Origin: Aquipuribacter nitratireducens
GTDB taxonomy: Bacteria; Actinomycetota; Actinomycetes; Actinomycetales; JBBAYJ01
Assembly: GCF_037860835.1 (NCBI RefSeq)
Contig: NZ_JBBEOG010000012.1
Location: forward strand, 1 to 64,000
Reading direction: 5' to 3'
Length of the DNA: 64,000 nucleotides
A program made the position numbers and the translations under genes. Each line of letters begins with the position of its first letter. Within the stretch, counting starts at the first letter, position 1. Shown in pieces: positions 1 through 64,000 of the stretch. Below the pieces are notes generated by a model. That model made no database searches, was not told where the DNA came from, and saw only the letters and a program-made list of their open reading frames with translations.

Positions 1-237
1 TTCGCCAATGGCGCCACCGGCACGTTCTCCGACCGGCTGTGGTCGAAGGGCTGGGACGTCGTCACCGCCCTCGAGAGCGACCGGACGGCCCTGTCCGAGG
101 TGGCGCTCTACAACTCGGCGACCGGCCGCCACGTCCTCGTCGACCTCAAGGCCGGCGGCGGCACCGGCACGTTCATCGACACCTACTGGGGCCGGTACTG
201 GGTCGATGCCGTCCGCGTGAACCTCGAAGGCGACTGA
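1..237 (+). CDS. C-terminal fragment of an unknown protein
   Basis: The reading frame is open from the first base of the window and ends at a TGA at 235-237, giving the last 78 residues of a longer gene. The fragment is rich in aromatic residues and glycine, with Trp-containing stretches such as LWSKGWDVV and DTYWGRYW and a GGGTGTF turn. This pattern is common in beta-rich domains of extracytoplasmic proteins, but I do not recognise the family. A strong hairpin lies 23 bases after the stop, which supports this being a real gene end. Confidence 0.6.
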   Translation, partial: FANGATGTFSDRLWSKGWDVVTALESDRTALSEVALYNSATGRHVLVDLKAGGGTGTFIDTYWGRYWVDAVRVNLEGD

Positions 238-260
238 CCTCTGCCGACCCCGGAGCCGAC

Positions 261-289
261 GCGCCCGTCCCCGTCAAGGGGGCGGGCGC
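261..289 (+). terminator. Hairpin terminator-like structure
   Basis: Arms GCGCCCGTCCCC (261-272) and GGGGGCGGGCGC (278-289) form a 12-bp stem with one G-T pair and the loop GTCAA. There is no T-tract after it, as is usual for actinobacterial hairpin terminators. It lies just after the stop of the first gene. Confidence 0.6.
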
Positions 290-528
290 GCCCGCGTTCC
301 GGCCCACCCCCGATACGGAGCGGAGCGGGGCGGGTGCGTCCGGTTCCTCCGCTTACGCACCCTGCGCGAGGCAGGCGCGTCACCCGATCGCCGTACACGG
401 CCGTCAAGGGCGTGGGGAGCCGCGCCGACCAGGAAGGAGCCACGGGTCACGTTCCCCGCGGCCGAGCCGTCACCCGGCGGCTGACGAGCGGACAGGAGCC
501 GGTGGTGACAGTCGCGCAAGGAGCAGCG
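290..528. other. Intergenic spacer before the GGDEF-EAL gene
   Basis: Together with the hairpin before it, this is one of the longest spacers in the window. It probably holds the promoter of the GGDEF-EAL gene. I see no clear -35/-10 pair, no tRNA and no riboswitch-like structure. An open frame continues upstream of the chosen start in this spacer, but the translated part is Arg/Pro/Gly-rich and looks non-coding. Confidence 0.4.
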
Positions 529-2781
529 GTGCGCCGCCCGTGGCTGCTGCGCGCGCGACGCGTCACCGCGGTCGGCATGGTCGCCGTCATCGTCACCAGA
601 TGGGCGGCTGAACTGATCCAGGGTGGCAGCTCCTTCGCACCGACGCCGCCGATGCTCGTGTCGACACTCCTCGGAACGTTCTTCCTCCTGGCGCTCGGCT
701 ACTGCGTTGCGAGCGCCGTGGCCCTGCCCCGCCCCACCCCCCGGCTGTTGCTCGCCGGCGGCCTACTGCTGTGGGTGACCGGCTCGGCCACCGTCACGGC
801 CTCGGGCGAGGCCCACATGACCGACTTCCCCGCTCCCGGGGAGGGCTTCTTCCTCGCGTCCTACGTGCTTCTTGCTGCGGCTGTCCTGGGTGACGTGCCG
901 CGCCGGCGTGGCTGGCGGCCGTCGTCCGCCTGGCTCGACGCATTCGTCGTGTGCGCCGGGACAGTGAGCCTTGCGGGCGTCGCCCTCGTGACGCCCATCG
1001 GTGAACGAATCGCCGCCGAGGGCCTCGGCGCCCTGCTCGCGCTGCTCTACCCCATGCTCGACATCGCCCTGCTGGTCATCGTCCTCGCGCAGGTCGTGCT
1101 GCGCGGGCGCCGGCTCACCCTCTCGACCGGCGCCATCGTGACAGGGTTCCTGTGCCTCGCCGCTGCCGACAGCGTCTTCGTCCTGTCGACGTCCATGACG
1201 TACGTGACGAACGTCGTCGTCGACAGTCTGTACGGCCTCGCCTTCGGCGCCATCGTGGTCGGCCTGTGTGCGAGGCCGACCGTCAGCGGCGCCACGCTGC
1301 GCCCGAGGAGCCGGGGCACAGCCCTCGTGCTCGCCAGCCTCGGCGCCGTTGCCGTCCTGGCTCTCGACGAGGGACCCGGGCACTGGTACACAACCGTGCC
1401 GGCCATCATCACGCTTCTCGCCGCCGGCGCCCGCCTCGTCCTCGCCCTCCGCGAGGCTCAAGGCGCCGTCGAGGCCCGGCGGCTGTCCCTGACCGACGAC
1501 CTCACGGGCATCCCCAACCGCCGGGCGGTGCACGCCGAGCTGCGTCGCCGCATCACCGTCAGGAAGCCCGTCGCGCTCATGCTGCTCGATCTCGACGGCT
1601 TCAAGGAGGTCAACGACAGCCTCGGTCACGCCGCGGGGGACGCGGTCCTCATCGAGGTCGCCGCGAGGCTGGAGAAGTGGGCGGGTCACGAGCGGCTCGT
1701 GGCCCGGCTCGGCGGCGACGAGTTCGCCGTCGTCTGCCGCGATGATGACGAGGACCGTCTTCAGGGCCACGCTCGTGCGCTGCTCGACGAACTGCAGGCG
1801 CCCCTCGTCGTCGACGACATCACCGTGACCATGCGGACGTCCCTCGGGATCGCCGTCCACCGGGAGGGTGAGACGGAGGCGACCGACCTCATGCGGCAGG
1901 CCGACGTCGCGATGTACGACGCCAAGAACTCGCGCAGCGAGGTCGAGGTGTACGACGCGGCGCGCGACATGTTCTCCCGCGCACGCTTGGAGAACGTGTC
2001 CGACCTCCGCAGGGGCATCGACGACGGAGAGCTCGTCATCTGGTACCAGCCGCAGGTCGACGCCCTTACCCGCAGGGTCGTGGCGATGGAGGCGCTGGTC
2101 CGTTGGGAGCACCCGACCCGGGGCTTGCTCACGCCCATCTCCTTCCTGCCCGACGCCCGTCGGTCAGGCCTCATGACCGGCCTCACGCAGACGGTCGTGA
2201 CCTCGGTCGTCGAGGATGCACAGCGCTGGCGCCGACTGGGACTGGACTTCACGGTCAGCTTCAACTGCGCACCGCCGGAACTACTCGGCGGACAGGTACT
2301 TCCCTGCCTGTTCGACGCGCTGAGTCGAGTCGACCTGCCCGCGGAGGCCCTCCTCGTGGAGGTCACGGAGGACTCTTTCGTGGCGGACCCCGAACGCGCA
2401 CGGGAGGTGCTCGCAAAGCTGCGCGCCCACGGGGTCCAGACCGCGATCGACGACTACGGCACCGGGTTCTCCTCCCTCGCCTACCTCCGCGACCTACCGG
2501 TCCAGGAGCTCAAGATCGACCGCAGTTTCGTCTCCACCCTGTCGACGGACGTCCGCAGCCGGGTCATCGTCGACTCAACCCGCCAGATGGCGCAGGCGAT
2601 CGGCCTCCGCGTCGTGGCTGAAGGGGTCGAGGACGAGACGACGGCCGACGCCTTGGTCCGCATGGGCGTCGACGCCCTCCAGGGGTACGTCGTCGCGAGG
2701 CCGATGCCGTCAGGCGACGTGCTCGACTGGGTCGCCGGCTGGCACGCCCACCTCGACGAGGCGCGCGCCGGGGTGCTGTGA
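529..2781 (+). CDS. Membrane GGDEF-EAL cyclic-di-GMP protein
   Basis: This 750-residue protein probably makes or breaks down cyclic di-GMP at the membrane. Residues 1-310 contain about eight or nine hydrophobic helices. A GGDEF domain follows (LTDDLTGIPNRR near residue 321; intact ARLGGDEF near 395), then an EAL domain with an intact EAL motif near residue 520, the DDYGTGFSSL loop and VVAEGVED. Both catalytic signatures are present, so sequence alone does not give the net direction. No RxxD inhibitory site precedes GGDEF. The GTG at 529 was chosen because AAGGAG lies five bases upstream; the GTG at 505, after AGGAG, is an alternative. The 3' end overlaps the convergent GNAT gene by 72 bp. The oligoribonuclease at 7842, whose family finishes pGpG breakdown, is 5 kb away. 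Confidence 0.9.
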   Translation: MRRPWLLRARRVTAVGMVAVIVTRWAAELIQGGSSFAPTPPMLVSTLLGTFFLLALGYCVASAVALPRPTPRLLLAGGLLLWVTGSATVTASGEAHMTDFPAPGEGFFLASYVLLAAAVLGDVPRRRGWRPSSAWLDAFVVCAGTVSLAGVALVTPIGERIAAEGLGALLALLYPMLDIALLVIVLAQVVLRGRRLTLSTGAIVTGFLCLAAADSVFVLSTSMTYVTNVVVDSLYGLAFGAIVVGLCARPTVSGATLRPRSRGTALVLASLGAVAVLALDEGPGHWYTTVPAIITLLAAGARLVLALREAQGAVEARRLSLTDDLTGIPNRRAVHAELRRRITVRKPVALMLLDLDGFKEVNDSLGHAAGDAVLIEVAARLEKWAGHERLVARLGGDEFAVVCRDDDEDRLQGHARALLDELQAPLVVDDITVTMRTSLGIAVHREGETEATDLMRQADVAMYDAKNSRSEVEVYDAARDMFSRARLENVSDLRRGIDDGELVIWYQPQVDALTRRVVAMEALVRWEHPTRGLLTPISFLPDARRSGLMTGLTQTVVTSVVEDAQRWRRLGLDFTVSFNCAPPELLGGQVLPCLFDALSRVDLPAEALLVEVTEDSFVADPERAREVLAKLRAHGVQTAIDDYGTGFSSLAYLRDLPVQELKIDRSFVSTLSTDVRSRVIVDSTRQMAQAIGLRVVAEGVEDETTADALVRMGVDALQGYVVARPMPSGDVLDWVAGWHAHLDEARAGVL

Positions 2782-3531
2782 CGTCGTCACCGCGTCACGC
2801 AGGTCGAGGGTCCGAGGCCACACGTAGTCGCTGAGCGGCGGCAGCTCGATGTCACCGAGTCCCACGCCCATGGACATGAGCCGATGTGCCTCGGGCATGC
2901 GTCGACGCTGCTCGGCCATCATCGCGGCGAACGGCGCCACGACCGGCAGGCTGGCCGGAGAGCCGAGATACTCCGCGGGCGTCGTGCCCGCGATGGCGCG
3001 GTACTCGAGCCCGAATGTGCGAAGGAGGGCACGCACCCGCGTGTCGAGGATCGCGACCGTTGCGGACGCACCGTTGGCGCGCATGGTCTGGATGAGGCCG
3101 TGGAACAGCGCGGCGGACGCCAGCGCCGAGCGGCGCGTCCCCCGACGGACACTGATCGTCGTGACGTCCCACGTCGAGAGCGGGTCGACGCCCATGCGTT
3201 CGAGTGCTGCCACCGCGTCGACGCTCCAGGGCGCTGCGGCGCAGTCCTGGAACGTCTTGAGGCCTGCGGGGCCGGGAGCCGTCACACGGGTCGTCGCGAC
3301 GACGTCGCCTCGGTCGTCCACGAGGGAGATGAAGCGGCGCTGGGCGTCGTAGGCCCGGTACTCCGCGTCCAGCTGCTCCTGGGTGTTGCCGTACCGAGCG
3401 AAGAAGGCCCCGGCCTCGCACTCCAACGACGCTGCGAGCAGAGCACCGGTGGGGTCGACCACCAGCCGCGAGCGACCCGGCGACGTGTCCACCGGCACGT
3501 CGCTGTCCCGGTCGAGCGCGGCGACGCTCAT
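2710..3531 (-). CDS. GNAT-fold acyltransferase, LuxI/FeeM-like
   Basis: A 273-residue protein that I place in the wider GNAT/autoinducer-synthase fold by pattern only. Residues 40-90 hold FFARYGNTQEQLDAEYRAYD, then FISLVDDRGDVVATTRV, which resembles the D-x-D/YD and 'dG-vvG-aR' segments of LuxI and N-acyl amino acid synthases. A later block (WDVTTISVRRGTRRS, then LFHGLIQTMRANGASATV) resembles the 'E-SR-v' core and the acceptor helix. The start ATG overlaps the stop of the SAM-decarboxylase-like gene by one base (TGATG), so the two are translationally coupled. LuxI enzymes use SAM, which makes this partner suggestive. The substrate is unknown; an ordinary GNAT acetyltransferase remains possible. 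Confidence 0.6.
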   Translation of the reverse strand: MSVAALDRDSDVPVDTSPGRSRLVVDPTGALLAASLECEAGAFFARYGNTQEQLDAEYRAYDAQRRFISLVDDRGDVVATTRVTAPGPAGLKTFQDCAAAPWSVDAVAALERMGVDPLSTWDVTTISVRRGTRRSALASAALFHGLIQTMRANGASATVAILDTRVRALLRTFGLEYRAIAGTTPAEYLGSPASLPVVAPFAAMMAEQRRRMPEAHRLMSMGVGLGDIELPPLSDYVWPRTLDLRDAVTTSQHPGARLVEVGVPAGDPVEHVA

Positions 3532-3968
3532 CAGAACTCCTTCCAGACCGGCGCGCCACCGAAGTGGCGCGCGGCCAGGGCGACGGCGTCGCGCGCCTGG
3601 AACGGCTTGCATGCGTACACGTCGACGCTGAAGAACAGCAGCGGCTGGTCCCACGCGTAGAAGTGCGCCCCCGAGGTCTCCCAGTGGATCCAGCCCGCCC
3701 AGCCGTACAGCGGCGACTTGTGCGTGACCGGCTCGACCAGGGTCACCATCCCGATCGTGTCGCTCAGCTCTGTGAGGAACGCGCTGATGGCCTCCGCCGA
3801 GATGGGCGCATCGCAGTAGCCCTCGATGACGAGCCGCTGCCGGTGGATCATCGGTGCGAGGTCGGGCATCGGCTCCGCCGGCGAGACCCGCAGGAGCGAG
3901 CCGGGCGAGGGCACGTGCCCGGGCACGGTCGTGGGGGCGAGGACGGGGGACGCGGACTGCTGGCTCAC
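3531..3968 (-). CDS. S-adenosylmethionine decarboxylase-like protein
   Basis: A 145-residue protein resembling small prokaryotic SpeD proteins, pyruvoyl enzymes that self-cleave and decarboxylate SAM. Residues 50-90 (RLVIEGYCDAP and following) match the N-terminal strand and helix. The segment WETSGAHFYAW matches the region around the self-cleavage serine (ESH...H in classical enzymes), and FFSVDVYACKPF matches the 'aavDvftCg' block with its cysteine. The spacing around the candidate Ser/Thr differs from classical SpeD by about one residue, so altered chemistry is possible; some SpeD homologues are known to act on other amino acids. The GTG at 3968 was chosen for the GGAG five bases upstream. 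No spermidine synthase gene is adjacent. It is the first gene of a two-gene operon. Confidence 0.65.
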   Translation of the reverse strand: MSQQSASPVLAPTTVPGHVPSPGSLLRVSPAEPMPDLAPMIHRQRLVIEGYCDAPISAEAISAFLTELSDTIGMVTLVEPVTHKSPLYGWAGWIHWETSGAHFYAWDQPLLFFSVDVYACKPFQARDAVALAARHFGGAPVWKEF

Positions 3969-3999
3969 ACGGTCTCCAGAAGAGAAGGCGGGGTGACGA

Positions 4000-4013
4000 A
4001 CAGCTCGAACTGT
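4000..4013 (-). promoter_or_regulatory. Imperfect dyad upstream of the SpeD-like operon
   Basis: ACAGCTCGAACTGT forms a 14-bp dyad with one mismatched pair, 32 bp upstream of the GTG start. It lies in the 176-bp spacer that must carry the operon promoter. It could be an operator, but it does not fit a known LexA or lux box. Confidence 0.25.
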
Positions 4014-4144
4014 AGAAAGCAACCACTCAGCGTGTCCGCCAAGGCGCGGTCAGTTACTCCCTTCGGGAAGCACCCAGTCCCCCGATGTGACCGTCAAGGC
4101 ACGCTCGGTAACGGTTCGGTTGCTCCGCCCGGGTGACGGCGGGC

Positions 4145-5140
4145 TCAACCGCGCGGGCGGAGCCGCACGTTCGGCAGCTCGGGCGCACGCAGCCACGAGT
4201 CGTCGGCCCAGCCGGGCACGACGCCGAAGCGGTCGTCGCGGGACTGCCACGCCTCGCGGGAGGCGACGACCTCGTCGTGGGTCCGCCCGACGAAGTTCCA
4301 CCACATGACGAGCCGCTCCCCGAACGGCGCCCCCCCGAGCAGGAGGAGGGTCGACGGCTCGGTGACGACGACCTCGACGTCGTCGCGGTCGTCGCCGAGG
4401 TCGACGAGGTCCCCCGCCCCGGGCGCGGCCTCCTCGGGCGCGCCCACGACCGTCGCCGCCCCGTCGACGAGCAGCAGCCCGTGCTCGAAGGCCGGGTCGA
4501 GCGGCAGCCGCAGCCGCACCGGCCCGTCGGTGCGCAGCTCGGCACCGACGAGCGGGGTGTAGGTGGCGGCCGGGGAGGTGAGGCCGTCGAACGTGCCGGC
4601 GAGGACGGTGGTGCGCACCGTCGTGCCGTCGACGTCGGCGGTGCGGACCGGGAGCTCGGCGTGGTGCTCGAAGTGCGGCGCCTGGTGGCGGTGCTCCTCC
4701 GGAAGCGCCACCCACAGCTGGACCCCGTGGAGCGGGTCGCCGCCGTCGAGGGACTGCTCGCCGTGGGCGATGCCGTGCCCGCTCGTCATGATGTTGAGCT
4801 GGCCCGGGCGGATCGTCGCCTCGGAGCCGACGGAGTCGTGGTGCAGCGCCTCGCCGCCGACGAGCCAGGTCACGGTCTGCAGCCCGGTGTGGGGGTGCGG
4901 CGGCACCACCATGACCCGCTCGCCGGTAGCCGGTCCGTAGTGGTCGACGAAGCACCACGCACCGATCGTCGTGCGCTCGCGCGACGGCAGGGTGCGTCGC
5001 ACCCGCATCGCTCGCGGGCCACCGAGGGGCACGTCCCGCGCCCGCAGCACCCGCGCGAGCGGGCCGGTGCCGGCGTGCGCCGCGAGCTCCCCTCCCTCCC
5101 CGATGTCGGTGGGGCTCGGGGCGGTGTCGAGGTTGCTCAC
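4145..5140 (-). CDS. Pirin family protein (cupin)
   Basis: A 331-residue bicupin. The N-terminal cupin carries the metal-binding residues of pirins: PHPHTGLQTVTWL around residue 82 and TSGHGIAHGEQS around residue 119. Some pirins act as quercetin 2,3-dioxygenases and others as redox-sensing co-regulators; the sequence does not separate these. The start is a GTG without a clear ribosome-binding site. The spacer behind its stop holds the promoter of the SpeD-like operon. Confidence 0.9.
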   Translation of the reverse strand: MSNLDTAPSPTDIGEGGELAAHAGTGPLARVLRARDVPLGGPRAMRVRRTLPSRERTTIGAWCFVDHYGPATGERVMVVPPHPHTGLQTVTWLVGGEALHHDSVGSEATIRPGQLNIMTSGHGIAHGEQSLDGGDPLHGVQLWVALPEEHRHQAPHFEHHAELPVRTADVDGTTVRTTVLAGTFDGLTSPAATYTPLVGAELRTDGPVRLRLPLDPAFEHGLLLVDGAATVVGAPEEAAPGAGDLVDLGDDRDDVEVVVTEPSTLLLLGGAPFGERLVMWWNFVGRTHDEVVASREAWQSRDDRFGVVPGWADDSWLRAPELPNVRLRPRG

Positions 5141-5155
5141 GGCACCAGTGTGCGC

Positions 5156-6196
5156 TCACACCTGCGACGGGGCCTCCGGCGCGCCCGGGCCGGCGGAGCG
5201 GGCGGCGGGTCGGGAGGTCGTCGCCGCCCGGCGGACGACCCGGACGGCGAGCCACACGAGGCCCCCGAGGACTGCGAGGGCGACGACCCACGGCAGCAGA
5301 CCGCCGACGACGAGCAGGACGACCCCGGTGGAGGCGACGAGCGCCTCCCAGCCGCCGGTGAGCCCGGCGAGGAACGGTGGGACCTCCTCGACCTCCGCGG
5401 CGCGGACGTCGTCAGGCAGGCCCAGCCGCACGGTGAGGGTCGCGAGGGCGGCACGGTCGGCGAGGGCGGCCCGTCGCGCGTCGAGGGACTCCAGGTCCGC
5501 CTGCCGGCGCGTGAGCTCCCGCTCGAGGGCGAGGACGTCGTCGAGGCTCGTCGCCTCCGCGAGCAGCGCACGGACCCGCTCGACGCCGGCGCGCTGCGTC
5601 GCGACCCGGCTCTCGAGGTCGACCAGGGTGTTCTCGACGTCCTCGTCCTCTGTGGTGCGGGACACCTCCTCACCGAGCGCGGCGACGTCGGCGGTGACGT
5701 CCCCGACGCCCTGGACGGGCACTCGGAGGACGAGCTCGGCGCTCGGGTGCTCGCCGCCGACGGTGCTCTCACCCGCGACGAAGCCGCCAGCGACGACGGC
5801 GAGGTCGCGGGTGCGGCGGGCGGCATCGGCGACGTCGTCGACGGCCACCTCGACGGTCGTGGTGACGACGCGCCGCCCCGCCTGCGTGGCCGTGGACGCG
5901 CCGAGCGCGACGTCGACGTCCGCGGCGGCGGCCTCGGCGTCCGGGTCGGAGGCCGCCTCGCCGCCGGCCTCGTCCGCGCCGGCGTCCTGGTCCGCACCGT
6001 CGACGGGACCGTCCTGCGCGGCCTCCGCCTCGGGTGCGGCCTCGGCGCCCACGAACTCCTCGCCCCCGCCGGCGTCCTCCGTCGCGGAGTCGGCGCCGGC
6101 GCACCCGGCGAGGAGGGTCGCGAGCGCGAGCGACAGCAGCGCGAGGACCGTGACGAGGACGGCGGAGCGGGCGGGGCGGCGGGCCGGACCGGACAT
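5156..6196 (-). CDS. DUF4349 lipoprotein
   Basis: A 346-residue membrane-anchored protein. The N-terminus has a signal peptide ending in the lipobox LLAGC, followed by an acidic Ala/Glu-rich linker. The DUF4349 region has VVTTTVEVAVDDV, then a coiled-coil stretch (NTLVDLESRVATQ to DLESLDARRAALADRA) and a C-terminal transmembrane helix with basic residues after it. The ATG at 6196 has AGGAG upstream. The function of DUF4349 is unknown; its topology suggests an envelope-anchored coiled coil. Fifteen bases separate it from the pirin gene. Confidence 0.85.
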   Translation of the reverse strand: MSGPARRPARSAVLVTVLALLSLALATLLAGCAGADSATEDAGGGEEFVGAEAAPEAEAAQDGPVDGADQDAGADEAGGEAASDPDAEAAAADVDVALGASTATQAGRRVVTTTVEVAVDDVADAARRTRDLAVVAGGFVAGESTVGGEHPSAELVLRVPVQGVGDVTADVAALGEEVSRTTEDEDVENTLVDLESRVATQRAGVERVRALLAEATSLDDVLALERELTRRQADLESLDARRAALADRAALATLTVRLGLPDDVRAAEVEEVPPFLAGLTGGWEALVASTGVVLLVVGGLLPWVVALAVLGGLVWLAVRVVRRAATTSRPAARSAGPGAPEAPSQV

Positions 6197-6379
6197 GGAG
6201 GGCTCCTCTCGGCACGCCCCGACGGCGCGCTCACGAGTCTGACGCCGTGCTGAGCAGCGTGGATCCGGCCCCAGGCCACGATCAGGACACGGTTCGGCCA
6301 CGACGCGGACACGGGCGACCGGACCCTTGGGCGCACCCACCGGCTCGGGCGGGCACGGGAGTCGAGCGGGTGCGCCGGA

Positions 6380-7510
6380 TCAGCCGCCGAAGCCCGCGCG
6401 GGCGCTCACGAGCCGCTGGAGGAGGTCCTGCTCGCGGGCGCGCGCGTCCCACGGGGCCGTGCCGGTCTCCATCCGCTCCCGCAGGTGGGCGAGCCGGACC
6501 GCGGCGAGCTGGAAGCGGTGCATGGCGTCGCGCGCGCTGCGTCCGCCCCGGTTCTCCGCCCACGCGAGGGCCTGCCGCCGCTCGGTCAGCGAGCCGACCA
6601 TCCGCTCCTCGGCCGGGCTCAGCCAGCCGTGGAGGCCGTACACGGCGACGTTGCGCCGGATCATCCGCGCCTCGCGCCGGCGTGCGGTGAGCGCGACGGC
6701 GACGAACGTGACGAACAGCGGCACCCACAGCACGACGAACGTCGTGAGGAAGCCGCCGGGCGCGGCGACGGCGAGCCCGTTCCACAGCGCGTGCAGCGCG
6801 ACCGCGGCGCCGAAGCCGACGAGAGCCCAGCCCCACCGGGTCGCCCCGTGTCGTCGCGTGGCGACCACGAGGCCGACGCCGAATGCGGCGGTGAACAGCG
6901 GGTGCGCGAAGGGCGAGACGATGCCGCGCAGGACGAACGTCGCGACGAGCCCGCCCGTGCCCTGGTCGAGGAAAGCCGTTCCGAAGTAGAGGATGTTCTC
7001 GGTGAAGGCGAAGCCGACACCGACGAGGCCCGCGTAGACGAAGCCGTCGACGAGCCCGTCGAGGTGACGGCGGCCGAGGGCGAGGATCGCGAGGATGCCG
7101 AGGGCCTTGAGCCCCTCCTCCACGACCGGCGCCACGACGACGGCCCCGACGACCTCCGGGTCACCGCCGGCGGCGCTGATCGCGAGCGTCGGAGGGAGGC
7201 TCAGCAGGAGCGCGCCCGCGGTCGCGACCGCGGCACCCCAGCCGAAGGCGAACAGCAGCAGGCCCCGGGGCTCCGGTTCGTGCCGGTCGAGCCACAGGTA
7301 CACCAGGACGAGCGGCGCGACGGGCAGCGCCGCGACGACGAGCCCCGCGGCCCACGCGCCGGGCCCGACGCTCAGCAGCAGCACGCCGGTGACGACGACG
7401 GCGCACGCGGCGACGAGCAGCACCCCGACGACGGTGAGGACGACCTGCCCGAGCCGGCTGCCGGTCCCGGGTCGCGACATGGCGGGAGGTTCCGTCCCCG
7501 GCTGGCTCAT
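6380..7510 (-). CDS. PrsW-type membrane protease
   Basis: A 376-residue polytopic membrane protein of the PrsW/CAAX-protease-like superfamily. Diagnostic motifs are VVEEGLKA (EExxK), FAFTENI, the [11 protein letters not shown] helix and HALWN; these carry the predicted metal ligands. In Bacillus, PrsW cuts an anti-sigma factor, but no anti-sigma gene is adjacent here, so the substrate is unknown. The C-terminal 100 residues form a soluble tail ([11 protein letters not shown], then [18 protein letters not shown]). The ATG at 7510 was chosen because TAGCCT lies seven bases upstream, fitting a leaderless transcript. It is divergent from a small membrane-protein gene. Confidence 0.88.
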
Positions 7511-7517
7511 GTGCTGC

Positions 7518-7523
7518 AGGCTA
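7518..7523 (-). promoter_or_regulatory. -10 hexamer TAGCCT of the PrsW-type gene
   Basis: Read on the minus strand, TAGCCT lies seven bases before the ATG at 7510. This places the transcription start at or near the start codon. Confidence 0.5.
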
Positions 7524-7540
7524 GGCACCGGAGGTGCGCG

Positions 7541-7831
7541 GTGCAGGGCGGATCCGAACGGGGTGAGGCCGGTGGCTCCGCCGCGCGCCACGGCCGCCGC
7601 CGGGCGACGGTCGAACGGCCCCGGGTCGCGCCGCTCGTGGCGTGGGCGGCGTTCGCCGTGGTCGTCACCGTCGTCGTGCTCCTGGCGCTCGGTGCCTCGC
7701 CCGGCACGGTCGTCGGGGTCGGCGCCGGCGCGGTCGTGGTCGCCGGGGTGCTCGTCGTGGCCGCCGTCCTCATGCCGCCGTCGCCGCTGCCGGAGGAGCG
7801 GCGGTCGGGTCCGGACGGCGCTCCCCCGTAG
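7541..7831 (+). CDS. Small two-helix membrane protein
   Basis: A 96-residue protein with a basic N-terminus ([13 protein letters not shown]), two hydrophobic helices ([21 protein letters not shown] and a Gly/Ala/Val-rich second one) and a short polar tail. The GTG at 7541 has GGAGG at 7530-7534. Its stop lies 10 bases before the start of the oligoribonuclease gene, whose own promoter hexamer overlaps this stop codon. I do not recognise a family. It diverges from the PrsW-type gene across about 30 bases. Confidence 0.6.
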
Positions 7832-7834
7832 GCT
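7829..7834 (+). promoter_or_regulatory. -10 hexamer TAGGCT of orn
   Basis: TAGGCT ends seven bases before the GTG start of orn, consistent with a leaderless transcript. It overlaps the stop codon of the preceding small gene. Confidence 0.5.
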
Positions 7835-7841
7835 GCCGGAC

Positions 7842-8588
7842 GTGAGCGAGGGCGACACGACGAGCGGCGGCGGTCCCGACGGCGGCTCCGGCAGCGGCAG
7901 CGGCGGCACGGCCGCGACGAGCCGGGAGCGCATCGTCTGGGTCGACTGCGAGATGACGGGCCTCGACCTCGAGCGGGATGCGCTCGTGGAGATCGCGGCG
8001 CTCGTCACCGACGCGGACCTCACGGTCCTCGGCGAGGGCGTCGACGTCGTCATCCGCCCCCCGGACGAGGCCCTCGCGCAGATGCGAGACGTCGTCCGCG
8101 ACATGCACACGACCTCGGGCCTGCTCGACGTGCTCGCCGACGGCACCACCATCGCCGACGCCCAGGAGCAGGTCCTCGCCTACGTGCGCCGCTTCGTGCC
8201 GGACGCGCGCAAGGCGCCCCTCGCGGGCAGCAGCGTCGGCACCGACCGCGGCTTCATCGCCCGCGACATGCCGGCGCTCGACGAGCACCTGCACTACCGG
8301 GTCGTCGACGTGTCGAGCATCAAGGAGCTCGTGCGACGGTGGTACCCGCGGGTGCACTTCAACGCCCCCGCCAAGCACGGCGGGCACCGGGCGATGGCCG
8401 ACATCCTCGAGTCCATCGCCGAGCTCCGCTTCTACCGCGAGGCGGTGTTCGTGCCGCAGCCCGGCCCGGACACCGACCACGTCCGCGCCCTCGCGCCCGC
8501 GCACGAGGTCCCGGCCGGCAGCGTGCCGGACTGGGCGCCCGGGCTCGGCGACGGCGGGGCGGTCACGGCGGAGCAGAGCGGCGCCTGA
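7842..8588 (+). CDS. orn: Oligoribonuclease
   Basis: A 248-residue DEDDh 3'-5' exoribonuclease that degrades 2-5 nucleotide RNAs, including pGpG from cyclic di-GMP breakdown. All motifs are present: [12 protein letters not shown] (first Asp and Glu), [15 protein letters not shown] (middle Asp) and [11 protein letters not shown] (His and last Asp). A 25-residue Gly/Ser-rich N-terminal extension and an acidic Pro-rich C-terminal tail make it longer than the roughly 180-residue E. coli enzyme; such tails are common in actinobacteria. A tRNA-His gene follows. Confidence 0.95.
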
Positions 8589-8640
8589 GTCCTCTACACT
8601 CCTTCTCGCAGTCGCGGGCCGCTCGCCGGTCGCGGCCGTG

Positions 8641-8716
8641 GTGGGTGTAGCTCAGCTGGTAGAGCGCCGCGTTGTGGTCGCGGATGTCGCGGGTTCAAGT
8701 CCCGTCACTCACCCCA
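8641..8716 (+). tRNA. tRNA-His (GTG anticodon)
   Basis: Acceptor GTGGGTG (8641-8647) pairs with CACTCAC (8706-8712). The anticodon loop TTGTGGT reads GTG. The T arm has GGTTCAAGTCCC, the discriminator is C, and CCA is encoded. A G at 8640 opposite C73 provides the extra G-1 expected of tRNA-His. Confidence 0.95.
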
Positions 8717-8811
8717 CGTGCGCCTGAGGACTCAGGTCGAGCGCGGACCTGCCGACCCCTTCCTCACGAGGACCCGATCGGCGGCCCTCCTGCGCCACGG
8801 AGCTGGCCACC

Positions 8812-9363
8812 ATGCGCACCACCGACACGTCCACGACGCCGCCCGCACCGACGGTGCGGTACCTCGACCGGCCTCGCGCGCGTGGCCGCTACGCCCGCAC
8901 CGACCGCGCCGAGCAGGCCCACCGTCGGCGCACGTCCCTCGTGGCGTGGTGCCTCGCCCTCGCACTGCCCGCCGCAGCAGCGGCCGCACTGTGGAGCGTC
9001 GGGGGGAGCGGGCCGGGACAGGGCCGCGCGACGACGGCACAAGACCTCGTCGTCACCGCTGGCACCGCCTCCTCCCAGCTGTACCCGGGCGGCGCGGGCG
9101 ACGTCGTGTTCGACGTCGCCAACCCCAACCCCTTCCCCGTCACGGTCACCGGCGCGAACCTGGGGACCGTCACCGGCGTCGCCGCGTGCTCGGCCGCGAA
9201 CTTCACCACCGGCGCGGGCACCGTGACCCCCGTCTCGATCGCAGCCAACGCCTCGGCGACGGTGACCGTGGTCGGGGGCCTGCAGATGCTGACGAGCGCA
9301 GGCGACGGCTGCCAGGGGGTCACCGTCACCGTCGACGGCACGCTCGTCGCCGCCCAGTCCTGA
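8812..9363 (+). CDS. Membrane-anchored surface protein, unknown
   Basis: A 183-residue protein with a cytoplasmic N-terminus of about 40 residues, one hydrophobic segment (WCLALALPAAAAAALWSV) and an exported beta-rich domain. The domain has the LYPGGAGDVVFDVANPNPFPVTVTGA pattern common in small actinobacterial surface proteins of TasA/SipW-type gene groups. Two cysteines (VAACSA and GDGCQG) could pair. No SipW peptidase gene is adjacent. The ATG has GGAG nine bases upstream. The next secreted protein gene starts 26 bases later, so the two are probably co-transcribed. Confidence 0.65.
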   Translation: MRTTDTSTTPPAPTVRYLDRPRARGRYARTDRAEQAHRRRTSLVAWCLALALPAAAAAALWSVGGSGPGQGRATTAQDLVVTAGTASSQLYPGGAGDVVFDVANPNPFPVTVTGANLGTVTGVAACSAANFTTGAGTVTPVSIAANASATVTVVGGLQMLTSAGDGCQGVTVTVDGTLVAAQS

Positions 9364-9389
9364 CCCGACGTCCCCACCGGCTCGACGCG

Positions 9390-9833
9390 GTGACCCCCCG
9401 ACGCGCGGTCCGGGCGATGGCCTCGACCCTGCTCGCGGCTCTGGTCGCGACGCTCGTCGCCGCGCCGGCGGCACCCGCGTTGGCGGCGTGGACGACCCCG
9501 GCCCACGGCCTCGGACAGGCCCGCACGCGGTCCCTCTCGGCGCCCGGCTCGGTGACGCCGTCCTGTTCGTTCCTGCTGCCCGGCGGCATCGACGTCCTCT
9601 GGCCGGTCAGCCCGACCGTGCCGACCGCGCGGTACCGCGTCGAGCGGACGAGCGACGCCGGTGCGACCTGGACCGTCGTCGCCGCAGCGGCCGCGGGCCC
9701 GCCTGTCACGGACGCCCCGGGCATCCTCGGCACCTACCGGTACCGCGTCACCACCACGGCGGGCTCCTGGAGCAGCGCGACCTCGCCCGTGTCGCCCAGC
9801 AGGACCATCACGCTGTCGCTCACGTGCCTGTGA
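9390..9833 (+). CDS. Secreted fibronectin-type-III-like protein
   Basis: A 147-residue protein with a Sec-type signal peptide (MTPRRAVRAMASTLLAALVATLVAAP ending in ALA). The mature part resembles one fibronectin type III domain (VLWPVSPTVPTARYRVERTSDAGATW, then GTYRYRVTTTAGSW). Two cysteines, one near each end, could form a disulfide. The function is unknown. The GTG at 9390 keeps the arginines before the hydrophobic core; the ATG at 9417 would also leave a signal peptide. The last 14 bases overlap the convergent phosphatase gene. Confidence 0.65.
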   Translation: MTPRRAVRAMASTLLAALVATLVAAPAAPALAAWTTPAHGLGQARTRSLSAPGSVTPSCSFLLPGGIDVLWPVSPTVPTARYRVERTSDAGATWTVVAAAAAGPPVTDAPGILGTYRYRVTTTAGSWSSATSPVSPSRTITLSLTCL

Positions 9834-10998
9834 GGGCGCCCGGCCCCGCCCTGAGGTCGAGGCACACGACGACGGCGTCGTCGGACAGCGGCTGCCCGGC
9901 GTGGACCTGCCGGAGCCGTTCGACGGCGACCCGCACGGTCTCCGGCGCCGGGGTCTCGGCGAGGTCGGCGAGGCAGTCGAGCAGCCATCGACGAGACCGT
10001 TGCTCGCTGTCCCCGGCGTCGAGCGCGCCGTCGCTCACGAGCACGACCCGCCGCACCGGTCCGGCCGGGACGGCGACGGCCGTGTACGGGTGGTCCTCGT
10101 CGGCGCCGAGCGGCGGGTGCTCCCCGCCCTCGACGAGCTCCGCGCCGTCCTCGCGCACGAGGACGAGCCCCCCACTGCCCGCCAGGCAGTAGCGGAGCAC
10201 TCCCGACGCGACGTCGACGTCGAGGAGCACCGCCGACGCCGACAGCTCCCCGTGGAAGCGGGCGTGGACGGCCTGGTCCGCCAGACGCGCCTGCCCGGCG
10301 AGGTCGGCGCCCTCTCGGCGGGCGTTGCGCAACGCCGCCACGGTGAAGGCGGTGCTGCCGGCGGCGTGCGTCCCGTAGCCGGAGCCGTCGACGACGACCG
10401 CCTGCAGACCGGTGCCGTCGACGGTCCAGTCGTAGGTGTCGCCCACGACGCGGTACGCGGGCTCCAGGTGCCCCGCGACGTCGGCGTACGGCACCGACAG
10501 CGACCGGCCGGGCAGCTTGTCCCACTGCATCTCGGCGGCGAGGGTGAGCGACTCCCACCGCTTCGCGACGACGTAGCGGTCGGTGACCGTGCCCACGGAG
10601 GCCAGGGCCATCGCGAGCACCTCGGCGACGCGCAGCAGCGTGCGGGACGGAACTCGGCAGTCGTGCACCTCCAGGACACCGAGCCGGTCCCCGCGGACGG
10701 TGACCGGCACGAGCACCGCCAGCGGGGACGCCGTCGACGAGACGACCTCCTGGGCGACGAGGCAGCGGCCGTGGTCGGTGCCGTCCACACCGTGGGCCCT
10801 CGCGAGGACGTCCCCCACCGGCACCAGGCGGGCGGCCCGGTGGTCGAGGAGGTGGAGCACGCAGGTGGCCGTCGGGTCGACGCCGCGCACCGCCGACTGC
10901 AGCCGCTCCGGCAGCTCGTACGGCGGTGCGCCGGCGAGCGCCGTCGCGACGGCCGCGAGCAGGCTCTGCTCGTCCGCAGCACCCCAGTCGGCCGCCAC
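9820..10998 (-). CDS. GAF-SpoIIE-type serine phosphatase
   Basis: A 392-residue PP2C-like (PPM) phosphatase of the SpoIIE/RsbU class. Residues 20-165 look like a GAF sensor (CVLHLLDHRAARLVPVGDV, GRCLVAQEVVSSTASPLAVLVPV). The phosphatase domain contains GDTYDWTVDGTGLQAVVVDGSGYG, VVLVSDGALDAGD and LSDDAVVVCLDL, which supply the metal-binding aspartates. Such enzymes usually dephosphorylate anti-anti-sigma factors, but none is encoded nearby. The GTG at 10998 has GGAGG upstream. The gene is divergent from marR across 43 bp, and a second phosphatase of the same class lies on the other side of marR. Confidence 0.85.
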   Translation of the reverse strand: MAADWGAADEQSLLAAVATALAGAPPYELPERLQSAVRGVDPTATCVLHLLDHRAARLVPVGDVLARAHGVDGTDHGRCLVAQEVVSSTASPLAVLVPVTVRGDRLGVLEVHDCRVPSRTLLRVAEVLAMALASVGTVTDRYVVAKRWESLTLAAEMQWDKLPGRSLSVPYADVAGHLEPAYRVVGDTYDWTVDGTGLQAVVVDGSGYGTHAAGSTAFTVAALRNARREGADLAGQARLADQAVHARFHGELSASAVLLDVDVASGVLRYCLAGSGGLVLVREDGAELVEGGEHPPLGADEDHPYTAVAVPAGPVRRVVLVSDGALDAGDSEQRSRRWLLDCLADLAETPAPETVRVAVERLRQVHAGQPLSDDAVVVCLDLRAGPGALTGT

Positions 10999-11041
10999 GG
11001 GCACCTCCGTCCACCGGCGCCCCACGGCGCCATGGCGTGCG

Positions 11042-11509
11042 ATGGTAGGAGGCGTGGCCGCGACACCGCACGGTGAGGAGGCGGCGAGCCGGGCTGCGCG
11101 GTCGGGGGCCGCCTTCGTCGCCGCGTGGTCCGGGGTCCCCGACGACCTGTCGGAGCGGCTGTCCGCGTCGCAGCTGAGGGTGCTCGTGGCCGTCGAGCGC
11201 GCCGGCGAGGCGACGGCGAGCCAGCTCGCGCTGTCTCTCGACGCCCTGCCGTCGTCGGTGACGCGACTGTGCGACCGGCTGGTGGCCGCGGGCCACATCG
11301 AGCGGAGCCGCGGCGAGGAGGACCGCCGGGTGCAGGTCGTGCGACTGACGGCCGCCGGGGCGGCCCTGCTCGACCGGCTCGAGCGGCATCGCCGGACGGC
11401 GCTGCAGCGCGCCATGCGGGACATGTCCGAGGCTGACCGGGAGGCGCTGCTGCACGGTCTCGCCGCCTTCTCGGCCGCCTCGGCGGACGGGGACGCCACC
11501 CGGCGATGA
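11042..11509 (+). CDS. MarR family regulator
   Basis: A 155-residue winged-helix dimer-type regulator. The DNA-binding part shows LSASQLRVLVAVERAGEATAS, the recognition helix SSVTRLCDRLVAAGHIERSRG and the wing signature EEDRRVQVVRLTAAG typical of MarR. The ATG at 11042 was chosen; the GTG at 11054 is possible but sits only one base from AGGAGG. A perfect 6-bp-arm dyad of MarR-operator type lies between this gene and the next phosphatase gene, so it may control that gene. The ligand is unknown. Confidence 0.85.
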   Translation: MVGGVAATPHGEEAASRAARSGAAFVAAWSGVPDDLSERLSASQLRVLVAVERAGEATASQLALSLDALPSSVTRLCDRLVAAGHIERSRGEEDRRVQVVRLTAAGAALLDRLERHRRTALQRAMRDMSEADREALLHGLAAFSAASADGDATRR

Positions 11510-11546
11510 GGCCGCGGGCCTCGGCTGCGCAGGCCGACTCGCCGAT

Positions 11547-11566
11547 TACTTGTCGAGCGGCAAGTA
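11547..11566 (+). promoter_or_regulatory. MarR-type operator over a leaderless promoter
   Basis: TACTTG-N8-CAAGTA is a perfect inverted repeat with MarR-like spacing. It ends eight bases before the GTG at 11574 and overlaps the -10-like TATAGG (11565-11570). Binding there would block transcription of the phosphatase gene. Confidence 0.55.
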
Positions 11567-11573
11567 TAGGGCT

Positions 11574-12695
11574 GTGACCCTGACGGACGCCCCCGACCGC
11601 GCGCCTGCCCCGACGGCGCGCCGACGTCGGCCCTCCGGCGTCCTCGTCGGCTCGGGAGTGGTGGCCGGCCTGGTGGTCATGGATGTGTCGGCCGGACCCG
11701 GACCGCAGTACATCGGGGTGCTCACGTGCGCGCCCCTGCTCACCGCGTCCCTGGCGGGACCTCGGGGGACTGCGACCGTGTCCGTGACCGCTCTCGTGGC
11801 AGGCGTCGCCCTCGGCGCGCTGGGCGGCGGGGCAGGGGGTCCGCAGCTCGTCCGCCTCGCACTCATCGTCGTCGCCGGCGTCGTGGCCGTCGTCCTCGCG
11901 GCGCACCGTCGACGCCACGAGCGTCGCCTCGAGCAGGTGACCGCTGTCGCCACGATCGCGCAGCAGACCATCCTCAGGCCCCGCCAGGGCGCGGTGGGCG
12001 CGTACCGCTTCGCGACGCGGTACGTGTCCGCCACCTCCGAGGCGTCGGTGGGGGGCGACCTGTTCGAGGTCCTGCAGACCCCGTGGGGCGTCCGGGTGCT
12101 CGTCGGTGACGTCCGCGGGAAGGGTCTGGAGGCGGTCCAGGTCGCCGCGCTCACGCTGGGCGCGTTCCGAGAGGCCGCCTTCAGCTGCGGACCCGATCTG
12201 CGCGCCGTGGTGAGGCAGGTGGCGGACAGCGTCGGCCGCTCGCTCGGGGCGGAGGACTTCGTCACCGCGCTGTTCCTCGAGCTCCAGCCCGACGGCTCCG
12301 GAACCATGATCGCGTGCGGGCACCTCCCACCGCTGCGGACGCGCTCCGGCAGCCCCGTCGTCGAGCTCGACGTCCGCGAGCCGCAGCCTCCGCTCGGGCT
12401 GCTCGAGCGACCGAGGGCCGAGCCGGTGCTCCTGGTTCCCGGCGACAGGCTGCTGCTCTACACCGACGGCCTCAGCGAGGCCCGCGACGGGTCGGGCGAG
12501 TTCTTCGCCATCGGACCGGTGCTCGAGCGCACCACCGACCTGCCCCTGGACCGTGTCGCCGACACCCTTCTGTCGGAGGCCCTCGCCCACGCCGGTCGCC
12601 GCCACCACGACGACATCGCTCTCGTGCTCGTCGACGTCCCGGTCCTGCCGCCGCGGCCCGGACCGCCGCTCGACCACACCCTGTCGCTAGCGTGA
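11574..12695 (+). CDS. Membrane SpoIIE-type phosphatase
   Basis: A 373-residue protein with about four hydrophobic helices in residues 20-105 (GVLVGSGVVAGLVVMDV, VSVTALVAGVALGALGG, LIVVAGVVAVVLAAHRR) and a PP2C/SpoIIE domain. The phosphatase motifs are SVGGDLFEVLQTPWGVRVLVGDVRGKGLEA, MIACGHLPP, LLLYTDGLSEARD and HHDDIALVLV. It matches the DUF-free, RsbU-like membrane phosphatases common in Streptomyces. The GTG lies directly behind a -10-like hexamer and a MarR-type dyad, so it is probably leaderless and repressed. No anti-sigma or STAS partner is present locally. Confidence 0.87.
   Translation: MTLTDAPDRAPAPTARRRRPSGVLVGSGVVAGLVVMDVSAGPGPQYIGVLTCAPLLTASLAGPRGTATVSVTALVAGVALGALGGGAGGPQLVRLALIVVAGVVAVVLAAHRRRHERRLEQVTAVATIAQQTILRPRQGAVGAYRFATRYVSATSEASVGGDLFEVLQTPWGVRVLVGDVRGKGLEAVQVAALTLGAFREAAFSCGPDLRAVVRQVADSVGRSLGAEDFVTALFLELQPDGSGTMIACGHLPPLRTRSGSPVVELDVREPQPPLGLLERPRAEPVLLVPGDRLLLYTDGLSEARDGSGEFFAIGPVLERTTDLPLDRVADTLLSEALAHAGRRHHDDIALVLVDVPVLPPRPGPPLDHTLSLA
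12688..12693 (+). promoter_or_regulatory. -10 hexamer TAGCGT of the SDR gene
   Basis: TAGCGT lies eight bases before the GTG at 12702 and inside the last codons of the phosphatase gene, fitting a separate leaderless promoter. Confidence 0.45.
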
Positions 12696-12701
12696 GCGCC
12701 C

Positions 12702-13715
12702 GTGACCCGCACCGCGCTCGTCCTCGGCGGCACGTCGTTCGTCGGCCGCCACCTCGTCCAGGCCCTCCTCGACGACGGCTGGGAGGTCACGCTGTTCCAC
12801 CGTGGCCGCACCGGTGCCGACCTGTTCCCCGGCGTCGCGCGGGTGACGGGTGACCGCGACGGGGACGTGTCCGCCCTCAGCGGTGACCAGCGCTGGGACG
12901 TCGTCCACGACGTCTCCGCCTACCACCCGGACCACGTCGACCGGGTCGCCGACGCCCTGCTCGGCCCGGACGGCGCGACCGCGGACCGGGTGGGGCACTA
13001 CGTCCTGGTCTCGACTGTGTCGGTGTACGCCCCGCTCACCGCCGCCGGCGCGACCGAGGACGCCCCGCTCCTCGAGCTCGACGAGCCGGTGCCCGACCGC
13101 GCCGACATGCGCCTGTACGGCGAGCTGAAGGTGCTGTGCGAGCGCCGCGCGACCGCCCGCTTCGGCACCCCGGCGCTCGTGCGGCCGACGATCGTCGCGG
13201 GCCCGTACGACCCGACGGACCGCTTCACGTACTGGGTGCAGCGCCTCGCCGAGCCGGGCGACCACGTCGTCCCGCCGGACCTCGACGTGCCGACGCAGTG
13301 GGTCGACGCCCGGGACCTCGCCGGGTTCCTCGTCCGCGCCGGCGCCGAGCGCCTGACCGGCCCCTTCACCGTCGCCGACGACCCGCGGCCCTTCCGCGAG
13401 CTCGTCGAGACCTGCGTGGCGGTGTCGGGCTCCGGCGCCCGCCTCGTCCCCCTGCCGCCCGACGCCGTCGGAGCCGCCGACGGGCAGGTGCGTCCCTGGC
13501 TCGACCTGCCCCTGTGGCTCGACCCCGCGACGAACGACAGCCCCGGAATGCTCCAGGTGAGCGCCGGCCGGGCACGAGCGGCCGGCTTCACCACCCGGCC
13601 GGCGGCGCAGACCGTCGCCGACACCCTCGCGTGGGTCCGCGACGAGCCGCGCGAGCCGACGCGGGGCCTGTCGCGCGGGCGCGAGGCGGCGCTCCTGGCC
13701 CGCCTCCGTGACTGA
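12702..13715 (+). CDS. NAD-dependent epimerase/dehydratase (SDR)
   Basis: A 337-residue extended short-chain dehydrogenase. The N-terminal Rossmann motif is LVLGGTSFVGRHLV (GGxxFxG). A catalytic YGELK (YxxxK) sits near residue 142, with VSTVSVY before it supplying the serine. The fold pattern (isoflavone-reductase/NAD-epimerase-like, VRPTIVAGPYDPTDRFTYWVQRL) fits a nucleotide-sugar or sugar epimerase/reductase; the substrate cannot be read. The stop overlaps the start of the ROK kinase gene by eight bases, so the two may work on the same sugar. Confidence 0.82.
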   Translation: MTRTALVLGGTSFVGRHLVQALLDDGWEVTLFHRGRTGADLFPGVARVTGDRDGDVSALSGDQRWDVVHDVSAYHPDHVDRVADALLGPDGATADRVGHYVLVSTVSVYAPLTAAGATEDAPLLELDEPVPDRADMRLYGELKVLCERRATARFGTPALVRPTIVAGPYDPTDRFTYWVQRLAEPGDHVVPPDLDVPTQWVDARDLAGFLVRAGAERLTGPFTVADDPRPFRELVETCVAVSGSGARLVPLPPDAVGAADGQVRPWLDLPLWLDPATNDSPGMLQVSAGRARAAGFTTRPAAQTVADTLAWVRDEPREPTRGLSRGREAALLARLRD

Positions 13716-14751
13716 TCTCCTCCGCCGCCCCTCCCGCAGCGACGTCCTCACGGTCGGCGTCGACATCGGCGGCACCAAGATCGCAGCCGGCTGCGTCACC
13801 GCCGACGGCGTCGTCGTCGACCGGACCCGTCGCCGCACACCGGACCTCAGCACGGCGCCGTCCGTCGTCGAGGACACGATCGTCGACGCGGTGCGCGAGC
13901 TCGCCGGGCGCAACCGCGTCCTCGCCGTCGGCATCGCCGCCGCCGGCTTCGTCGCCGCCGACCGCCGGACCGTCCTCTTCGCCCCGCACCTGTCGTGGCG
14001 CCGAGAGCCGCTGCGGGACGCGCTGTACGGGCGGCTGCGCCTACCCGTCGTCGTCGAGAACGACGCCAACGCCTCCGCCTGGGCGGAGTGGCGCTTCGGC
14101 GCAGGACGCGGCGAGAGCCACCTCGTGGTCGTCAACCTCGGCACCGGCATCGGCGGTGCGGTCCTCGTCGGCGGCGTCGTCCAGCGCGGCCGGTACGGGA
14201 TCGCGGGCGAGTTCGGTCACATGCAGGTGGTCGCCGGCGGGCACCGCTGCGAGTGCGGCAACCGCGGCTGCTGGGAGCAGTACGCGAGCGGGAACGCCCT
14301 CGTGCGGGAGGCACGCGCCCTCGCGGCCAGCGGCTCACCGACGGCGCACGCCCTCCTGCGGGCCGCGGGCGGCGACCCGACGGCGATCACCGGCCCGCTC
14401 GTCAGCGAGGTCGCCACGGCCGGCGACCCCGCGGCGGCGGAGCTCCTCGCCGAGGTCGGCGAGTGGCTCGGCGTCGGCATCGCGAACCTCGTCGCCGCCT
14501 ACGACCCCGGCCGCGTGGTGGTCGGCGGCGGCGTGTCGGAGGCGGGCGAGCTCCTGCTCGCACCGACCCGCCGGGCGTTCTCCCGCTCCCTGACGGGTCG
14601 GGGCTTCCGGCCCGAGGCCGACGTCGTGGCTGCCCGGCTCGGCAACGACGCGGGAGTCGTCGGGGCCGCCGACCTCGCCCGACCCTTCGCCCGGCGGCTC
14701 GCCCGCGCGCGGTACCGGCGCGAGCAGGCTCGGGCGGCACGCCCCGACTGA
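13708..14751 (+). CDS. ROK family sugar kinase
   Basis: A 347-residue ROK protein, probably a glucokinase-type enzyme phosphorylating a hexose with ATP. It has VGVDIGGTKIAAG (phosphate loop), VENDANASAWAE (catalytic Asp), NLGTGIGGAVLVGG, EFGHMQV and the zinc-binding CECGNRGCWEQY. There is no N-terminal helix-turn-helix, so it is a kinase rather than a ROK repressor. The GTG start overlaps the upstream SDR gene. The argG operator begins nine bases after its stop. Confidence 0.9.
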   Translation: MTDLLRRPSRSDVLTVGVDIGGTKIAAGCVTADGVVVDRTRRRTPDLSTAPSVVEDTIVDAVRELAGRNRVLAVGIAAAGFVAADRRTVLFAPHLSWRREPLRDALYGRLRLPVVVENDANASAWAEWRFGAGRGESHLVVVNLGTGIGGAVLVGGVVQRGRYGIAGEFGHMQVVAGGHRCECGNRGCWEQYASGNALVREARALAASGSPTAHALLRAAGGDPTAITGPLVSEVATAGDPAAAELLAEVGEWLGVGIANLVAAYDPGRVVVGGGVSEAGELLLAPTRRAFSRSLTGRGFRPEADVVAARLGNDAGVVGAADLARPFARRLARARYRREQARAARPD

Positions 14752-14759
14752 CCACTGGG

Positions 14760-16238
<1,479 letters not shown>

Positions 16239-16268
16239 ATCCCGCGGGACGAAGGCGGCGCGCGGACC

Positions 16269-19200
16269 TCAGCCCGCGAGCCGTCCCCAGTCGCCCTGCA
16301 GCCGCGACCACGGCCCCTGCGCGACGACGACCCCACCGACCATGACGACGACGCGGTCAGCGCGCTCGAGCGCCGCCCGCTTCGACGTCGACCCGACGAC
16401 CGTCGTGCCGCGCTCGCGCAGCGCCTGCCACAGGTCGAGCTCGGTCTCGACGTCGAGCGCGCTCGACACGTCGTCGGCGACGAGCAGCTCCGTGCGCGGG
16501 GCGAGCGCCCGGGCGAGCGCGAGGCGCTGCAGCTGCCCGCCCGACAGCCGCACGCCCTTGTGGCCGATGACGGTCGCGAGGCCCCCGGCGCTCGCGACGT
16601 CCCGGTCGAGCTGGGCGGTGCTGAGCGCACCCTCGACCTCGACGGCGTGGCCGAGGTGGACGTTCTCCGCGATCGTCCCCGACAGCACCCGCGGCAGCTG
16701 CGAGACGTAGCCGACCTGCTGCGGGCGCAGGAACGAGGCGGGGTCGGCGACCGTCTCCCCGTTCCAGCGCAGCGTGCCGTCGTGGCGGAGGATGCCGGCG
16801 AGCGCCCGCAGCAGCGACGACTTGCCCGACCCGACGGGCCCGACCAGCAGGACGAGCTCACCGCGGTCGACGACGAGGTCGACGTCCCGGGCACCGGGGA
16901 CGCCGTCGTCGTGCAGCGACGTGAACCCGCGCAGCTCCAGGCGCTGCAGCGGCACGCGCGGCGGCGGTTCGGGCGCCGGGGCTGTCCCGCGGGCGAGGTC
17001 GACCCCGGGCACGGGACGCGACAGGGTGTCGACGCCCGCCATCTCCGTCGCGCGCCGCAGCCACACCCGGGCCGAGGGGTAGCGGGACGCGATCGACGCC
17101 GTCGTGTACCCGAACCACTGCGCTGCCCCGAGCGTCGTGACGGCGACGAAGGTCGCCGTGCTCGACAGCTCCCCCCGCAGGTACAGCGACCACGCCACCA
17201 CGGGCAGCAGCCCCGACAGCACGGGCGGCGCGGCGCTCGCCCACACCGTGAGGCGGACCTCGCGGGCGAGCGTCGCGCTGCGCACGTCGTCGAGCCGCGC
17301 GAGGTGCGCGAGCACCGCCGGCGTCGCTCCCGACAGCTTGACCGTGCGGGCGGCCGCGAGCGAGGAGGCGAGCGACGACGCGAACGCGGCACGGGTCGCG
17401 ATGGCCTCCCCCGCGAGCCGGTGCAGGCCCGACCCGAACGCGAGCGCGACGAGACCCGACACGACCATCGTCCCGAGGAAGAACAGGCCGGGCACGACGG
17501 AGCCGGACACGACCGTCATGACGACGACGAGACCGAGCCCGAGCGCCTGGTCGTAGAGGTTGTCGGCGATGACGACGACGCGCTCGGTGTCGCCGGTCTG
17601 GGCGACGACCTCCGCCGGCTGGTGCCGGCTCACCCGGCGCGGGCCCGTCTGCCCCCGCAGGAGCCGCAGGCCCAGCCGCAGCATCTGCGTCACCCACCAC
17701 TCGGGGAACCTGCGGAACGCGACGAGGCTCGCCGGGACCGGCAGCAGCAGCGCCGTCACGATCCCGACCGCCGGCCACACGAGGCTGCCGGTGCCGTCGA
17801 CGAGGTCCGTCCACAGCCACGCGAGGACGGAGCCGTCGAACCCGAAGACGACGACGAGCGAGAACGCCGCGATGGCGACGAGGCCGAGGCGGGGGTCGTT
17901 GACGCACAGCCGGGCGATCTCCCGCCACGGCCGAGCGCGCGGGGTCCGCTGCGCCGCCGGGCCGCGGGCGGGCCCCGGCGGGGTGACGGTCGGCGGGCTG
18001 GAGGTCGACACGGTGGGGGCGGGCGTGGGGTCGAGGCCGAGCGCCGCATCGGCGTCGAGGTCGAGGTCGCGCGCCCCGCCGGCGGTCGCGAGCAGCTCGG
18101 CGAAGCGGCGGGAGTCCGCGAGCGGCCCGGCTTCCACGACCCGCCCGTCGGCGAGGACGACGACCTCGTCGCAGCGGCTCACCGACGACAGCCGGTGCGC
18201 GACGACGATCCCGATCCGGTCCGCGAGGAGCCGGTCGGTGGCGGCGCGCACGCGGGCCTCCGTCACCGGGTCCATCCGGGCGGTCGCCTCGTCGAGCACG
18301 ACGACGCGCGGGTCGCGGACGAGGATGCGGGCGAACGCCACGAGCTGCGCCTGACCGGCGGACAGTGCGTGACCGCCGTCGCCGAGGCGCGTGTCGAGGC
18401 CGTCGGGCAGCTCCGCGACCCACGCGTCGAGCCCGAGCTCGCGGAGCACCTCGGGCACGCGCGGGAGCAGGTCGGGGTCGAAGAGCGCGACGTTCTCCGC
18501 GAGGGTGCCGGCGAGGATCTCCGTGCGCTGCGGCACGACGGCGACGACGCGACGCAGCCGCTGCAGGTCGACGTCGACGAGGTCGGTCTCGCCCTCCGCG
18601 TCTCGGAGGAACACGGCCCCGCGGGGGACGGGGACGGCGCGGGTGAGGACCGAGGACAGGGTCGACTTGCCTGCGCCGGTGCGCCCGACGACGGCGTAGG
18701 AGCGGCCCCGCCGGAAGGCGAGGTGGACGTCGCGCAGCGCCGGCGGCCCGTCGGGGTCGTCGGGGTAGCGGAACGTCAGCCCGCGCACCTCGATGTCGCC
18801 GTCGCGGGGGGCGTGCCCGCCCGTCGGCTCCTGCGGGGAGTCGAGGAGCAGCCTCACCCGCGTCCAGGCGCCGAGGGCGTTCTGCAGCTCGGCGACGTTG
18901 TGGGAGACGGTGCTGACGGTGCCCGCGAACCCGAGCGCGAGCACCCACACGCTGGTGAGCGCGGCCGCGGTGAGCCGGTCGGCGCCGACGAGCGCGGCGC
19001 CGGAGACGACGAGGAGCGCGAGCGCCACCGCGACCATGCCGAGCGCGCCGCCGACGAGGACCGCCGACAGCCGCCACACCTCCTTGCCGCGGGCGAGCAC
19101 CTGCGACGCGCGCTGGGCGTACAGCCGCGTGACGTACGGCTGGGCGAGGGTGGTCCGCACGTCGTCCTGGCCGTGGACGCCTTCCTCCATGACGGCGGCG

Positions 19201-19748
19201 AGGTCGGACCACGCCGCCTCCTCGCGCTCGCGCAACGGCCCGATGCGCAGCGCGACAGGGCGCAGGACGACGACGAGCAGGACGCTGAGCGCGGCGAGCG
19301 CGACACCCGCGGGCCACCAGACGACGAGCGCGGTGACGACGGCGAGCACGGCCGTGAGGATCGACGTGAGGATGTGGAGACCCTGGTTGCGGACCAGCGC
19401 CGCGGTGTCGTGCATGTCGTGGTCGATGCGGTCGAGCAGCTCCCCGACGGGAGTGTGCTCGAGGCGGGTCAGCTCCTGCGCGAACGCGACGCGGCACGCG
19501 CGCCGTCGCACGTCGGCGGCCCAGTCCGCCGACAGGCCCGCGAGGACGAGGCGGCCGACGAGCGCGGCGAGGACGGCACCGACGAGGCACACGACGAGGG
19601 CGCTGAACGCCGCGACGGACCGGTCGACGAGGACCGGACCGGCGAGCGCGGCGGCACCCGCGCGCCCGCCCGCTCCGACGAGGACGAGCACGCCGACGAG
19701 GGCGGTCCGTCCCGGGGACGTCGCCCACAGGTCCGTGAGCAGGCGCAC
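16269..19748 (-). CDS. Fused ABC exporter, TMD-NBD-TMD-NBD
   Basis: A 1159-residue protein holding two half-transporters joined by a Pro/Thr-rich linker (about residues 560-605). The first membrane domain spans residues 15-300. The first nucleotide-binding domain has Walker A GRTGAGKST (355-363), signature LSAGQ (462-466), Walker B VVVLDEAT and the H-loop His518. The second half (about 605-1159) has Walker A GPVGSGKSS and signature LSGGQLQR, but its Walker B reads LLVADDVSS, with Asp for the catalytic Glu, and the H-loop His is replaced (VVGSTSKRA). One ATP site is therefore probably degenerate. The substrate is unknown. A 52-bp repeat array lies upstream. Confidence 0.92.
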   Translation of the reverse strand: MRLLTDLWATSPGRTALVGVLVLVGAGGRAGAAALAGPVLVDRSVAAFSALVVCLVGAVLAALVGRLVLAGLSADWAADVRRRACRVAFAQELTRLEHTPVGELLDRIDHDMHDTAALVRNQGLHILTSILTAVLAVVTALVVWWPAGVALAALSVLLVVVLRPVALRIGPLREREEAAWSDLAAVMEEGVHGQDDVRTTLAQPYVTRLYAQRASQVLARGKEVWRLSAVLVGGALGMVAVALALLVVSGAALVGADRLTAAALTSVWVLALGFAGTVSTVSHNVAELQNALGAWTRVRLLLDSPQEPTGGHAPRDGDIEVRGLTFRYPDDPDGPPALRDVHLAFRRGRSYAVVGRTGAGKSTLSSVLTRAVPVPRGAVFLRDAEGETDLVDVDLQRLRRVVAVVPQRTEILAGTLAENVALFDPDLLPRVPEVLRELGLDAWVAELPDGLDTRLGDGGHALSAGQAQLVAFARILVRDPRVVVLDEATARMDPVTEARVRAATDRLLADRIGIVVAHRLSSVSRCDEVVVLADGRVVEAGPLADSRRFAELLATAGGARDLDLDADAALGLDPTPAPTVSTSSPPTVTPPGPARGPAAQRTPRARPWREIARLCVNDPRLGLVAIAAFSLVVVFGFDGSVLAWLWTDLVDGTGSLVWPAVGIVTALLLPVPASLVAFRRFPEWWVTQMLRLGLRLLRGQTGPRRVSRHQPAEVVAQTGDTERVVVIADNLYDQALGLGLVVVMTVVSGSVVPGLFFLGTMVVSGLVALAFGSGLHRLAGEAIATRAAFASSLASSLAAARTVKLSGATPAVLAHLARLDDVRSATLAREVRLTVWASAAPPVLSGLLPVVAWSLYLRGELSSTATFVAVTTLGAAQWFGYTTASIASRYPSARVWLRRATEMAGVDTLSRPVPGVDLARGTAPAPEPPPRVPLQRLELRGFTSLHDDGVPGARDVDLVVDRGELVLLVGPVGSGKSSLLRALAGILRHDGTLRWNGETVADPASFLRPQQVGYVSQLPRVLSGTIAENVHLGHAVEVEGALSTAQLDRDVASAGGLATVIGHKGVRLSGGQLQRLALARALAPRTELLVADDVSSALDVETELDLWQALRERGTTVVGSTSKRAALERADRVVVMVGGVVVAQGPWSRLQGDWGRLAG

Positions 19749-19879
19749 GCCGCCCTCCCCCTGTCTCGTCGGTGTGGCCCGGTCAGGTGAGCAGGCCGTC
19801 GGTCAGGGTCCGCCCGTTGGTGGTCCGGGAGCAACGGGTTTTCGCGTGGCGCCGGCCGCGGGGGGCCGCCCGTTGGGCC

Positions 19880-20010
19880 ACAACCGCTGTGCCGCAGGGA
19901 GAGGAGCGCCGGAGGGGTCCGATCCGGCGCTACAACCACTGTGCCGCAGGGGTCACAGCGCCGGAACGCGCCGATCCGGAGCGACAACCGCTGGGCCGCA
20001 GGGGTCGTGG
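19880..20010. repeat. 52-bp tandem repeat, two and a half copies
   Basis: ACAACC recurs at 19880, 19932 and 19984, exactly 52 bp apart. Each unit begins ACAACCNCTGNGCCGCAGGG, and the first two continue with GCGCCGGA...GATCCGG. The first copy can form a stem of AGCGCCGG (19905-19912) and CCGGCGCT (19924-19931). A more degenerate copy may lie near 19830. The array fills the 270-bp spacer upstream of the ABC exporter. Confidence 0.75.
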
Positions 20011-20018
20011 GCATGTGG

Positions 20019-20183
20019 TCAGCGCGGCGGCGGACCGGGGTGCCCGGGTCCGCTGCGGCGCTCGTGCTCGCGCTCGTGGCGGATGGCGAGCCGGATCGTC
20101 CAGTAGACGCCGAAGAGGACGAGGGCGACGACGACCAGCCACAGCAGCAGTGCGACCGGCTGGAAGAAGAAGTCGAACGCCAT
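20019..20183 (-). CDS. Small single-helix membrane protein
   Basis: A 54-residue protein: MAFDFFFQP, one transmembrane helix (VALLLWLVVVALVLFGVYWTI), then a charged His/Arg/Glu tail (RLAIRHEREHERR). The ATG has TACGCT six bases upstream, which supports a leaderless start and a real gene. The stop is nine bases beyond the last copy of the 52-bp repeat. No family is recognised. Confidence 0.6.
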   Translation of the reverse strand: MAFDFFFQPVALLLWLVVVALVLFGVYWTIRLAIRHEREHERRSGPGHPGPPPR

Positions 20184-20189
20184 GGCGGC

Positions 20190-20195
20190 AGCGTA
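20190..20195 (-). promoter_or_regulatory. -10 hexamer TACGCT of the small membrane gene
   Basis: On the minus strand, TACGCT lies six bases before the ATG at 20183, fitting a leaderless transcript. Confidence 0.45.
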
Positions 20196-20212
20196 CGGCC
20201 GGGGTCGGTGGG

Positions 20213-20641
20213 TCAGGGGGCGCTGCGCTGGCCGTAGTCCGGGCGGTGCCTCTCGTACTCCCCGCCGAAGAGCGGTGAGGAGATGAGGAGGTCCGCCGAG
20301 GCGGTGTTGCACGCCATCGGGACGTTCCACACGACGCCGAGACGGAGCAGCGCGCGCACGTCGGGGTCGTGGGGCTGCGCCTCGAGGGGGTCCCAGAAGA
20401 AGACGAGGAGGTCGATGACCCCCTCGGCGATCTTGGCACCGATCTGCTGGTCGCCGCCGATCGGCCCGGACATGAACCGGTGCACCGGCAGGCCGAGCTC
20501 GAACTCCAGCATCGTGCCGGTCGTGCCCGTGGCGTACAGGTGGTGCGCCGACAGGGTTCCCCGGTTGTGGCCGGCCCAGCGGAGCAGCTCGACCTTCATG
20601 TTGTCGTGGGCGACGAGCGCGACGTGCTGGGCGGTGGGCAC
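20213..20641 (-). CDS. mgsA: Methylglyoxal synthase
   Basis: A 142-residue enzyme converting dihydroxyacetone phosphate to methylglyoxal and phosphate, a glycolytic bypass under phosphate stress. Conserved segments are VALVAHDNMKVELLRWAGHN, LYATGTTGTMLE (phosphate binding), SGPIGGDQQIGAKIAEG with the catalytic Asp, and PVAC-like NVPMACNTASADLL. Its length matches the family. The GTG has GGGAGG five bases upstream. Confidence 0.95.
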   Translation of the reverse strand: MPTAQHVALVAHDNMKVELLRWAGHNRGTLSAHHLYATGTTGTMLEFELGLPVHRFMSGPIGGDQQIGAKIAEGVIDLLVFFWDPLEAQPHDPDVRALLRLGVVWNVPMACNTASADLLISSPLFGGEYERHRPDYGQRSAP

Positions 20642-20755
20642 GGGGGCCTCCCGGGGTCGGGGCGGGCGGAGCTCACGATCCGTCGACGCCCGATCCTCCC
20701 ACGGTCGGGGCGACCACCCCAGGGGGTCGACCGCCCGCGCCGGGTCACGCGCGGG

Positions 20756-23200
20756 TCAGCCCGCCGACAGCCGGGCGAGGCGGCCGGGACCCACGCGCCG
20801 CTCCCGCACGACGGCGAGGACGGTCGCGCCGAGCCCGGCGAGCACCCACACCACGAGGGCGGCGACGGCGGTCCCGCCCGAGCCGCCGAGGACGACCGCG
20901 CGCAGCGCGTCCGCGGCGGGGGCGATCGGGGTCCACGCCACGAGGGCGCGGAACGCCTCCGGCGCCGTGCCGACGAGCGCGACCGGCACGCTCACGGCGA
21001 GGAGCGCGAGCGAGACCAGCCGTCCGGCCCCGCCGAGCCACGCGACCAGCGCCTGGTTGGTGGCGGCGAGCGCGAGCCCCACGACCGCCAGCACGACCGC
21101 CAGGAGCCCGGTGCGCCCCATGCCGAGGTCGAGCGCCGCGCCGAGCACCGCCGCCACGAGGGGCGCCTGCGCGAGGGCGACGAGCGCGGCGGGCGCGAAG
21201 GCCCGCACCGCGAGCGCGACCGAGCCGGCCCGGCTGCTGACGGCCCGGACGGGCACGGCCCGCAGGAGGAGGAAGGTGACGAGCGCGGCGACGCCGAGGG
21301 CGAGGGCCGCGAGGTAGGCGAGCGCCCGCTCGACCGCGCCGCCGGTCCCGTCGGTGCTCGCGGTGACGGGCTGGGCGGCGACGCCCGTGAGCTGCTCCCG
21401 CTCGGTCGCGTCGTAGACCGGCACCTGGCCGGCCCCCTCCCGCAGACCCGTCGCGAGCTCGTCGGTGCCGGCGGCGAGCTCGGAGGCACCGGAGGCGAGC
21501 TGCCCGGTGCCGTCGGCGAGCTGCCCCGCCCCGTCGGCGGACCGACGGGCCCCGTCGGCGAGCTGCCCGGCGCCGGACGCCAGCTCGTCGACGCCGTCGG
21601 CGAGCCGGTCGGAGCCGGACGCCAGCTGCTGCGCCCCGTCGGCGGAGCGCCGCGCCCCGTCGGCGAGCCCGTCGGCGCCGGTGGCGAGCTCGCCGACCCC
21701 GCCGGCGAGCGCGTCGGACCCGGCCGCCAGCCGGCGGGCGCCGTCCGCGGTCCGCCCGATGCCGTCGACGAGGGCGGGCAGGCCGGCGGCGAGGGCGTCG
21801 GTGCCGGTGGCGACCTGGCGGGCACCGCCGGCGAGCTCCTCGGTGCCGGCGGCCGCGGCTGCGGCCCCGTCGGCGGCCTCGCGCAGTCCGGCGGCGAGCG
21901 GGTCGACGCCGGCGACGAGCTCGGCCGCGCCACCGGCCAGGGCCGGGGTCTCCGCGGCGAGGTCGTCGGCCCCGGTGGCGAGGGAGGTCGCCGCGGTGAG
22001 CGCTGTCTCGAGGCCCGCGCAGTCCGCGGCGGGATCCGCGTGGCACGCGCTCAGCTCGCCCGCGAGGAGGTCGCGGACGCCGGCGGCGCCGGTCGCCAGC
22101 TCCTGCACGCCGGCGTCCACGGCCCCGGTGCCCGCGGCGAGTGCGCCGGCACCGGCGCCGAGCTCCTCGGTGCCGTCGGCGGCCGTGTCCACCCCGGCGG
22201 CGAGCAGCCCCAGCTGCGTGGCCAGCTCCTCGCTGCCGTCGGCGACCTGGTCGGCCCCGGCGGCGAGGGCGCGGGCGTCGTCCGGGAGGCCGCTCGTCCC
22301 GTCGGCGATGCGCCTGATCCCCGCGGCGAGCTCACCCGCTCCGGCAGCGCCTGCACGGGCCCCGGAGGCGAGCTCGTCGGTGCCGGTGGCGAGGCGGGAC
22401 GTGCCGCTGCTGAGCGCGCCCAGCCCGTCGGCGAGCTGCCCGGCCCCGTCGGCGCCCGCCCGGGCGCCCGCGGCGAGCCGGCCGGCGCCGTCGGCGAGCC
22501 CGGTGGTGCCGCTGCTCAGCTCGTCGAGCCCGTCGGCGAGCTGCCCGGCGCCGTCGTCCGTGGCGCCGAGCCCGTCGGCGAGCTGGTGCGTGCCGTCGCC
22601 GAGCTCCCCGGCGCCGTCGGCGGCGTCGCCGAGGGAGGTCGCGACGTCACCGAAGCCGACGTAGAGCCCGTCGAGCACCGCGTTCGTCAGCTCCTGCCCG
22701 AGCGTGTCGGCGACGACGGTGCCGACGAGCCCGGCGACGACCCCGTCGGCGACCGGCCCGGTGTCGGAGGTGCGGACGTCGAGCGTGGCGGTGACCGCCT
22801 CCGACGCGTCGTCGCCGGCCAGGGAGGTAGCCGCGGCGGAGAACTCCTCGGGGATCGTCACGACGGCGGCGTACCTGCCGTCGCCGAGCCCTGCGTCGGC
22901 GCCTGGGGCGTCGGTGAGGGTCCACGTGAGCTCGGGCCCCTCGGTCGACAGGGGCTCGCCGTCGATGCCGACGCCCGCGGTGAGGGCGGCGACGACCTGC
23001 CGGCCCAGCGGCGTGTACTGCCCGTCGACCGTCACGGGCTCGTCGAGGTTGACGACGGCGGCCTCGACGGCGTCGAGGTCGGCGACGGGGTCGTGGAGGC
23101 CCCACGCCAGGGCGCCGGCGACGACGGCGGGCACGAGCGCGAGCCCGGCGAGGGTCGTGAGGCGGGGGGTCGCGGAACGGACAGCGGTGGGTCGGGTCAC
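20756..23200 (-). CDS. YhgE/Pip family membrane protein
   Basis: An 814-residue protein of the YhgE/Pip type (the Pip, or phage infection protein, group). It has one N-terminal membrane helix, then an extracytoplasmic domain (VAAVVNLDEPVTVDGQ-like segment, YAAVVTIPEEFSAAATSL). A long run of heptads of the form xxLAxGxxxLAdG fills roughly residues 190-590, followed by six C-terminal helices. The heptads make the DNA look repetitive, but the frame stays open. The GTG start overlaps the MMPL stop by four bases (GTGA). The operon context suggests a partner in envelope export. Confidence 0.85.
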   Translation of the reverse strand: MTRPTAVRSATPRLTTLAGLALVPAVVAGALAWGLHDPVADLDAVEAAVVNLDEPVTVDGQYTPLGRQVVAALTAGVGIDGEPLSTEGPELTWTLTDAPGADAGLGDGRYAAVVTIPEEFSAAATSLAGDDASEAVTATLDVRTSDTGPVADGVVAGLVGTVVADTLGQELTNAVLDGLYVGFGDVATSLGDAADGAGELGDGTHQLADGLGATDDGAGQLADGLDELSSGTTGLADGAGRLAAGARAGADGAGQLADGLGALSSGTSRLATGTDELASGARAGAAGAGELAAGIRRIADGTSGLPDDARALAAGADQVADGSEELATQLGLLAAGVDTAADGTEELGAGAGALAAGTGAVDAGVQELATGAAGVRDLLAGELSACHADPAADCAGLETALTAATSLATGADDLAAETPALAGGAAELVAGVDPLAAGLREAADGAAAAAAGTEELAGGARQVATGTDALAAGLPALVDGIGRTADGARRLAAGSDALAGGVGELATGADGLADGARRSADGAQQLASGSDRLADGVDELASGAGQLADGARRSADGAGQLADGTGQLASGASELAAGTDELATGLREGAGQVPVYDATEREQLTGVAAQPVTASTDGTGGAVERALAYLAALALGVAALVTFLLLRAVPVRAVSSRAGSVALAVRAFAPAALVALAQAPLVAAVLGAALDLGMGRTGLLAVVLAVVGLALAATNQALVAWLGGAGRLVSLALLAVSVPVALVGTAPEAFRALVAWTPIAPAADALRAVVLGGSGGTAVAALVVWVLAGLGATVLAVVRERRVGPGRLARLSAG

Positions 23201-26025
23201 GGGCGGGTACCTCCGGCCACGAGCGCCGCGGCGTGCGCGGGCCGGGCTGACGGGTCGGGCGGGACGGACGACGCACCGGCCGGGCCGCCGGAGCCGGACG
23301 GCAGCGGGCCGGAGGCCGCGACGGGGACGCGGTCGACGCCCACGTCGTCCGGCAGGACGAGGCGGGCGGCGGCCGCGGTCGACACCGTGACGACGGCGGT
23401 CGCACCGTGCACGCGGCACGCGGCCGCGAGGGCGTCGACGACGCCCTGCCGGGTCTCGCCGGGCGCGTGCTCGAGGTTCTCGACGACGACGACCCGGGCG
23501 GGTCGACGGCCGGCGACGCCGGCGAGGACGGCGGCGACGGGGTCGGGCTCGTCGACGACGCGGACGAGCGCGACGGCTCGGCGGACGGCACCGGCCTGCT
23601 GCGGGAGGACGGCCCCCGCGACCTTGACGTCGCCGCTCGACGGCCGGGTGCGCCCGGCGAGGACGAGCGCGAGCGCGGTCCGCGCGACCGGGTGCTCGCC
23701 CTCGGCGACGAGCAGGGTGCCCGGCGCCGCGAACGCCGTCAGCGGGTCGAGGAGCGACGCCCCGTCCCTCGGGTCGCGGACCTCGAGCCCCGCGGCGTAC
23801 ACGCCGGGGCCGGCGTCGGGCGCCGGCCAGTCGGCGAGCCGGAGCTGGTGGGCGATGCCCTCGCCCTCGACGTCGAACGACGGCAGCAGCCGGTCCAGCC
23901 ACCGCGGCAACCACCACGCGCGCTCCCCCAGCAGCGTCATGACCGCCGGCACGAGGGTCATCCGGACGAGGAACGCGTCGACGAACACGCCGACGGCGAG
24001 ACCGAGGGCGATCGGCTGGAGGGTCGCGTCGCCCTCGGGCACGAACGCGGCGAAGACGGCGAACATGATGACCGCGGCCGCCGCGACCACCTTGCCGGCC
24101 GAGGCGAAGCCGGTCCTCACCGCCGTGCGGGCGCCCTCGCCGTGGACGTGGTGCTCCCGCATGCGCGAGACGAGGAACACCTCGTAGTCCATGGCGAGCC
24201 CGAAGAGGATCCCGAGCAGCAGGATCGGCATGAAGCTGATGACCGGCCCCGTGCTGACGGTGTGGAGCGGGCCTTCGAGCCAGCCCCACTGGTAGACCGC
24301 CACGACGGCGCCCAGCGCCGCCCCGATCGACAGCAGGTAGCCGACCGCGGCCTTGACCGGCACCCACACCGAGCGGAACACCATGGCGAGCAGGACGAGC
24401 GACAGCCCGACGACGAGCACGACGAACGGCAGCAGCGCCCGCATCAGCAGGTCGGAGATGTCGATGGCGACCGCGGTCGCGCCGGTCACCGCGATGCTGA
24501 CCCCGTGCTCCGCCTCGATCGCCGGGCGGAGGTCCCGGAGGTCCTGCACGAGCTGCCGGGTCTCGTCGGACGCGGGTCCGCCCTGGGGCACCACCTGGAC
24601 GATCATGGTGTCGGCGCCCGCGTTCGGGGTCGCGACCGGGACCGCGGCGACGCCGTCGAGACCGCGGACGTCCTCGGCGACCGCCTCGACGAGGCCGAGC
24701 GGGTCGGTGCTCGCGACGATGTCGGCGGTCACGATGAGAGGGCCGTTGAAGCCCGGCCCGAACTCCTCGCTCAGCAGGTCGTACGTCTCGCGCGCGGGGG
24801 TGCCGCGCTCGGCGGACCCGGCGTCCGGCAGGGCGAGACGCAGGTCGAGGGCGGGCACGGCCGCGGCGAGCAGGCCGACGGTCATGACGACGACCGTGAC
24901 GACGGGCCACCGCGTGACCGCCCGCACCCACCGCATGGCGACGGCCCCGGGCCGGCGGGGACCGCGCGCCCGCCCGCGCCGCGAGGGCCGCGGCGCCCGG
25001 GGCGCGAGCCGCGCCCCGAGCAGACCCGTGATCGCCGGCAGCAGCGTGAGCGCGACGACGACGGCCACCGCGACGGCGAGGACGGCGGTGACGCCCATGA
25101 CGGTGAGGAAGGGGATGCGGGCCACCGCGAGCCCGGCCAGCGCGATCATGACGGTGAGGCCGGCGAAGACGACGGCGGAGCCGGCGGTCGCGACGGCGCG
25201 TCCGGCGGACTCCTCGGGGTCCATGCCCTCGCCGAGCTGGTCGCGGTGCCGGGCGAGGACGAAGAGCGCGTAGTCGATGCCGACCGCGATGCCGATCATC
25301 ACCGCGAGCAGCGGGGCGGTGCTCGACAGGTCGACGACGGCGGTGGCGGCGAACACGAGGGCCATGGCCGTCCCCACCCCGACGAGGGCGGTGAGGATCG
25401 GCATGCCGGCGGCGAGCAGGGACCCGAGCGTGAGGGTGAGGACGACCGCGGCGACCCCGAGCCCCACGAGCTCCGTGGCGCCGAGCGTGGGCGTGCCCGC
25501 GCCGAAGGCGTCCCCGCCGGCGGTCCAGGTGACGGCGGGTGTGCCGTTGGCCTCGGCGAGGTCGAGGACGGCGTCGGTGAGGTCCGGGGTCACGGCGTCG
25601 CGGCCCACGTCGAGCTGGGCGGTGAGGAGGAGGGTGTCGCCGTCCGCGGAGACCTGCCCCGACGCGTCGGGGAGCAGGCTCCCGTCCTCGGCGAGCGGGG
25701 AGGCCACCGCGCTCACCTCGTCGAGCTCCTCGAGGTCGTCGACGAGCCCGGCCACGGCCTCGAGCACCGCGGGGTCGTCGACGACCCCGTCGGTCGCGAC
25801 CCCGACGAGCTGGACCGAGGAGCCGCTCACCTGCGGGAACGTCGCGTCGAGCCGGTCGAGCGCGGCCTGGGACTCCGTGCCGGGGATCGACAGCGAGGTC
25901 GTCGTGCCCTGCGACAGCAGGGCGGCGGCCCCGCCGGCGGCGGCGACGACGAGGAGCCACACGAGCAGGACGGCGCGCCAGCGGCGGTGGGCGAAGCGCC
26001 CGAAGGCGTAGAGGAACGACGACAC
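23197..26025 (-). CDS. MMPL transporter with ABC-ATPase-like tail
   Basis: A 942-residue protein. Residues 1-720 form an MMPL/RND exporter with two sets of membrane helices and the GIDYALFVLARHRDQL and GLAMDYEVFLVSRMREHH motifs. Such exporters move lipids or drugs using the proton gradient. From about residue 740 to 895 the sequence follows an ABC ATPase (GASLLDPLTAFAAPGTLLVAEGE, LALVLAGRTRPSSGDVKVAG, VVVVENLEHAPGETRQGVVDALAAA), but no Walker A GxxGxGKS/T and no Walker B DE remain. The tail may be a regulatory or docking relic. The GTG has GAGG six bases upstream. It follows the TetR gene by 23 bp. Confidence 0.88.
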   Translation of the reverse strand: MSSFLYAFGRFAHRRWRAVLLVWLLVVAAAGGAAALLSQGTTTSLSIPGTESQAALDRLDATFPQVSGSSVQLVGVATDGVVDDPAVLEAVAGLVDDLEELDEVSAVASPLAEDGSLLPDASGQVSADGDTLLLTAQLDVGRDAVTPDLTDAVLDLAEANGTPAVTWTAGGDAFGAGTPTLGATELVGLGVAAVVLTLTLGSLLAAGMPILTALVGVGTAMALVFAATAVVDLSSTAPLLAVMIGIAVGIDYALFVLARHRDQLGEGMDPEESAGRAVATAGSAVVFAGLTVMIALAGLAVARIPFLTVMGVTAVLAVAVAVVVALTLLPAITGLLGARLAPRAPRPSRRGRARGPRRPGAVAMRWVRAVTRWPVVTVVVMTVGLLAAAVPALDLRLALPDAGSAERGTPARETYDLLSEEFGPGFNGPLIVTADIVASTDPLGLVEAVAEDVRGLDGVAAVPVATPNAGADTMIVQVVPQGGPASDETRQLVQDLRDLRPAIEAEHGVSIAVTGATAVAIDISDLLMRALLPFVVLVVGLSLVLLAMVFRSVWVPVKAAVGYLLSIGAALGAVVAVYQWGWLEGPLHTVSTGPVISFMPILLLGILFGLAMDYEVFLVSRMREHHVHGEGARTAVRTGFASAGKVVAAAAVIMFAVFAAFVPEGDATLQPIALGLAVGVFVDAFLVRMTLVPAVMTLLGERAWWLPRWLDRLLPSFDVEGEGIAHQLRLADWPAPDAGPGVYAAGLEVRDPRDGASLLDPLTAFAAPGTLLVAEGEHPVARTALALVLAGRTRPSSGDVKVAGAVLPQQAGAVRRAVALVRVVDEPDPVAAVLAGVAGRRPARVVVVENLEHAPGETRQGVVDALAAACRVHGATAVVTVSTAAAARLVLPDDVGVDRVPVAASGPLPSGSGGPAGASSVPPDPSARPAHAAALVAGGTRP

Positions 26026-26048
26026 GGCAGTCCTCGGGTGCGGGAGGG

Positions 26049-26663
26049 TCAGGACCGGGCAGGGGCGAGCACGGCGAGCGCGGACTCGACCGCGACGTCG
26101 TGGACCTCGGCGGCGGCGAGGTCGCCGAGCGGGGCGTTGGGGTCGAGCGGGAGCAGGGCCGCGTTGGCGACGAGCTGGAGGGCGAGGACGGCACGCAGCC
26201 GGTCCTCGGGGGCGTCGAGCTCGGCGACCACGTCGTCCAGGAGCTGCGTGGCGAGCTCGTGCAGCCGGTCGGAGCGGGGGAACTCGGCGGGGGTGCGGAG
26301 CGCCTCGAGGACGAGGAGGACGACCCCCGGGTGGGCGAAGGCGACGGTGGCGACGCGGCGCAGGAAGGCCCGTCGCCCCGCGTCGCCGGTCGGCGTGGTG
26401 CCGCCGCCGCCGAGGTCGACCACGTAGGCCTCGACGTGGTCGATGACGGCGTCGTACAGCGCCTGCTTGGAGGTGACGCGTCGCAGCAGGCCGGTCTTGG
26501 AGTACCCGACGGCGTCGGCGACCTGCTGCACCGACGTGCCGGCGAAGCCGTGACGGGCGAAGACCTCGGCGGCGGTGTCGACGATGGCCGCGTCGATCTC
26601 CTCCTGCGAGGGGCGGACGCCGCGCCACGAACCGCGGACCGGATCGGTGTGGGTGGTGACCAT
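26049..26663 (-). CDS. TetR family regulator
   Basis: A 204-residue repressor. Its N-terminal helix-turn-helix reads AAIVDTAAEVFARHGFAGTSVQQVADAVGYSKTGLLRRVTSKQALYDAVIDH. The C-terminal ligand domain is helical and variable. It heads an operon with the MMPL and YhgE/Pip genes, and two perfect palindromes lie over and just upstream of its start codon, so autorepression and control of the exporter are likely. The inducer is unknown. An in-frame GTG lies three codons upstream of the chosen ATG. Confidence 0.92.
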   Translation of the reverse strand: MVTTHTDPVRGSWRGVRPSQEEIDAAIVDTAAEVFARHGFAGTSVQQVADAVGYSKTGLLRRVTSKQALYDAVIDHVEAYVVDLGGGGTTPTGDAGRRAFLRRVATVAFAHPGVVLLVLEALRTPAEFPRSDRLHELATQLLDDVVAELDAPEDRLRAVLALQLVANAALLPLDPNAPLGDLAAAEVHDVAVESALAVLAPARS

Positions 26664-26672
26664 AACGGTCAC
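26656..26672 (-). promoter_or_regulatory. TetR operator 1
   Basis: GTGACC-N5-GGTCAC is a perfect palindrome covering the start codon of tetR at 26661-26663. It shares half-site and spacing with operator 2. Confidence 0.55.
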
Positions 26673-26677
26673 ATGGT

Positions 26678-26692
26678 GGACCAGATCGGTCC
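26678..26692 (-). promoter_or_regulatory. TetR operator 2
   Basis: GGACC-N5-GGTCC is a perfect palindrome centred 21 bp, two helical turns, from operator 1. Two dimers could bind on one face of the helix. Confidence 0.55.
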
Positions 26693-26721
26693 GAGGTGTC
26701 GAACCGGGTGCCCCGGACGGC

Positions 26722-27438
26722 TCAGCCGCTCGGGCCGAACCGCTCGACGCGCACCCGGTCGGCCGGCATGCCCGCGGCGACGAGCGCCTGGCTCGCGGTC
26801 TCGGCGAAGCCGGCGGACCCGCAGACGAAGCCGGCGTCGCGCCCGTCGACGAGCGGGGCGAGGTCCGCCGCGCGCAGGCGGCCCGCCGGCCGACCCGCGG
26901 GCGAGTCCTCCTGCGACAGCGCGACGAGGGTGCAGCCGTCCAGCATCTCCTCCGCGTACGGCAGGGACGCGGCGGTCCGCGCGGCGCCGACGAGGCAGAG
27001 CAGCTCGGGCCGGCCGGTGTCGCGGGCGTGACGGAGCATGGAGACCAGCGGCACGACACCGGAGCCGCCTCCGACGGCGAGCGCGGGCGTCGTCCCGTCC
27101 CACACGAACCAGCCGCCGACGGGTCCGCGGACCTCGAGCTCGTCGCCGGGCTCGAGGACGTCGGCGAGGTAGCCGGACACCTCGCCGTCGACCAGTCGCT
27201 CGACGTAGAGCTCGACGAGGGGGTCGCCCGGGGCGGAGGCGACGGAGTAGGACCGGGAGGCGGTGTACCCGTCGGGTGCCGTCAGCCGGACGACGTAGTG
27301 CTGGCCGGGCAGGTGGCTCACCCGGTCGGCGACGTCGAGGCGCAGCCGGACCGCGGCGGGACCGGGCCGGTCCACCGCGGCGACGCGGGCGCTGCGCCAG
27401 CCGCCGGTCGGGGCGACGGACCCGGGGGTCGGCGTCAC
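26722..27438 (-). CDS. FAD/NAD(P) ferredoxin-reductase-type protein
   Basis: A 238-residue oxidoreductase of the ferredoxin-NADP reductase superfamily. FAD binding is shown by SRSYSVASAPG (RxYS), and nucleotide binding by LAVGGGSGVVPLVSMLRHA and the C-terminal GFVCGSAGFAETASQAL. There is no iron-sulfur domain. The GTG start comes one base after the stop of the molybdopterin oxidoreductase gene, so the two are coupled; it probably passes electrons from NAD(P)H to that partner. Confidence 0.87.
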   Translation of the reverse strand: MTPTPGSVAPTGGWRSARVAAVDRPGPAAVRLRLDVADRVSHLPGQHYVVRLTAPDGYTASRSYSVASAPGDPLVELYVERLVDGEVSGYLADVLEPGDELEVRGPVGGWFVWDGTTPALAVGGGSGVVPLVSMLRHARDTGRPELLCLVGAARTAASLPYAEEMLDGCTLVALSQEDSPAGRPAGRLRAADLAPLVDGRDAGFVCGSAGFAETASQALVAAGMPADRVRVERFGPSG

Positions 27439-27439
27439 G

Positions 27440-28042
27440 TCAGTCGCCCTGGTAGCGCTGCTGCTGCCACGGGTCACCCCGGTCGTGGTAGCCGTAGCGC
27501 TCCCAGAAGCCGGGTTCGTCGGCGGTGAGGAGCGTGAGCCGCTCGAGCCACTTCGCGCTCTTCCAGAAGTACAGGTGGGGCACGAGCAGGCGCACGGGAC
27601 CCCCGTGCGGGACCGGCAGCGGCCGCCCCTCGTGCTCCCACACGGCCCACGCCCGGCCGCCGGTGACGTCGGCCAGCGGGAGGTTCGTCGTGTACCCGGT
27701 GACGGAGCGGGCGAGGACGTGCGTCGCCGCCGGCAGCGGCCCGGCGGCGGCGAGGAGGTGGTCGACGCGCACGCCGGTGAACGAGGTGCCGAGCTTCGAC
27801 CACGTCGTCACGCAGTGGATGTCGGTGTCGACGCGCTCGACAGGCAGGGCGTGCAGCTCGTCCCACGACCAGCTCGACGGCTGCCCCACGGCACCGTCGA
27901 CGACGAGGCGCCACGTCGCCAGGTCGACCCCGGGCGTCACCTCGGCCGTGAGGACGGGCCAGTCGTCACCGACGTCGTACTGGCCGGGCGGGAGACGGGG
28001 GTCGCTGCGACGGGGACGGCCGGTGAACCCGCGGGTGGTCAC
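27440..28042 (-). CDS. Molybdopterin oxidoreductase, YedY/MsrP-like
   Basis: A 200-residue protein with a sulfite-oxidase-type molybdopterin domain. The cofactor-ligating cysteine lies in VDTDIHCVTTWSKLGTSFTGVRV; RSVTGYTTNLPLADV and HGGPVRLLVPHLYFWKSAKWLERLTLL are typical of the YedY (MsrP) group. No Tat signal peptide is present, unlike E. coli MsrP, so it probably acts in the cytoplasm with the adjacent flavin reductase. The true substrate is unknown. It diverges from the MFS gene. Confidence 0.87.
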   Translation of the reverse strand: MTTRGFTGRPRRSDPRLPPGQYDVGDDWPVLTAEVTPGVDLATWRLVVDGAVGQPSSWSWDELHALPVERVDTDIHCVTTWSKLGTSFTGVRVDHLLAAAGPLPAATHVLARSVTGYTTNLPLADVTGGRAWAVWEHEGRPLPVPHGGPVRLLVPHLYFWKSAKWLERLTLLTADEPGFWERYGYHDRGDPWQQQRYQGD

Positions 28043-28100
28043 GGCGCAGTGTCGGCGCTCGGCCCACGTGCCGACAAGGCCCCACGCGCCCGGAGCGGGT

Positions 28101-28106
28101 TAGCGT
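28101..28106 (+). promoter_or_regulatory. -10 hexamer TAGCGT of the MFS gene
   Basis: TAGCGT lies six bases before the GTG at 28113, fitting a leaderless transcript. Confidence 0.5.
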
Positions 28107-28112
28107 GCGCCC

Positions 28113-29333
28113 GTGCCGGCCGCCCCCGCCCCGTCCCTGCCGCGGCCGGTGTGGGTGCTGGGGGCGGTCGCGTTCGTCGTCGCCCTCGGCTTCGGCGTCG
28201 TCGTCCCGGCGATCGTGCTGTTCGCCGACTCCTTCGGGGTCGGCGCCACGGCGGTCGGGCTCGCCGTCAGCGCCTTCGCGTTCTTCCGCTTCGTCACCGG
28301 GCCGCTGGGCGGCCGCCTCGTCACGCGCTTCGGGGAGCGGCCCGTCCTCGTCGTCGGCGTCCTGGTCGTCGCGGTCACGACCGGGGCCGCGGGGTTCGCG
28401 CCGTCGTTCGCCGTCTTCATCGCGCTGCGTGCGGTCGGCGGGGTCGGCTCGGCCGCCTTCACCATCGCGGCGGTCACCCTGCTGCTGCGCGTCGCACCGG
28501 AGCACGCCCGGGCCCGGGCGACGGCGACGTTCCAGGGCGGCTTCCTCCTCGGCGGCATGGTCGGCCCGGCCTTCGGTGGGCTCCTGACGGACGTGGCGGT
28601 GTGGCTGCCGTTTCTCGTGTACGCCGCGTCCCTCGTCGTCGCCGCGCTCGTCGCGCAGCTGGGGCTGCCCTCTCCCCCTCCCGCCGAGCCCGTGGCGCGG
28701 GAGGCGGTGCCGCTGCCCGAGCGCCTGCGGGCGACCCGTCGCCTGCTCGGCCACCCCGTCCTCGCCGTGGCGCTGGTCGCGAACCTCGGCGTCGGCTGGA
28801 TGCTGTTCGGCGTCCGCAACTCCCTCGTCACCCTCTACGTCGTCGACATCGGCGGGACCGCGACCGTCGCGGGGGTCGTCCTGCTCCTGGGGGCGGTCGC
28901 GCAGGGTCTGACGCTGCGGTTCGCCGGCGGGCTCGCGGACACCCGCGGGCGCCGTCCGGCCCTGCTGCTCGGGTCCTGGGTGGCGGCCGGGTTCGTCGGG
29001 CTCCTCGCCGTCCCCGCGACGGGCGTGCCCGGCCTCGTCGTCGCCGCGGTCGCCATGGCCGGGTTCGGCGTCGGCGCCGCCTTCCTCGCGAGCGCACCGG
29101 GTGCCCTGGTCGCCGACGTCGGCCGTACGGGCGGACGCGTCGCCGCCCTGCAGATGGCCAGCGACCTCGGTGCCGTCGTCGGGCCGCTCGCCGCCGGCGC
29201 GCTCGTCGACGTGAGCGGCTACCCGCTCGCCTTCGCCGTGAGCGCGTGTGTGGTCGCGGTCGCCGGCGTGGCCGCGCTCCGGATGCCGGAGACGGCGCCG
29301 TCGGTACCGGTCCGGCGCACCGACGACGCCTGA
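28113..29333 (+). CDS. MFS transporter
   Basis: A 406-residue major-facilitator protein with twelve predicted helices. The loop after helix 2 (GPLGGRLVTRFGERPVLVVG) and its second-half equivalent (FAGGLADTRGRRPALLLGSW) are the classical MFS signatures. It looks like a drug or metabolite exporter; the substrate cannot be read. The C-terminus ends just before a 31-bp-period repeat array and a long hairpin shared with the convergent xylanase gene. Confidence 0.9.
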   Translation: MPAAPAPSLPRPVWVLGAVAFVVALGFGVVVPAIVLFADSFGVGATAVGLAVSAFAFFRFVTGPLGGRLVTRFGERPVLVVGVLVVAVTTGAAGFAPSFAVFIALRAVGGVGSAAFTIAAVTLLLRVAPEHARARATATFQGGFLLGGMVGPAFGGLLTDVAVWLPFLVYAASLVVAALVAQLGLPSPPPAEPVAREAVPLPERLRATRRLLGHPVLAVALVANLGVGWMLFGVRNSLVTLYVVDIGGTATVAGVVLLLGAVAQGLTLRFAGGLADTRGRRPALLLGSWVAAGFVGLLAVPATGVPGLVVAAVAMAGFGVGAAFLASAPGALVADVGRTGGRVAALQMASDLGAVVGPLAAGALVDVSGYPLAFAVSACVVAVAGVAALRMPETAPSVPVRRTDDA

Positions 29334-29340
29334 CCCCGCC

Positions 29341-29425
29341 GACACGGACACGCAGACGGCGCGAACGTCGACAGAAACGCAGACAGACGGCGCGAACGTC
29401 GACAGAAACGCAGACAGACGGCGCC
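29341..29425. repeat. 31-bp-period tandem repeat, locus A
   Basis: Three units: 29341-29369 (29 bp, degenerate), 29370-29400 (31 bp) and 29401-29425 (truncated). The conserved part is GACAGAAACGCAGACAGACG followed by about 11 variable bases ending in GTC. The same unit recurs three times at 47470-47562. It lies in the convergent spacer between the MFS and xylanase genes. Confidence 0.8.
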
Positions 29426-29434
29426 GGGGTGGAG

Positions 29435-29472
29435 CCGGTCCCGCGCCCGGAGTGCCCCGGGCGCGGGACCGG
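29435..29472. terminator. Bidirectional hairpin terminator
   Basis: CCGGTCCCGCGCCCGG (29435-29450) and its exact reverse complement (29457-29472) form a 16-bp stem with a 6-base loop. It sits between convergent genes, three bases beyond the xylanase stop, and lacks a T-tract on either side. Confidence 0.7.
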
Positions 29473-29475
29473 GGA

Positions 29476-32400
29476 TCAGCGCGGGCCCCGACCCGCCGGC
29501 CCACCGCGGACGACGACGTCGCGGTCGAGCCCGGCGACGAGGTCACCGGAGCGCACCAGCAGGGTGTGCGGTCCCTTCCGCACGTCCTGAGGCACCACCG
29601 CGGCGACCGTCGCGCTGCCGTCGGGTCCGGCCGTCACCGTCGCGACGACGACCTCGGACGGGGCCCCGCCGCGCTCGTCGCGCAGGACGACCTCGACCTC
29701 GCTGCCCGGCACGAAGCCGGACACGGAGAGGTCGAGCGTGCCGCCCGCCGCCACGAGCCACGAGCCGACCTCGACCGCGGGGTCGGGGACGAACGCCGGC
29801 CCGACGAGCTCCAGGACGCCCCAGCGGGCAGTCGTCTGGTAGCCGGCGCCGGTCGGGTCCGCCCACGTCCGGATACCCGTGCGGGCCCCGTCCGCGGCGT
29901 CGTTCACCTGGACGTCGAAGCCGTGGAAGGTACCGAGCCCGCCGTACTCGAGGAGGCTGACCGCGGCCTCGACGACGTACCCGCCGTCGACGACCGTCGT
30001 CGCGCTCTCGAGCCGGTCGGCCTGGAAGCCCTCGTCACCGGTCCCGAACGACACGACGTTCTCCGCGCTGACGCGGACCTGCGTGTCGTCGTAGCGGTAG
30101 GGCCCGTTCTTGACGTTCCCCGCGTCGAGGAAGATCTCGACGGAGTCCTGCTGCCACGGGTCCGATCCGGTCGTGTCGACCTCGTCGTCGCTCACCTCGG
30201 CGAGCACGTAGAGGGTCTGGCCCTGCCACAGGGTGCGGACGGCGGCGGTGGCCCCGCCGGTGCCCGAGACCTGCGTGTCGGTCGTGACGACCTGGGCGTC
30301 GGACCACACGTCGTCGACGTCGCCGTCGACGGTCGGGGCGACCGGGACGGCCTCGACGGCCTGCGTGAACGACAGCGGCTCCACGAGCGTGAGCGTGCCG
30401 AGCGCGCCCGGCTCGTTCCACGCCGTGTCGGTGCCGTCGTCGGTGACGACCGCGTCGAAGGACACGAGGTCGCCCTCCGCCGCACCGGACAGCGGCAGGT
30501 GGACGACGAGCACGTAGCCGCCGTCGACCTCCGCCGCGACCGCCCGGACGCCGGAGGCGTCGGTGGACCCGTCCCGAGCGACGACGTACGAGCTGTCGCC
30601 GACGACGAACGTCACCTCGTCCTGGGCCGACGCGGTGGTGTCGGCGACGGTGACGTAGGCGGTGAGGTGGTCCGGCTCCCAGCGCAGCTGGAAGGCCGCG
30701 ACGTCCTCCACCGGCAGCAGCGGCAGGCGGTCCCAGACCGGGGAGCCGACGGCCTCGCCGTCGAGCGGCACGTCACCGGCGAAGACGAAGGCCGAGCGCT
30801 GCCGGGCGGACAGCTCCCCGTCGACGACGCCGTAGTACGCGGGCTTCGCCTGCAGGCCGTCGTCGAACAGCAGCGGGTCGCCGTTGGCCGCGCGCCAGCT
30901 GCGCCCGTCGGTCAGGCCCCAGATCGTCACCGCGTACAGCTCGTCGGCCTGCTCGCGGAAGATCCGGAAGGCGTCGCGGTAGTAGTAGCCCTGGTCGACG
31001 AGCAGCGCCTCGGTGACCGGGGTGCCGGTCGTGACGTCGAGCTCGGTGACGACCTGGGTGAGGGGCAGGTCGTCGAAGGCGAGGATCGCGTCCTCCAGCG
31101 CCTGGACGGGCAGCGAGAGGCTGACGTGGAACTGGTGCCCCACGCCGTCGATCGGCACCTCGCGGGCGAGCAGCCGCTCCACGAGCGCCCGGTAGCGCGC
31201 CTGCTTGCCCGACAGCTCCGTGTTGTAGTCGTTGATGAAGAGGGTGACGGGGCGGTCGACGCCCTCCGCCGCGTAGACGTCGTTGAACGCCTCGTCGGCG
31301 TAGACGAACGCGAGGTCGACGAACTCCTCACCGAGGACCCGGTACCACTCGCTGCGGCGCATGCCGTCGGAGAACTCCCCGGAGTCCGAGATGACCTCGT
31401 TGACGACGTCCCAGGCGACGAGGGGGTTCCCCTCGCTGCCGAAGGGCCCGTAGTCGTCCGCCAGCGTCTCGGCGACGGAGAAGACGTGCGTCCGCATCCG
31501 CTCGCGCAGCACCTGCTTGTCGGCCTCGCTCGTCGTGAGCGGCGAGCCGTCCGCGGCCTGGAAGAACCACGCCGGCGTCTGGCTGTGCCACACGAGGACG
31601 TGGCCGTACACGCGCAGGTCCTCCTGCACGGCGAAGTCCATGATCGCCTCCGCCTGCGGGTGGAGGCGGAACGTCTCCGGCCCGCTGCCGGAGTACCAGG
31701 CCTCCGGCTTCATGTGGTTCTCGGCGCTCACCTGGTCGAAGTGCCGGGTGAGCAGCTCCGCCGCGGGGCCGGTGGTCTCGCGCTGGTCGATGGCGACCCC
31801 GACCGGCCACGGGACGGTGTCCTGGATCGGGGTGACGTCCTGGATCTCCGGCGCCTCGAGCGGGGTGATCGCGACGTCGTCGACGAGGAAGCTGCCCGCC
31901 GAGCCGTCGGGGTAGGCGGTCTCGAAGTAGACGAAGAGCGAGTCCGCGGTCGGCACCTGGTAGGTGGCGCTCACCCGGGTCCAGCCGGCCGAGGTGACGC
32001 CGGCGAACTGCCCCACGGTGTCGAAGGAGGTGGCCCCGCCGCCGGTGCGCTGCATGCTGAGCCAGACGTCGTCCGCCGTGGCGCCGGGCGCGAAGCGCAC
32101 CTGCGCGGTGATCTCGTAGGTGGTGCCCGTGGTCATGAGGCCCGTGACGTCGCGGCCGATGCCGTCGCCCTGGCTGCTGCGCCCGCTCACGAGCGCCGAC
32201 CGGGTGCCGGTGGCCGCGTAGTCGGTCGTCACGGCGAGCGTCGGGTCGCCGTCGCCGTCACCGCGCGGCACCCAGCCGTCGAGACCGTCCTCGAAGGAGG
32301 TCTGCAGGCCGGGACCGACGGGACCGTCGGGGTCGCCGGAGTCCTCGGCTGCGGCGGTGACGACGACGTCGTCGACGAGCACGGTGTAGGTCGAGCCGGT

Positions 32401-33351
32401 GTCCTCCGTGCCGACGTAGAGCTGCGTCTCGGCGGGGTCGACGTCGGCGGGCAGCGTGTAGGTGCCGGTGATCGTCGTCCAGCCCGTCGCGTCGACGGTG
32501 CCGCTCGCGACCCAGGTGTAGGCCGGCTTGAGCACGAGGCGCACGCCTGCGCTGCCGCTGGCGCCCTCGGGCAGGCGGGCCCGCAGCGAGAACGCGTACT
32601 CGCGGTCGGCCTCGAGGAGGCCGAGCGGGGACTGGATGCCGTCGAAGTCCGCGGTGCGCGTGATGCTGAGGGCGCGACCGGCGCTCCCGTCGGCCCCGGC
32701 GGCGTCGACGAACGTCAGCGTCGGCGACCCGCTCTGCGTCCACGGCTCGAACGAGTCGGCGTCGAAGTCGAGGGACGTGACGGTCTCGACGTCGGGACCG
32801 GTCGGCCCGCCGGTGATGACGACGTCGTCGACGAGGTAGTCGTAGGGCCCGGCGAGGGCGCCGGTGCCGATGTAGACGCGCTGGGTGGCGCTGTCGCCGT
32901 CGGCGGGCACGGTGTACGTGCCGCTGACGGTCGTCCACGCGTCCGCGGTCATCGTCGAGTTGCCGACCCACGTGTAGGCGGGCTCGACGACGAGGCGGAC
33001 CCCTGCGCTGCCGGCGGTGCCGGGAGCGAGCCGCACGCGCATCGAGAAGGTGTAGCTCGCGCCCGGCTCGAGGAGCCCGGGAGGGCTCTTGATGCCGTCG
33101 TAGTCGTTGACCCGGCCCGCGACGAGCAGCGCGTTGCCGCCCTCGCCGTCGTCGACGACGGACAGGGTCGCGTCCCCGTTCTGCACCCACGGTCCCGTGG
33201 TGCCGTCCTCGAAGTCGGTGCTGACGACGACGGGCTCGTCGCCCGCCGACGTGGTGCCCGCTCCTGTGGCGGGGCCCGCGAGGCCCCCCGCCACGACGAG
33301 GACGAGCAGTGCCGCCCCCCATGTCCTCACGCGTGCGCGTGACAGCTGCAT
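29476..33351 (-). CDS. Secreted multidomain GH10 endo-xylanase
   Basis: A 1291-residue extracellular enzyme that cuts xylan backbones. It has a signal peptide (1-31, ending PATGA) and three CBM22-like modules at about 40-190, 195-345 and 350-505, each with a FEDG start and a LVDDV(V/A)IT end. The GH10 domain covers about 520-880, with acid/base Glu in WDVVNEV and nucleophile Glu in VVTELDVT. CBM9-like modules follow (about 890-1195, AVPVAPTVDGDVDDVWSDA; NVKNGPYRYDD), then a C-terminal Ig-like domain. This CBM22-GH10-CBM9 order resembles xylanases of Thermotoga and clostridia. There is no sortase motif or SLH domain. The ATG has GGGAG six bases upstream. Confidence 0.95.
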   Translation of the reverse strand: MQLSRARVRTWGAALLVLVVAGGLAGPATGAGTTSAGDEPVVVSTDFEDGTTGPWVQNGDATLSVVDDGEGGNALLVAGRVNDYDGIKSPPGLLEPGASYTFSMRVRLAPGTAGSAGVRLVVEPAYTWVGNSTMTADAWTTVSGTYTVPADGDSATQRVYIGTGALAGPYDYLVDDVVITGGPTGPDVETVTSLDFDADSFEPWTQSGSPTLTFVDAAGADGSAGRALSITRTADFDGIQSPLGLLEADREYAFSLRARLPEGASGSAGVRLVLKPAYTWVASGTVDATGWTTITGTYTLPADVDPAETQLYVGTEDTGSTYTVLVDDVVVTAAAEDSGDPDGPVGPGLQTSFEDGLDGWVPRGDGDGDPTLAVTTDYAATGTRSALVSGRSSQGDGIGRDVTGLMTTGTTYEITAQVRFAPGATADDVWLSMQRTGGGATSFDTVGQFAGVTSAGWTRVSATYQVPTADSLFVYFETAYPDGSAGSFLVDDVAITPLEAPEIQDVTPIQDTVPWPVGVAIDQRETTGPAAELLTRHFDQVSAENHMKPEAWYSGSGPETFRLHPQAEAIMDFAVQEDLRVYGHVLVWHSQTPAWFFQAADGSPLTTSEADKQVLRERMRTHVFSVAETLADDYGPFGSEGNPLVAWDVVNEVISDSGEFSDGMRRSEWYRVLGEEFVDLAFVYADEAFNDVYAAEGVDRPVTLFINDYNTELSGKQARYRALVERLLAREVPIDGVGHQFHVSLSLPVQALEDAILAFDDLPLTQVVTELDVTTGTPVTEALLVDQGYYYRDAFRIFREQADELYAVTIWGLTDGRSWRAANGDPLLFDDGLQAKPAYYGVVDGELSARQRSAFVFAGDVPLDGEAVGSPVWDRLPLLPVEDVAAFQLRWEPDHLTAYVTVADTTASAQDEVTFVVGDSSYVVARDGSTDASGVRAVAAEVDGGYVLVVHLPLSGAAEGDLVSFDAVVTDDGTDTAWNEPGALGTLTLVEPLSFTQAVEAVPVAPTVDGDVDDVWSDAQVVTTDTQVSGTGGATAAVRTLWQGQTLYVLAEVSDDEVDTTGSDPWQQDSVEIFLDAGNVKNGPYRYDDTQVRVSAENVVSFGTGDEGFQADRLESATTVVDGGYVVEAAVSLLEYGGLGTFHGFDVQVNDAADGARTGIRTWADPTGAGYQTTARWGVLELVGPAFVPDPAVEVGSWLVAAGGTLDLSVSGFVPGSEVEVVLRDERGGAPSEVVVATVTAGPDGSATVAAVVPQDVRKGPHTLLVRSGDLVAGLDRDVVVRGGPAGRGPR

Positions 33352-33421
33352 CGATCGCTCCCTTGCGACTCGGTACCGGTTCCGCCGTTGGTGGTGCTGG
33401 TGCTGGTCCCGCTTCCCTGGC

Positions 33422-35749
33422 TCAGCCCTCCCCCGCCGGTGCGCCGCGCTCGACGCGCGACGTCGACAGGCGCTCGTCGCCCGTGCCGACCTCGTGGACC
33501 CCGCCGACGAGCTCGACGCGGGCGCAGACCCGCCGCTCGACGGGCGTGCCGACCCACAGCTCGACGTCGCCGGGCTCGACGACGCGGTGCATGCGACGGT
33601 CGGACAGCGCGAGCCGGGTCGTCGGCACCTGCAGGTGGACGACGGCGGACTCCCCCGGCGCCAGCGGCACGCGCGCCCAGCCCAGGAGCTGGGCGACGGG
33701 CCGGGTGACGGACGCGACCAGGTCGCGGGCGTACAGCTGGACGACCTCCGTCCCGGCGCGCTCGCCCGTGTTGCGCACCCGGACCGAGACGTCCAGGCGG
33801 CCGCCGGTGGGGACCTGGGCGGGCACGTCGAGCGCGTCGTGGGCGAACGTCGTGTACGACAGCCCGTGCCCGAACGGCAGCACCGGCGCGGTCTCGACGT
33901 TGCTCACCGACGACGCCCCTCCGAGGGTCGGGTGCAGGTACGACGCGGGTTGGGCACCGGCGGAGCGGGGCAGGCTGACCGGGAGACGCCCGGAGGGGTT
34001 GACGCGACCGGACAGGACGCCCGCGACCGCGGCCGCACCCTCCTGGCCGGGGAAGAAGGCCTGCACGACGGCGGCGCACCGCTCGACCGCCCAGCCGATC
34101 GCGTACGGCCGACCGGTGACGAGGACGAGGACGACGGGCGTGCCGGTCGCGAGGACCGCCTCGACGAGGTCGCGCTGGACGCCCGGCAGCTCGAGGTCGT
34201 CGCGGTCGCAGCCCTCTCCCACCGTGCCGCGCCCGAAGAGCCCGGCCTGGTCACCCACCACGAGGACGGCGACGTCGGCCCCCTGCGCGGTGGCGACCGC
34301 CGACGCGAGCTGCGAACGGTCGTCGTCGTCGACCGCGCAGCCGCGGGCGTAGGACACGTGCGTCGAGAGGAGCTCGTCGCGCAGCGCGGCGAGCACGGTC
34401 GGCGCCTCGATCCCCGTGGCCGTGCCCGGGTGGTGCGCGAGGACGTGGTTGACGAAGGAGTAGCAGCCGAACAGCGCCTCGTGCCGGTCGGCGTTCGGGC
34501 CGATCACCGCGACGTGCGCGCGCGGCCGGAGCGGCAGCACCCCGTCGTTCGCCAGCAGCACGACGGACTCCTCCGCCAGCCGCGCGGCGAGCTCCCGGTG
34601 AGCCGGCGGGTCGAGGTCCACGTCGCTGTCACGGCCGTCGTCGACGAAGTCGGCGTCGAGCAGCCCGAGCTCCTCCTTCTGCCGCAGGACGCGCACGACC
34701 GCCCGGTCGACGAGGGCCTCCGGCACCCGGCCCGCACGCACCTGCTCCGCGAGCGGCGCGAGGTAGGCGTTGCCCGTCGGCAGCTCGACGTCGACCCCGG
34801 CCTCCAGCGCCTGCGCGGCGGCGTCGCCGAGATCGGCGGCCACGCCGTGCAGGGTGTGGAGGAACGCGACGCCGAAGTAGTCGGCCACCAGCGTGCCGTC
34901 GAAGCCCCACCGCTCCCGCAGCAGGCCCGTCAGCAGCCGCGGGTCGGCCGCGACCGGGACCCCGTCGACCTCGGCGTAGGAGTGCATGACCGAACGGACG
35001 CCGCCGTCGAGGACGGCCATCTCGAAGGGGACCAGCAGGACGTCGGCGATCTCCCGCGGCCCGGCGTGCACGGGGGCGAGGTTGCGACCGGCGCGCGAGG
35101 CGGAGTACCCGACGAAGTGCTTGAGGGTCGCGACGACGCCGGTGTCCTGCAGGCCCTGCACGTACGCGGTGCCGACCTCGCCGACGAGGAACGGGTCCTC
35201 GCCGATGCACTCCTCGACCCGTCCCCAGCGCGCGTCGCGCACGACGTCGAGGACGGGCGCCAGGCCCTGGTGGACGCCCAGGGCGGCCATGCTCTCGCCG
35301 ATCGCGCGGCCCATCTCCCGCACGAGGTCGGCGTCGAAGCTCGCCCCCCACGCGAGCGGCGTCGGGAAGGTCGTCGCCTGCCACGCGGCGAGGCCGGTGA
35401 GGCACTCCTCGTGGGCGATCGCGGGGATCCCGAGGCGGGTGTTCTGCTGCAGCCAGCGCTGCGCGTTGCGCAGGACCTTGCGGCCCGCCGCCGGCGCGAG
35501 CGGCTTCGTGCCGAACACCCGCGTGAGGTGACCGAGCCCGTGGACGGCGAACCCGTCGAGCTCCGGCGGCACGTCGCCGACCATGGCGTCCTGCAGGGGC
35601 GCGACGACGTCGCCGCCGTCGGCGCCCGCCCCGATCCAGAGCCCGACGAGCTGCCCGAGCTTCTCCTCGAGCGTCATACGTCCCAGGAGGTCGCGGACCC
35701 GGTCCGAGGCCGGCTCCGTCGTCGTCGGTGCACCGAGCACGTGCGTCAT
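33422..35749 (-). CDS. GH3 beta-glycosidase, probably beta-xylosidase
   Basis: A 775-residue glycoside hydrolase family 3 enzyme. The N-terminal barrel has KHFVGYSASRAGRN, and the nucleophile Asp lies in GFDGTLVADYFGV. The second domain follows, and a fibronectin-III-like domain ends the protein (ERAGTEVVQLYARDLVASVTRP). No signal peptide is present, so it acts on imported oligosaccharides. The locus favours xylosidase activity, though beta-glucosidase is possible. The ATG overlaps the stop of the permease gene by four bases (ATGA). It is the last gene of the importer operon. Confidence 0.92.
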   Translation of the reverse strand: MTHVLGAPTTTEPASDRVRDLLGRMTLEEKLGQLVGLWIGAGADGGDVVAPLQDAMVGDVPPELDGFAVHGLGHLTRVFGTKPLAPAAGRKVLRNAQRWLQQNTRLGIPAIAHEECLTGLAAWQATTFPTPLAWGASFDADLVREMGRAIGESMAALGVHQGLAPVLDVVRDARWGRVEECIGEDPFLVGEVGTAYVQGLQDTGVVATLKHFVGYSASRAGRNLAPVHAGPREIADVLLVPFEMAVLDGGVRSVMHSYAEVDGVPVAADPRLLTGLLRERWGFDGTLVADYFGVAFLHTLHGVAADLGDAAAQALEAGVDVELPTGNAYLAPLAEQVRAGRVPEALVDRAVVRVLRQKEELGLLDADFVDDGRDSDVDLDPPAHRELAARLAEESVVLLANDGVLPLRPRAHVAVIGPNADRHEALFGCYSFVNHVLAHHPGTATGIEAPTVLAALRDELLSTHVSYARGCAVDDDDRSQLASAVATAQGADVAVLVVGDQAGLFGRGTVGEGCDRDDLELPGVQRDLVEAVLATGTPVVLVLVTGRPYAIGWAVERCAAVVQAFFPGQEGAAAVAGVLSGRVNPSGRLPVSLPRSAGAQPASYLHPTLGGASSVSNVETAPVLPFGHGLSYTTFAHDALDVPAQVPTGGRLDVSVRVRNTGERAGTEVVQLYARDLVASVTRPVAQLLGWARVPLAPGESAVVHLQVPTTRLALSDRRMHRVVEPGDVELWVGTPVERRVCARVELVGGVHEVGTGDERLSTSRVERGAPAGEG

Positions 35750-36660
35750 CCCTTCACCGCCCCGGTGAGCCCACCGACGATGCGGCGTTGAGCGAGGAGG
35801 AAGAACACCAGGGCGGGGACCATCGCCAGCGACGTGAAGGCGAGGACCGCGGCGGTGTCCTGCGTGTACTGCGTGGAGAACGTCGCGACCCCCAGCGGGA
35901 GCGTGTACGCGTCCGGGCTGCCGAGCACGAGCAGGGGCAGCAGGTAGGCGTTCCACGACTGGACGAAGGCGAGGACCCCGACCGTGATGAGCCCGGGCCC
36001 CGACAGCGGCAGCGCGATGCGCCAGAAGAAGCCGAGCCGGCCGCAGCCGTCGACGAGCGCGGCGTCCTCCAGCTCGTCCGGCAGCGCCCGCAGGAACGGC
36101 CGGAGGATGACGACCGTCATGGGCAGGGCGAACGCCGCCTGCGGCAGCGCGACCCCGAGCGTCGTGTCCGTCAGTTGCATCTGCCGCAGCAGGAGGAACA
36201 GCGGGAGGATCGCGACGGTCAGCGGGAAGAGCAGCCCGAGGGTGAAGAACGTGTAGAGCGCCTCACGGCCACGGAACTGGTAGCGCGACAGGGCGTAGGC
36301 GGCCATGACACCGAGGCCGACCGCGATGACGGTCGTGAGCGTCGCGACGACGGTCGAGTTGAGCGCCTGGCGCCAGAACGTGTCCGAGGTGAGGACGGCG
36401 ACGTAGTTGTCGCTGATCCACGGGTCCGGCAGCCCGACGGGGTCCGCCGTGATCTGCCCCGTGGAGCGGAAGGCGCCGAGGACGGCGTACACGACCGGGG
36501 CGAGGGTCGCGACGGTGACGACCGCGGCCACGAGGTAGACGGCGACGGTCGAGACGCCGAGGCGGCGGCGCGGGGCCCGGTCGAGCGTGCCCGCGGGTCC
36601 GCCGCCGGAGCGGTGCCCGTCGGAGGCGCGGGTGTCGGGACGCTGGTCGGTGGCGCTCAT
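35746..36660 (-). CDS. Sugar ABC importer permease, MalG-type
   Basis: A 304-residue inner-membrane permease with six helices after a polar N-terminus. The ATPase-contact EAA loop reads ELEDAALVDGCGRLGFFWRIALPLSGPG. It pairs with the MalF-type permease just upstream (ATGA overlap). No MsiK-like ATPase gene is in this locus, so a shared ATPase elsewhere in the genome is inferred, as in other actinobacterial sugar importers. Confidence 0.92.
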   Translation of the reverse strand: MSATDQRPDTRASDGHRSGGGPAGTLDRAPRRRLGVSTVAVYLVAAVVTVATLAPVVYAVLGAFRSTGQITADPVGLPDPWISDNYVAVLTSDTFWRQALNSTVVATLTTVIAVGLGVMAAYALSRYQFRGREALYTFFTLGLLFPLTVAILPLFLLLRQMQLTDTTLGVALPQAAFALPMTVVILRPFLRALPDELEDAALVDGCGRLGFFWRIALPLSGPGLITVGVLAFVQSWNAYLLPLLVLGSPDAYTLPLGVATFSTQYTQDTAAVLAFTSLAMVPALVFFLLAQRRIVGGLTGAVKG

Positions 36661-37643
36661 CGCACTCTCCCGCTCGTCGGCGCGGTGTCGCGTCGCATGA
36701 CGAGCTGCTGGTAGGTGATGGCGAGCAGGAACGAGACCGCGAAGAGGATGACGGCGACGGCGCTGCCGTAGCCGAAGCGGAACCGCTCGAAGCCCTGCGA
36801 GATCAGGTAGGTGACCATCGTGCTGCTCGCGTTCGCCGGGCCGCCGCCGGTCATGATCCACACCATGTCGAACAGCTGCAGCGAGCCGATCATCGACAGG
36901 AAGACCCAGATCCGGATGGTGGGCCCGAGCAGGGGGATGGTGATGTTCCACTGCGTCTGCCACCAGGAGGCGCCGTCGAGGGCGGCCGCCTCGTGCAGCT
37001 CCTGCGGGACGCCCTGGAGGCCGGCGAGGAACAGGATGATCGCGAAGCCGACGTACTTCCACGTCAGCACGACCATGAGCGTGAACAGGACGACGTCGGG
37101 GTCGCCGAGCCACAGCTGGCGGAGGCCGCCGAGCCCGACCGAGGCCATCGCCTCGTCGACGACACCGTTCGGCTGGAGCATCAGGAGCCAGATGACCCCG
37201 GCGACGACCTCGGCGAGGACGTACGGCACGAAGATCAGCGTCCGCAGGACCCCGCGGCCGCGGATGTCGCGGTTGAGCAGCAGCGCGATCCCCAGCCCGA
37301 GCGGGAGCTGGATGAGGATCGACAGGACGACGATGAGCAGGTTGTGCCCGATCGCGTCCCGGAACACGGGGTCGCCGAGGGCGAGGGAGTAGTTCCCGAA
37401 CCCGATGAAGTCGTCGAGCGCCTCCAGCCCGTTCCAGTTGAAGAGGCTGTAGTACGCGGCCTGGACCATCGGGACGAGGACGAACGTGAGGAACAGCGCG
37501 AGGGCCGGGAGCACGAGCAGGGCGACCTCGGCACGCCTGCGCCAGTCGTTGCCCGTCGACCCGCGCCGGGCCCGGGCCGGGCCCCCCGGCCGCGCGGTCG
37601 CGCGGCCGGGGGTCACCGGGGTGTGAGTCGGCACAGCCGTCAC
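36657..37643 (-). CDS. Sugar ABC importer permease, MalF-type
   Basis: A 328-residue permease with six helices and the EAA loop HEAAALDGASWWQTQWNITIPLLGPT. The GTG start overlaps the stop of the binding-protein gene (GTGA). Codons about 11-20 encode an Ala/Arg/Pro/Gly-rich stretch whose DNA is a perfect 14-bp-arm hairpin, possibly limiting permease expression relative to the binding protein. Confidence 0.92.
   Translation of the reverse strand: MTAVPTHTPVTPGRATARPGGPARARRGSTGNDWRRRAEVALLVLPALALFLTFVLVPMVQAAYYSLFNWNGLEALDDFIGFGNYSLALGDPVFRDAIGHNLLIVVLSILIQLPLGLGIALLLNRDIRGRGVLRTLIFVPYVLAEVVAGVIWLLMLQPNGVVDEAMASVGLGGLRQLWLGDPDVVLFTLMVVLTWKYVGFAIILFLAGLQGVPQELHEAAALDGASWWQTQWNITIPLLGPTIRIWVFLSMIGSLQLFDMVWIMTGGGPANASSTMVTYLISQGFERFRFGYGSAVAVILFAVSFLLAITYQQLVMRRDTAPTSGRVR
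37583..37612 (-). promoter_or_regulatory. Hairpin inside the first codons of the permease
   Basis: CCCCCGGCCGCGCG (37583-37596) and its exact reverse complement (37599-37612) flank two bases. It begins about 30 bases after the permease start and follows the binding-protein stop, a place where operons of this type often carry an mRNA-stabilising hairpin. Confidence 0.5.
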
Positions 37644-38956
37644 TGCGTGGCGGCGGCGGCCTCGACCGCCTCGACGACGTCCTCGGGGGTCGCCTCGCCC
37701 GCGAAGAGGAGGGCGACGGCGTCGTTGAGGGCGCCTCCGACGTTGGGGCCGTAGGCGGTGTCGAGGTACAGCTGGACGTACGGCGCCTCGTCGCGGTAGT
37801 CGGCGAGGACCGCGAGGTTCTCGTCGGCGACCGCCTCCTGCGTGCCGGCGACGGTCGGGATGCCGATGCCGGTGCCGCCGAAGCCCTCCTGGTTCTCCGG
37901 GCTCATGACGAAGGCGAGGAAGTCCGCGCACTCCGGCGGCGCCTGCGCCGAGCAGGAGAAGCCGTCACCGCCACCGAGGGCCGCGGTGGGGTCGCCCTCG
38001 CCGTCGGTCGTCGGGAACGGGAACCAGCCGAGGTCCTCGCCGAGGCCCGTGCCGTCCTCGGTGAGCCCCTCCATGACGCTGGGGTTCCAGTGGCCCATGA
38101 GCTCCATGGCGACCTCGCCGGTCGCGAGGAGGCCCGCGGAGCTCGTCGCGCCCTGCTGGGCGGACGTGCCGAGGTAGCCCTCGTTGAACGGCTCGGCCTC
38201 GACGATCTCCTGGACGACCTCGCCGGCGCGCACGAAGCACGGGTCGGAGAAGTCGAAGGTCTGGCCGGCCTCCTCGAGCGTGTCCTGGTCGCACTCGCGG
38301 ACCGCGGCGTAGTACCACCAGTGGGCGGCCGGCCACTTGTCGGCGGCGCCGACGGCGACCGGCGTGATACCGGCGTCCTTCAGCTGCGCGGTGACGGAGA
38401 GGAACTCCTCGAGGGTCTCGGGGGTCTCGCTGATGCCCGCCTCCTCGAAGAGCGCCTGGTTGTACCAGACGCCCACGACGCCGAGGGAGAACGGCAGGCC
38501 GTACACCCGGTCGTCGACGGTCCAGCCGGCCGCGGAGCCACCGACGGGCTCGATCGCGTCGGGGATCTCGTCGGTGAGGTCCATGAGCAGGCCGGACTCG
38601 ACCTGCTGCTGCATCTCGCCGCCGCCCCACTGCTGGAACAGGTCGGGCGGGTCGTTGGACTGCAGCGCGGCCGTGAGGCGCGTGCGCAGGTCCTCGTTCT
38701 GCAGGGCGCTGATCTCGATGGAGACGTTGGGGTTCTGCGCCTCGTACTCGTCAGCGATCCCCTGCCAGTAGCCGAGGGCGGGGTCGTTGTTGCCGTTGTG
38801 CCACCACGTCAGCGTGACGTCCTCGCCACTGCTGCCCCCGGCGGCCTCGCTGGCGCCACCTCCGGCGGTCGTTGCGTCGTCGCCACCGCAGGCGGCCACG
38901 AGCGTGGCGCTGAGGCCCAGGGCCGCGGCGGCGAAGAGGGTGCGGTTCCTCGTCAT
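37640..38956 (-). CDS. Sugar-binding lipoprotein of the ABC importer
   Basis: A 438-residue extracellular solute-binding protein (family 1). The signal peptide ends in the lipobox VAACGGDD, so the mature protein is lipid-anchored. Typical segments include TLTWWHNGNNDPALGYWQGIADEYEAQNPNVSIEIS and PDLFQQWGGGEMQQQV. Context suggests xylo-oligosaccharides as ligands. The ATG has AAGGG upstream. It is the first gene of the operon, behind a promoter with a perfect TTGACA -35 next to a LacI-type operator. Confidence 0.93.
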   Translation of the reverse strand: MTRNRTLFAAAALGLSATLVAACGGDDATTAGGGASEAAGGSSGEDVTLTWWHNGNNDPALGYWQGIADEYEAQNPNVSIEISALQNEDLRTRLTAALQSNDPPDLFQQWGGGEMQQQVESGLLMDLTDEIPDAIEPVGGSAAGWTVDDRVYGLPFSLGVVGVWYNQALFEEAGISETPETLEEFLSVTAQLKDAGITPVAVGAADKWPAAHWWYYAAVRECDQDTLEEAGQTFDFSDPCFVRAGEVVQEIVEAEPFNEGYLGTSAQQGATSSAGLLATGEVAMELMGHWNPSVMEGLTEDGTGLGEDLGWFPFPTTDGEGDPTAALGGGDGFSCSAQAPPECADFLAFVMSPENQEGFGGTGIGIPTVAGTQEAVADENLAVLADYRDEAPYVQLYLDTAYGPNVGGALNDAVALLFAGEATPEDVVEAVEAAAATQ

Positions 38957-38996
38957 GTTCCATCCCTTGTCCACGTCGACAGGTGCTGTCGGGGTT

Positions 38997-39026
38997 AGGT
39001 TGCACACTCATCCGAATCGATGTCAA
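38997..39026 (-). promoter_or_regulatory. Promoter of the xylo-oligosaccharide importer operon
   Basis: On the minus strand, TTGACA (39026-39021) is followed after 18 bases by CAACCT (39002-38997), a likely -35/-10 pair. The start codon is about 40 bases further on. The LacI-type palindrome directly abuts the -35. Confidence 0.5.
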
Positions 39027-39027
39027 T

Positions 39028-39041
39028 CGTTATCGATAACG
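39028..39041. promoter_or_regulatory. LacI-type operator
   Basis: CGTTATCGATAACG is a perfect 14-bp palindrome with the central CG typical of LacI-family sites. It abuts the importer -35 and overlaps the expected -35 of the divergent regulator gene. Confidence 0.75.
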
Positions 39042-39053
39042 TTTTAGTAGCGC

Positions 39054-39059
39054 TAGGGT
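39054..39059 (+). promoter_or_regulatory. -10 hexamer TAGGGT of the LacI-family gene
   Basis: TAGGGT lies six bases before the GTG at 39066. Its -35 region falls on the LacI-type palindrome, so autoregulation is likely. Confidence 0.5.
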
Positions 39060-39065
39060 GCAGCC

Positions 39066-40070
39066 GTGAGCGCTGGCCGGGTGACCATCACCGACGTCGC
39101 CCGGACCGCCGGGGTGTCGGTCGCGACGGTGTCGAAGGTCATCAACGGCCGCTACGGGGTGGCCGCCGCGACCACCGAGCGCGTGCAGCAGGTCATCGAC
39201 ACCCTCGGCTACGAGTCGAGCCTCGTGGCGAGGAGCCTGCGCAGCCACCGCACCAACGTGGTCGGGATCCTCGTCGCGGAGTTCGAACCCTTCAGCACGG
39301 AGATCCTCAAGGGCGCCTCGGCGGCCATCGCCGGCACGGGCTACGAGCTGCTCGCGTACTCCGGCGGCGGCCGCCACGGCAGCGAGGTCGGGTGGGAGAA
39401 GCGCTACCTGTCGCGGCTGTCGGGGACCCTCATCGACGGCGCGGTCCTCGTGACGCCGACCGTCGTCGACCCGGACGGCGGGGTCCCCGTCGTCGCGATC
39501 GACCCCCACACCGGTCCGGCGGACATGCCGACCGTCGACTCCGACAACCTCGCGGGCGCGGTCCTCGCCGTCGAGCACCTCCTCGCGCTGGGGCACCGGC
39601 GCATCGGCCACCTCGGCGGTCGTCCCGACCTCGAGTCGTCGCGGCTGCGCGAGCTCGGCTACCGGCAGGCGCTGCAGGCGGCGGGCGTCACGGTCGACCC
39701 GGCGCTCGTGCGGGTCGGCGGCTACGCCAGCGACACCGCGACCGGGCCCGCCCGCGAGCTGCTCAGCCTCCCTGAGCGCCCCACCGCGCTGTTCGCCGCG
39801 AACGACACCTCGGCGCTCGCCGCCGTCGAGGTCGCGCTCGAGCTCGGGCTGCGCGTGCCGGAGGACGTCTCCGTCGTCGGCTTCGACAACGTGCCCGAGT
39901 CGGCCCTGTCGCGCCCGCCCCTCACCACCGTCGCGCAGCCGATGCAGCGCATGGGACGCGAGGCGGTCGAGCTCCTGCTCCACCTGCTCGACGGCAGCGG
40001 CGAGGAGCGTGCGACCCACGTCCGGCTGCCGACCGAGCTCGTCGCGCGCGCGTCGACGCGCGCGATCTGA
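39066..40070 (+). CDS. LacI family regulator of xylan genes
   Basis: A 334-residue repressor. The N-terminal helix-turn-helix and hinge read VTITDVARTAGVSVATVSKVINGRYGVAAATTERVQQVIDTLGYESSLVARSLRS. The periplasmic-binding-protein-like sensor domain includes ALFAANDTSALAAVEVALELGLRVPEDVSVVGFDNV. It is divergent from the importer operon, with one operator between them. The esterase and GH10 genes follow 29 bases after its stop and probably belong to its transcript. The effector is likely a xylo-oligosaccharide. Confidence 0.93.
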   Translation: MSAGRVTITDVARTAGVSVATVSKVINGRYGVAAATTERVQQVIDTLGYESSLVARSLRSHRTNVVGILVAEFEPFSTEILKGASAAIAGTGYELLAYSGGGRHGSEVGWEKRYLSRLSGTLIDGAVLVTPTVVDPDGGVPVVAIDPHTGPADMPTVDSDNLAGAVLAVEHLLALGHRRIGHLGGRPDLESSRLRELGYRQALQAAGVTVDPALVRVGGYASDTATGPARELLSLPERPTALFAANDTSALAAVEVALELGLRVPEDVSVVGFDNVPESALSRPPLTTVAQPMQRMGREAVELLLHLLDGSGEERATHVRLPTELVARASTRAI

Positions 40071-40099
40071 CGCGCTCCGACCCGAGAGGACGACCGCCC

Positions 40100-41074
40100 G
40101 TGCACACCGACCTGCCCCTGGAGGAGCTGCGCGTCCGCCGGAGCGCGGTCGTGGAGCCGGCCGACTTCGACGACTTCTGGGCACGGACCCTCGACGAGGC
40201 CCGCCGTGCCGACGACGAAGCACCTCGGCTCGCGCCGGTCTCCCACCCGCTCCGCACGCTCGTGGTCGACGACGTCACGTTCCCCGGCTTCGCCGGCGAG
40301 CCGGTGCGGGCGTGGTTCCGCCGCCCGGCCCGCGCCGACGGGCGCCTGCCGGTCGTCGTCGAGCACGTCGGCTACGGCGGCGGTCGTGGGCACGTCCTCG
40401 ACGGCCTCGCGTGGGCCTCGGCCGGCTTCGCCCACCTCCTCGTCGACAGCCGCGGCCAGGGAGCGGGCTGGAGCCGCGGCGACACCCCCGACCCCCACGG
40501 CAGCGGGCCCGCCGTCCCCGGCGTCATGACGCGCGGCATCGAGGACCCCGAGACGTACTACTACCGCCGCTACCTCACCGACGCCGTCCGCGCCGTCGAC
40601 GCCACCCGGCGCCTGCCGGGCGTCGACCCCGACCGGCTCGCCGTCGTCGGGACCAGCCAGGCGGGGGCGGCGGCGCTCGCCGTCGCGGGCCTGCGCGACG
40701 ACGTCGCCGCCGTCGTCGCCCAGGTGCCGTTCCTCTGCGACGTGCCTCGCGCCATCACGGTCACGGACGAGTCGCCGTACCGGGAGGTCGCGGACTACCT
40801 CGCCCGCCACCGCGACCGGGAGGAGCAGGTGCTGCGCACCCTGTCGTACGTCGACGGGGTCGTCATGGCCCGCCGTGCGACGGCGCCCGCCCGGTTCTCT
40901 GTCGCGCTCATGGACGCCGTCACGCCGCCCTCGACCGTCTTCGCCGCCCACAACGAGTACGGCGGACCGGCACGGCTGCGGGTGTGGCCGTACAACGGCC
41001 ACGAGGCCGGGGAGGCCGACGACCTCGCCGAGTCCATCGCCTTCGTCTCCGACGTCCTCGGGAGCCCCGCGTGA
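40100..41074 (+). CDS. CE7-type acetyl xylan esterase
   Basis: A 324-residue alpha/beta hydrolase of the acetyl xylan esterase/cephalosporin-C deacetylase family. The oxyanion segment is VEHVGYGGGRGH, with RGQG after it. The nucleophile is in GTSQAG (GxSQGG in relatives), and Asp and His are in LMDAVTPPSTVFAAHNEY and NGHEAGE. No signal peptide is present, so it removes acetyl groups from imported oligosaccharides. The stop overlaps the start of the GH10 gene (GTGA). Confidence 0.9.
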   Translation: MHTDLPLEELRVRRSAVVEPADFDDFWARTLDEARRADDEAPRLAPVSHPLRTLVVDDVTFPGFAGEPVRAWFRRPARADGRLPVVVEHVGYGGGRGHVLDGLAWASAGFAHLLVDSRGQGAGWSRGDTPDPHGSGPAVPGVMTRGIEDPETYYYRRYLTDAVRAVDATRRLPGVDPDRLAVVGTSQAGAAALAVAGLRDDVAAVVAQVPFLCDVPRAITVTDESPYREVADYLARHRDREEQVLRTLSYVDGVVMARRATAPARFSVALMDAVTPPSTVFAAHNEYGGPARLRVWPYNGHEAGEADDLAESIAFVSDVLGSPA

Positions 41075-42303
41075 CCGACCTCTCGCACCGTCTCGTCGAG
41101 CAGGTCGTGCAGGTGCAGCGCGCCGACGGGTCACCGCTGGCCCACACCGACGTCGACGTCGAGCAGCGTCGCCACGCCGTCGCCTTCGGCTGCACGGGCT
41201 TCGACGCCCCCGGGCTGCCGGGGGACCCGGCTCTCGAGCGGCTGTGGCTCGACCTGTTCGACACCGCGACGCTGCCGTTCTACTGGGGCAGGCACGAACC
41301 GGTCCGGGGCGAGCCGCGCACGGAGGAGCTGCTCGACCTGGCGCACTGGTTCGCCGAGCGCGGCGTCCGGCTCAAGGGGCACCCCCTCGCGTGGCACACG
41401 CTCGCACCGGCCTGGCTCGCGCCGCTCACGACCGACGAGGTCGAGCAGGCGCTGCGGGCGCGCATCCGGCGCGAGGTCGACGCCTTCCGTGGCCTCGTCA
41501 CGACGTGGGACGCGATCAACGAGGTCGTCATCATGCCGGTCTTCGACAACGAGGCCGCGCTCGAGGGCGGCGGCCAGCCGCCCAGCGCGATCACCCGGCT
41601 GTGCCGCGAGCGAGGGCGCGTCGCGACCGTCCGCCTCGCCTTCGACGAGGCCCGCGCCGCCGACCCCACCGCGACGCTCCTCCTCAACGACTTCGACATG
41701 TCGACCGCCTTCGAGTGCCTCGTCGAGGCCGTGCTCGAGGGCGGGGTGCAGGTCGACGCGATCGGCCTGCAGAGCCACATGCACCAGGGGTGGTGGGGCG
41801 AGGAGCCGACACGCGCCGTCCTCGACCGCTTCGCCCGCTACGGGCTCCCTCTCCACATGACGGAGACGACGCTGCTGTCCGGCGACCTCATGCCCCCGGA
41901 GGTCGACGACCTCAACGACTACCAGCCGGAGGTGTGGCCCTCGACGCCGGAGGGCGAGGCACGTCAGGCCGAGGAGCTCGTCCGGCACTACACGACGCTC
42001 ATGGCGCACCCGGCGGTGGAGGCGGTGACGTACTGGGGACTCACCGACGCGGGGGCGTGGCTCGGCGCCCCCGCGGGCCTCGTCCGCCACGACGGGACGC
42101 CGAAGCCGGCGTACGACGCGCTGCGCGCCCTGGTCCGGGACGAGTGGTGGCACCCGCGGCGGACCTACCGGACCGACGCGACGGGCCGGCTCCGGCTGCG
42201 TGGCTGGCGCGGGGAGTACTCGCTCCGGGTCGAGGAGGCGGGCGGCGCGGCCGCCGCGACGTTCGTGCTCGGCGACGACGGCGTCGTGGTGCGTCCTGGC
42301 TGA
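41071..42303 (+). CDS. GH10 enzyme without a signal peptide
   Basis: A 410-residue family 10 glycoside hydrolase lacking a secretion signal, so probably cytoplasmic and active on short xylo-oligosaccharides. Acid/base Glu lies in TTWDAINEVV and nucleophile Glu in LPLHMTETTLLSG; substrate-binding segments LKGHPLAWHTLAPAW and DAIGLQSHMHQ are present. The C-terminal 60 residues (WWHPRRTYRTDATGRLRLRGWRGEYSLRVE) form a beta-rich extension not usual in small GH10 enzymes. It is translationally coupled to the esterase gene. Confidence 0.9.
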   Translation: MTDLSHRLVEQVVQVQRADGSPLAHTDVDVEQRRHAVAFGCTGFDAPGLPGDPALERLWLDLFDTATLPFYWGRHEPVRGEPRTEELLDLAHWFAERGVRLKGHPLAWHTLAPAWLAPLTTDEVEQALRARIRREVDAFRGLVTTWDAINEVVIMPVFDNEAALEGGGQPPSAITRLCRERGRVATVRLAFDEARAADPTATLLLNDFDMSTAFECLVEAVLEGGVQVDAIGLQSHMHQGWWGEEPTRAVLDRFARYGLPLHMTETTLLSGDLMPPEVDDLNDYQPEVWPSTPEGEARQAEELVRHYTTLMAHPAVEAVTYWGLTDAGAWLGAPAGLVRHDGTPKPAYDALRALVRDEWWHPRRTYRTDATGRLRLRGWRGEYSLRVEEAGGAAAATFVLGDDGVVVRPG

Positions 42304-42351
42304 GCGGCGGGTGGCGGAGACCTCCACTCGAGACGTTTGGACGCCTCGGAC

Positions 42352-43842
42352 ATGCGGCATCATGAGCGTGTGTCGTCCCAGCAGGAGAGGGGCCGCGGCC
42401 GACACACACGCCCGTCGACAGGGACCGACGGGCCCGTCGACGCGGCGAGGAACGCGGCTGCGCCCGTGACGGAAGGCATCGGTCGGCCCGGCGCCGCCGG
42501 GCCGCTCTCGAGCACCGTCGAGCGGCTCCGCGACGAGGTGGAGGGCTTGCACCGGAGCAAGCAGCACCGTGCGGTGATCGAGCAGGCGAAGGGCGTCCTC
42601 ATGGGGCGCGACGGCGTCGACGCCGCCACCGCCTTCCAGCGGCTGCGGCAGCAGGCTCGCGACAGCAACCGCAGGCTCGTGGACGTCGCCGCCGACGAGC
42701 TCGCCCAGCGCGGGTCCGGCGCCATGGGCGCCGGCCCGGCGCCGACCTCGCTGCCGGACCTCTCCCCCGACCGGACCCGTGCCCCGGCCCCGACGTCCCC
42801 GGGCGAGTCCCCGGCCGGTACCGCGACCTCGGTCGGCCGGCCGCAGCCGGGTAGGCCGTCGCAGCGGTTCGACCGCTCGCTGGTGCTCCTCGCCGCCGCG
42901 GCACGGGAAGCCACGGACGCCTGGAGGCTCCTCGAGGTGCTGCGGGCGCACGCGCAGCCCGTGGGCGCCGACCGGGCCGTGCTGCTCTCGCTCGGGCCGG
43001 ACGCGAGCCTCGCGCTCGTCGCCCACAGCGGCCTGCCGGAGAACGTCGCCCAGCGCTGGCAGCACATCCCGCTGACTGTCGACTTCCCCGCCTCCCACGC
43101 CGCTCGGACCGGTGTGCCGGTCTTCGAGGACGACCTGGACGCCGCTCTCGAGCGGTGGCCCCTGCTGCGCCGCGGACGCTCGCCCCTCGGGGCCTTCTGC
43201 GACGTTCCCGTCGTCGCCGGCGGTGTCGTCGTCGCGGTCGTCGGCCTCGGCTGGCCCGCCGGCACCCCGATCGACGGCGCGGCCCGGCTGCTGCTGCGCT
43301 CCGCCGTGCGAACGCTCGCGGACGACATCGTCCGCGTGCTGCCGCCCGTGGGGGTGCACGTGCTGACCGCGGCCGAGGTCGCGCCGGCCGACCCCGCCGT
43401 GCGCCTCGCGCTCGACGCCGTCGAGGACGAGTGCGTCCTGCTGCTGCCACACGCGCGGGAGGACGACTCCGAGGCGGGCGAGAGGGCCGCCGAGGCGGCG
43501 GAGGCACAGGCCGCCGCCGGGGCGGTGACGCCCTCGCGGCTGCTCCTCGCGTGGGGCAACCGCGCCGCGCGGGACGCCGCCGCGGGCGGTGGTGCCGGGC
43601 ACCGCTTCGGCCGGACGGTCGGAGAGGTCGCGCCCGACGTCGTCGAGAGCCCGCTGTGGCAGGCGGTGCGCCACGCGGTCGCCGGGGCGACGCCGGCGCC
43701 TCCGGTCCACACCGACCGCTGGTTCTGGGGTCCCGTCGCGGCCCGTCGCATCACGGTCCACCCGCTGTACCACGGCGCGCTGCTCGTGGCCCGCCCGCTC
43801 CCCCGCGGTGAGCACGTGCCGGGTGCGGCGGGCCCGCCGTAG
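42352..43842 (+). CDS. ANTAR-GAF-PAS-like regulatory protein
   Basis: A 496-residue protein. After a disordered N-terminus comes a helix bundle resembling ANTAR (HRAVIEQAKGVLMGRDGVDAATAFQRLRQQARDSNRRLVDVAADEL), an RNA-binding antitermination domain. A GAF-like sensor follows (LVLLAAAAREATDAWRLLEVLRAHAQPVGADRAVLLSL; NVAQRWQHIPL), then a C-terminal PAS-like part (LLLAWGNRAARDAAAG). ANTAR is usually C-terminal, so this order is reversed. The start is uncertain: ATG 42352, TTG 42337 and GTG 42466 are all possible. No histidine-kinase partner is nearby. Confidence 0.7.
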   Translation: MRHHERVSSQQERGRGRHTRPSTGTDGPVDAARNAAAPVTEGIGRPGAAGPLSSTVERLRDEVEGLHRSKQHRAVIEQAKGVLMGRDGVDAATAFQRLRQQARDSNRRLVDVAADELAQRGSGAMGAGPAPTSLPDLSPDRTRAPAPTSPGESPAGTATSVGRPQPGRPSQRFDRSLVLLAAAAREATDAWRLLEVLRAHAQPVGADRAVLLSLGPDASLALVAHSGLPENVAQRWQHIPLTVDFPASHAARTGVPVFEDDLDAALERWPLLRRGRSPLGAFCDVPVVAGGVVVAVVGLGWPAGTPIDGAARLLLRSAVRTLADDIVRVLPPVGVHVLTAAEVAPADPAVRLALDAVEDECVLLLPHAREDDSEAGERAAEAAEAQAAAGAVTPSRLLLAWGNRAARDAAAGGGAGHRFGRTVGEVAPDVVESPLWQAVRHAVAGATPAPPVHTDRWFWGPVAARRITVHPLYHGALLVARPLPRGEHVPGAAGPP

Positions 43843-43845
43843 GGT
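43840..43845 (+). promoter_or_regulatory. -10 hexamer TAGGGT of the YciO-type gene
   Basis: TAGGGT lies five bases before the ATG at 43851 and overlaps the stop codon of the upstream gene. Confidence 0.45.
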
Positions 43846-43850
43846 CGGGC

Positions 43851-44489
43851 ATGGCCCGCTACTTCGACGTGCACCCGGTCGACCCGCAGCCTCGCGCCGT
43901 CGCGCAGGTGGCTGCGATGGTCCGCGACGACGACGCCCTCGTCGCCTACCCGACGGACTCCAGCTACGCCCTCGGCTGCAGGCTCGACAGCCGTACCGGG
44001 CCCGAGCGCATCCGCCGCGTCCGCGGCCTCGACGACCGGCACCACTTCACGCTCGTCTGCGCCGACTTCGCCCAGCTCGGCCAGCTCGTCCAGCTCGACA
44101 ACGCGGCCTTCCGGGCGGTGAAGGCGGCCACGCCGGGTCCGTGGACGTTCATCCTCCGCGCGACGAAGGAGGTCCCGCGGCGGCTGCACCACCCGAGGAA
44201 GAAGACCGTCGGGGTCCGGATCCCGGACCACCCGTTCGTGTCGGCGCTCCTGCGCGAGCTCGGCGAGCCGCTGCTCAGCAGCACGCTCCTGCTGCCCGGC
44301 CACGACGACCCGCCGACCGACGGCTGGGCGGTCAAGGAGGAGCTCGACGCGGTCGTCGACGCGGTGGTCGACGCCGGGGACTGCGGGACCGAGCCGACCA
44401 CCGTCGTCGACCTGTCCGACGGCGTGCCCGAGGTCGTGCGGGTGGGCGCCGGGGACCCCGCCCGCTTCGGCTGGGCGGCCGAGGGGTAG
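43851..44489 (+). CDS. YciO/Sua5/YrdC family protein
   Basis: A 212-residue protein with the YrdC/Sua5 fold, which in TsaC makes threonylcarbamoyl-AMP for tRNA modification. It has LVAYPTDSSYALGC, RRVRGLDDRHHFTLVCADF, the PGPWTFILRATKEVPRR loop and VGVRIPDHPF. The sequence is closest in pattern to the YciO branch, whose exact role is less clear than that of TsaC. The ATG follows directly on a -10-like hexamer. Confidence 0.85.
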   Translation: MARYFDVHPVDPQPRAVAQVAAMVRDDDALVAYPTDSSYALGCRLDSRTGPERIRRVRGLDDRHHFTLVCADFAQLGQLVQLDNAAFRAVKAATPGPWTFILRATKEVPRRLHHPRKKTVGVRIPDHPFVSALLRELGEPLLSSTLLLPGHDDPPTDGWAVKEELDAVVDAVVDAGDCGTEPTTVVDLSDGVPEVVRVGAGDPARFGWAAEG

Positions 44490-44498
44490 GACGTCACC

Positions 44499-44705
44499 AT
44501 GAGCGACCGGCCGATGGACGGCTCCCACCCCGGCCGACCGGGCCCCTTCCAGGACCTGCCCTACCGCGCGGGCTACGCGATCCGCTACGCCCTGCTGAGC
44601 GTGCTCGGGCCGCCGACCCTGGAGGGCAGGGCCGACCCGAGGCAACGCATGCGGGAGGACCGGCGCCGCCGCTGGGAGGAGCGGGCCCGACGACGGGGGG
44701 AGTGA
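44499..44705 (+). CDS. Small basic protein, unknown
   Basis: A 68-residue protein: a Pro/Gly-rich start (MSDRPMDGSHPGRPGPFQDLPYRAGYAIRYALLSVLGPP) and an Arg/Glu-rich tail (QRMREDRRRRWEERARRRGE). It lies nine bases after the YciO-type gene, with TAGGAC six bases before its ATG. No family is recognised. Confidence 0.5.
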   Translation: MSDRPMDGSHPGRPGPFQDLPYRAGYAIRYALLSVLGPPTLEGRADPRQRMREDRRRRWEERARRRGE

Positions 44706-44734
44706 GCACCGGCGCGCGCGGGTATGTCACCGGC

Positions 44735-44926
44735 ATGGCCTCCTCGCGACTGGTCCGCCCCCGCTCCCGGAAGATCATCGCCGGGGTGTGCGCCGCACTG
44801 TCCGACCGCTTCGGTCTCCCCCGCTGGCTCGTGCGGCTCGGTTTCGTCCTCTTCGGGCTGTTCGGTGTCGGGGAGATCGTCTACATCGCACTGTGGATCA
44901 TCATCCCCAAGGAGCAGCCCGTCTGA
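44735..44926 (+). CDS. PspC domain protein
   Basis: A 63-residue protein consisting of one PspC domain: LVRPRSRKIIAGVCAALSDRFGLPRWLVRLGFVLFGLFGVGEIVYIALWIIIPKEQ. The PspC family links to envelope-stress responses. Two helices suggest membrane anchoring. ATG 44735 starts close to the domain; GTG 44702, which overlaps the previous stop, is an alternative. Confidence 0.85.
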   Translation: MASSRLVRPRSRKIIAGVCAALSDRFGLPRWLVRLGFVLFGLFGVGEIVYIALWIIIPKEQPV

Positions 44927-44949
44927 GACGCTCGCTGCCGTCGCCCTGG

Positions 44950-45727
44950 TCAGGCGCCGAGCAGGTCGCGGGAGCGCTCGGCGAGCAGCCCGGTGACGAG
45001 GTCGGCCACCGGCTCGGGGTGCGACCAGACGAGGGCGTGGGCGCCGGGCACCTCCGCGAACGACCCCGGACGGGAGACGCCGAGCCAGCTCGCGCGCCCA
45101 GCCGTCGGGCACGACCGTGTCACGGTGGCCCCTCACCACGACGGCGGGGGCACGCACCCGTCCGGCGGTCGCGAGCACGTCGTGGGCCAGGGCCGCGTCG
45201 AAGGTCCGCACCGCACGTCGCGGCCCGCCGCGTAGCACGTCCTGCCCGAGGACGGGGAGCACGCCCGGCCGCTCGCGCAGCAGGTCGACGGCGAAGCGCC
45301 CGACCTGCTGGTGCCACGAGCGCCGTGCCGGGTCCACGGTCGGGGACGCGAGGACGAGGACCCCCACGTCCTCCGGCCGGTGCGCCGCCAGCTCGAGGAC
45401 GACCTGCGCGCCCAGGGAGTGGCCGAGGACCAGCGAGCCGGTCCGGCCGGTCGCCCGCAGCCAGTCGCCGAGCGCGTCCGCGAGCCCGCGGACGTCGTGC
45501 GCCCGTCGTGGGCCTGGCGTGCCGCCGAAGCCCGGGAGGTCGGGTGCCACGACCCGCACGTCGGGCAGTGCCGCCGCGAGCGGCGCGAGGTAGCGGTGCG
45601 AGCACCCGAGCCCGTGGACGAGCACGACGGTCGGGCCCTCGCGGGTGCCCGCGAGGGCGGCGTGGAACCGGGTCCCCCCGGCGGGGGTCGTCTCGGTCGC
45701 GGACCAGGGGCCTGCCAGAGGTGCCAT
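44950..45727 (-). pseudogene. Alpha/beta hydrolase with a frameshift
   Basis: The first 220 or so codons encode an alpha/beta hydrolase: VVLVHGLGCSHRYLAPLAAALP, nucleophile LVLGHSLGAQVV, and Asp in VVRGHRDTVVPDGWARELARRLPSG. After this the frame loses similarity, while the frame one base over continues with FAEVPGAHALVWSHPEPVADLVTGLLAERS and a stop at 44950. The expected catalytic His (GAHALVW) lies in that second frame. The shift maps to a run of four C (45064-45067, G on the coding strand); removing one base restores one frame. It may be a young pseudogene or a sequencing error. The unshifted frame would run on antisense through PspC. Confidence 0.7.
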
Positions 45728-45844
45728 CTCCCGGAGGGTGCCCGGTGGGCGAGGTCCCAACCCCGTCCCCGCCCTCCGGTTGCAGCCTCAACCACCGTGG
45801 GGTCCCCTGGCGAGGACCCAGCCACCACTTCGGGAGGACCCGCC

Positions 45845-46447
45845 ATGACCCAGGTCGCCGTCATCTACTACAGCTCCACCGGGACCAACCACGCGATGGC
45901 CCAGGCCGTCGCCGAGGGCGCCGCGGACGCCGGCGCCGACGTCCGCCTCCGCATCGCGCCGGAGACCGTGCCGTACGACGTGCTGTCGGGGAACCCGGCG
46001 TGGAAGCAGTTCGTCGACGAGGTCCGCCCGGGCGTGCAGGAGGTCGCCGCGTCCGACATCACGGAGGTCGACGGCGTCGCGCTCGGCACCCCCACGCGCT
46101 ACGGCGCACCCGCGGCGCAGCTCAAGGGCTTCCTCGACTCCCTCGGGCCGCAGTGGATGCAGGGCGAGCTCGCCGACAAGGCCTACACCGCCTTCACGTC
46201 CGCGATGAACGACCACGGCGGCAACGAGGGCACGATCCACTCCCTGTACAACGTCGTCATGCACTTCGGCGGGATCATCGTCCCGCCCGGGTACACCGAC
46301 CCGGCGGTGTTCGCCGCAGGCGGCAACCCGTACGGCACGAGCTGGGGCACGGGGCAGTCCGGCGACCCGGTGCCGGACACGGTCCTCGCGGCCGCGCGCT
46401 ACCAGGGGCGCCGGCTCGCGACCTTCGCGGCCCGCCTCGCGGGCTGA
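45845..46447 (+). CDS. wrbA: NAD(P)H:quinone oxidoreductase, WrbA type
   Basis: A 200-residue flavodoxin-like enzyme reducing quinones by two electrons, protecting from redox cycling. The FMN phosphate loop is VIYYSSTGTNHAMAQAVAEGA; VALGTPTRYGAPAAQLKGFLDSLGPQW and GGIIVPPGYTDP are typical of WrbA. The ATG has AGGA upstream. Its last 49 bases overlap the convergent EamA gene. Confidence 0.93.
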   Translation: MTQVAVIYYSSTGTNHAMAQAVAEGAADAGADVRLRIAPETVPYDVLSGNPAWKQFVDEVRPGVQEVAASDITEVDGVALGTPTRYGAPAAQLKGFLDSLGPQWMQGELADKAYTAFTSAMNDHGGNEGTIHSLYNVVMHFGGIIVPPGYTDPAVFAAGGNPYGTSWGTGQSGDPVPDTVLAAARYQGRRLATFAARLAG

Positions 46448-47382
46448 CCGGCGGTGTCGCGGCTGTCGGGCGCGGTGGGCGGCTCGTCGCCCGCCGCGTC
46501 CGGCAGCGCCACCGGCTCGGGCACCGGCGGGCGCGAGCGCCGCGTCGCGAGCACCGACCCGACGAGCACGAGCGGGAAGCCGACGAGCATGCCGAGCGTC
46601 ACCCGCTCCCCCAGCAGGGCGACCCCGAGGACGAGGGCGACGGCCGGGTTGACGTACGTGATGACGGTGGCCCGCGCGGCTCCCACCTCGGCGATGAGGG
46701 CGAAGAACAGCAGGAACGCCAGCGCCGTGCACACGAGCCCGAGCACGACGACCGCACCGAGGACCGCCGGCCCCGGCGGCGTCGCCGGGAGGTCCGTGAG
46801 CGCCCACGGCACGTACACGAGCGCGGCGAGGGCCAGGGCGAGGGTGTTGACACCGAGCGCCGGGACCTCGCCGAGCCGCCGTGCCACGATGATCGGCCCG
46901 ACCGCGTAGCAGACGGCGACGACGAGCAGCTCGACGACGGCGAGGGCGTCGGCACCACCCGCGAGGTCGACCCCGAGGAGCAGCACGACGCCGACGAGGC
47001 CGACGAGCAGGCCGACCGCCCGGCCGCCGTCCAGGCGCTCCCGGTGCAGCGCCCACGCGATGCCGGCACCGACGAGCGGCACGGTCGCGATGACGAGCCC
47101 GGCGAACGAGCTCGACACCCGCAGCTCCGCGTGCGACAGCAGCCACCACGGCGCCGCCATCTCGACCGCGGCGTAGGCGGCCACGGTGCCGCGGTGCCGC
47201 CAGGCCGCCCGCAGCGCACCGCGGCGCAGGGCGAAGGGCAGGAGCACCGCGACGGCGAGCACGAGCCGGCCCGCCACGAGGACGACGGGCCCGAGGTCGA
47301 CCACCGCGACCTTGATGAGCAGGTACGGGACGCCCCAGATCACCGACATCGCCGCGAACAGCAGAGCCCCTCGACGGCTCAC
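46399..47382 (-). CDS. EamA/DMT family transporter
   Basis: A 327-residue membrane protein with ten predicted helices in two EamA repeats (SVIWGVPYLLIKVAVVDLGP in the first, ALIAEVGAARATVITYVNPAVALVLGVALLGERVTLGMLVG in the second). DMT proteins export amino acids or other metabolites; the substrate is unknown. The C-terminal 45 residues are a polar Pro/Ala/Arg tail. The start is a GTG; TAGCGT lies 39 bases upstream on the coding strand and could give a leadered transcript. Confidence 0.88.
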   Translation of the reverse strand: MSRRGALLFAAMSVIWGVPYLLIKVAVVDLGPVVLVAGRLVLAVAVLLPFALRRGALRAAWRHRGTVAAYAAVEMAAPWWLLSHAELRVSSSFAGLVIATVPLVGAGIAWALHRERLDGGRAVGLLVGLVGVVLLLGVDLAGGADALAVVELLVVAVCYAVGPIIVARRLGEVPALGVNTLALALAALVYVPWALTDLPATPPGPAVLGAVVVLGLVCTALAFLLFFALIAEVGAARATVITYVNPAVALVLGVALLGERVTLGMLVGFPLVLVGSVLATRRSRPPVPEPVALPDAAGDEPPTAPDSRDTAGQPARRAAKVASRRPW

Positions 47383-47469
47383 CGACGGCTCACCGGGTCC
47401 GGACCTGCGTCACGGCGCCGGACGCTACACCGGCGCGCGGGTGACGCACCCTCGGTCCCCCCCACCTCC

Positions 47470-47562
47470 GACACGAATGCCGACCGACGCCGCGGACGTC
47501 GACACGAATGCCGACAGACGCGACGGTTGTCGACACAAACGCAGACAGACGTCTCGTGGGCG
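47470..47562. repeat. 31-bp-period tandem repeat, locus B
   Basis: Units at 47470-47500, 47501-47531 and 47532-47562, the last being conserved only over its first 20 bases. Consensus GACACRAAYGCMGACAGACG plus about 11 variable bases, usually ending in GTC. The unit matches locus A at 29341-29425. The array lies between the P-type ATPase stop and the EamA start. Confidence 0.8.
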
Positions 47563-47572
47563 CCGCGACGAG

Positions 47573-50305
<2,733 letters not shown>

Positions 50306-50353
50306 GGGGACAGCCTCGCGGTGGACGGCCTCCCGCGCCTTCCGACGCCGGGC

Positions 50354-50359
50354 TACGGT
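50354..50359 (+). promoter_or_regulatory. -10 hexamer TACGGT of the GNAT gene
   Basis: TACGGT lies six bases before the GTG at 50366, fitting a leaderless transcript. Confidence 0.5.
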
Positions 50360-50365
50360 TCGGAC

Positions 50366-50680
50366 GTGAGCGAGGAGACCGTGACGGTGCGCGACGCCCC
50401 GGAGCAGAGCCGGTACGAGGCGCGGGTCGGTGAGGAGCTCGCGGGGTTCGCCGAGTACTCGACGACGCCGCAGATGCTCGTCATGACGCACACCGAGGTG
50501 CTGCCGGACTTCGAGGGACGCGGCGTGGGCAGCGCCCTCGCCCGCTACGCCCTCGACGACATCCGCTGCCGGGGCCTGCGGGTGCTGGCGGTGTGCCCGT
50601 TCATCCTCGAGTGGATCCGTCGGCACCCCGCCTACGCCGACCTCGAGTACCGCTCGAGGACCCGCGCCGACGTCGACTGA
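50366..50680 (+). CDS. Small GNAT N-acetyltransferase
   Basis: A 104-residue single-domain GNAT of the short YidJ-like type. The acetyl-CoA site is VLPDFEGRGVGSALARYALDD, preceded by LVMTHTEV and followed by the family's CPFILEWIRRHPAYADL ending. These proteins are about 95-105 residues long, so it is complete. The substrate is unknown. Confidence 0.88.
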   Translation: MSEETVTVRDAPEQSRYEARVGEELAGFAEYSTTPQMLVMTHTEVLPDFEGRGVGSALARYALDDIRCRGLRVLAVCPFILEWIRRHPAYADLEYRSRTRADVD

Positions 50681-50852
50681 GACCACGGGCGGGGCGCCCG
50701 GCGGCGGCGCAGCGTGACCGCCGCACCGCGGACCGGGTGATGCGGCTGCGGCGACCGGGTGGGACCGGGGCGAACCGGTCAAGACCGGGCGCGTCGACGA
50801 CGACCGGACCGGTACGCCGGCGCCCGCTCCGGCGGAGGGAGGACGACCGACG

Positions 50853-51083
50853 ATGCCGCACGCAGGTGACCCAGCCCGTCGCCTGGGGGACGCCGCCACG
50901 CACACCCCTATGCACGCCGACCACGGCGTGGACGAGGCGTGCATGGACCTGCTCCACGAGCACGTGCCCCTGACGCTCCTCGTCGACCTCGTCGACGCGC
51001 CGCCGTCGGAGCAGGTGCTCGTCGAGGAGGGCCTGCCGGACGAGCCGTGGTGGCAGCCCGGCCACGACCCGGAGCGGCCCTGA
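50853..51083 (+). CDS. Small acidic protein, unknown
   Basis: A 76-residue protein rich in Asp, Glu and His (HADHGVDEACMDLLHEHVPLTLLVDLVDAPPSEQVLVEEGLPDEPWW). The ATG has GGAGG about ten bases upstream. The 170-bp spacer before it contains several GACCGGG-type direct repeats but no clear promoter. No family is recognised. Confidence 0.5.
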   Translation: MPHAGDPARRLGDAATHTPMHADHGVDEACMDLLHEHVPLTLLVDLVDAPPSEQVLVEEGLPDEPWWQPGHDPERP

Positions 51084-51134
51084 CCGGCGCCTGACGATTT
51101 CGGGGCGTGGCGCGCCCGCTGCTACCCTCGCTGC

Positions 51135-51210
<76 letters not shown>

Positions 51211-51219
51211 CCGCTGCCC

Positions 51220-51225
51220 TAGCGT
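51220..51225 (+). promoter_or_regulatory. -10 hexamer TAGCGT of the DUF308 gene
   Basis: TAGCGT lies seven bases before the ATG at 51233. This supports the ATG over the GTG at 51224. Confidence 0.5.
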
Positions 51226-51232
51226 GTACACC

Positions 51233-51916
51233 ATGTCCTCCTCGCCGGACGACCTCGACCCGCTGTCCCGGCTGCGTCGCCAGGGCGTCCTCACATGGGT
51301 GTGGCTCGCGGTCGCGGGCGGGGTCTGCCTCGTCCTCGGGATCGTCAGCATCGCCGCGCCCCGGACCTCCATAGGGGTCCTCGGCGTCGTGCTGAGCCTC
51401 GTCCTGCTCGGGACGGGCCTGTCACGCATCGCCTTCGCGGTCGGGGTGCGCGCCTGGCCGGCGCGTCGCCGCGCCGTCCAGGGGGTGCTGGGCGGGGTCC
51501 TCGTGCTCGCCGGGCTCGCCGGCCTCGCCGGGCTCTGGGCGGCGGCGACCGTCGTCGGCGTGGTGGTGGGGGTCGCGTTCCTCGCAACGGGCCTGGCGGA
51601 CCTCGTCATCGCCGCGACGGGCCCCCGCGGGCTGGGGCGCGCCGCCACGGGCGGCCTCGGCGTCGTCCACCTCGGGGTCGGCCTCGTGTTCCTCCTGCTG
51701 CCGGAGGTGGGGCTCGCGGTGCTGACAGTCCTCGTCGGTGTCGTGCTCGTCGGGCTCGGCCTCGTGCAGCTGGGGGCCGCGGCCCTGGTCCGGCTCCTCG
51801 TCCGGCAGGGCGACGCCCTCGCCGAGCGGCTGCGGACCGAGCCGGGCCTCGGCCGGGCGGGGGGTCCCGACGACGGGGACGACGGACCCCGCGTCATCCG
51901 CGGGGAGGTCATCTGA
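51233..51916 (+). CDS. DUF308 (HdeD-like) membrane protein
   Basis: A 227-residue protein with six hydrophobic helices in three pairs, as in HdeD/DUF308 (WVWLAVAGGVCLVLGIVSIAAP; GVLGVVLSLVLLGTGLSRIA; GLGVVHLGVGLVFLLLPEVGL). HdeD of E. coli is linked to acid resistance, but most members are uncharacterised. A charged C-terminal tail ends in RVIRGEVI. The stop overlaps the next start by one base. Confidence 0.82.
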   Translation: MSSSPDDLDPLSRLRRQGVLTWVWLAVAGGVCLVLGIVSIAAPRTSIGVLGVVLSLVLLGTGLSRIAFAVGVRAWPARRRAVQGVLGGVLVLAGLAGLAGLWAAATVVGVVVGVAFLATGLADLVIAATGPRGLGRAATGGLGVVHLGVGLVFLLLPEVGLAVLTVLVGVVLVGLGLVQLGAAALVRLLVRQGDALAERLRTEPGLGRAGGPDDGDDGPRVIRGEVI

Positions 51917-53184
51917 TGGGGCTGCTCGACCGGCTCCTGGGTCGCCGCGGCGCCGCCCCGACGCCGACCGCACCCGTCGAGGTCGTGCCGGCGGGGCCGC
52001 TGCTGCCCCGACCGGTGGTCACGCTCCTCGGCCTCGCCGCCGGGCTCATCGTGCTCGGCGGGCTGCGGACGGCGCAGTCCGTCGTCGCGCCGATCCTGCT
52101 CGCGCTCGTCATCGCCATCGCCGTGCACCCGGTGCAGGTGTGGCTGCGCCGGCGTCTGCCCGGCTGGCTGTCCCTCACCCTCACCCTGCTCCTCGCGTAC
52201 GCCGCCATCACGGCGTTCGCCGGCGCGCTCGTGCTGTCGGTGCTCCGCTTCGCCGACCAGGCCGGGCGCTACCAGCAGGAGCTCAACGACCTCGTCCAGC
52301 GGGGCGAGGACCTGCTCAGCCGCCTCGGCGTGGACCAGGAGCAGATCGACACGTTCCTCGCCTCGTTCGACCTCAACCGGCTGTTCACGATCGCCGTCGA
52401 CGTCGCCCTCGCGAGCTTCTCCGTCGTGAGCAACCTGTTGTTCATCCTCCTGCTGCTGTTCTTCCTGCTCATCGACGGCGGCAGCATGGGCGACCGCATG
52501 CGGGCGGTGGCCGCCCTGCGGCCCGGTGCCGCGCAGGCGCTCGGCACGTTCACCTACGGCACGCGCCAGTACCTCGTCGTGACGGCCGTCTTCGGCGCGG
52601 TCGTCGCCGTCCTCGACGTCGTCCTCCTCGTCGTGCTCGACGTGCCCCTGCCGCTGCTGTGGGGGCTGCTCGTGTTCCTCGCGAGCTTCGTGCCGACCAT
52701 CGGGCTCATCGTGGGGATCGTCCCGCCGGCGGTCATCGCCCTGCTCGACGGTGGCCCGGTCACGGCGTTGTGGGTCGTCGTCGGCTTCCTCGTCATCAAC
52801 AACGTCATCGACAACTTCGTCAAGCCGAAGTTCGTCGGGGACGCCGTCGGCATCAGCATCTCCGTGGCGTTCCTCAGCCTCGTCGTGTGGGGCTTCGTCC
52901 TCGGCCCGCTCGGCGCGCTGCTCGCGATCCCCGCCACCCTGCTCACCCGGGCGGTGCTCCTCGGGGCGGGTGACCCCCGGCACCGCTGGCTGGTGTGGCT
53001 GCTCGGGGACCACGCCCCGAGCGACGAGGAGGTCGAGCGCACCGTCGCCGACGCCCGGGCGGCGCACCCCGAGGACACGGACATCGGCGGCGGCGCAACC
53101 CCGGCCCCGGCCCCGGTTCCGGCGACGCCCGCGGGTGGGCGGACCAGGACCAGGTCCCGCAGGGTGGCGCGCGCCCGTCGCTGA
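51916..53184 (+). CDS. AI-2E family transporter
   Basis: A 422-residue membrane protein of the AI-2E (YdiK/TqsA) family, with about eight helices. Typical segments are VVAPILLALVIAIAVHPV, LLVFLASFVPTIGLIVGIVPPAVIALL and INNVIDNFVKPKFVGDAVGISISVAFLSLVVWGFVLGPLGALLAIPATLL. Members export small molecules; a link to autoinducer export is shown only for a few. The C-terminus is a Pro/Ala/Arg-rich tail. It is coupled to the DUF308 gene (TGATG). Confidence 0.9.
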   Translation: MGLLDRLLGRRGAAPTPTAPVEVVPAGPLLPRPVVTLLGLAAGLIVLGGLRTAQSVVAPILLALVIAIAVHPVQVWLRRRLPGWLSLTLTLLLAYAAITAFAGALVLSVLRFADQAGRYQQELNDLVQRGEDLLSRLGVDQEQIDTFLASFDLNRLFTIAVDVALASFSVVSNLLFILLLLFFLLIDGGSMGDRMRAVAALRPGAAQALGTFTYGTRQYLVVTAVFGAVVAVLDVVLLVVLDVPLPLLWGLLVFLASFVPTIGLIVGIVPPAVIALLDGGPVTALWVVVGFLVINNVIDNFVKPKFVGDAVGISISVAFLSLVVWGFVLGPLGALLAIPATLLTRAVLLGAGDPRHRWLVWLLGDHAPSDEEVERTVADARAAHPEDTDIGGGATPAPAPVPATPAGGRTRTRSRRVARARR

Positions 53185-53194
53185 CCGCCGACCC

Positions 53195-53572
53195 TCAGGC
53201 CCTGAGGACCGCCACGTCGTAGCGGGCGATCGCGGCGTCGTGAGTCACCAGCGTCAGGTCCTCCGCTCGCGCCTGGGCCACGAGCATCCGGTCGAAGGGA
53301 TCGGCGTGGTGCCGAGGCAGAGCGGCCGCCGCGAGGGTGTGCTCCACACTCATCGGGAGCTCGTCCGCTCGGAGTGCGACGATCTGCTCCCGGAGGTCGT
53401 CCGGCGCGTCCAGGCGGCCGAGCGCCCGCTTGATGCCGATCTCCCACGTGCTGGCCGCGCTGACGACGAGCCGGTTGGCCGCGGACGTCAGCGCCGACCG
53501 CTCGCCGGCGCTCAGCCTGTCGTCGTCGGCGAGGGCCCACAGCAGCACGTGCGTGTCGAGGAGCAGGTTCAC
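53195..53572 (-). CDS. PIN domain toxin
   Basis: A 125-residue PIN-domain RNase of the VapC type. Acidic residues are seen in LLLDTHVLLWAL, AASTWEIGIKRALG and HHADPFDRMLVAQARAEDLTLVTHDAAIARYD. The GTG start overlaps the antitoxin stop (GTGA). The start context and the active-site residues are intact, so it should be functional. Confidence 0.92.
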   Translation of the reverse strand: MNLLLDTHVLLWALADDDRLSAGERSALTSAANRLVVSAASTWEIGIKRALGRLDAPDDLREQIVALRADELPMSVEHTLAAAALPRHHADPFDRMLVAQARAEDLTLVTHDAAIARYDVAVLRA

Positions 53573-53811
53573 CGCTCGTCCCCGAACGCTGTCGCCAGCT
53601 CCTCCGGCAGGGGGTCGTCGAACTCCGGTGCGACGCGCACGCGCCCTTTCCACCCGCCGAGCACCCGCGGGGACGGGTCGTGCTCGTAGGCGACCAGCAC
53701 CGCGACCGGACGGCCGGCGTTCCCGATGACGACCGTCTCCCCACGTCGGGCGCGTTCGATCAGCCGGGACAGCTGCGCCTTGGCCTCGCTGATGTTCACG
53801 ACGACGGACAC
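53569..53811 (-). CDS. Phd/YefM-type antitoxin
   Basis: An 80-residue antitoxin: VVNISEAKAQLSRLIERARRGETVVIGNAGRPVAVLVAY is the Phd/YefM fold that binds DNA and neutralises the toxin. The C-terminus (DDPLPEELATAFGDER) is the likely toxin-binding part. A -10 hexamer TAGACT lies six bases upstream of the GTG, and a palindrome covers the -35, so autoregulation is likely. Confidence 0.9.
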   Translation of the reverse strand: MSVVVNISEAKAQLSRLIERARRGETVVIGNAGRPVAVLVAYEHDPSPRVLGGWKGRVRVAPEFDDPLPEELATAFGDER

Positions 53812-53817
53812 CGCCCG

Positions 53818-53852
53818 AGTCTACGAGATCTGACCAGACCAGACCAGGTCTG
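53818..53852 (-). promoter_or_regulatory. Promoter and operator of the toxin-antitoxin pair
   Basis: On the minus strand TAGACT (53823-53818) is the -10. CAGACC-A-GGTCTG (53840-53852) is a perfect palindrome at the -35, next to three GACCA direct repeats (53832, 53837, 53842). Confidence 0.6.
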
Positions 53853-53854
53853 CT

Positions 53855-54793
53855 CTACGGATACGGCCAGGCGTTGGCCACGCACCCGTCGAGCCGGACG
53901 GTCTGCTGGAGCATGACCGGCGCAGGGACACCCGGTTCGGGGCAGCCGACGTGGCCGTAGCCGAGCAGGTGACCGACCTCGTGGTTGACGAGGTACTGCC
54001 GGTACCCGGCGACGTCGTCCCCCCACGTGGTCGCGCCCAGCAGCCACCGTCGCGCGTTGAGGACGACGAGGTCGCCGTTGCGGCACGAGACCTCGCCGTT
54101 GGTCCGAAGCGGCGCGCACAGCCGGTCGGTGGTGTCGGGGCTCGTCACGAGGATGCGGGCGTCCCCGTCGGTCGGGACCCGCTGCAGGGCCCACCGCCCC
54201 TCGGCGATCCACGAACGGGGGTCGGCGAGCACGGCGTCGACGACCTCGGCGACGGCCGTCGGGTCGACCGGCACGCCGCCCTCGACCTCGACGGTGTACG
54301 TGAGCGTCTGCCCGTCGCCCGCGGGACCGGCGCCGCCCGGGGCGATCGCGAAGGTGCCGTCACCGGCTCGGGGGATCACCACCTCACGGGCCTGCTCGGA
54401 GGGCTGCGCGTGACGCTCGGGAGCCGAGGCGGACGGGTCGTCGGACGGCTCGGCCGTCGCGGTCGTCGCCTCGGCGGCAACCGGCGCGGCCGACGACGAC
54501 GCTGCCGCCGACGGCGCGGGCGAGGGCGCGGGCGAGGGCGCGGCTGCGCCGGCGGCCCCCACCGCACCGGCGGCCGCGGCGTCCTGCCCGCTCGACGCCG
54601 CGACCGGCTCCCGGTCCGCCTCCGGAGACGCCCACGGCAGCAGGAGCCACGCACCCCAGACCGCGAGCACGACGGCGGCACCGGTCACGGCGGCACGCCG
54701 CTCGCGGGGCACGTCCGCGTCCGGCAGGCGGCCGGGCCCCGCCCGCCGGCGGCCGTGCCCGGGTCGCCCGGGCGGCGGGTCCGTCGACGTCAT
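53855..54793 (-). CDS. Secreted DUF3152 metalloprotease-like protein
   Basis: A 312-residue protein: a basic N-terminus, one membrane helix (VTGAAVVLAVWGAWLLLPWA), a long Ala/Pro/Ser-rich linker and a DUF3152 domain. The domain has VVIPRAGDGTFAIAPGG and TYTVEVEGGV, then the zinc motif NHEVGHLLGYGH, whose HExxHxxGxxH form fits a metalloprotease. Cysteines (LCAPL, SCRNGD, GCPEPG, GCVANA) may form disulfides. The ATG has TATCGT seven bases upstream. Confidence 0.85.
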   Translation of the reverse strand: MTSTDPPPGRPGHGRRRAGPGRLPDADVPRERRAAVTGAAVVLAVWGAWLLLPWASPEADREPVAASSGQDAAAAGAVGAAGAAAPSPAPSPAPSAAASSSAAPVAAEATTATAEPSDDPSASAPERHAQPSEQAREVVIPRAGDGTFAIAPGGAGPAGDGQTLTYTVEVEGGVPVDPTAVAEVVDAVLADPRSWIAEGRWALQRVPTDGDARILVTSPDTTDRLCAPLRTNGEVSCRNGDLVVLNARRWLLGATTWGDDVAGYRQYLVNHEVGHLLGYGHVGCPEPGVPAPVMLQQTVRLDGCVANAWPYP

Positions 54794-54800
54794 CACGACG

Positions 54801-54806
54801 ACGATA
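54801..54806 (-). promoter_or_regulatory. -10 hexamer TATCGT of the DUF3152 gene
   Basis: On the minus strand TATCGT lies seven bases before the ATG at 54793, fitting a leaderless transcript. Confidence 0.5.
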
Positions 54807-54848
54807 CGGGCCGGCGGCCGCCCGGGGACGCACCCGACGGGTGTGCCG

Positions 54849-56255
54849 CTACCGCCGCGGCCGTGCCGCCAGGTGCATGCCCCCGCGGGGGCGCAGCGTC
54901 ACCGACGGCACGACGGCCGGCCGGGGACCGGCCGGGGCGACGCTGCGGTCGCGCAGCAGGTCGGCGAGCACGACGACGGACTCCACGAGGGCGAAGTCCC
55001 GCCCGATGCACAGCCGCGGCCCCGCCCCGAAGGGGATGTAGGCGTCGCGCCGCGCCCCGGGCGCCCGGTCGAGCCACCGGTCGACGTCGAAGCGCTCCGG
55101 GTCCGGCCACACGTCGGGACGGCGGTGGTGCACCCAGGGGGAGGTGATGACGAGGGAGCCCGCGGGCACCGCGACGCCGTCGAGGACGTCGTCCTCCAGC
55201 GCCCGCCGCGTGACGACCCACGCGGGCGGGTACAGGCGCAGGCCCTCGTCGACGACGGCGCGGACCACGGGAAGGCGGGGCACGTCCTCCCAGCCCGGTC
55301 GGCGTCCGTCGAGCACCGTGTCGAGCTCGGCGTGGACCCGGGCGACGACCTCGGGGTGCTCCGCGAGCAGCCGCAGGGTCCACGCGAGGCTGGCCGCGAC
55401 GGTCTCGTGGCCGGCGATGACGAGCGTGACGAGCTCGTCGCGGATCTCGCCGTCGGTGAGCCCGGCGGCGAGGAGGAGGCCGAGGACGTCGTGGCCGGGC
55501 CCCCGGCCGTGCGGGCCCGCCGCGAGCGCCGCCCGGCGGTCGGCGAGGACCGTGGCGCACGCGTCGTCGAGGGTGCGCCGCGCCCGTTCGAGCCGCCGGG
55601 CCGCCGGGGTCGGCAGGCCCGGTGGGGCGGTCCACGGCTGCTGCGCCCGGCGCACGACGACGGCGAGGGCCTCGTGGACGGCGGCCACGAGCCGGTGGCC
55701 GTCCGCGGCGCCGCCGTCGACGAGGTCGGCCCCGAGGAGCGCGCGGCCCACGACCGCGAGCGTCGCCCGCACGACGACGTCGTCGACGTCCACGACGCGC
55801 CCCGGAGCCGTGTCCCACTCGACGCGGACGAGGTCGGCCGCGCGCAGCGACTCCGCGGCGACGTGGCCCAGGGTGTCGCGGTGGAACGCCGGCTGGGCCG
55901 CCCGGCGGTGTGCGCGCCAGACCTCCCCGTCCGTCGTGAGGAGGCCGGCACCGGTCACCAGGGACAGCGACGTGTACTGGACGGTCCCCTTGCCGTAGGC
56001 CCGGTGGTTGTCCTGCAGCACGCGCCGGACCCCCGCGACCCCGTTGACCAGGACGGCGGGGCGCCCGCGCACCGGGAACGGGACGACGTCGCCGTACCGG
56101 GCGGCGGTCCGCTCGAGGAACGGCAGCGCGTCCCGCATGATCCCCGGGACCGCGGCGAGCATGTGCCACGGCAGCGGGCCCTCCGCCTCGACCGGGGTGA
56201 AGCGGGCGTTGCGGCGGGGTCGCGCCGGAGGCGCGGGCTGCGCGGGCGCCGTCAC
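54849..56255 (-). CDS. Cytochrome P450
   Basis: A 468-residue P450 monooxygenase. It has the I-helix oxygen-binding LVIAGHETVAASLAW, the ExxR motif DEGLRLYPPAWVVTRRAL, the HHRRPDVWPDPERFDVDRW region and the heme-binding loop FGAGPRLCIGRDFAL with its cysteine. The sequence resembles the CYP102/CYP4-like fatty-acid branch, but without a fused reductase. No ferredoxin is adjacent. The GTG overlaps the stop of the GroES-like gene (GTGA), so both are in one operon. Confidence 0.93.
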   Translation of the reverse strand: MTAPAQPAPPARPRRNARFTPVEAEGPLPWHMLAAVPGIMRDALPFLERTAARYGDVVPFPVRGRPAVLVNGVAGVRRVLQDNHRAYGKGTVQYTSLSLVTGAGLLTTDGEVWRAHRRAAQPAFHRDTLGHVAAESLRAADLVRVEWDTAPGRVVDVDDVVVRATLAVVGRALLGADLVDGGAADGHRLVAAVHEALAVVVRRAQQPWTAPPGLPTPAARRLERARRTLDDACATVLADRRAALAAGPHGRGPGHDVLGLLLAAGLTDGEIRDELVTLVIAGHETVAASLAWTLRLLAEHPEVVARVHAELDTVLDGRRPGWEDVPRLPVVRAVVDEGLRLYPPAWVVTRRALEDDVLDGVAVPAGSLVITSPWVHHRRPDVWPDPERFDVDRWLDRAPGARRDAYIPFGAGPRLCIGRDFALVESVVVLADLLRDRSVAPAGPRPAVVPSVTLRPRGGMHLAARPRR

Positions 56256-56602
56256 AGGTACAGGCCCGTCCCCCCGTCCTCGACGCGGGGTGCGGCGACG
56301 GCGTGGAGGTCGCGCTCGCGGAGCACGACGTACGTGGCGGCGTGGAGCTCGACCTCGGCCTTGTCCTCCGGGTCGTAGAGCACCCGGTCGCCGAGCTCGA
56401 CCTGACGGACGTGCTGGCCGGTGGCCACGACCTCCGCCCACGCGAGCCGGCGGCCCATCGTCGCGGTGGCGGGGATGACGATCCCGGCGCCGGAGCGGCG
56501 CTCCCCGTCGTTCTCCGCGCGGACGAGGATCCGGTCGTGGAGCATGCGCACCGGCACGCGGCTCGCGGGCTCGCCCGCCGTGGTGGGGGTCTGTCGGCTC
56601 AC
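56252..56602 (-). CDS. GroES-like co-chaperonin domain protein
   Basis: A 116-residue protein with a Cpn10-like fold: VRMLHDRILVRAENDGERRSGAGIVIP resembles the GroES start, and LAWAEVVATGQHVRQVELGDRVLYDPEDKAEVEL the roof and core. It is about 20 residues longer than GroES, the mobile loop is short, and no GroEL gene is adjacent, so it is probably not the housekeeping co-chaperonin. It sits between DUF427 and P450 genes, overlapping both by four bases. Confidence 0.8.
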   Translation of the reverse strand: MSRQTPTTAGEPASRVPVRMLHDRILVRAENDGERRSGAGIVIPATATMGRRLAWAEVVATGQHVRQVELGDRVLYDPEDKAEVELHAATYVVLRERDLHAVAAPRVEDGGTGLYL

Positions 56603-57132
56603 CAGCCCATGCTGCCAGGTGCTCCCTTGAACGGGCCGACGACGTCGTCGGTGACCCACCCCCCGTAGAACGACCCGGGCTGCGCGCGGACCCGCTCCCC
56701 GGCCACCGTCACCTCGTCGGCGGCCTCGGGGTAGAGCGCGACGTGGTCGCGCAGCGTCTCGTAGCCGGGCAGGGGGTCGGGGTAGGTCCACGCGGCTGCG
56801 CCGGCGGTGCGCCCGTCGGGGGCGACGAGGTCGAGGTAGGCGGCCTGTCCCTTGAACTCGCACAGCGAGCGCCCCGCGGCCGGGCGGAGCGCACCGGGCG
56901 CGAAGTCCGCGACCGGCAGGTACCACGTGGGCGGGTGCGAGGTCTCGAGCACGCGGAGGGCAGCGGTCGTGCGGCACACCTCCCCGCCGAAGCGGACGAC
57001 GACCGGCCGGGCGTCCGCGACGACGACGGGCGGGCGGGGGTAGTCCCACACCGACTCCTGGCCGGGACCGGGCACCTCGGGCTCGACCCCGGGCGGCAGG
57101 CGGCGTCCGGTGCCCCCGCGGGGCGGGCCCAC
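56599..57132 (-). CDS. DUF427 protein
   Basis: A 177-residue protein with the DUF427 fold: SVWDYPRPPVVVADARPVVVRFGGEV, THPP-like ETSHPPTWYLPVADF, SLCEFKGQAAYLDLV and WTYPDPLPGYETLRDHVALYP. DUF427 is a compact beta fold of unknown function. It is joined by a GTGA overlap to the GroES-like gene. Confidence 0.88.
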   Translation of the reverse strand: MGPPRGGTGRRLPPGVEPEVPGPGQESVWDYPRPPVVVADARPVVVRFGGEVCRTTAALRVLETSHPPTWYLPVADFAPGALRPAAGRSLCEFKGQAAYLDLVAPDGRTAGAAAWTYPDPLPGYETLRDHVALYPEAADEVTVAGERVRAQPGSFYGGWVTDDVVGPFKGAPGSMGW

Positions 57133-57134
57133 GG

Positions 57135-57443
57135 CTACCGGCGCCGCTTGCGGACGGACCGTGCGACGAGCAGTCCGACCACCACCACGACGGCGGCCGC
57201 GATCGCGGCGACGCGCTCCTTGAGGAGGGTGCCGTTCTCGTCGGTGACGGCCGCACGTGCCTTCGTGACGGCGGCGTCCTTCGCGTCGGCAGCGAGGTTG
57301 GCCGGCTTCACGCGCTCGACGAGCTCGTCGAGGGTCCCGGTGAGGTGCTCGCGCCGCGCGCGGATGGCGGCCTCGAGGGCCTCGGGGGTCTGCGGCGCCT
57401 CGGCCGTGCCGGACGCGGGTGTGCTCGGGTCGGCGTGGCTCAC
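57135..57443 (-). CDS. DUF3618 membrane protein
   Basis: A 102-residue protein: a polar N-terminus with PEALEAAIRARREHLTGTLDELVERVKPANL (the DUF3618 motif), then a single C-terminal helix (VAAIAAAVVVVVGLLVARSVRKRRR). The GTG at 57443 has TACGGT seven bases upstream and GAGG close by. It heads the four-gene run with DUF427, GroES-like and P450. Confidence 0.82.
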   Translation of the reverse strand: MSHADPSTPASGTAEAPQTPEALEAAIRARREHLTGTLDELVERVKPANLAADAKDAAVTKARAAVTDENGTLLKERVAAIAAAVVVVVGLLVARSVRKRRR

Positions 57444-57450
57444 CCGCCTC

Positions 57451-57456
57451 ACCGTA
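57451..57456 (-). promoter_or_regulatory. -10 hexamer TACGGT of the DUF3618 operon
   Basis: On the minus strand TACGGT lies seven bases before the GTG at 57443. It is the likely promoter of the DUF3618-DUF427-GroES-P450 run. Confidence 0.5.
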
Positions 57457-57464
57457 GTGACCGC

Positions 57465-58283
57465 TCAGGCCGGGCGCCTCCGCACGACCACACGGGCCGG
57501 GTCGAAGCCGACGGGGAGCTCGAGCCGGTGCCGGGCGAGGAGGGCGTCGTCGGCGAGGACCTGTGCGGTCGGGGCGTCGTGGACGACCCGGCCGCCGTCG
57601 AGGACGACGCTGCGCTCGCACAGCTCGAGGGCGAACGGCAGGTCGTGCGTGACGACGAGCACGGTCACGGGCAGGTCGGCGAGGACGTCGAGCAGCTCGC
57701 GGCGGCTCGCCGGGTCGAGGTTGCTCGAGGGCTCGTCCAGCACGAGGAGCTCGCAGTCCATCGCGAGGACGGTCGCGACGGCGACCCGGCGTCGCTGCCC
57801 GAACGACAGGTGGTGCGGCGGCCGGTCGGCGAAGGCGGTCATCCCCACGGCGGCGAGCGCCCGCTCGACGCGGGCGTCGAGCGCGTCACCACGCAGCCCG
57901 AGGTTGGTCGGCCCGAACGCGACGTCGTCGCGCACCGTCGGCATGAACAGCTGGTCGTCCGGGTCCTGGAAGACCAGCCCGACCCGGCGGCGCACCTCGC
58001 GCAGCGTGTCCTTGGCGACGGCGACCCCGCCGACCCGGACCGTGCCGACGCCGTTGGACCCGGCGGCGGGGCCGAGGATCCCGTTGAGGTGGAGCAGCAG
58101 CGTCGTCTTGCCCGCCCCGTTCGGCCCGAGGACCGCGACCCGCTCTCCGGGTGCGACCACGAGGTCGACGCCGAAGAGGGCCTGGTGCCCGTCGGGGTAG
58201 GCGAACGCGACACCGTCGAGCTCGAGGGCCGGCGGGGTCGCGCGCGGCGCGTCCGGCGCGTCGGCCTGTGCCACGGTCCTCAC
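57465..58283 (-). CDS. cbiO: Cobalt/nickel ECF importer ATPase
   Basis: A 272-residue ABC ATPase of the ECF type: Walker [13 protein letters not shown]-loop [17 protein letters not shown], signature [12 protein letters not shown], Walker [13 protein letters not shown] and the H-loop His in [11 protein letters not shown]. It powers the CbiMQ transporter encoded just upstream. The GTG overlaps the CbiQ stop. Confidence 0.93.
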
Positions 58284-59155
58284 CCTGCCACCCCCGTCGG
58301 CGCGGCCGCCGCGCGGGTGAGCCACGGCTCGAGGGACGTCTCCGGGCCGGCGAGGGCCGCCGCGACGGCGACGGCGGCGACGACGACCCACGTGCCGGCG
58401 ACGAGCAGCCACTGGCCGGGGCGCGCCCGGGGGGCGGCGAGGACCGGCATCGTGCCGGTGAAGCCGCGCGACACCATCGCGAGGTGCACCCGCTCGCCGC
58501 GCTCGAAGGCCCTTACGAACAGGGCGCCGGCGCCGCGCGCGACGACGGGCAGGTGCCCGAGGTGGCGCGCCTCGAAGCCGCGGGCGGCCCTCGCGACGGC
58601 CATGCGGCGCATGTCGTCGACGACGACGTCGAGGTAGCGGACCATGAACGACACGATCGTCACCAGCAGCGCCGGCACCCGGAGCCGCTGCAGGCCCACG
58701 AGGAGGTCGCGCGGACGCGTCGTCGCCGACAGGACGATCGCGGCCACCACGCCGAGCGTGCCCTTCGCGAGCACGTTGAACCCGCCGAGGAGGCCCTCGA
58801 CGGACAGCGACAGGCCGAGCACGTCGACGCGTTCCCCGAGGGCGACGAAGGGCAGGAGCAGCGCGAACACCACGAACGGCACCTCGATGACCATCCGCCG
58901 CAGCACGGTGCGGGCGGGGATGCCCGCGACGGCGACGAGGGCGGCGAGGACGAGCGCGTGGAGGCCGAACGCCCACACCTGCTCCCGCGGCGTCGCGACG
59001 ACCGTGACGACGACGGCGACGAGCCCGACGACCTTCGCCTCGGCGGGCAGCCGGTGGAGCACCGAGCTCCCCTCGACGTAGAGCCCGTCGGAGACGCTGC
59101 GGGAGCGGCCCGACGACGGCGCCGTGAGGGAGCCGTGGGAGTGGCCCGCGCCCAT
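58280..59155 (-). CDS. cbiQ: Cobalt/nickel ECF importer membrane protein
   Basis: A 291-residue T-component with about five helices and the ATPase-coupling ARG motifs [12 protein letters not shown] and [11 protein letters not shown]. It scaffolds CbiM and CbiO. The N-terminus [10 protein letters not shown] is His-containing and may bind metal. Its start overlaps the CbiM stop by one base. Confidence 0.92.
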
Positions 59156-60216
59156 CAGACCCTCTCGGTCTCCCGCGAGCCCTGGGGGCGCGCGCGCCGG
59201 CCGGCGGCCAGCCGCGCGATCGCGACCATGACGAGCAGGACGAGCGCCACCCCCAGCACGCCCGCCAGTCCCGTCGCGAGGACGGGGTTGTCGATGCCGA
59301 CCACGGCGTAGTCGCCGAACGGGCTGCCCGCCACTGCGGAGTCCTCGGCCGTCTCGAGGAAGCCGAGCTGCTCCGCGACGTACTCCAGTCCGTCGGGGTC
59401 GGCGCTCGCGACGCTCGACACCAGGCCCGCGAGGACGAGGACGACGCCGAGGGCACCGGCGACCCAGCCCATCCCGATGCGGCGGACGCCCTCGGCGACC
59501 GGCGTGTCGCCCGCGGTCACCTCGCGGGAGGTGCCGTCGGCGGCCGTCACCACCAGGGAGGTGCGGTAGCGCCGGACGAGCCGGACGAGGTCGGGCCGGG
59601 TGGCGACGACGGCGCCGACGGTGAGCGCCGTGATGACCGCCTCGCCGATGCCGATCACCACGTGCCAGCCGAGCATGAAGGTCGTGAGCTGGCCGAGGTC
59701 GAGCGGCGCGGCACCGCCGACGGCGTAGAGCCCGACGAAGACGAGCGCCGTCGCAGGCACGGAGACGAGCGCGCCGAGCGCCGCGGCCGGCACGGCCGAG
59801 GCGGGCCGCTTCGGCAGGACCGCCATGGCGCCCTTCGCCACCGCGTACCCCACGAGGGCCGTGACGACGGCGATGAGCAGGACGTTCGTCCCCAGGGCCG
59901 TGACGCCGCCGTCGGCGAACAGCAGCGCCTGCAGGACCACGACGACCGTCACGGCCAGCAGCCCCGTCCACGGCCCCACGAGGACCGCCGCGAGCGCGCC
60001 TCCCATGAGGTGGCCGGACGTGCCGACCCCGACGGGGAAGTTGAGCATCTGGACGGCGAACACGAACGACGCGACGAGACCGGCCATCGGGGCCGCCGCC
60101 GTCGTCTCGGCGACCTCCTCCCGGGCCCGGCGCAGCGCGACGCCGACGACCGCGGCGGCCGCGACGCCGGTGGCGACGGAGGTGGTGACGTCGAGGAAAC
60201 CGTCGGGCACGTGCAC
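59155..60216 (-). CDS. cbiM: Cobalt/nickel ECF importer substrate protein CbiM, fused to a CbiN-like part
   Basis: A 353-residue S-component. The N-terminus MHVPDGFLD provides the metal ligands, with the classical [13 protein letters not shown] and [12 protein letters not shown] motifs. The C-terminal part, after residue 230, has two helices around an extracytoplasmic segment ([31 protein letters not shown]) as in CbiN/PDGLE proteins, so it replaces a separate cbiN gene. The GTG has TGGAG upstream. A Fur-family gene lies 0.6 kb away, which may control it. Cobalt versus nickel cannot be read. Confidence 0.93.
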
Positions 60217-60316
60217 GGGAGGGCTCCAGGGGTCGGGGCGCGACGGGCAGGGGTGCCGCCGGCGTGCTCACGATCCTGCTCGCGGGGGCCCGTGGGCGCA
60301 ATGCCAAACTGCAACC

Positions 60317-60817
60317 ATGTCGCAGGTTGAGGTCGTTCCCGCCCCGGTGCCCCGGCTCGCCGTCGGCGATGCCGCCCCCGACTTCACGCTGCCCGCGCAC
60401 GACGGCTCGACGGTGACGCTGTCGGCGCTGCGCGGGTCCCGCGTGGTCGTGTACTTCTACCCCGCGGCCATGACCCCCGGATGCACCCGGCAGGCGTGCG
60501 ACTTCCGGGACAGCCTCGCCGCGCTGCGGTCGGCGGGCCTCGCCGTGCTCGGCGTCTCCCCCGACCCGGTCGACACGCTCGCGCGCTTCGCCGAGCGGGA
60601 CGGCCTCACGTTCCCTCTGCTGGCCGACACCGACCGCGCCGTCATGACGCGCTGGGGCGCCTTCGGGGAGAAGCGCCTCTACGGCAAGGTCGTCACGGGC
60701 GTCATCCGCTCGACGGTCGTCGTCGCCGCCGACGGGACCGTCGAGTGGGTCCGGTACAACGTCAAGGCCACCGGGCACGTCGCCATGCTGCGGAAGGCCC
60801 TCGGACTCGAGGCGTAG
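60317..60817 (+). CDS. bcp: Thiol peroxidase, Bcp/PrxQ type
   Basis: A 166-residue peroxiredoxin that reduces hydroperoxides. The peroxidatic cysteine lies in YPAAMTPGCTRQACDFRD, five residues before the resolving Cys (TPGCTxQACxFR). VGDAAPDFTLPAHDGSTVTLSALRG is the usual start. It is divergent from the ECF operon and convergent with the Fur-family gene, seven bases apart. Confidence 0.95.
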   Translation: MSQVEVVPAPVPRLAVGDAAPDFTLPAHDGSTVTLSALRGSRVVVYFYPAAMTPGCTRQACDFRDSLAALRSAGLAVLGVSPDPVDTLARFAERDGLTFPLLADTDRAVMTRWGAFGEKRLYGKVVTGVIRSTVVVAADGTVEWVRYNVKATGHVAMLRKALGLEA

Positions 60818-60824
60818 CGGACCG

Positions 60825-61310
60825 TCAGCCCGGTCGCGTGCTGCCGCCGGCGCACGCCGCGCACCGACCGGACAGGGCGACGTGCGTCGCGTCGAGCACG
60901 AACCCGTGGTCGCGGCGCAGCCGCCGCGAGGCGCCCGCGAGCACCGCCGCCGGCGCGTCGACCACGGTGCCGCAGCCGTCGCACTGCAGGTGGAGGTGCC
61001 GCCCACCGCCGTCGGCGCCGAGGTCGACGAGGTGGTAGGCGGTGCCGCCGTGCCCGAGGTGGACGTGCTGGACCACCCCGGCGGCCGCGAGGGCCTCGAG
61101 CGCGCGGTAGACGCTCGCGCGGTGGACGTCGGGCGCCTGCTCCGCGACCGCCTGGACCACGCCCTCGGCGCCCAGGTGCCCCCCGGCCGCCGCGAGGACC
61201 TCGGCGACCGCACGTCGCGGCCGCGTCATGTGCTGACCGCTCGCCCGCAGCCGCGCGGCCACCACGTCGAGGACGTGGCCGGCGTCGGGCGCGTCGCGGC
61301 GGGACGGCAT
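60825..61310 (-). CDS. Fur family metal regulator
   Basis: A 161-residue metalloregulator. The winged helix is HMTRPRRAVAEVLAAAGGHLGAEGVVQAV, followed by VHRASVYRALEALAAAGVVQHVHLGHGGTAYHL. Metal sites are HLHLQCDGCG and GRCAACAGG, giving the CxxC pairs for structural zinc. Fur, Zur and Nur subtypes cannot be separated; the near ECF cobalt/nickel importer makes a nickel or zinc sensor plausible. The ATG follows a TAGGCT -10. Confidence 0.92.
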   Translation of the reverse strand: MPSRRDAPDAGHVLDVVAARLRASGQHMTRPRRAVAEVLAAAGGHLGAEGVVQAVAEQAPDVHRASVYRALEALAAAGVVQHVHLGHGGTAYHLVDLGADGGGRHLHLQCDGCGTVVDAPAAVLAGASRRLRRDHGFVLDATHVALSGRCAACAGGSTRPG

Positions 61311-61317
61311 GCGGTCG

Positions 61318-61323
61318 AGCCTA
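61318..61323 (-). promoter_or_regulatory. -10 hexamer TAGGCT of the Fur-family gene
   Basis: On the minus strand TAGGCT lies seven bases before the ATG at 61310, fitting a leaderless transcript. Confidence 0.5.
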
Positions 61324-61355
61324 GGGGCGGGCGCGGCGCCCTACCCTGGTGCGGC

Positions 61356-61436
61356 GCGGGAGTGGTGGAACTGGCAGACACGCAGGATTTAGGTTCCTGT
61401 GCCTCGTGCGTGCGGGTTCGAGTCCCGCCTCCCGCA
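61356..61436 (+). tRNA. tRNA-Leu (TAG anticodon)
   Basis: Acceptor GCGGGAG pairs with CTCCCGC (61429-61435), the anticodon loop ATTTAGGT reads TAG, and a variable arm follows, as in class II tRNAs. The discriminator is A. CCA is not encoded (the next bases are CCC), unlike the His and Lys tRNAs here. Confidence 0.93.
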
Positions 61437-61474
61437 CCCTCGTCCGGCACGGCCCCCGTGTCCCGGGTGGGCCC

Positions 61475-61480
61475 TACGCT
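61475..61480 (+). promoter_or_regulatory. -10 hexamer TACGCT of the SatD-family gene
   Basis: TACGCT lies six bases before the GTG at 61487, fitting a leaderless transcript. Confidence 0.5.
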
Positions 61481-61486
61481 CGGCGC

Positions 61487-62104
61487 GTGTTCGTCCTCAC
61501 CGCCGACCAGCGCGGCAGCCGCTCCTCGGCGGACCGCGTCGGTGCGGGGCTGCGCCTGCTCGCCGGCGTCGTGGCGACGCCCGCGCGGGGGTTCGAGCGC
61601 ACCGCCGGCGACGAGCTCCAGGGGGTGCTCGACGACGCGGACGACGTGGTCCGCGCCGTGCTCGCGCTCGTACGGGACGGCGCCTGGTCGGTCGGCGTCG
61701 GCGTCGGGGCGGTGGAGCGGCCGCTGCCGGCGTCCACGCGGGCGGGCCGCGGTCCCGCGTTCACCGCCGCGCGGGAGGCCGTCGAGGCGGCGAAGCAGCG
61801 ACCCTTCCGGGCCGCGGTCGTCGGAGCGGGCCGCTGCGCCCCCGTGGCGGCCGACGCCGACGCCGTCCTCGCGCTCGTGCTGGCCGTGGAGGCGAGGTGG
61901 AGCGCGGAGGCCGTCGAGGCCGTCGGTCTCGTCGAGTCCGGGCTCACGCAGACCGCGGCCGCGGAGCGGCTCGGGGTCACCCGCCAGGCGGTCGGCCAGC
62001 GGCTGCAGGCGGCCCTGCACCGCCAGCACGACGACGCGCTCGGCGCCGTCCGGCACCTGCTCGAGCGGGCCGACGCCGCGGCCCGCACCGAGGAGCCTGC
62101 GTGA
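61487..62104 (+). CDS. SatD family protein
   Basis: A 205-residue protein of the SatD family. It begins VFVLTADQRGSRSSADRV and has the conserved RTAGDELQGVLDDADDVVRAVLALV and VGVGVGAVERPLP. The N-terminal part resembles a nucleotidyl-cyclase-like fold; the C-terminus ends in a helix-turn-helix (LTQTAAAERLGVTRQAVGQRLQ). Members are poorly characterised; SatD was described in an acid-tolerance gene group of streptococci. The stop overlaps the start of the membrane partner. Confidence 0.8.
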   Translation: MFVLTADQRGSRSSADRVGAGLRLLAGVVATPARGFERTAGDELQGVLDDADDVVRAVLALVRDGAWSVGVGVGAVERPLPASTRAGRGPAFTAAREAVEAAKQRPFRAAVVGAGRCAPVAADADAVLALVLAVEARWSAEAVEAVGLVESGLTQTAAAERLGVTRQAVGQRLQAALHRQHDDALGAVRHLLERADAAARTEEPA

Positions 62105-62733
62105 GCGCCGTGCTCGCCGTGGTCCTGGCGGTCGTGCTGGCCGCCGGGTGCCTCGTGCTCCTGCCGTTCTCGATGCGGCCTGCCATCGTGACTGGCCCCC
62201 CGTGGCGAGGGGCCCTCGTGGTCGCGGGCCTGCTCGTCCCGCTCGTCGGCGTCGCCCTGCTCGCGCTCGCCGCCGGCCCGCTCGAGGGACTGCTCCTCGG
62301 TGTCGTCGTCGCGGCGATGCTCGTCGCCGCCGCGGCAGGGGGCTCGCCGATGGCCACCGGGGTCCTGCGCCTCGCCGACCCCGCCGCCGCCCGCGCGAAC
62401 GAGGGGGTCGCGCTCGAGCGCGCCGGGTCGGGCAGCGCCCTGCGCCCCGGTGCACCCGCCGGCGCGTCGCCGCTGCCGGTCGTCGCGACCCTCAGCGCCC
62501 CCGGGCTGCTGCGCGGGGGCGCCACCCTCGGCCTGCTCGAACGCGTCGCGACGTTCGGCACCCTCGCCGTCGGGAGCCCGGAGGGGATCGCGGTCGTGCT
62601 GGCGGTCAAGGGCCTGGGCCGCTTCGGCGAGCTCAAGGTCCCCGCCGCACCCGAGCGCTTCATGATCGGGACGTTCGCGAGCGTCCTGTGGGCCTGCGCG
62701 TGCTGGGCCGTGGTCGTCGCGGCGCTCGCGTAG
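62101..62733 (+). CDS. Membrane partner of the SatD-family protein
   Basis: A 210-residue membrane protein with about five helices (VLAVVLAVVLAAGCLVLLP; ALVVAGLLVPLVGVALLAL; GLLLGVVVAAMLVAAAAG) and a polar central part. It overlaps the SatD-family gene by four bases (GTGA) and is usually found beside it in actinobacteria. No catalytic motif is visible. Confidence 0.7.
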   Translation: MSAVLAVVLAVVLAAGCLVLLPFSMRPAIVTGPPWRGALVVAGLLVPLVGVALLALAAGPLEGLLLGVVVAAMLVAAAAGGSPMATGVLRLADPAAARANEGVALERAGSGSALRPGAPAGASPLPVVATLSAPGLLRGGATLGLLERVATFGTLAVGSPEGIAVVLAVKGLGRFGELKVPAAPERFMIGTFASVLWACACWAVVVAALA

Positions 62734-62759
62734 CCGTCGCGCGCCGCCGCCCAGCCTGT

Positions 62760-62814
62760 GAGAGGTCACCCGTACGCGCGACACGCCGGCGTGTCGTCGT
62801 ACGGGCGACCTCTC
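62760..62814. repeat. 55-bp palindromic element, copy 1
   Basis: The element starts GAGAGGTCACC and ends GACCTCTC, with an inner perfect palindrome CGACACGCCGGCGTGTCG. The outer arms mismatch at only a few positions. The same 55-bp element recurs at 63746-63800, in the same orientation, flanking the DUF559 gene. Confidence 0.8.
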
Positions 62815-62826
62815 GTCAGAGAGCGA

Positions 62827-63693
62827 TCACCCGAGGGCCGCGCGGACGCGGGCCACGACGCGACGGGGGTCGTCGACCAGGTCGCGGCCGGTGAGGACGA
62901 CGACGCGCCAGCCTGCGGCCTCGAGGCGCTCGCGCCGACCCAGATCGGCCTGCCACTGCCGCCGATCCCTGTGGTGGTCGCCGTCGTACTCCACCACGAC
63001 GCGCCGCGACGGGTACGCGAGGTCGACCCGCGCGACGAACCGGCCCCTGCGGTCGGTGACGGTGTGCTGGACGGCCTCGGGCGCCAGGCCCTCGAGCACG
63101 AGCAGAACGCGCAGCCACGACTCCCTCGGCGACTCGGCGCGCGTGTCGACGAGCGTGAGGGCCCGGGCCGCCACGTCCGTGCCCCGCCCGCCGCGTCGGG
63201 CCTCGAGCAGCCGGACCACGACGTGCCGAGCCGCGTCGGAGCGCAGGAGGACGTCCGCGACGGCGACGAGACGGGCGAGACCCTCGTGCCCCGGCGCCGG
63301 CCCGGCGAGCGCCGCCGCGTCGCACCAGGCGCGGCACGGACCGCTGACCGGGACCTCCTCGTCCGCGGTCACGGGCCGCACGGCCGAGCGGTGCACGACC
63401 AACCCCGGCGTCCGCCGGCGCATCGTCGGGGGGACGGTGACGTGCAGCCGCCCGACCTCGTCCGGCGGTACGGGCAGCTCCTCCAGCTCCAGCGCCGTCC
63501 AGTGGCTCACGACCGCCGACGGCACCGCCTCCACCGCCGCGGCGCACCGCGTCAGCAGGTCCTCCGCCCAGCACGCCTCGACGTAGTGACCGGGCACTAC
63601 CCGGACGAACTCGACGCCGCCGGTCAGCACCCGCTCGCTGACGCCCTCTCGTCGCGCCCGTTCGCGCGTCCACACCCGGTCCCGGACACCCAC
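62827..63693 (-). CDS. DUF559 endonuclease-like protein
   Basis: A 288-residue protein with an N-terminal winged-helix AbiEi-like region (VRDRVWTRERARREGVSERVLTGG; VVPGHYVEA) and a C-terminal DUF559/Vsr-like nuclease fold. The fold has VEYDGDHHRDRRQWQADLGRRERLEAAGWRVVVL, with the E-YDGDHH metal-site pattern and the final TGRDL. Genes of this type are common in actinobacteria but poorly understood; roles in toxin-antitoxin or defence systems have been suggested. It lies between two copies of a 55-bp palindromic element. Confidence 0.8.
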   Translation of the reverse strand: MGVRDRVWTRERARREGVSERVLTGGVEFVRVVPGHYVEACWAEDLLTRCAAAVEAVPSAVVSHWTALELEELPVPPDEVGRLHVTVPPTMRRRTPGLVVHRSAVRPVTADEEVPVSGPCRAWCDAAALAGPAPGHEGLARLVAVADVLLRSDAARHVVVRLLEARRGGRGTDVAARALTLVDTRAESPRESWLRVLLVLEGLAPEAVQHTVTDRRGRFVARVDLAYPSRRVVVEYDGDHHRDRRQWQADLGRRERLEAAGWRVVVLTGRDLVDDPRRVVARVRAALG

Positions 63694-63745
63694 GGCGCCA
63701 CAGTGCCGCGGGTCGGTCCGAGCCCGCTGACGGCCTGTGGACGAC

Positions 63746-63800
63746 GAGAGGTCACCTGTGCGCGCGGCACGCGGGCGTGTCGTCGTACAGGTGACCTCTC
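63746..63800. repeat. 55-bp palindromic element, copy 2
   Basis: GAGAGGTCACCTGT at the start and its exact reverse complement at the end (63787-63800) give perfect 14-bp outer arms. The core GGCGTGTCGTCGTAC is shared with copy 1. It lies between the start of the DUF559 gene and the next gene. Confidence 0.8.
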
Positions 63801-63814
63801 ACCGGGCGGCACCG

Positions 63815-64000
63815 TCACGTCACCCGGACGGTCACCTCGTCGTAGCCCTGCGCGCCGTCCGGGGCGGGCGGTGCCGGCTCCTCGATCTGCACGTCGCCCG
63901 CCTGGTCGATCGCCCGGACCCGCAGCGTGTGCGAGCCGGGGTCGGCCTGCCACGCCCACCGCCACTGCCGCCACGTGCTGCTCGTTCCCGCGTCCGCGAG
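63815..64000 (-). CDS. C-terminus of a sulfite-oxidase-type protein
   Basis: Sixty-one residues and a stop, cut by the window end. The sequence WRQWRWAWQADPGSHTLRVRAIDQAGDVQ, then APPAPDGAQGYDEVTVRVT, matches the Mo-co oxidoreductase dimerisation domain found at the C-terminus of sulfite oxidases and similar enzymes. It differs from the small YedY-like protein at 27440, which lacks this domain. Confidence 0.75.
   Translation of the reverse strand, partial: LADAGTSSTWRQWRWAWQADPGSHTLRVRAIDQAGDVQIEEPAPPAPDGAQGYDEVTVRVT

Follow-up and report, generated by a model that had tools for sequence, protein, structure and literature searches.

A decarboxylase, acyltransferase and sensor gene module of actinobacteria and Saccharibacteria, probably serving a form of bacterial communication not described before

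The locus considered here lies in a 64,000-nucleotide stretch of the Aquipuribacter nitratireducens genome (contig NZ_JBBEOG010000012.1; “the window” below), and it raises the question of what a SpeD-like decarboxylase and a LuxI/FeeM-fold acyltransferase might make together, and whether the membrane GGDEF-EAL protein encoded beside them responds to it. A sequence-only reading of the window had proposed that the pair could make a signal from S-adenosylmethionine (SAM) or decarboxylated SAM and an acyl donor. The coupling of the two genes, the fold of the acyltransferase and the conservation of the pair and of its GGDEF-EAL neighbour have stood up; the SAM-derived substrate has not. Of the two outcomes that the reading named as refuting it, neither came about: FeeM and LasI lead the VIA-align fold ranking, and related genomes conserve the neighbourhood. 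A module of decarboxylase, acyltransferase and sensor genes occurs in many actinobacteria and in Saccharibacteria, and it looks like a bacterial communication system that has not been described.

The TGATG junction between the two genes and the adjoining GGDEF-EAL gene are confirmed from the sequence (Table 1). The acyltransferase and GGDEF-EAL genes are convergent and share a 72-base tail-to-tail overlap (2710-2781), which had been missed. A GGAG stands five bases 5' of the GTG of the SpeD-like gene on reading the sequence, and an alternative in-frame ATG at 3869, which would give a protein of 112 residues, coincides with the onset of conservation. Across loci, the spacing from the SpeD stop to the acyltransferase runs from -11 to +172 bases with automatic start choice; a 1-base overlap is the commonest (25/73 rows), followed by +1 (16/73), with the window counted twice. 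A pirin gene (4145-5140) also adjoins the locus in the window. It was set aside as a part of the module; by eye, the 1.5 kb read upstream of SpeD at loci L002 and L003 has none.

Table 1. Positions of the genes, domains and codons discussed, in window coordinates
Feature	Position	Strand	Remarks
SpeD-like decarboxylase gene	3531..3968	minus	145 aa, GTG start, TGA stop
LuxI/FeeM-fold N-acyltransferase gene	2710..3531	minus	273 aa, ATG start; model pLDDT 87.7
TGATG stop-start overlap at SpeD-like/acyltransferase junction	3529..3533	minus	From sequence; one base common to TGA and ATG
Ser99 codon, equivalent to pyruvoyl-forming Ser63 of T. maritima AdoMetDC	3672..3674	minus	83/83; equivalence by alignment
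Tyr104 codon, at the place of T. maritima His68	3657..3659	minus	Tyr in 83/83; by alignment
Codon of catalytic Cys120, equivalent to T. maritima Cys83	3609..3611	minus	83/83; equivalence by alignment
Membrane GGDEF-EAL gene, convergent neighbour	334..2781	plus	GTG start as listed; true start possibly later
N-terminal polytopic domain in the membrane, candidate sensor of a ligand	511..1473 (limits approximate)	plus	Hydropathy
GGDEF domain	1489..1935	plus	136.5 bits (Pfam)
EAL domain	2002..2703	plus	220.5 bits (Pfam)

The fold of the acyltransferase supports the earlier assignment to the LuxI/FeeM type. In VIA-align, the model matches FeeM best (2g0b, Z 18.1, 2.6 A, 181 residues) and then the acyl-homoserine lactone synthases LasI (Z 16.1), BjaI (Z 15.4) and RpaI (Z 15.3), with the ordinary GNAT 5jph at Z 15.0 over 142 residues. 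FeeM and LasI thus come ahead of ordinary acetyltransferases in this ranking, whereas plain Foldseek has three other acetyltransferase entries on top. At the level of profiles, the window protein falls below the Pfam cut-offs for both Autoind_synth (13.1 bits; cut-off 24) and FeeM (12.8 bits; cut-off 27). Among 62 members of the acyltransferase family, nine reach E 0.01 or better with Autoind_synth (best 2.8e-5) and three reach E 0.01 with FeeM. A profile search of PDB sequences finds LasI at E 0.33 only. On that weak alignment, the place of LasI Arg104 is taken by Thr in 56/62 and Ser in 5/62 acyltransferases, and that of Trp33 by Asn in 60/62; both are LasI active-site residues according to Table 1 of PMC9654057.

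The pair is widely conserved. An acyltransferase gene is present at 74 of 82 other loci with the SpeD variant, a set made up of two loci from one search and the best 80 of 121 confirmed loci from a scan of genome contigs with the SpeD alignment, chosen by SpeD and the peptide patterns WAGWIHW and AHFYAWD. In 71 of the 74, the acyltransferase was detected downstream by profile A2; a rebuilt profile detected two more (at L010 and L045), and at L042 a GGDEF-EAL gene lies between SpeD and acyltransferase. Eight loci of the same set are without it. Loci chosen by SpeD cannot give the frequency with which the acyltransferase occurs alone, which family and phylum searches address; a scan of genome contigs with the acyltransferase alone as query returned no matches, and weak matches to its profile at the phylum level in one family (f76, 6 genomes) are probably general GNATs and were not counted.

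The sensor-type neighbour is frequently kept as well. The loci were dereplicated into 45 groups, and a single positive member made a group positive. By this count, 32/37 groups with the acyltransferase have a GGDEF/EAL protein or histidine kinase, versus 1/8 without (Fisher p 1.2e-4). The trees of SpeD and acyltransferase also mirror each other (r 0.73 over 59 loci; maximum of 2000 permutations 0.17). The pair and its neighbourhood are more than a chance association.

In the window protein, the GGDEF motif is intact, EALVR is present in the translation, and a simple hydropathy plot shows about 10 hydrophobic segments in the N-terminal region. Where actinobacterial loci have a GGDEF-EAL gene, the membrane domain of its product is in most cases homologous to that of the window, across arrangements. 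The GGDEF-EAL protein gives way to a membrane histidine kinase in Saccharibacteria and Mycolicibacterium sphagni. The kinases carry HisKA and HATPase domains (one, at L027, has HisKA_7TM), and a sensor domain common to the GGDEF-EAL and kinase proteins was sought, with no detectable homology. PAS domains precede GGDEF in L035 and L084 (Pfam); by eye, L069 and L075 resemble L035. Synthase-like and sensor-like genes thus lie side by side, the sensor being a putative receptor.

The most informative loci come from one related family, in which the acyltransferase is found in 17/178 genomes. These were read from all stop-to-stop open reading frames because gene choice based on GC3 puts some starts in the wrong place and overlooks genes that overlap. 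A membrane GGDEF-EAL protein of one type is present at all 17 loci, while the decarboxylase varies: 13 have a pyridoxal phosphate (PLP) amino-acid decarboxylase and four have SpeD (one truncated), and the two were found together at 0/17 within the stretches read. At the 13 PLP loci, the order is decarboxylase, GGDEF-EAL, acyltransferase on one strand. For example, at L151, both gene junctions overlap as ATGA, and the decarboxylase scores 167.7 bits to Pyridoxal_deC. The PLP and SpeD loci differ in gene order, so the swap is one of gene content and not of position, and the 13 come from related genomes in three genera and are not 13 independent events. In another search, 3/3 acyltransferase loci without SpeD likewise keep the GGDEF-EAL gene, one of them also in the set of 17; at L150, the two genes occur with neither decarboxylase type in the stretch read. 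Two unrelated decarboxylase families therefore alternate in one gene module beside the acyltransferase and GGDEF-EAL genes, and the SpeD-like protein is therefore most likely an amino-acid decarboxylase whose amine is then acylated to a signal.

One could also consider that the N-acyl amine serves as a membrane lipid, a surfactant or an antibiotic and that the adjoining GGDEF-EAL protein or kinase only regulates it. FeeM, after all, makes N-acyl amino acids (title of 2g0b; PMC9654057), and in 11/12 loci of Micromonosporaceae the pair has no adjoining sensor gene; the nearest GGDEF gene at L056, 5.2 kb off, is not scored as a sensor, and a six-member Actinoplanes group is sensor-positive via L084 alone. 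However, the retention of the GGDEF-EAL gene beside acyltransferase genes that have no SpeD partner, its different orientations and the use of two unrelated sensor types argue against such a product, which we regard as unlikely.

The SpeD-like protein itself bears on the choice of substrate. It scores 30.2 bits to Pfam AdoMet_dc (cut-off 25), and its model matches T. maritima AdoMetDC best (1vr7, Z 14.0, 2.4 A, 105 residues), with Z 13.0 to 2iii, which places it in the class 1b AdoMetDC fold. Searches of PDB sequences with profiles from the SpeD alignments gave unrelated matches and no AdoMetDC (the best from one such search being repeat proteins, E 0.00077), and a search with the single protein did not find AdoMetDC either. 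The variant forms its own clade in the tree. It was aligned over 83 sequences (the window and the 82 other loci), and 16 representatives were aligned with 41 other rows; the residue equivalences rest on these alignments, the hhalign comparison having a probability of 1.1 only.

In this comparison, the His68 position is Tyr in 16/16 representatives and His in 40/41 other rows, the sole exception (L098) being a divergent variant too. The position of F49, which we take to be an AdoMet-site residue of class 1b AdoMetDC, is Ser in 16/16. That of S55 is changed in 16/16, to Ala in the variant, and that of E72, taken as the ribose glutamate from the text of a paper, is Q, K, R or D in 14/16. T98 is Thr in 78/83 variants. 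The four SpeDC diagnostic residues are given as Gln, Thr, Phe and Tyr in PMC10407285; SpeDC-like rows of the alignment keep His68, while the window variant has Tyr. Five weak SpeD matches were left out as members, one a single SpeDC-like gene (L099) and four (L100 to L103) tandem SpeD genes adjoining, by eye, spermidine-synthase-like genes. The residues of the variant suggest that its substrate is probably not SAM.

The proposal that decarboxylated SAM is the product of the SpeD-like enzyme, and that the LuxI-like enzyme acylates SAM or its decarboxylated form into a homoserine-lactone-like or acyl-aminopropyl signal, can appeal to the two model folds and to the genome of the window, which has no match to spermidine synthase (PF01564; a control search was positive in 11/14 genomes). 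An AdoMet_dc search of the same genome also gave no match, yet it missed the window's own gene and is insensitive to such variants. The substrate suggested by the sequence-only reading does not fit the loss of the adenosine-site residues and of H68 in the variant, the Thr or Ser at the Arg104 place in 61/62 acyltransferases (on the weak LasI alignment) or the 13 related loci with a PLP amino-acid decarboxylase and no SpeD; we know of no PLP enzyme that decarboxylates SAM. We hold it to be quite improbable. That the SpeD-like protein is catalytically dead and merely stabilises or activates the acyltransferase, with the amine coming from elsewhere, is very improbable: the replacement of H68 by Tyr and of S55 by Ala agrees with it, and the T. 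brucei prozyme, whose heterodimer is among the structural matches of the SpeD model, is a precedent for an inactive AdoMetDC-like partner, but neither Ser99 nor Cys120 varies in the 83 sequences, and 13 loci have a genuine decarboxylase instead of SpeD.

A three-part chemical-signalling module of decarboxylase, acyltransferase and adjacent membrane sensor is, in our judgement, a reasonably likely reading. The model folds, the conserved residues, the coupling, the conserved neighbourhood and the alternation of decarboxylase types are what the analysis shows, and from them we infer self-processing, the nature of substrate and product, and the steps of secretion, sensing and output. The SpeD-like protein would undergo self-cleavage between Thr98 and Ser99, which would generate a pyruvoyl group, and would decarboxylate an amino acid, rather than SAM, to an amine. 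The coupled LuxI/FeeM-type enzyme would then acylate this amine with a thioester as donor. The resulting N-acyl amine, a small amide, would be detected by the GGDEF-EAL protein through its polytopic N-terminal domain, and this protein would in turn set the level of cyclic-di-GMP. In Saccharibacteria and M. sphagni, the membrane histidine kinase would act as the sensor instead. Saccharibacteria are not known to synthesise fatty acids, a point against this reading, which needs an acyl donor there. Self-processing of the variant may also fail or be altered, because His68, reported as essential for processing in T. maritima AdoMetDC (PMC10407285), is Tyr here. The Micromonosporaceae pairs with no adjoining sensor, the eight SpeD loci with no acyltransferase, L150 and the absence of detectable homology between the two sensor types count against the reading as well.

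More tentatively, the module may represent a new class of communication, in which N-acyl-amine autoinducers made by a decarboxylase and a LuxI-fold enzyme are read directly by a membrane cyclic-di-GMP enzyme, passing a cell-cell signal to a second messenger without LuxR or a kinase, with a sister kinase version in Saccharibacteria. If true, this would bring a further signal chemistry and receptor type to communication in Actinomycetota and Saccharibacteria, both little-known groups in this respect. Since the kinase version occurs in Saccharibacteria, which live on actinobacteria, signalling between episymbiont and host is possible, and one chemical language could pass between them. The module would also be a compact, testable genetic source of a signal possibly setting cyclic-di-GMP, and its SpeD variant is one more clade of the family, changed at a residue involved in processing. 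LuxI homologues of Actinomycetota have been reported as solitary (PMC13136126).

No description of such a module was found in the open-access papers searched. Several known systems share some of its features. LuxI-type synthases (LasI, BjaI and RpaI) and their receptors are alike in the acyltransferase fold (Z 15 to 16), in a small synthase gene that adjoins a sensor gene and in the acyl-amide product that is likely here. Unlike them, the window protein lies under the Autoind_synth cut-off with its Arg104 and Trp33 positions changed, has a decarboxylase partner and neighbours a membrane GGDEF-EAL protein, or a kinase at other loci. FeeM and the long-chain N-acyl amino acid synthases are the closest in structure, and FeeM likewise has no Arg104 equivalent (Gln97, as read from the residue order in Table 1 of PMC9654057). 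The window protein differs in falling under the Pfam FeeM cut-off, and its partner decarboxylase suggests an amine, not an amino acid, as the acceptor.

SpeDA and SpeDC, according to PMC10407285, are neofunctionalised SpeD proteins that act on arginine or ornithine; like the variant, they are SpeD homologues without spermidine synthase, keep the pyruvoyl serine and the cysteine and are spread through candidate phyla. The variant differs in having Tyr for H68 and Gly for H64, in forming one clade and in lying beside acyltransferase and sensor genes instead of polyamine genes; the main text of PMC10407285 mentions neither acyltransferase nor GNAT. A parallel on the receiving side combines an amine-type cue with a membrane GGDEF-EAL reader. 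This is the NspS-MbaA system of Vibrio, in which a membrane GGDEF-EAL protein senses polyamines and requires a periplasmic binding protein. Unlike the module, it has a free polyamine as its cue and a periplasmic binding protein, and it has no adjoining synthase pair of the kind that stands beside the GGDEF-EAL gene here.

The SpeD-like gene and the gene for an acyltransferase of LuxI/FeeM fold are joined in the window by a TGATG, in which one base is common to the stop of the first and the start of the second, as the sequence-only reading had claimed. NCBIfam gives neither protein an above-cut-off name, and a search of the window's own genome returned no match to spermidine synthase. A search of that genome with AdoMet_dc also came back empty; it missed even the SpeD gene of the window, so variants of this kind escape it. 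For the pirin-family gene upstream, no counterpart was seen by eye in the 1.5 kb upstream of SpeD at two other loci (L002 and L003).

Features of the window around the SpeD-like gene
Feature	Position	Strand or orientation	Remarks
GGDEF-EAL gene	334-2781	convergent with the pair, downstream of the acyltransferase	strong Pfam GGDEF and EAL domains
Tail-to-tail overlap	2710-2781		72 bases, acyltransferase and convergent GGDEF-EAL gene
Acyltransferase gene, 273 aa	2710-3531	minus	Pfam Autoind_synth and FeeM matched below cut-off only
SpeD-like gene, 145 aa	3531-3968	minus	Pfam AdoMet_dc 30.2 bits, cut-off 25
Pirin-family gene	4145-5140	minus	upstream of the SpeD-like gene, same strand

Among 59 genomes searched as relatives, the SpeD variant occurs in three, the window's own and two from another family of the order, which keep the neighbourhood of SpeD, acyltransferase and EAL protein; it was not found in two other listed genomes of the window's genus. 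A wider scan with the SpeD alignment against one genome per species gave 121 confirmed relatives, and the best 80 of them were retained. These come from Actinomycetota (Actinotalea, Blastococcus, Modestobacter, Actinoplanes, Mycolicibacterium and Acidimicrobiia), from Saccharibacteria and from single bins labelled Peregrinibacteria, Uhrbacteria, Acidobacteria, Micavibrio and Saprospiraceae. The acyltransferase is present at 74 of the 82 loci outside the window (the two relatives and the best 80 of 121): 71 by its profile A2, two (L010 and L045) by a rebuilt profile, and one (L042) with a GGDEF-EAL gene intervening. It is missing from the other eight, L017, L018, L031, L038, L048, L061, L070 and L081. 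The neighbourhood of the two genes, whose absence in related genomes would have counted against the sequence-only reading, is conserved in many actinobacteria. Distances among the SpeD proteins also correlate with those among the acyltransferases (r 0.73, against a top value of 0.17 in 2000 permutations; 59 loci, with three short loci left out).

Two bins (L017, L081, L022 and L029) hold two copies of the SpeD variant each, one with the acyltransferase and the other without. In the Micavibrio bin (L070, 7345-9620), a 255-aa protein with no Pfam match comes after the SpeD variant, and after that a protein that by eye is aminotransferase-like, which is a different pathway context. A FolD-like gene, also recognized by eye, recurs near SpeD in Saccharibacteria (L010, L025, L030, L036, L048, L053, L055 and L058), and this speaks for genuine contigs and not binning errors.

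The model of the SpeD-like protein (pLDDT 96.8) is closest to the AdoMetDC of T. maritima (1vr7; Z 14.0, 2.4 Å over 105 residues), followed by that of A. aeolicus (Z 13.0) and human spermine synthase (Z 10.0). For the acyltransferase (pLDDT 87.7), the top match is FeeM (Z 18.1, 2.6 Å, 181 residues), then LasI (16.1), BjaI (15.4) and RpaI (15.3). An ordinary GNAT comes next at Z 15.0, though its match spans just 142 residues. FeeM thus clearly outscores ordinary GNATs, LasI does so by a small margin, and BjaI and RpaI are in effect tied with them. The folds first suggested for the two proteins therefore stand by Z score, but Foldseek's E-value ranking puts two putative acetyltransferases and NAT10 ahead of FeeM.

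S99, G100, H102, Y104, W106, D116, Y118 and C120 are invariant in 83 SpeD sequences, with S99 and C120 aligned to Ser63 and Cys83 of T. maritima. S63, H68 and C83 are named as essential for self-processing in PMC10407285. In 16 of 16 representatives of the variant, H68 is replaced by Tyr, H64 by Gly, S55 by Ala and F49 by Ser, and the position of E72 is variable; this is taken to be the glutamate at the end of the histidine-holding strand that contacts the ribose, according to PMC1282579. In a tree, the variant lies on one side of a single branch (18 rows, including L093 and L098; support 100/99). The acyltransferase keeps E39, F43 and R82 in all 62 sequences, with Thr or Ser aligned to Arg104 of LasI in 61 and Asn aligned to Trp33 in 60; both belong to the active site of LasI according to Table 1 of PMC9654057. 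Because the alignment to LasI is weak (E 0.33), these equivalences are probable and not proven. Judged by such residue changes, both proteins seem to belong to their families but to have shifted away from SAM. With H68 and F49 changed in SpeD, and the places of Arg104 and Trp33 in the acyltransferase, the earlier idea of SAM or decarboxylated SAM as the substrate is not borne out.

The acyltransferase alignment matched 11 of 394 genomes of the class, and 8 of these also hold the SpeD variant. In the other three (G077, G293 and G216, the last with its locus ending at a contig edge), SpeD was not found in the stretch read though the acyltransferase is present, and a membrane GGDEF-EAL gene of the type seen at SpeD loci adjoins it. 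The order in G293 (locus L151) is PLP decarboxylase, membrane GGDEF-EAL gene and acyltransferase, with an ATGA overlap at both junctions. This decarboxylase scores 167.7 bits with Pyridoxal_deC, and its closest PDB sequence is 4obu, a pyridoxal-dependent decarboxylase, a match that does not fix the substrate. In the family of G293, judged to be Nocardioidaceae, 17 of 178 genomes hold the acyltransferase, always with a membrane GGDEF-EAL gene (17/17). Thirteen of these loci have the PLP decarboxylase in the L151 order, with the three genes on one strand. An intact SpeD variant is found at three others (L007, L014 and L082 of the SpeD scan) and a truncated SpeD at one (L183). The two decarboxylases occur together at none of the 17 in the stretches read. 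The SpeD loci run SpeD, acyltransferase and convergent GGDEF-EAL gene, or in line at L184, unlike the PLP loci, so it is gene content that alternates and not position. The 13 PLP loci come from three genera, and one of these (g156) has a SpeD genome as well, so the swap happened once or a few times rather than thirteen times. This alternation of two unrelated decarboxylases, with acyltransferase and sensor type unchanged beside them, is the strongest evidence that the SpeD-like protein acts as an amino-acid decarboxylase and supplies an amine.

The remnant at L183 (5440-5658, minus strand) lacks the active-site core and adjoins the acyltransferase and GGDEF-EAL genes, possibly a loss in progress. 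In a class sample equal in size to the one above, and with matching genome handles wherever they were seen, nine genomes hold the SpeD variant. In the ninth, G170, the gene before SpeD is an EAL gene, and the acyltransferase was not found in the stretch read; its loci L093 and L107 show a divergent variant (SGISLYVW) directly after the EAL-domain gene. Strong acyltransferase matches appeared in 3 of 316 genomes of a phylum sample, the window's own included, all with SpeD; weak profile matches in six genomes of one family were set aside. Several genomes of family f76 (L127, L128 and L131 to L137) carry a further divergent SpeD type (ESHVSIHTYADDGK). In one actinobacterial family (loci L100 to L103), spermidine synthase-like and aminotransferase-like genes adjoin SpeD-like genes in tandem, one of which is of ETSSITGHF type.

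The likely sensor is a membrane protein encoded beside the pair. With the window counted, 50 of the 83 SpeD-variant loci (the best 80 of 121 and two relatives) have a GGDEF and/or EAL protein and 11 a histidine kinase. At Actinotalea-type loci, the GGDEF-EAL gene follows the acyltransferase and converges on it; at most Geodermatophilaceae loci it is codirectional with the SpeD ORF, ending at or just before it. By simple hydropathy, 45 of the 47 proteins with a GGDEF match have at least 5 hydrophobic segments N-terminal to it, and these membrane regions are homologous between gene arrangements (hhalign probability 97.8 to 99.5), with L084 not matched. The kinase takes the sensor's place at ten Saccharibacteria loci and in Mycolicibacterium sphagni (L027). 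It starts 843 to 940 bases after SpeD, directly behind the acyltransferase, in 10 of the 11; at L048, which lacks the acyltransferase, it starts 2.1 kb after SpeD. The L027 kinase has HisKA_7TM, GAF, HisKA and HATPase domains, and HisKA and HATPase are found in that of L010 and in one further kinase at L036. Genes that read as response regulators recur at Saccharibacteria loci; the order at L030, for example, is regulator, SpeD, acyltransferase, kinase.

When 71 aligned SpeD rows were grouped at 80% identity, 45 groups resulted, 22 with GGDEF/EAL and 11 with a kinase. A sensor is present in 32 of the 37 groups with the acyltransferase versus 1 of the 8 without (Fisher p 1.2e-4), an Actinoplanes-type group of six loci being scored positive through a single member, L084. 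At three of the five exceptions (L047, L052 and L083) the sequence stops inside the acyltransferase or soon after it; the other two (L065 and L074) are Micromonosporaceae, where the pair lacks an adjoining sensor gene at 11 of 12 loci, and this argues against a strict link. Conservation of the GGDEF-EAL neighbour pointed out in the sequence-only reading is frequent. In its 3.83 Mb, the window's own genome has 29 GGDEF matches that pass the cut-off. At that density of about one in 130 kb, a stretch of 14 kb would contain one by chance roughly 1 time in 10.

The module would work as follows. The decarboxylase would turn an amino acid into an amine, and the LuxI/FeeM-type enzyme would combine the amine with an acyl thioester to give an N-acyl amine. 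A pyruvoyl or PLP enzyme requires a free alpha-amine, so decarboxylation would precede acylation. The polytopic domain of the GGDEF-EAL protein, or in Saccharibacteria the kinase instead, may then sense the amide, which would diffuse or stay in the membrane. This is probably the route, and we infer the steps beyond the enzymes.

Each part is of a known kind; as far as the searches go, neither the SpeD-like/acyltransferase pairing nor the whole module has been described in the open-access literature searched. According to PMC13136126, luxI genes of Actinomycetota are solitary, although in Salinispora it describes a luxI with sensor-kinase genes around it; neither decarboxylase nor c-di-GMP is mentioned there. 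The SpeDA/SpeDC proteins of PMC10407285, whose main text does not mention acyltransferase or GNAT, are reported to neighbour polyamine genes, whereas the SpeD variant of the window neighbours an acyltransferase and a GGDEF-EAL gene.
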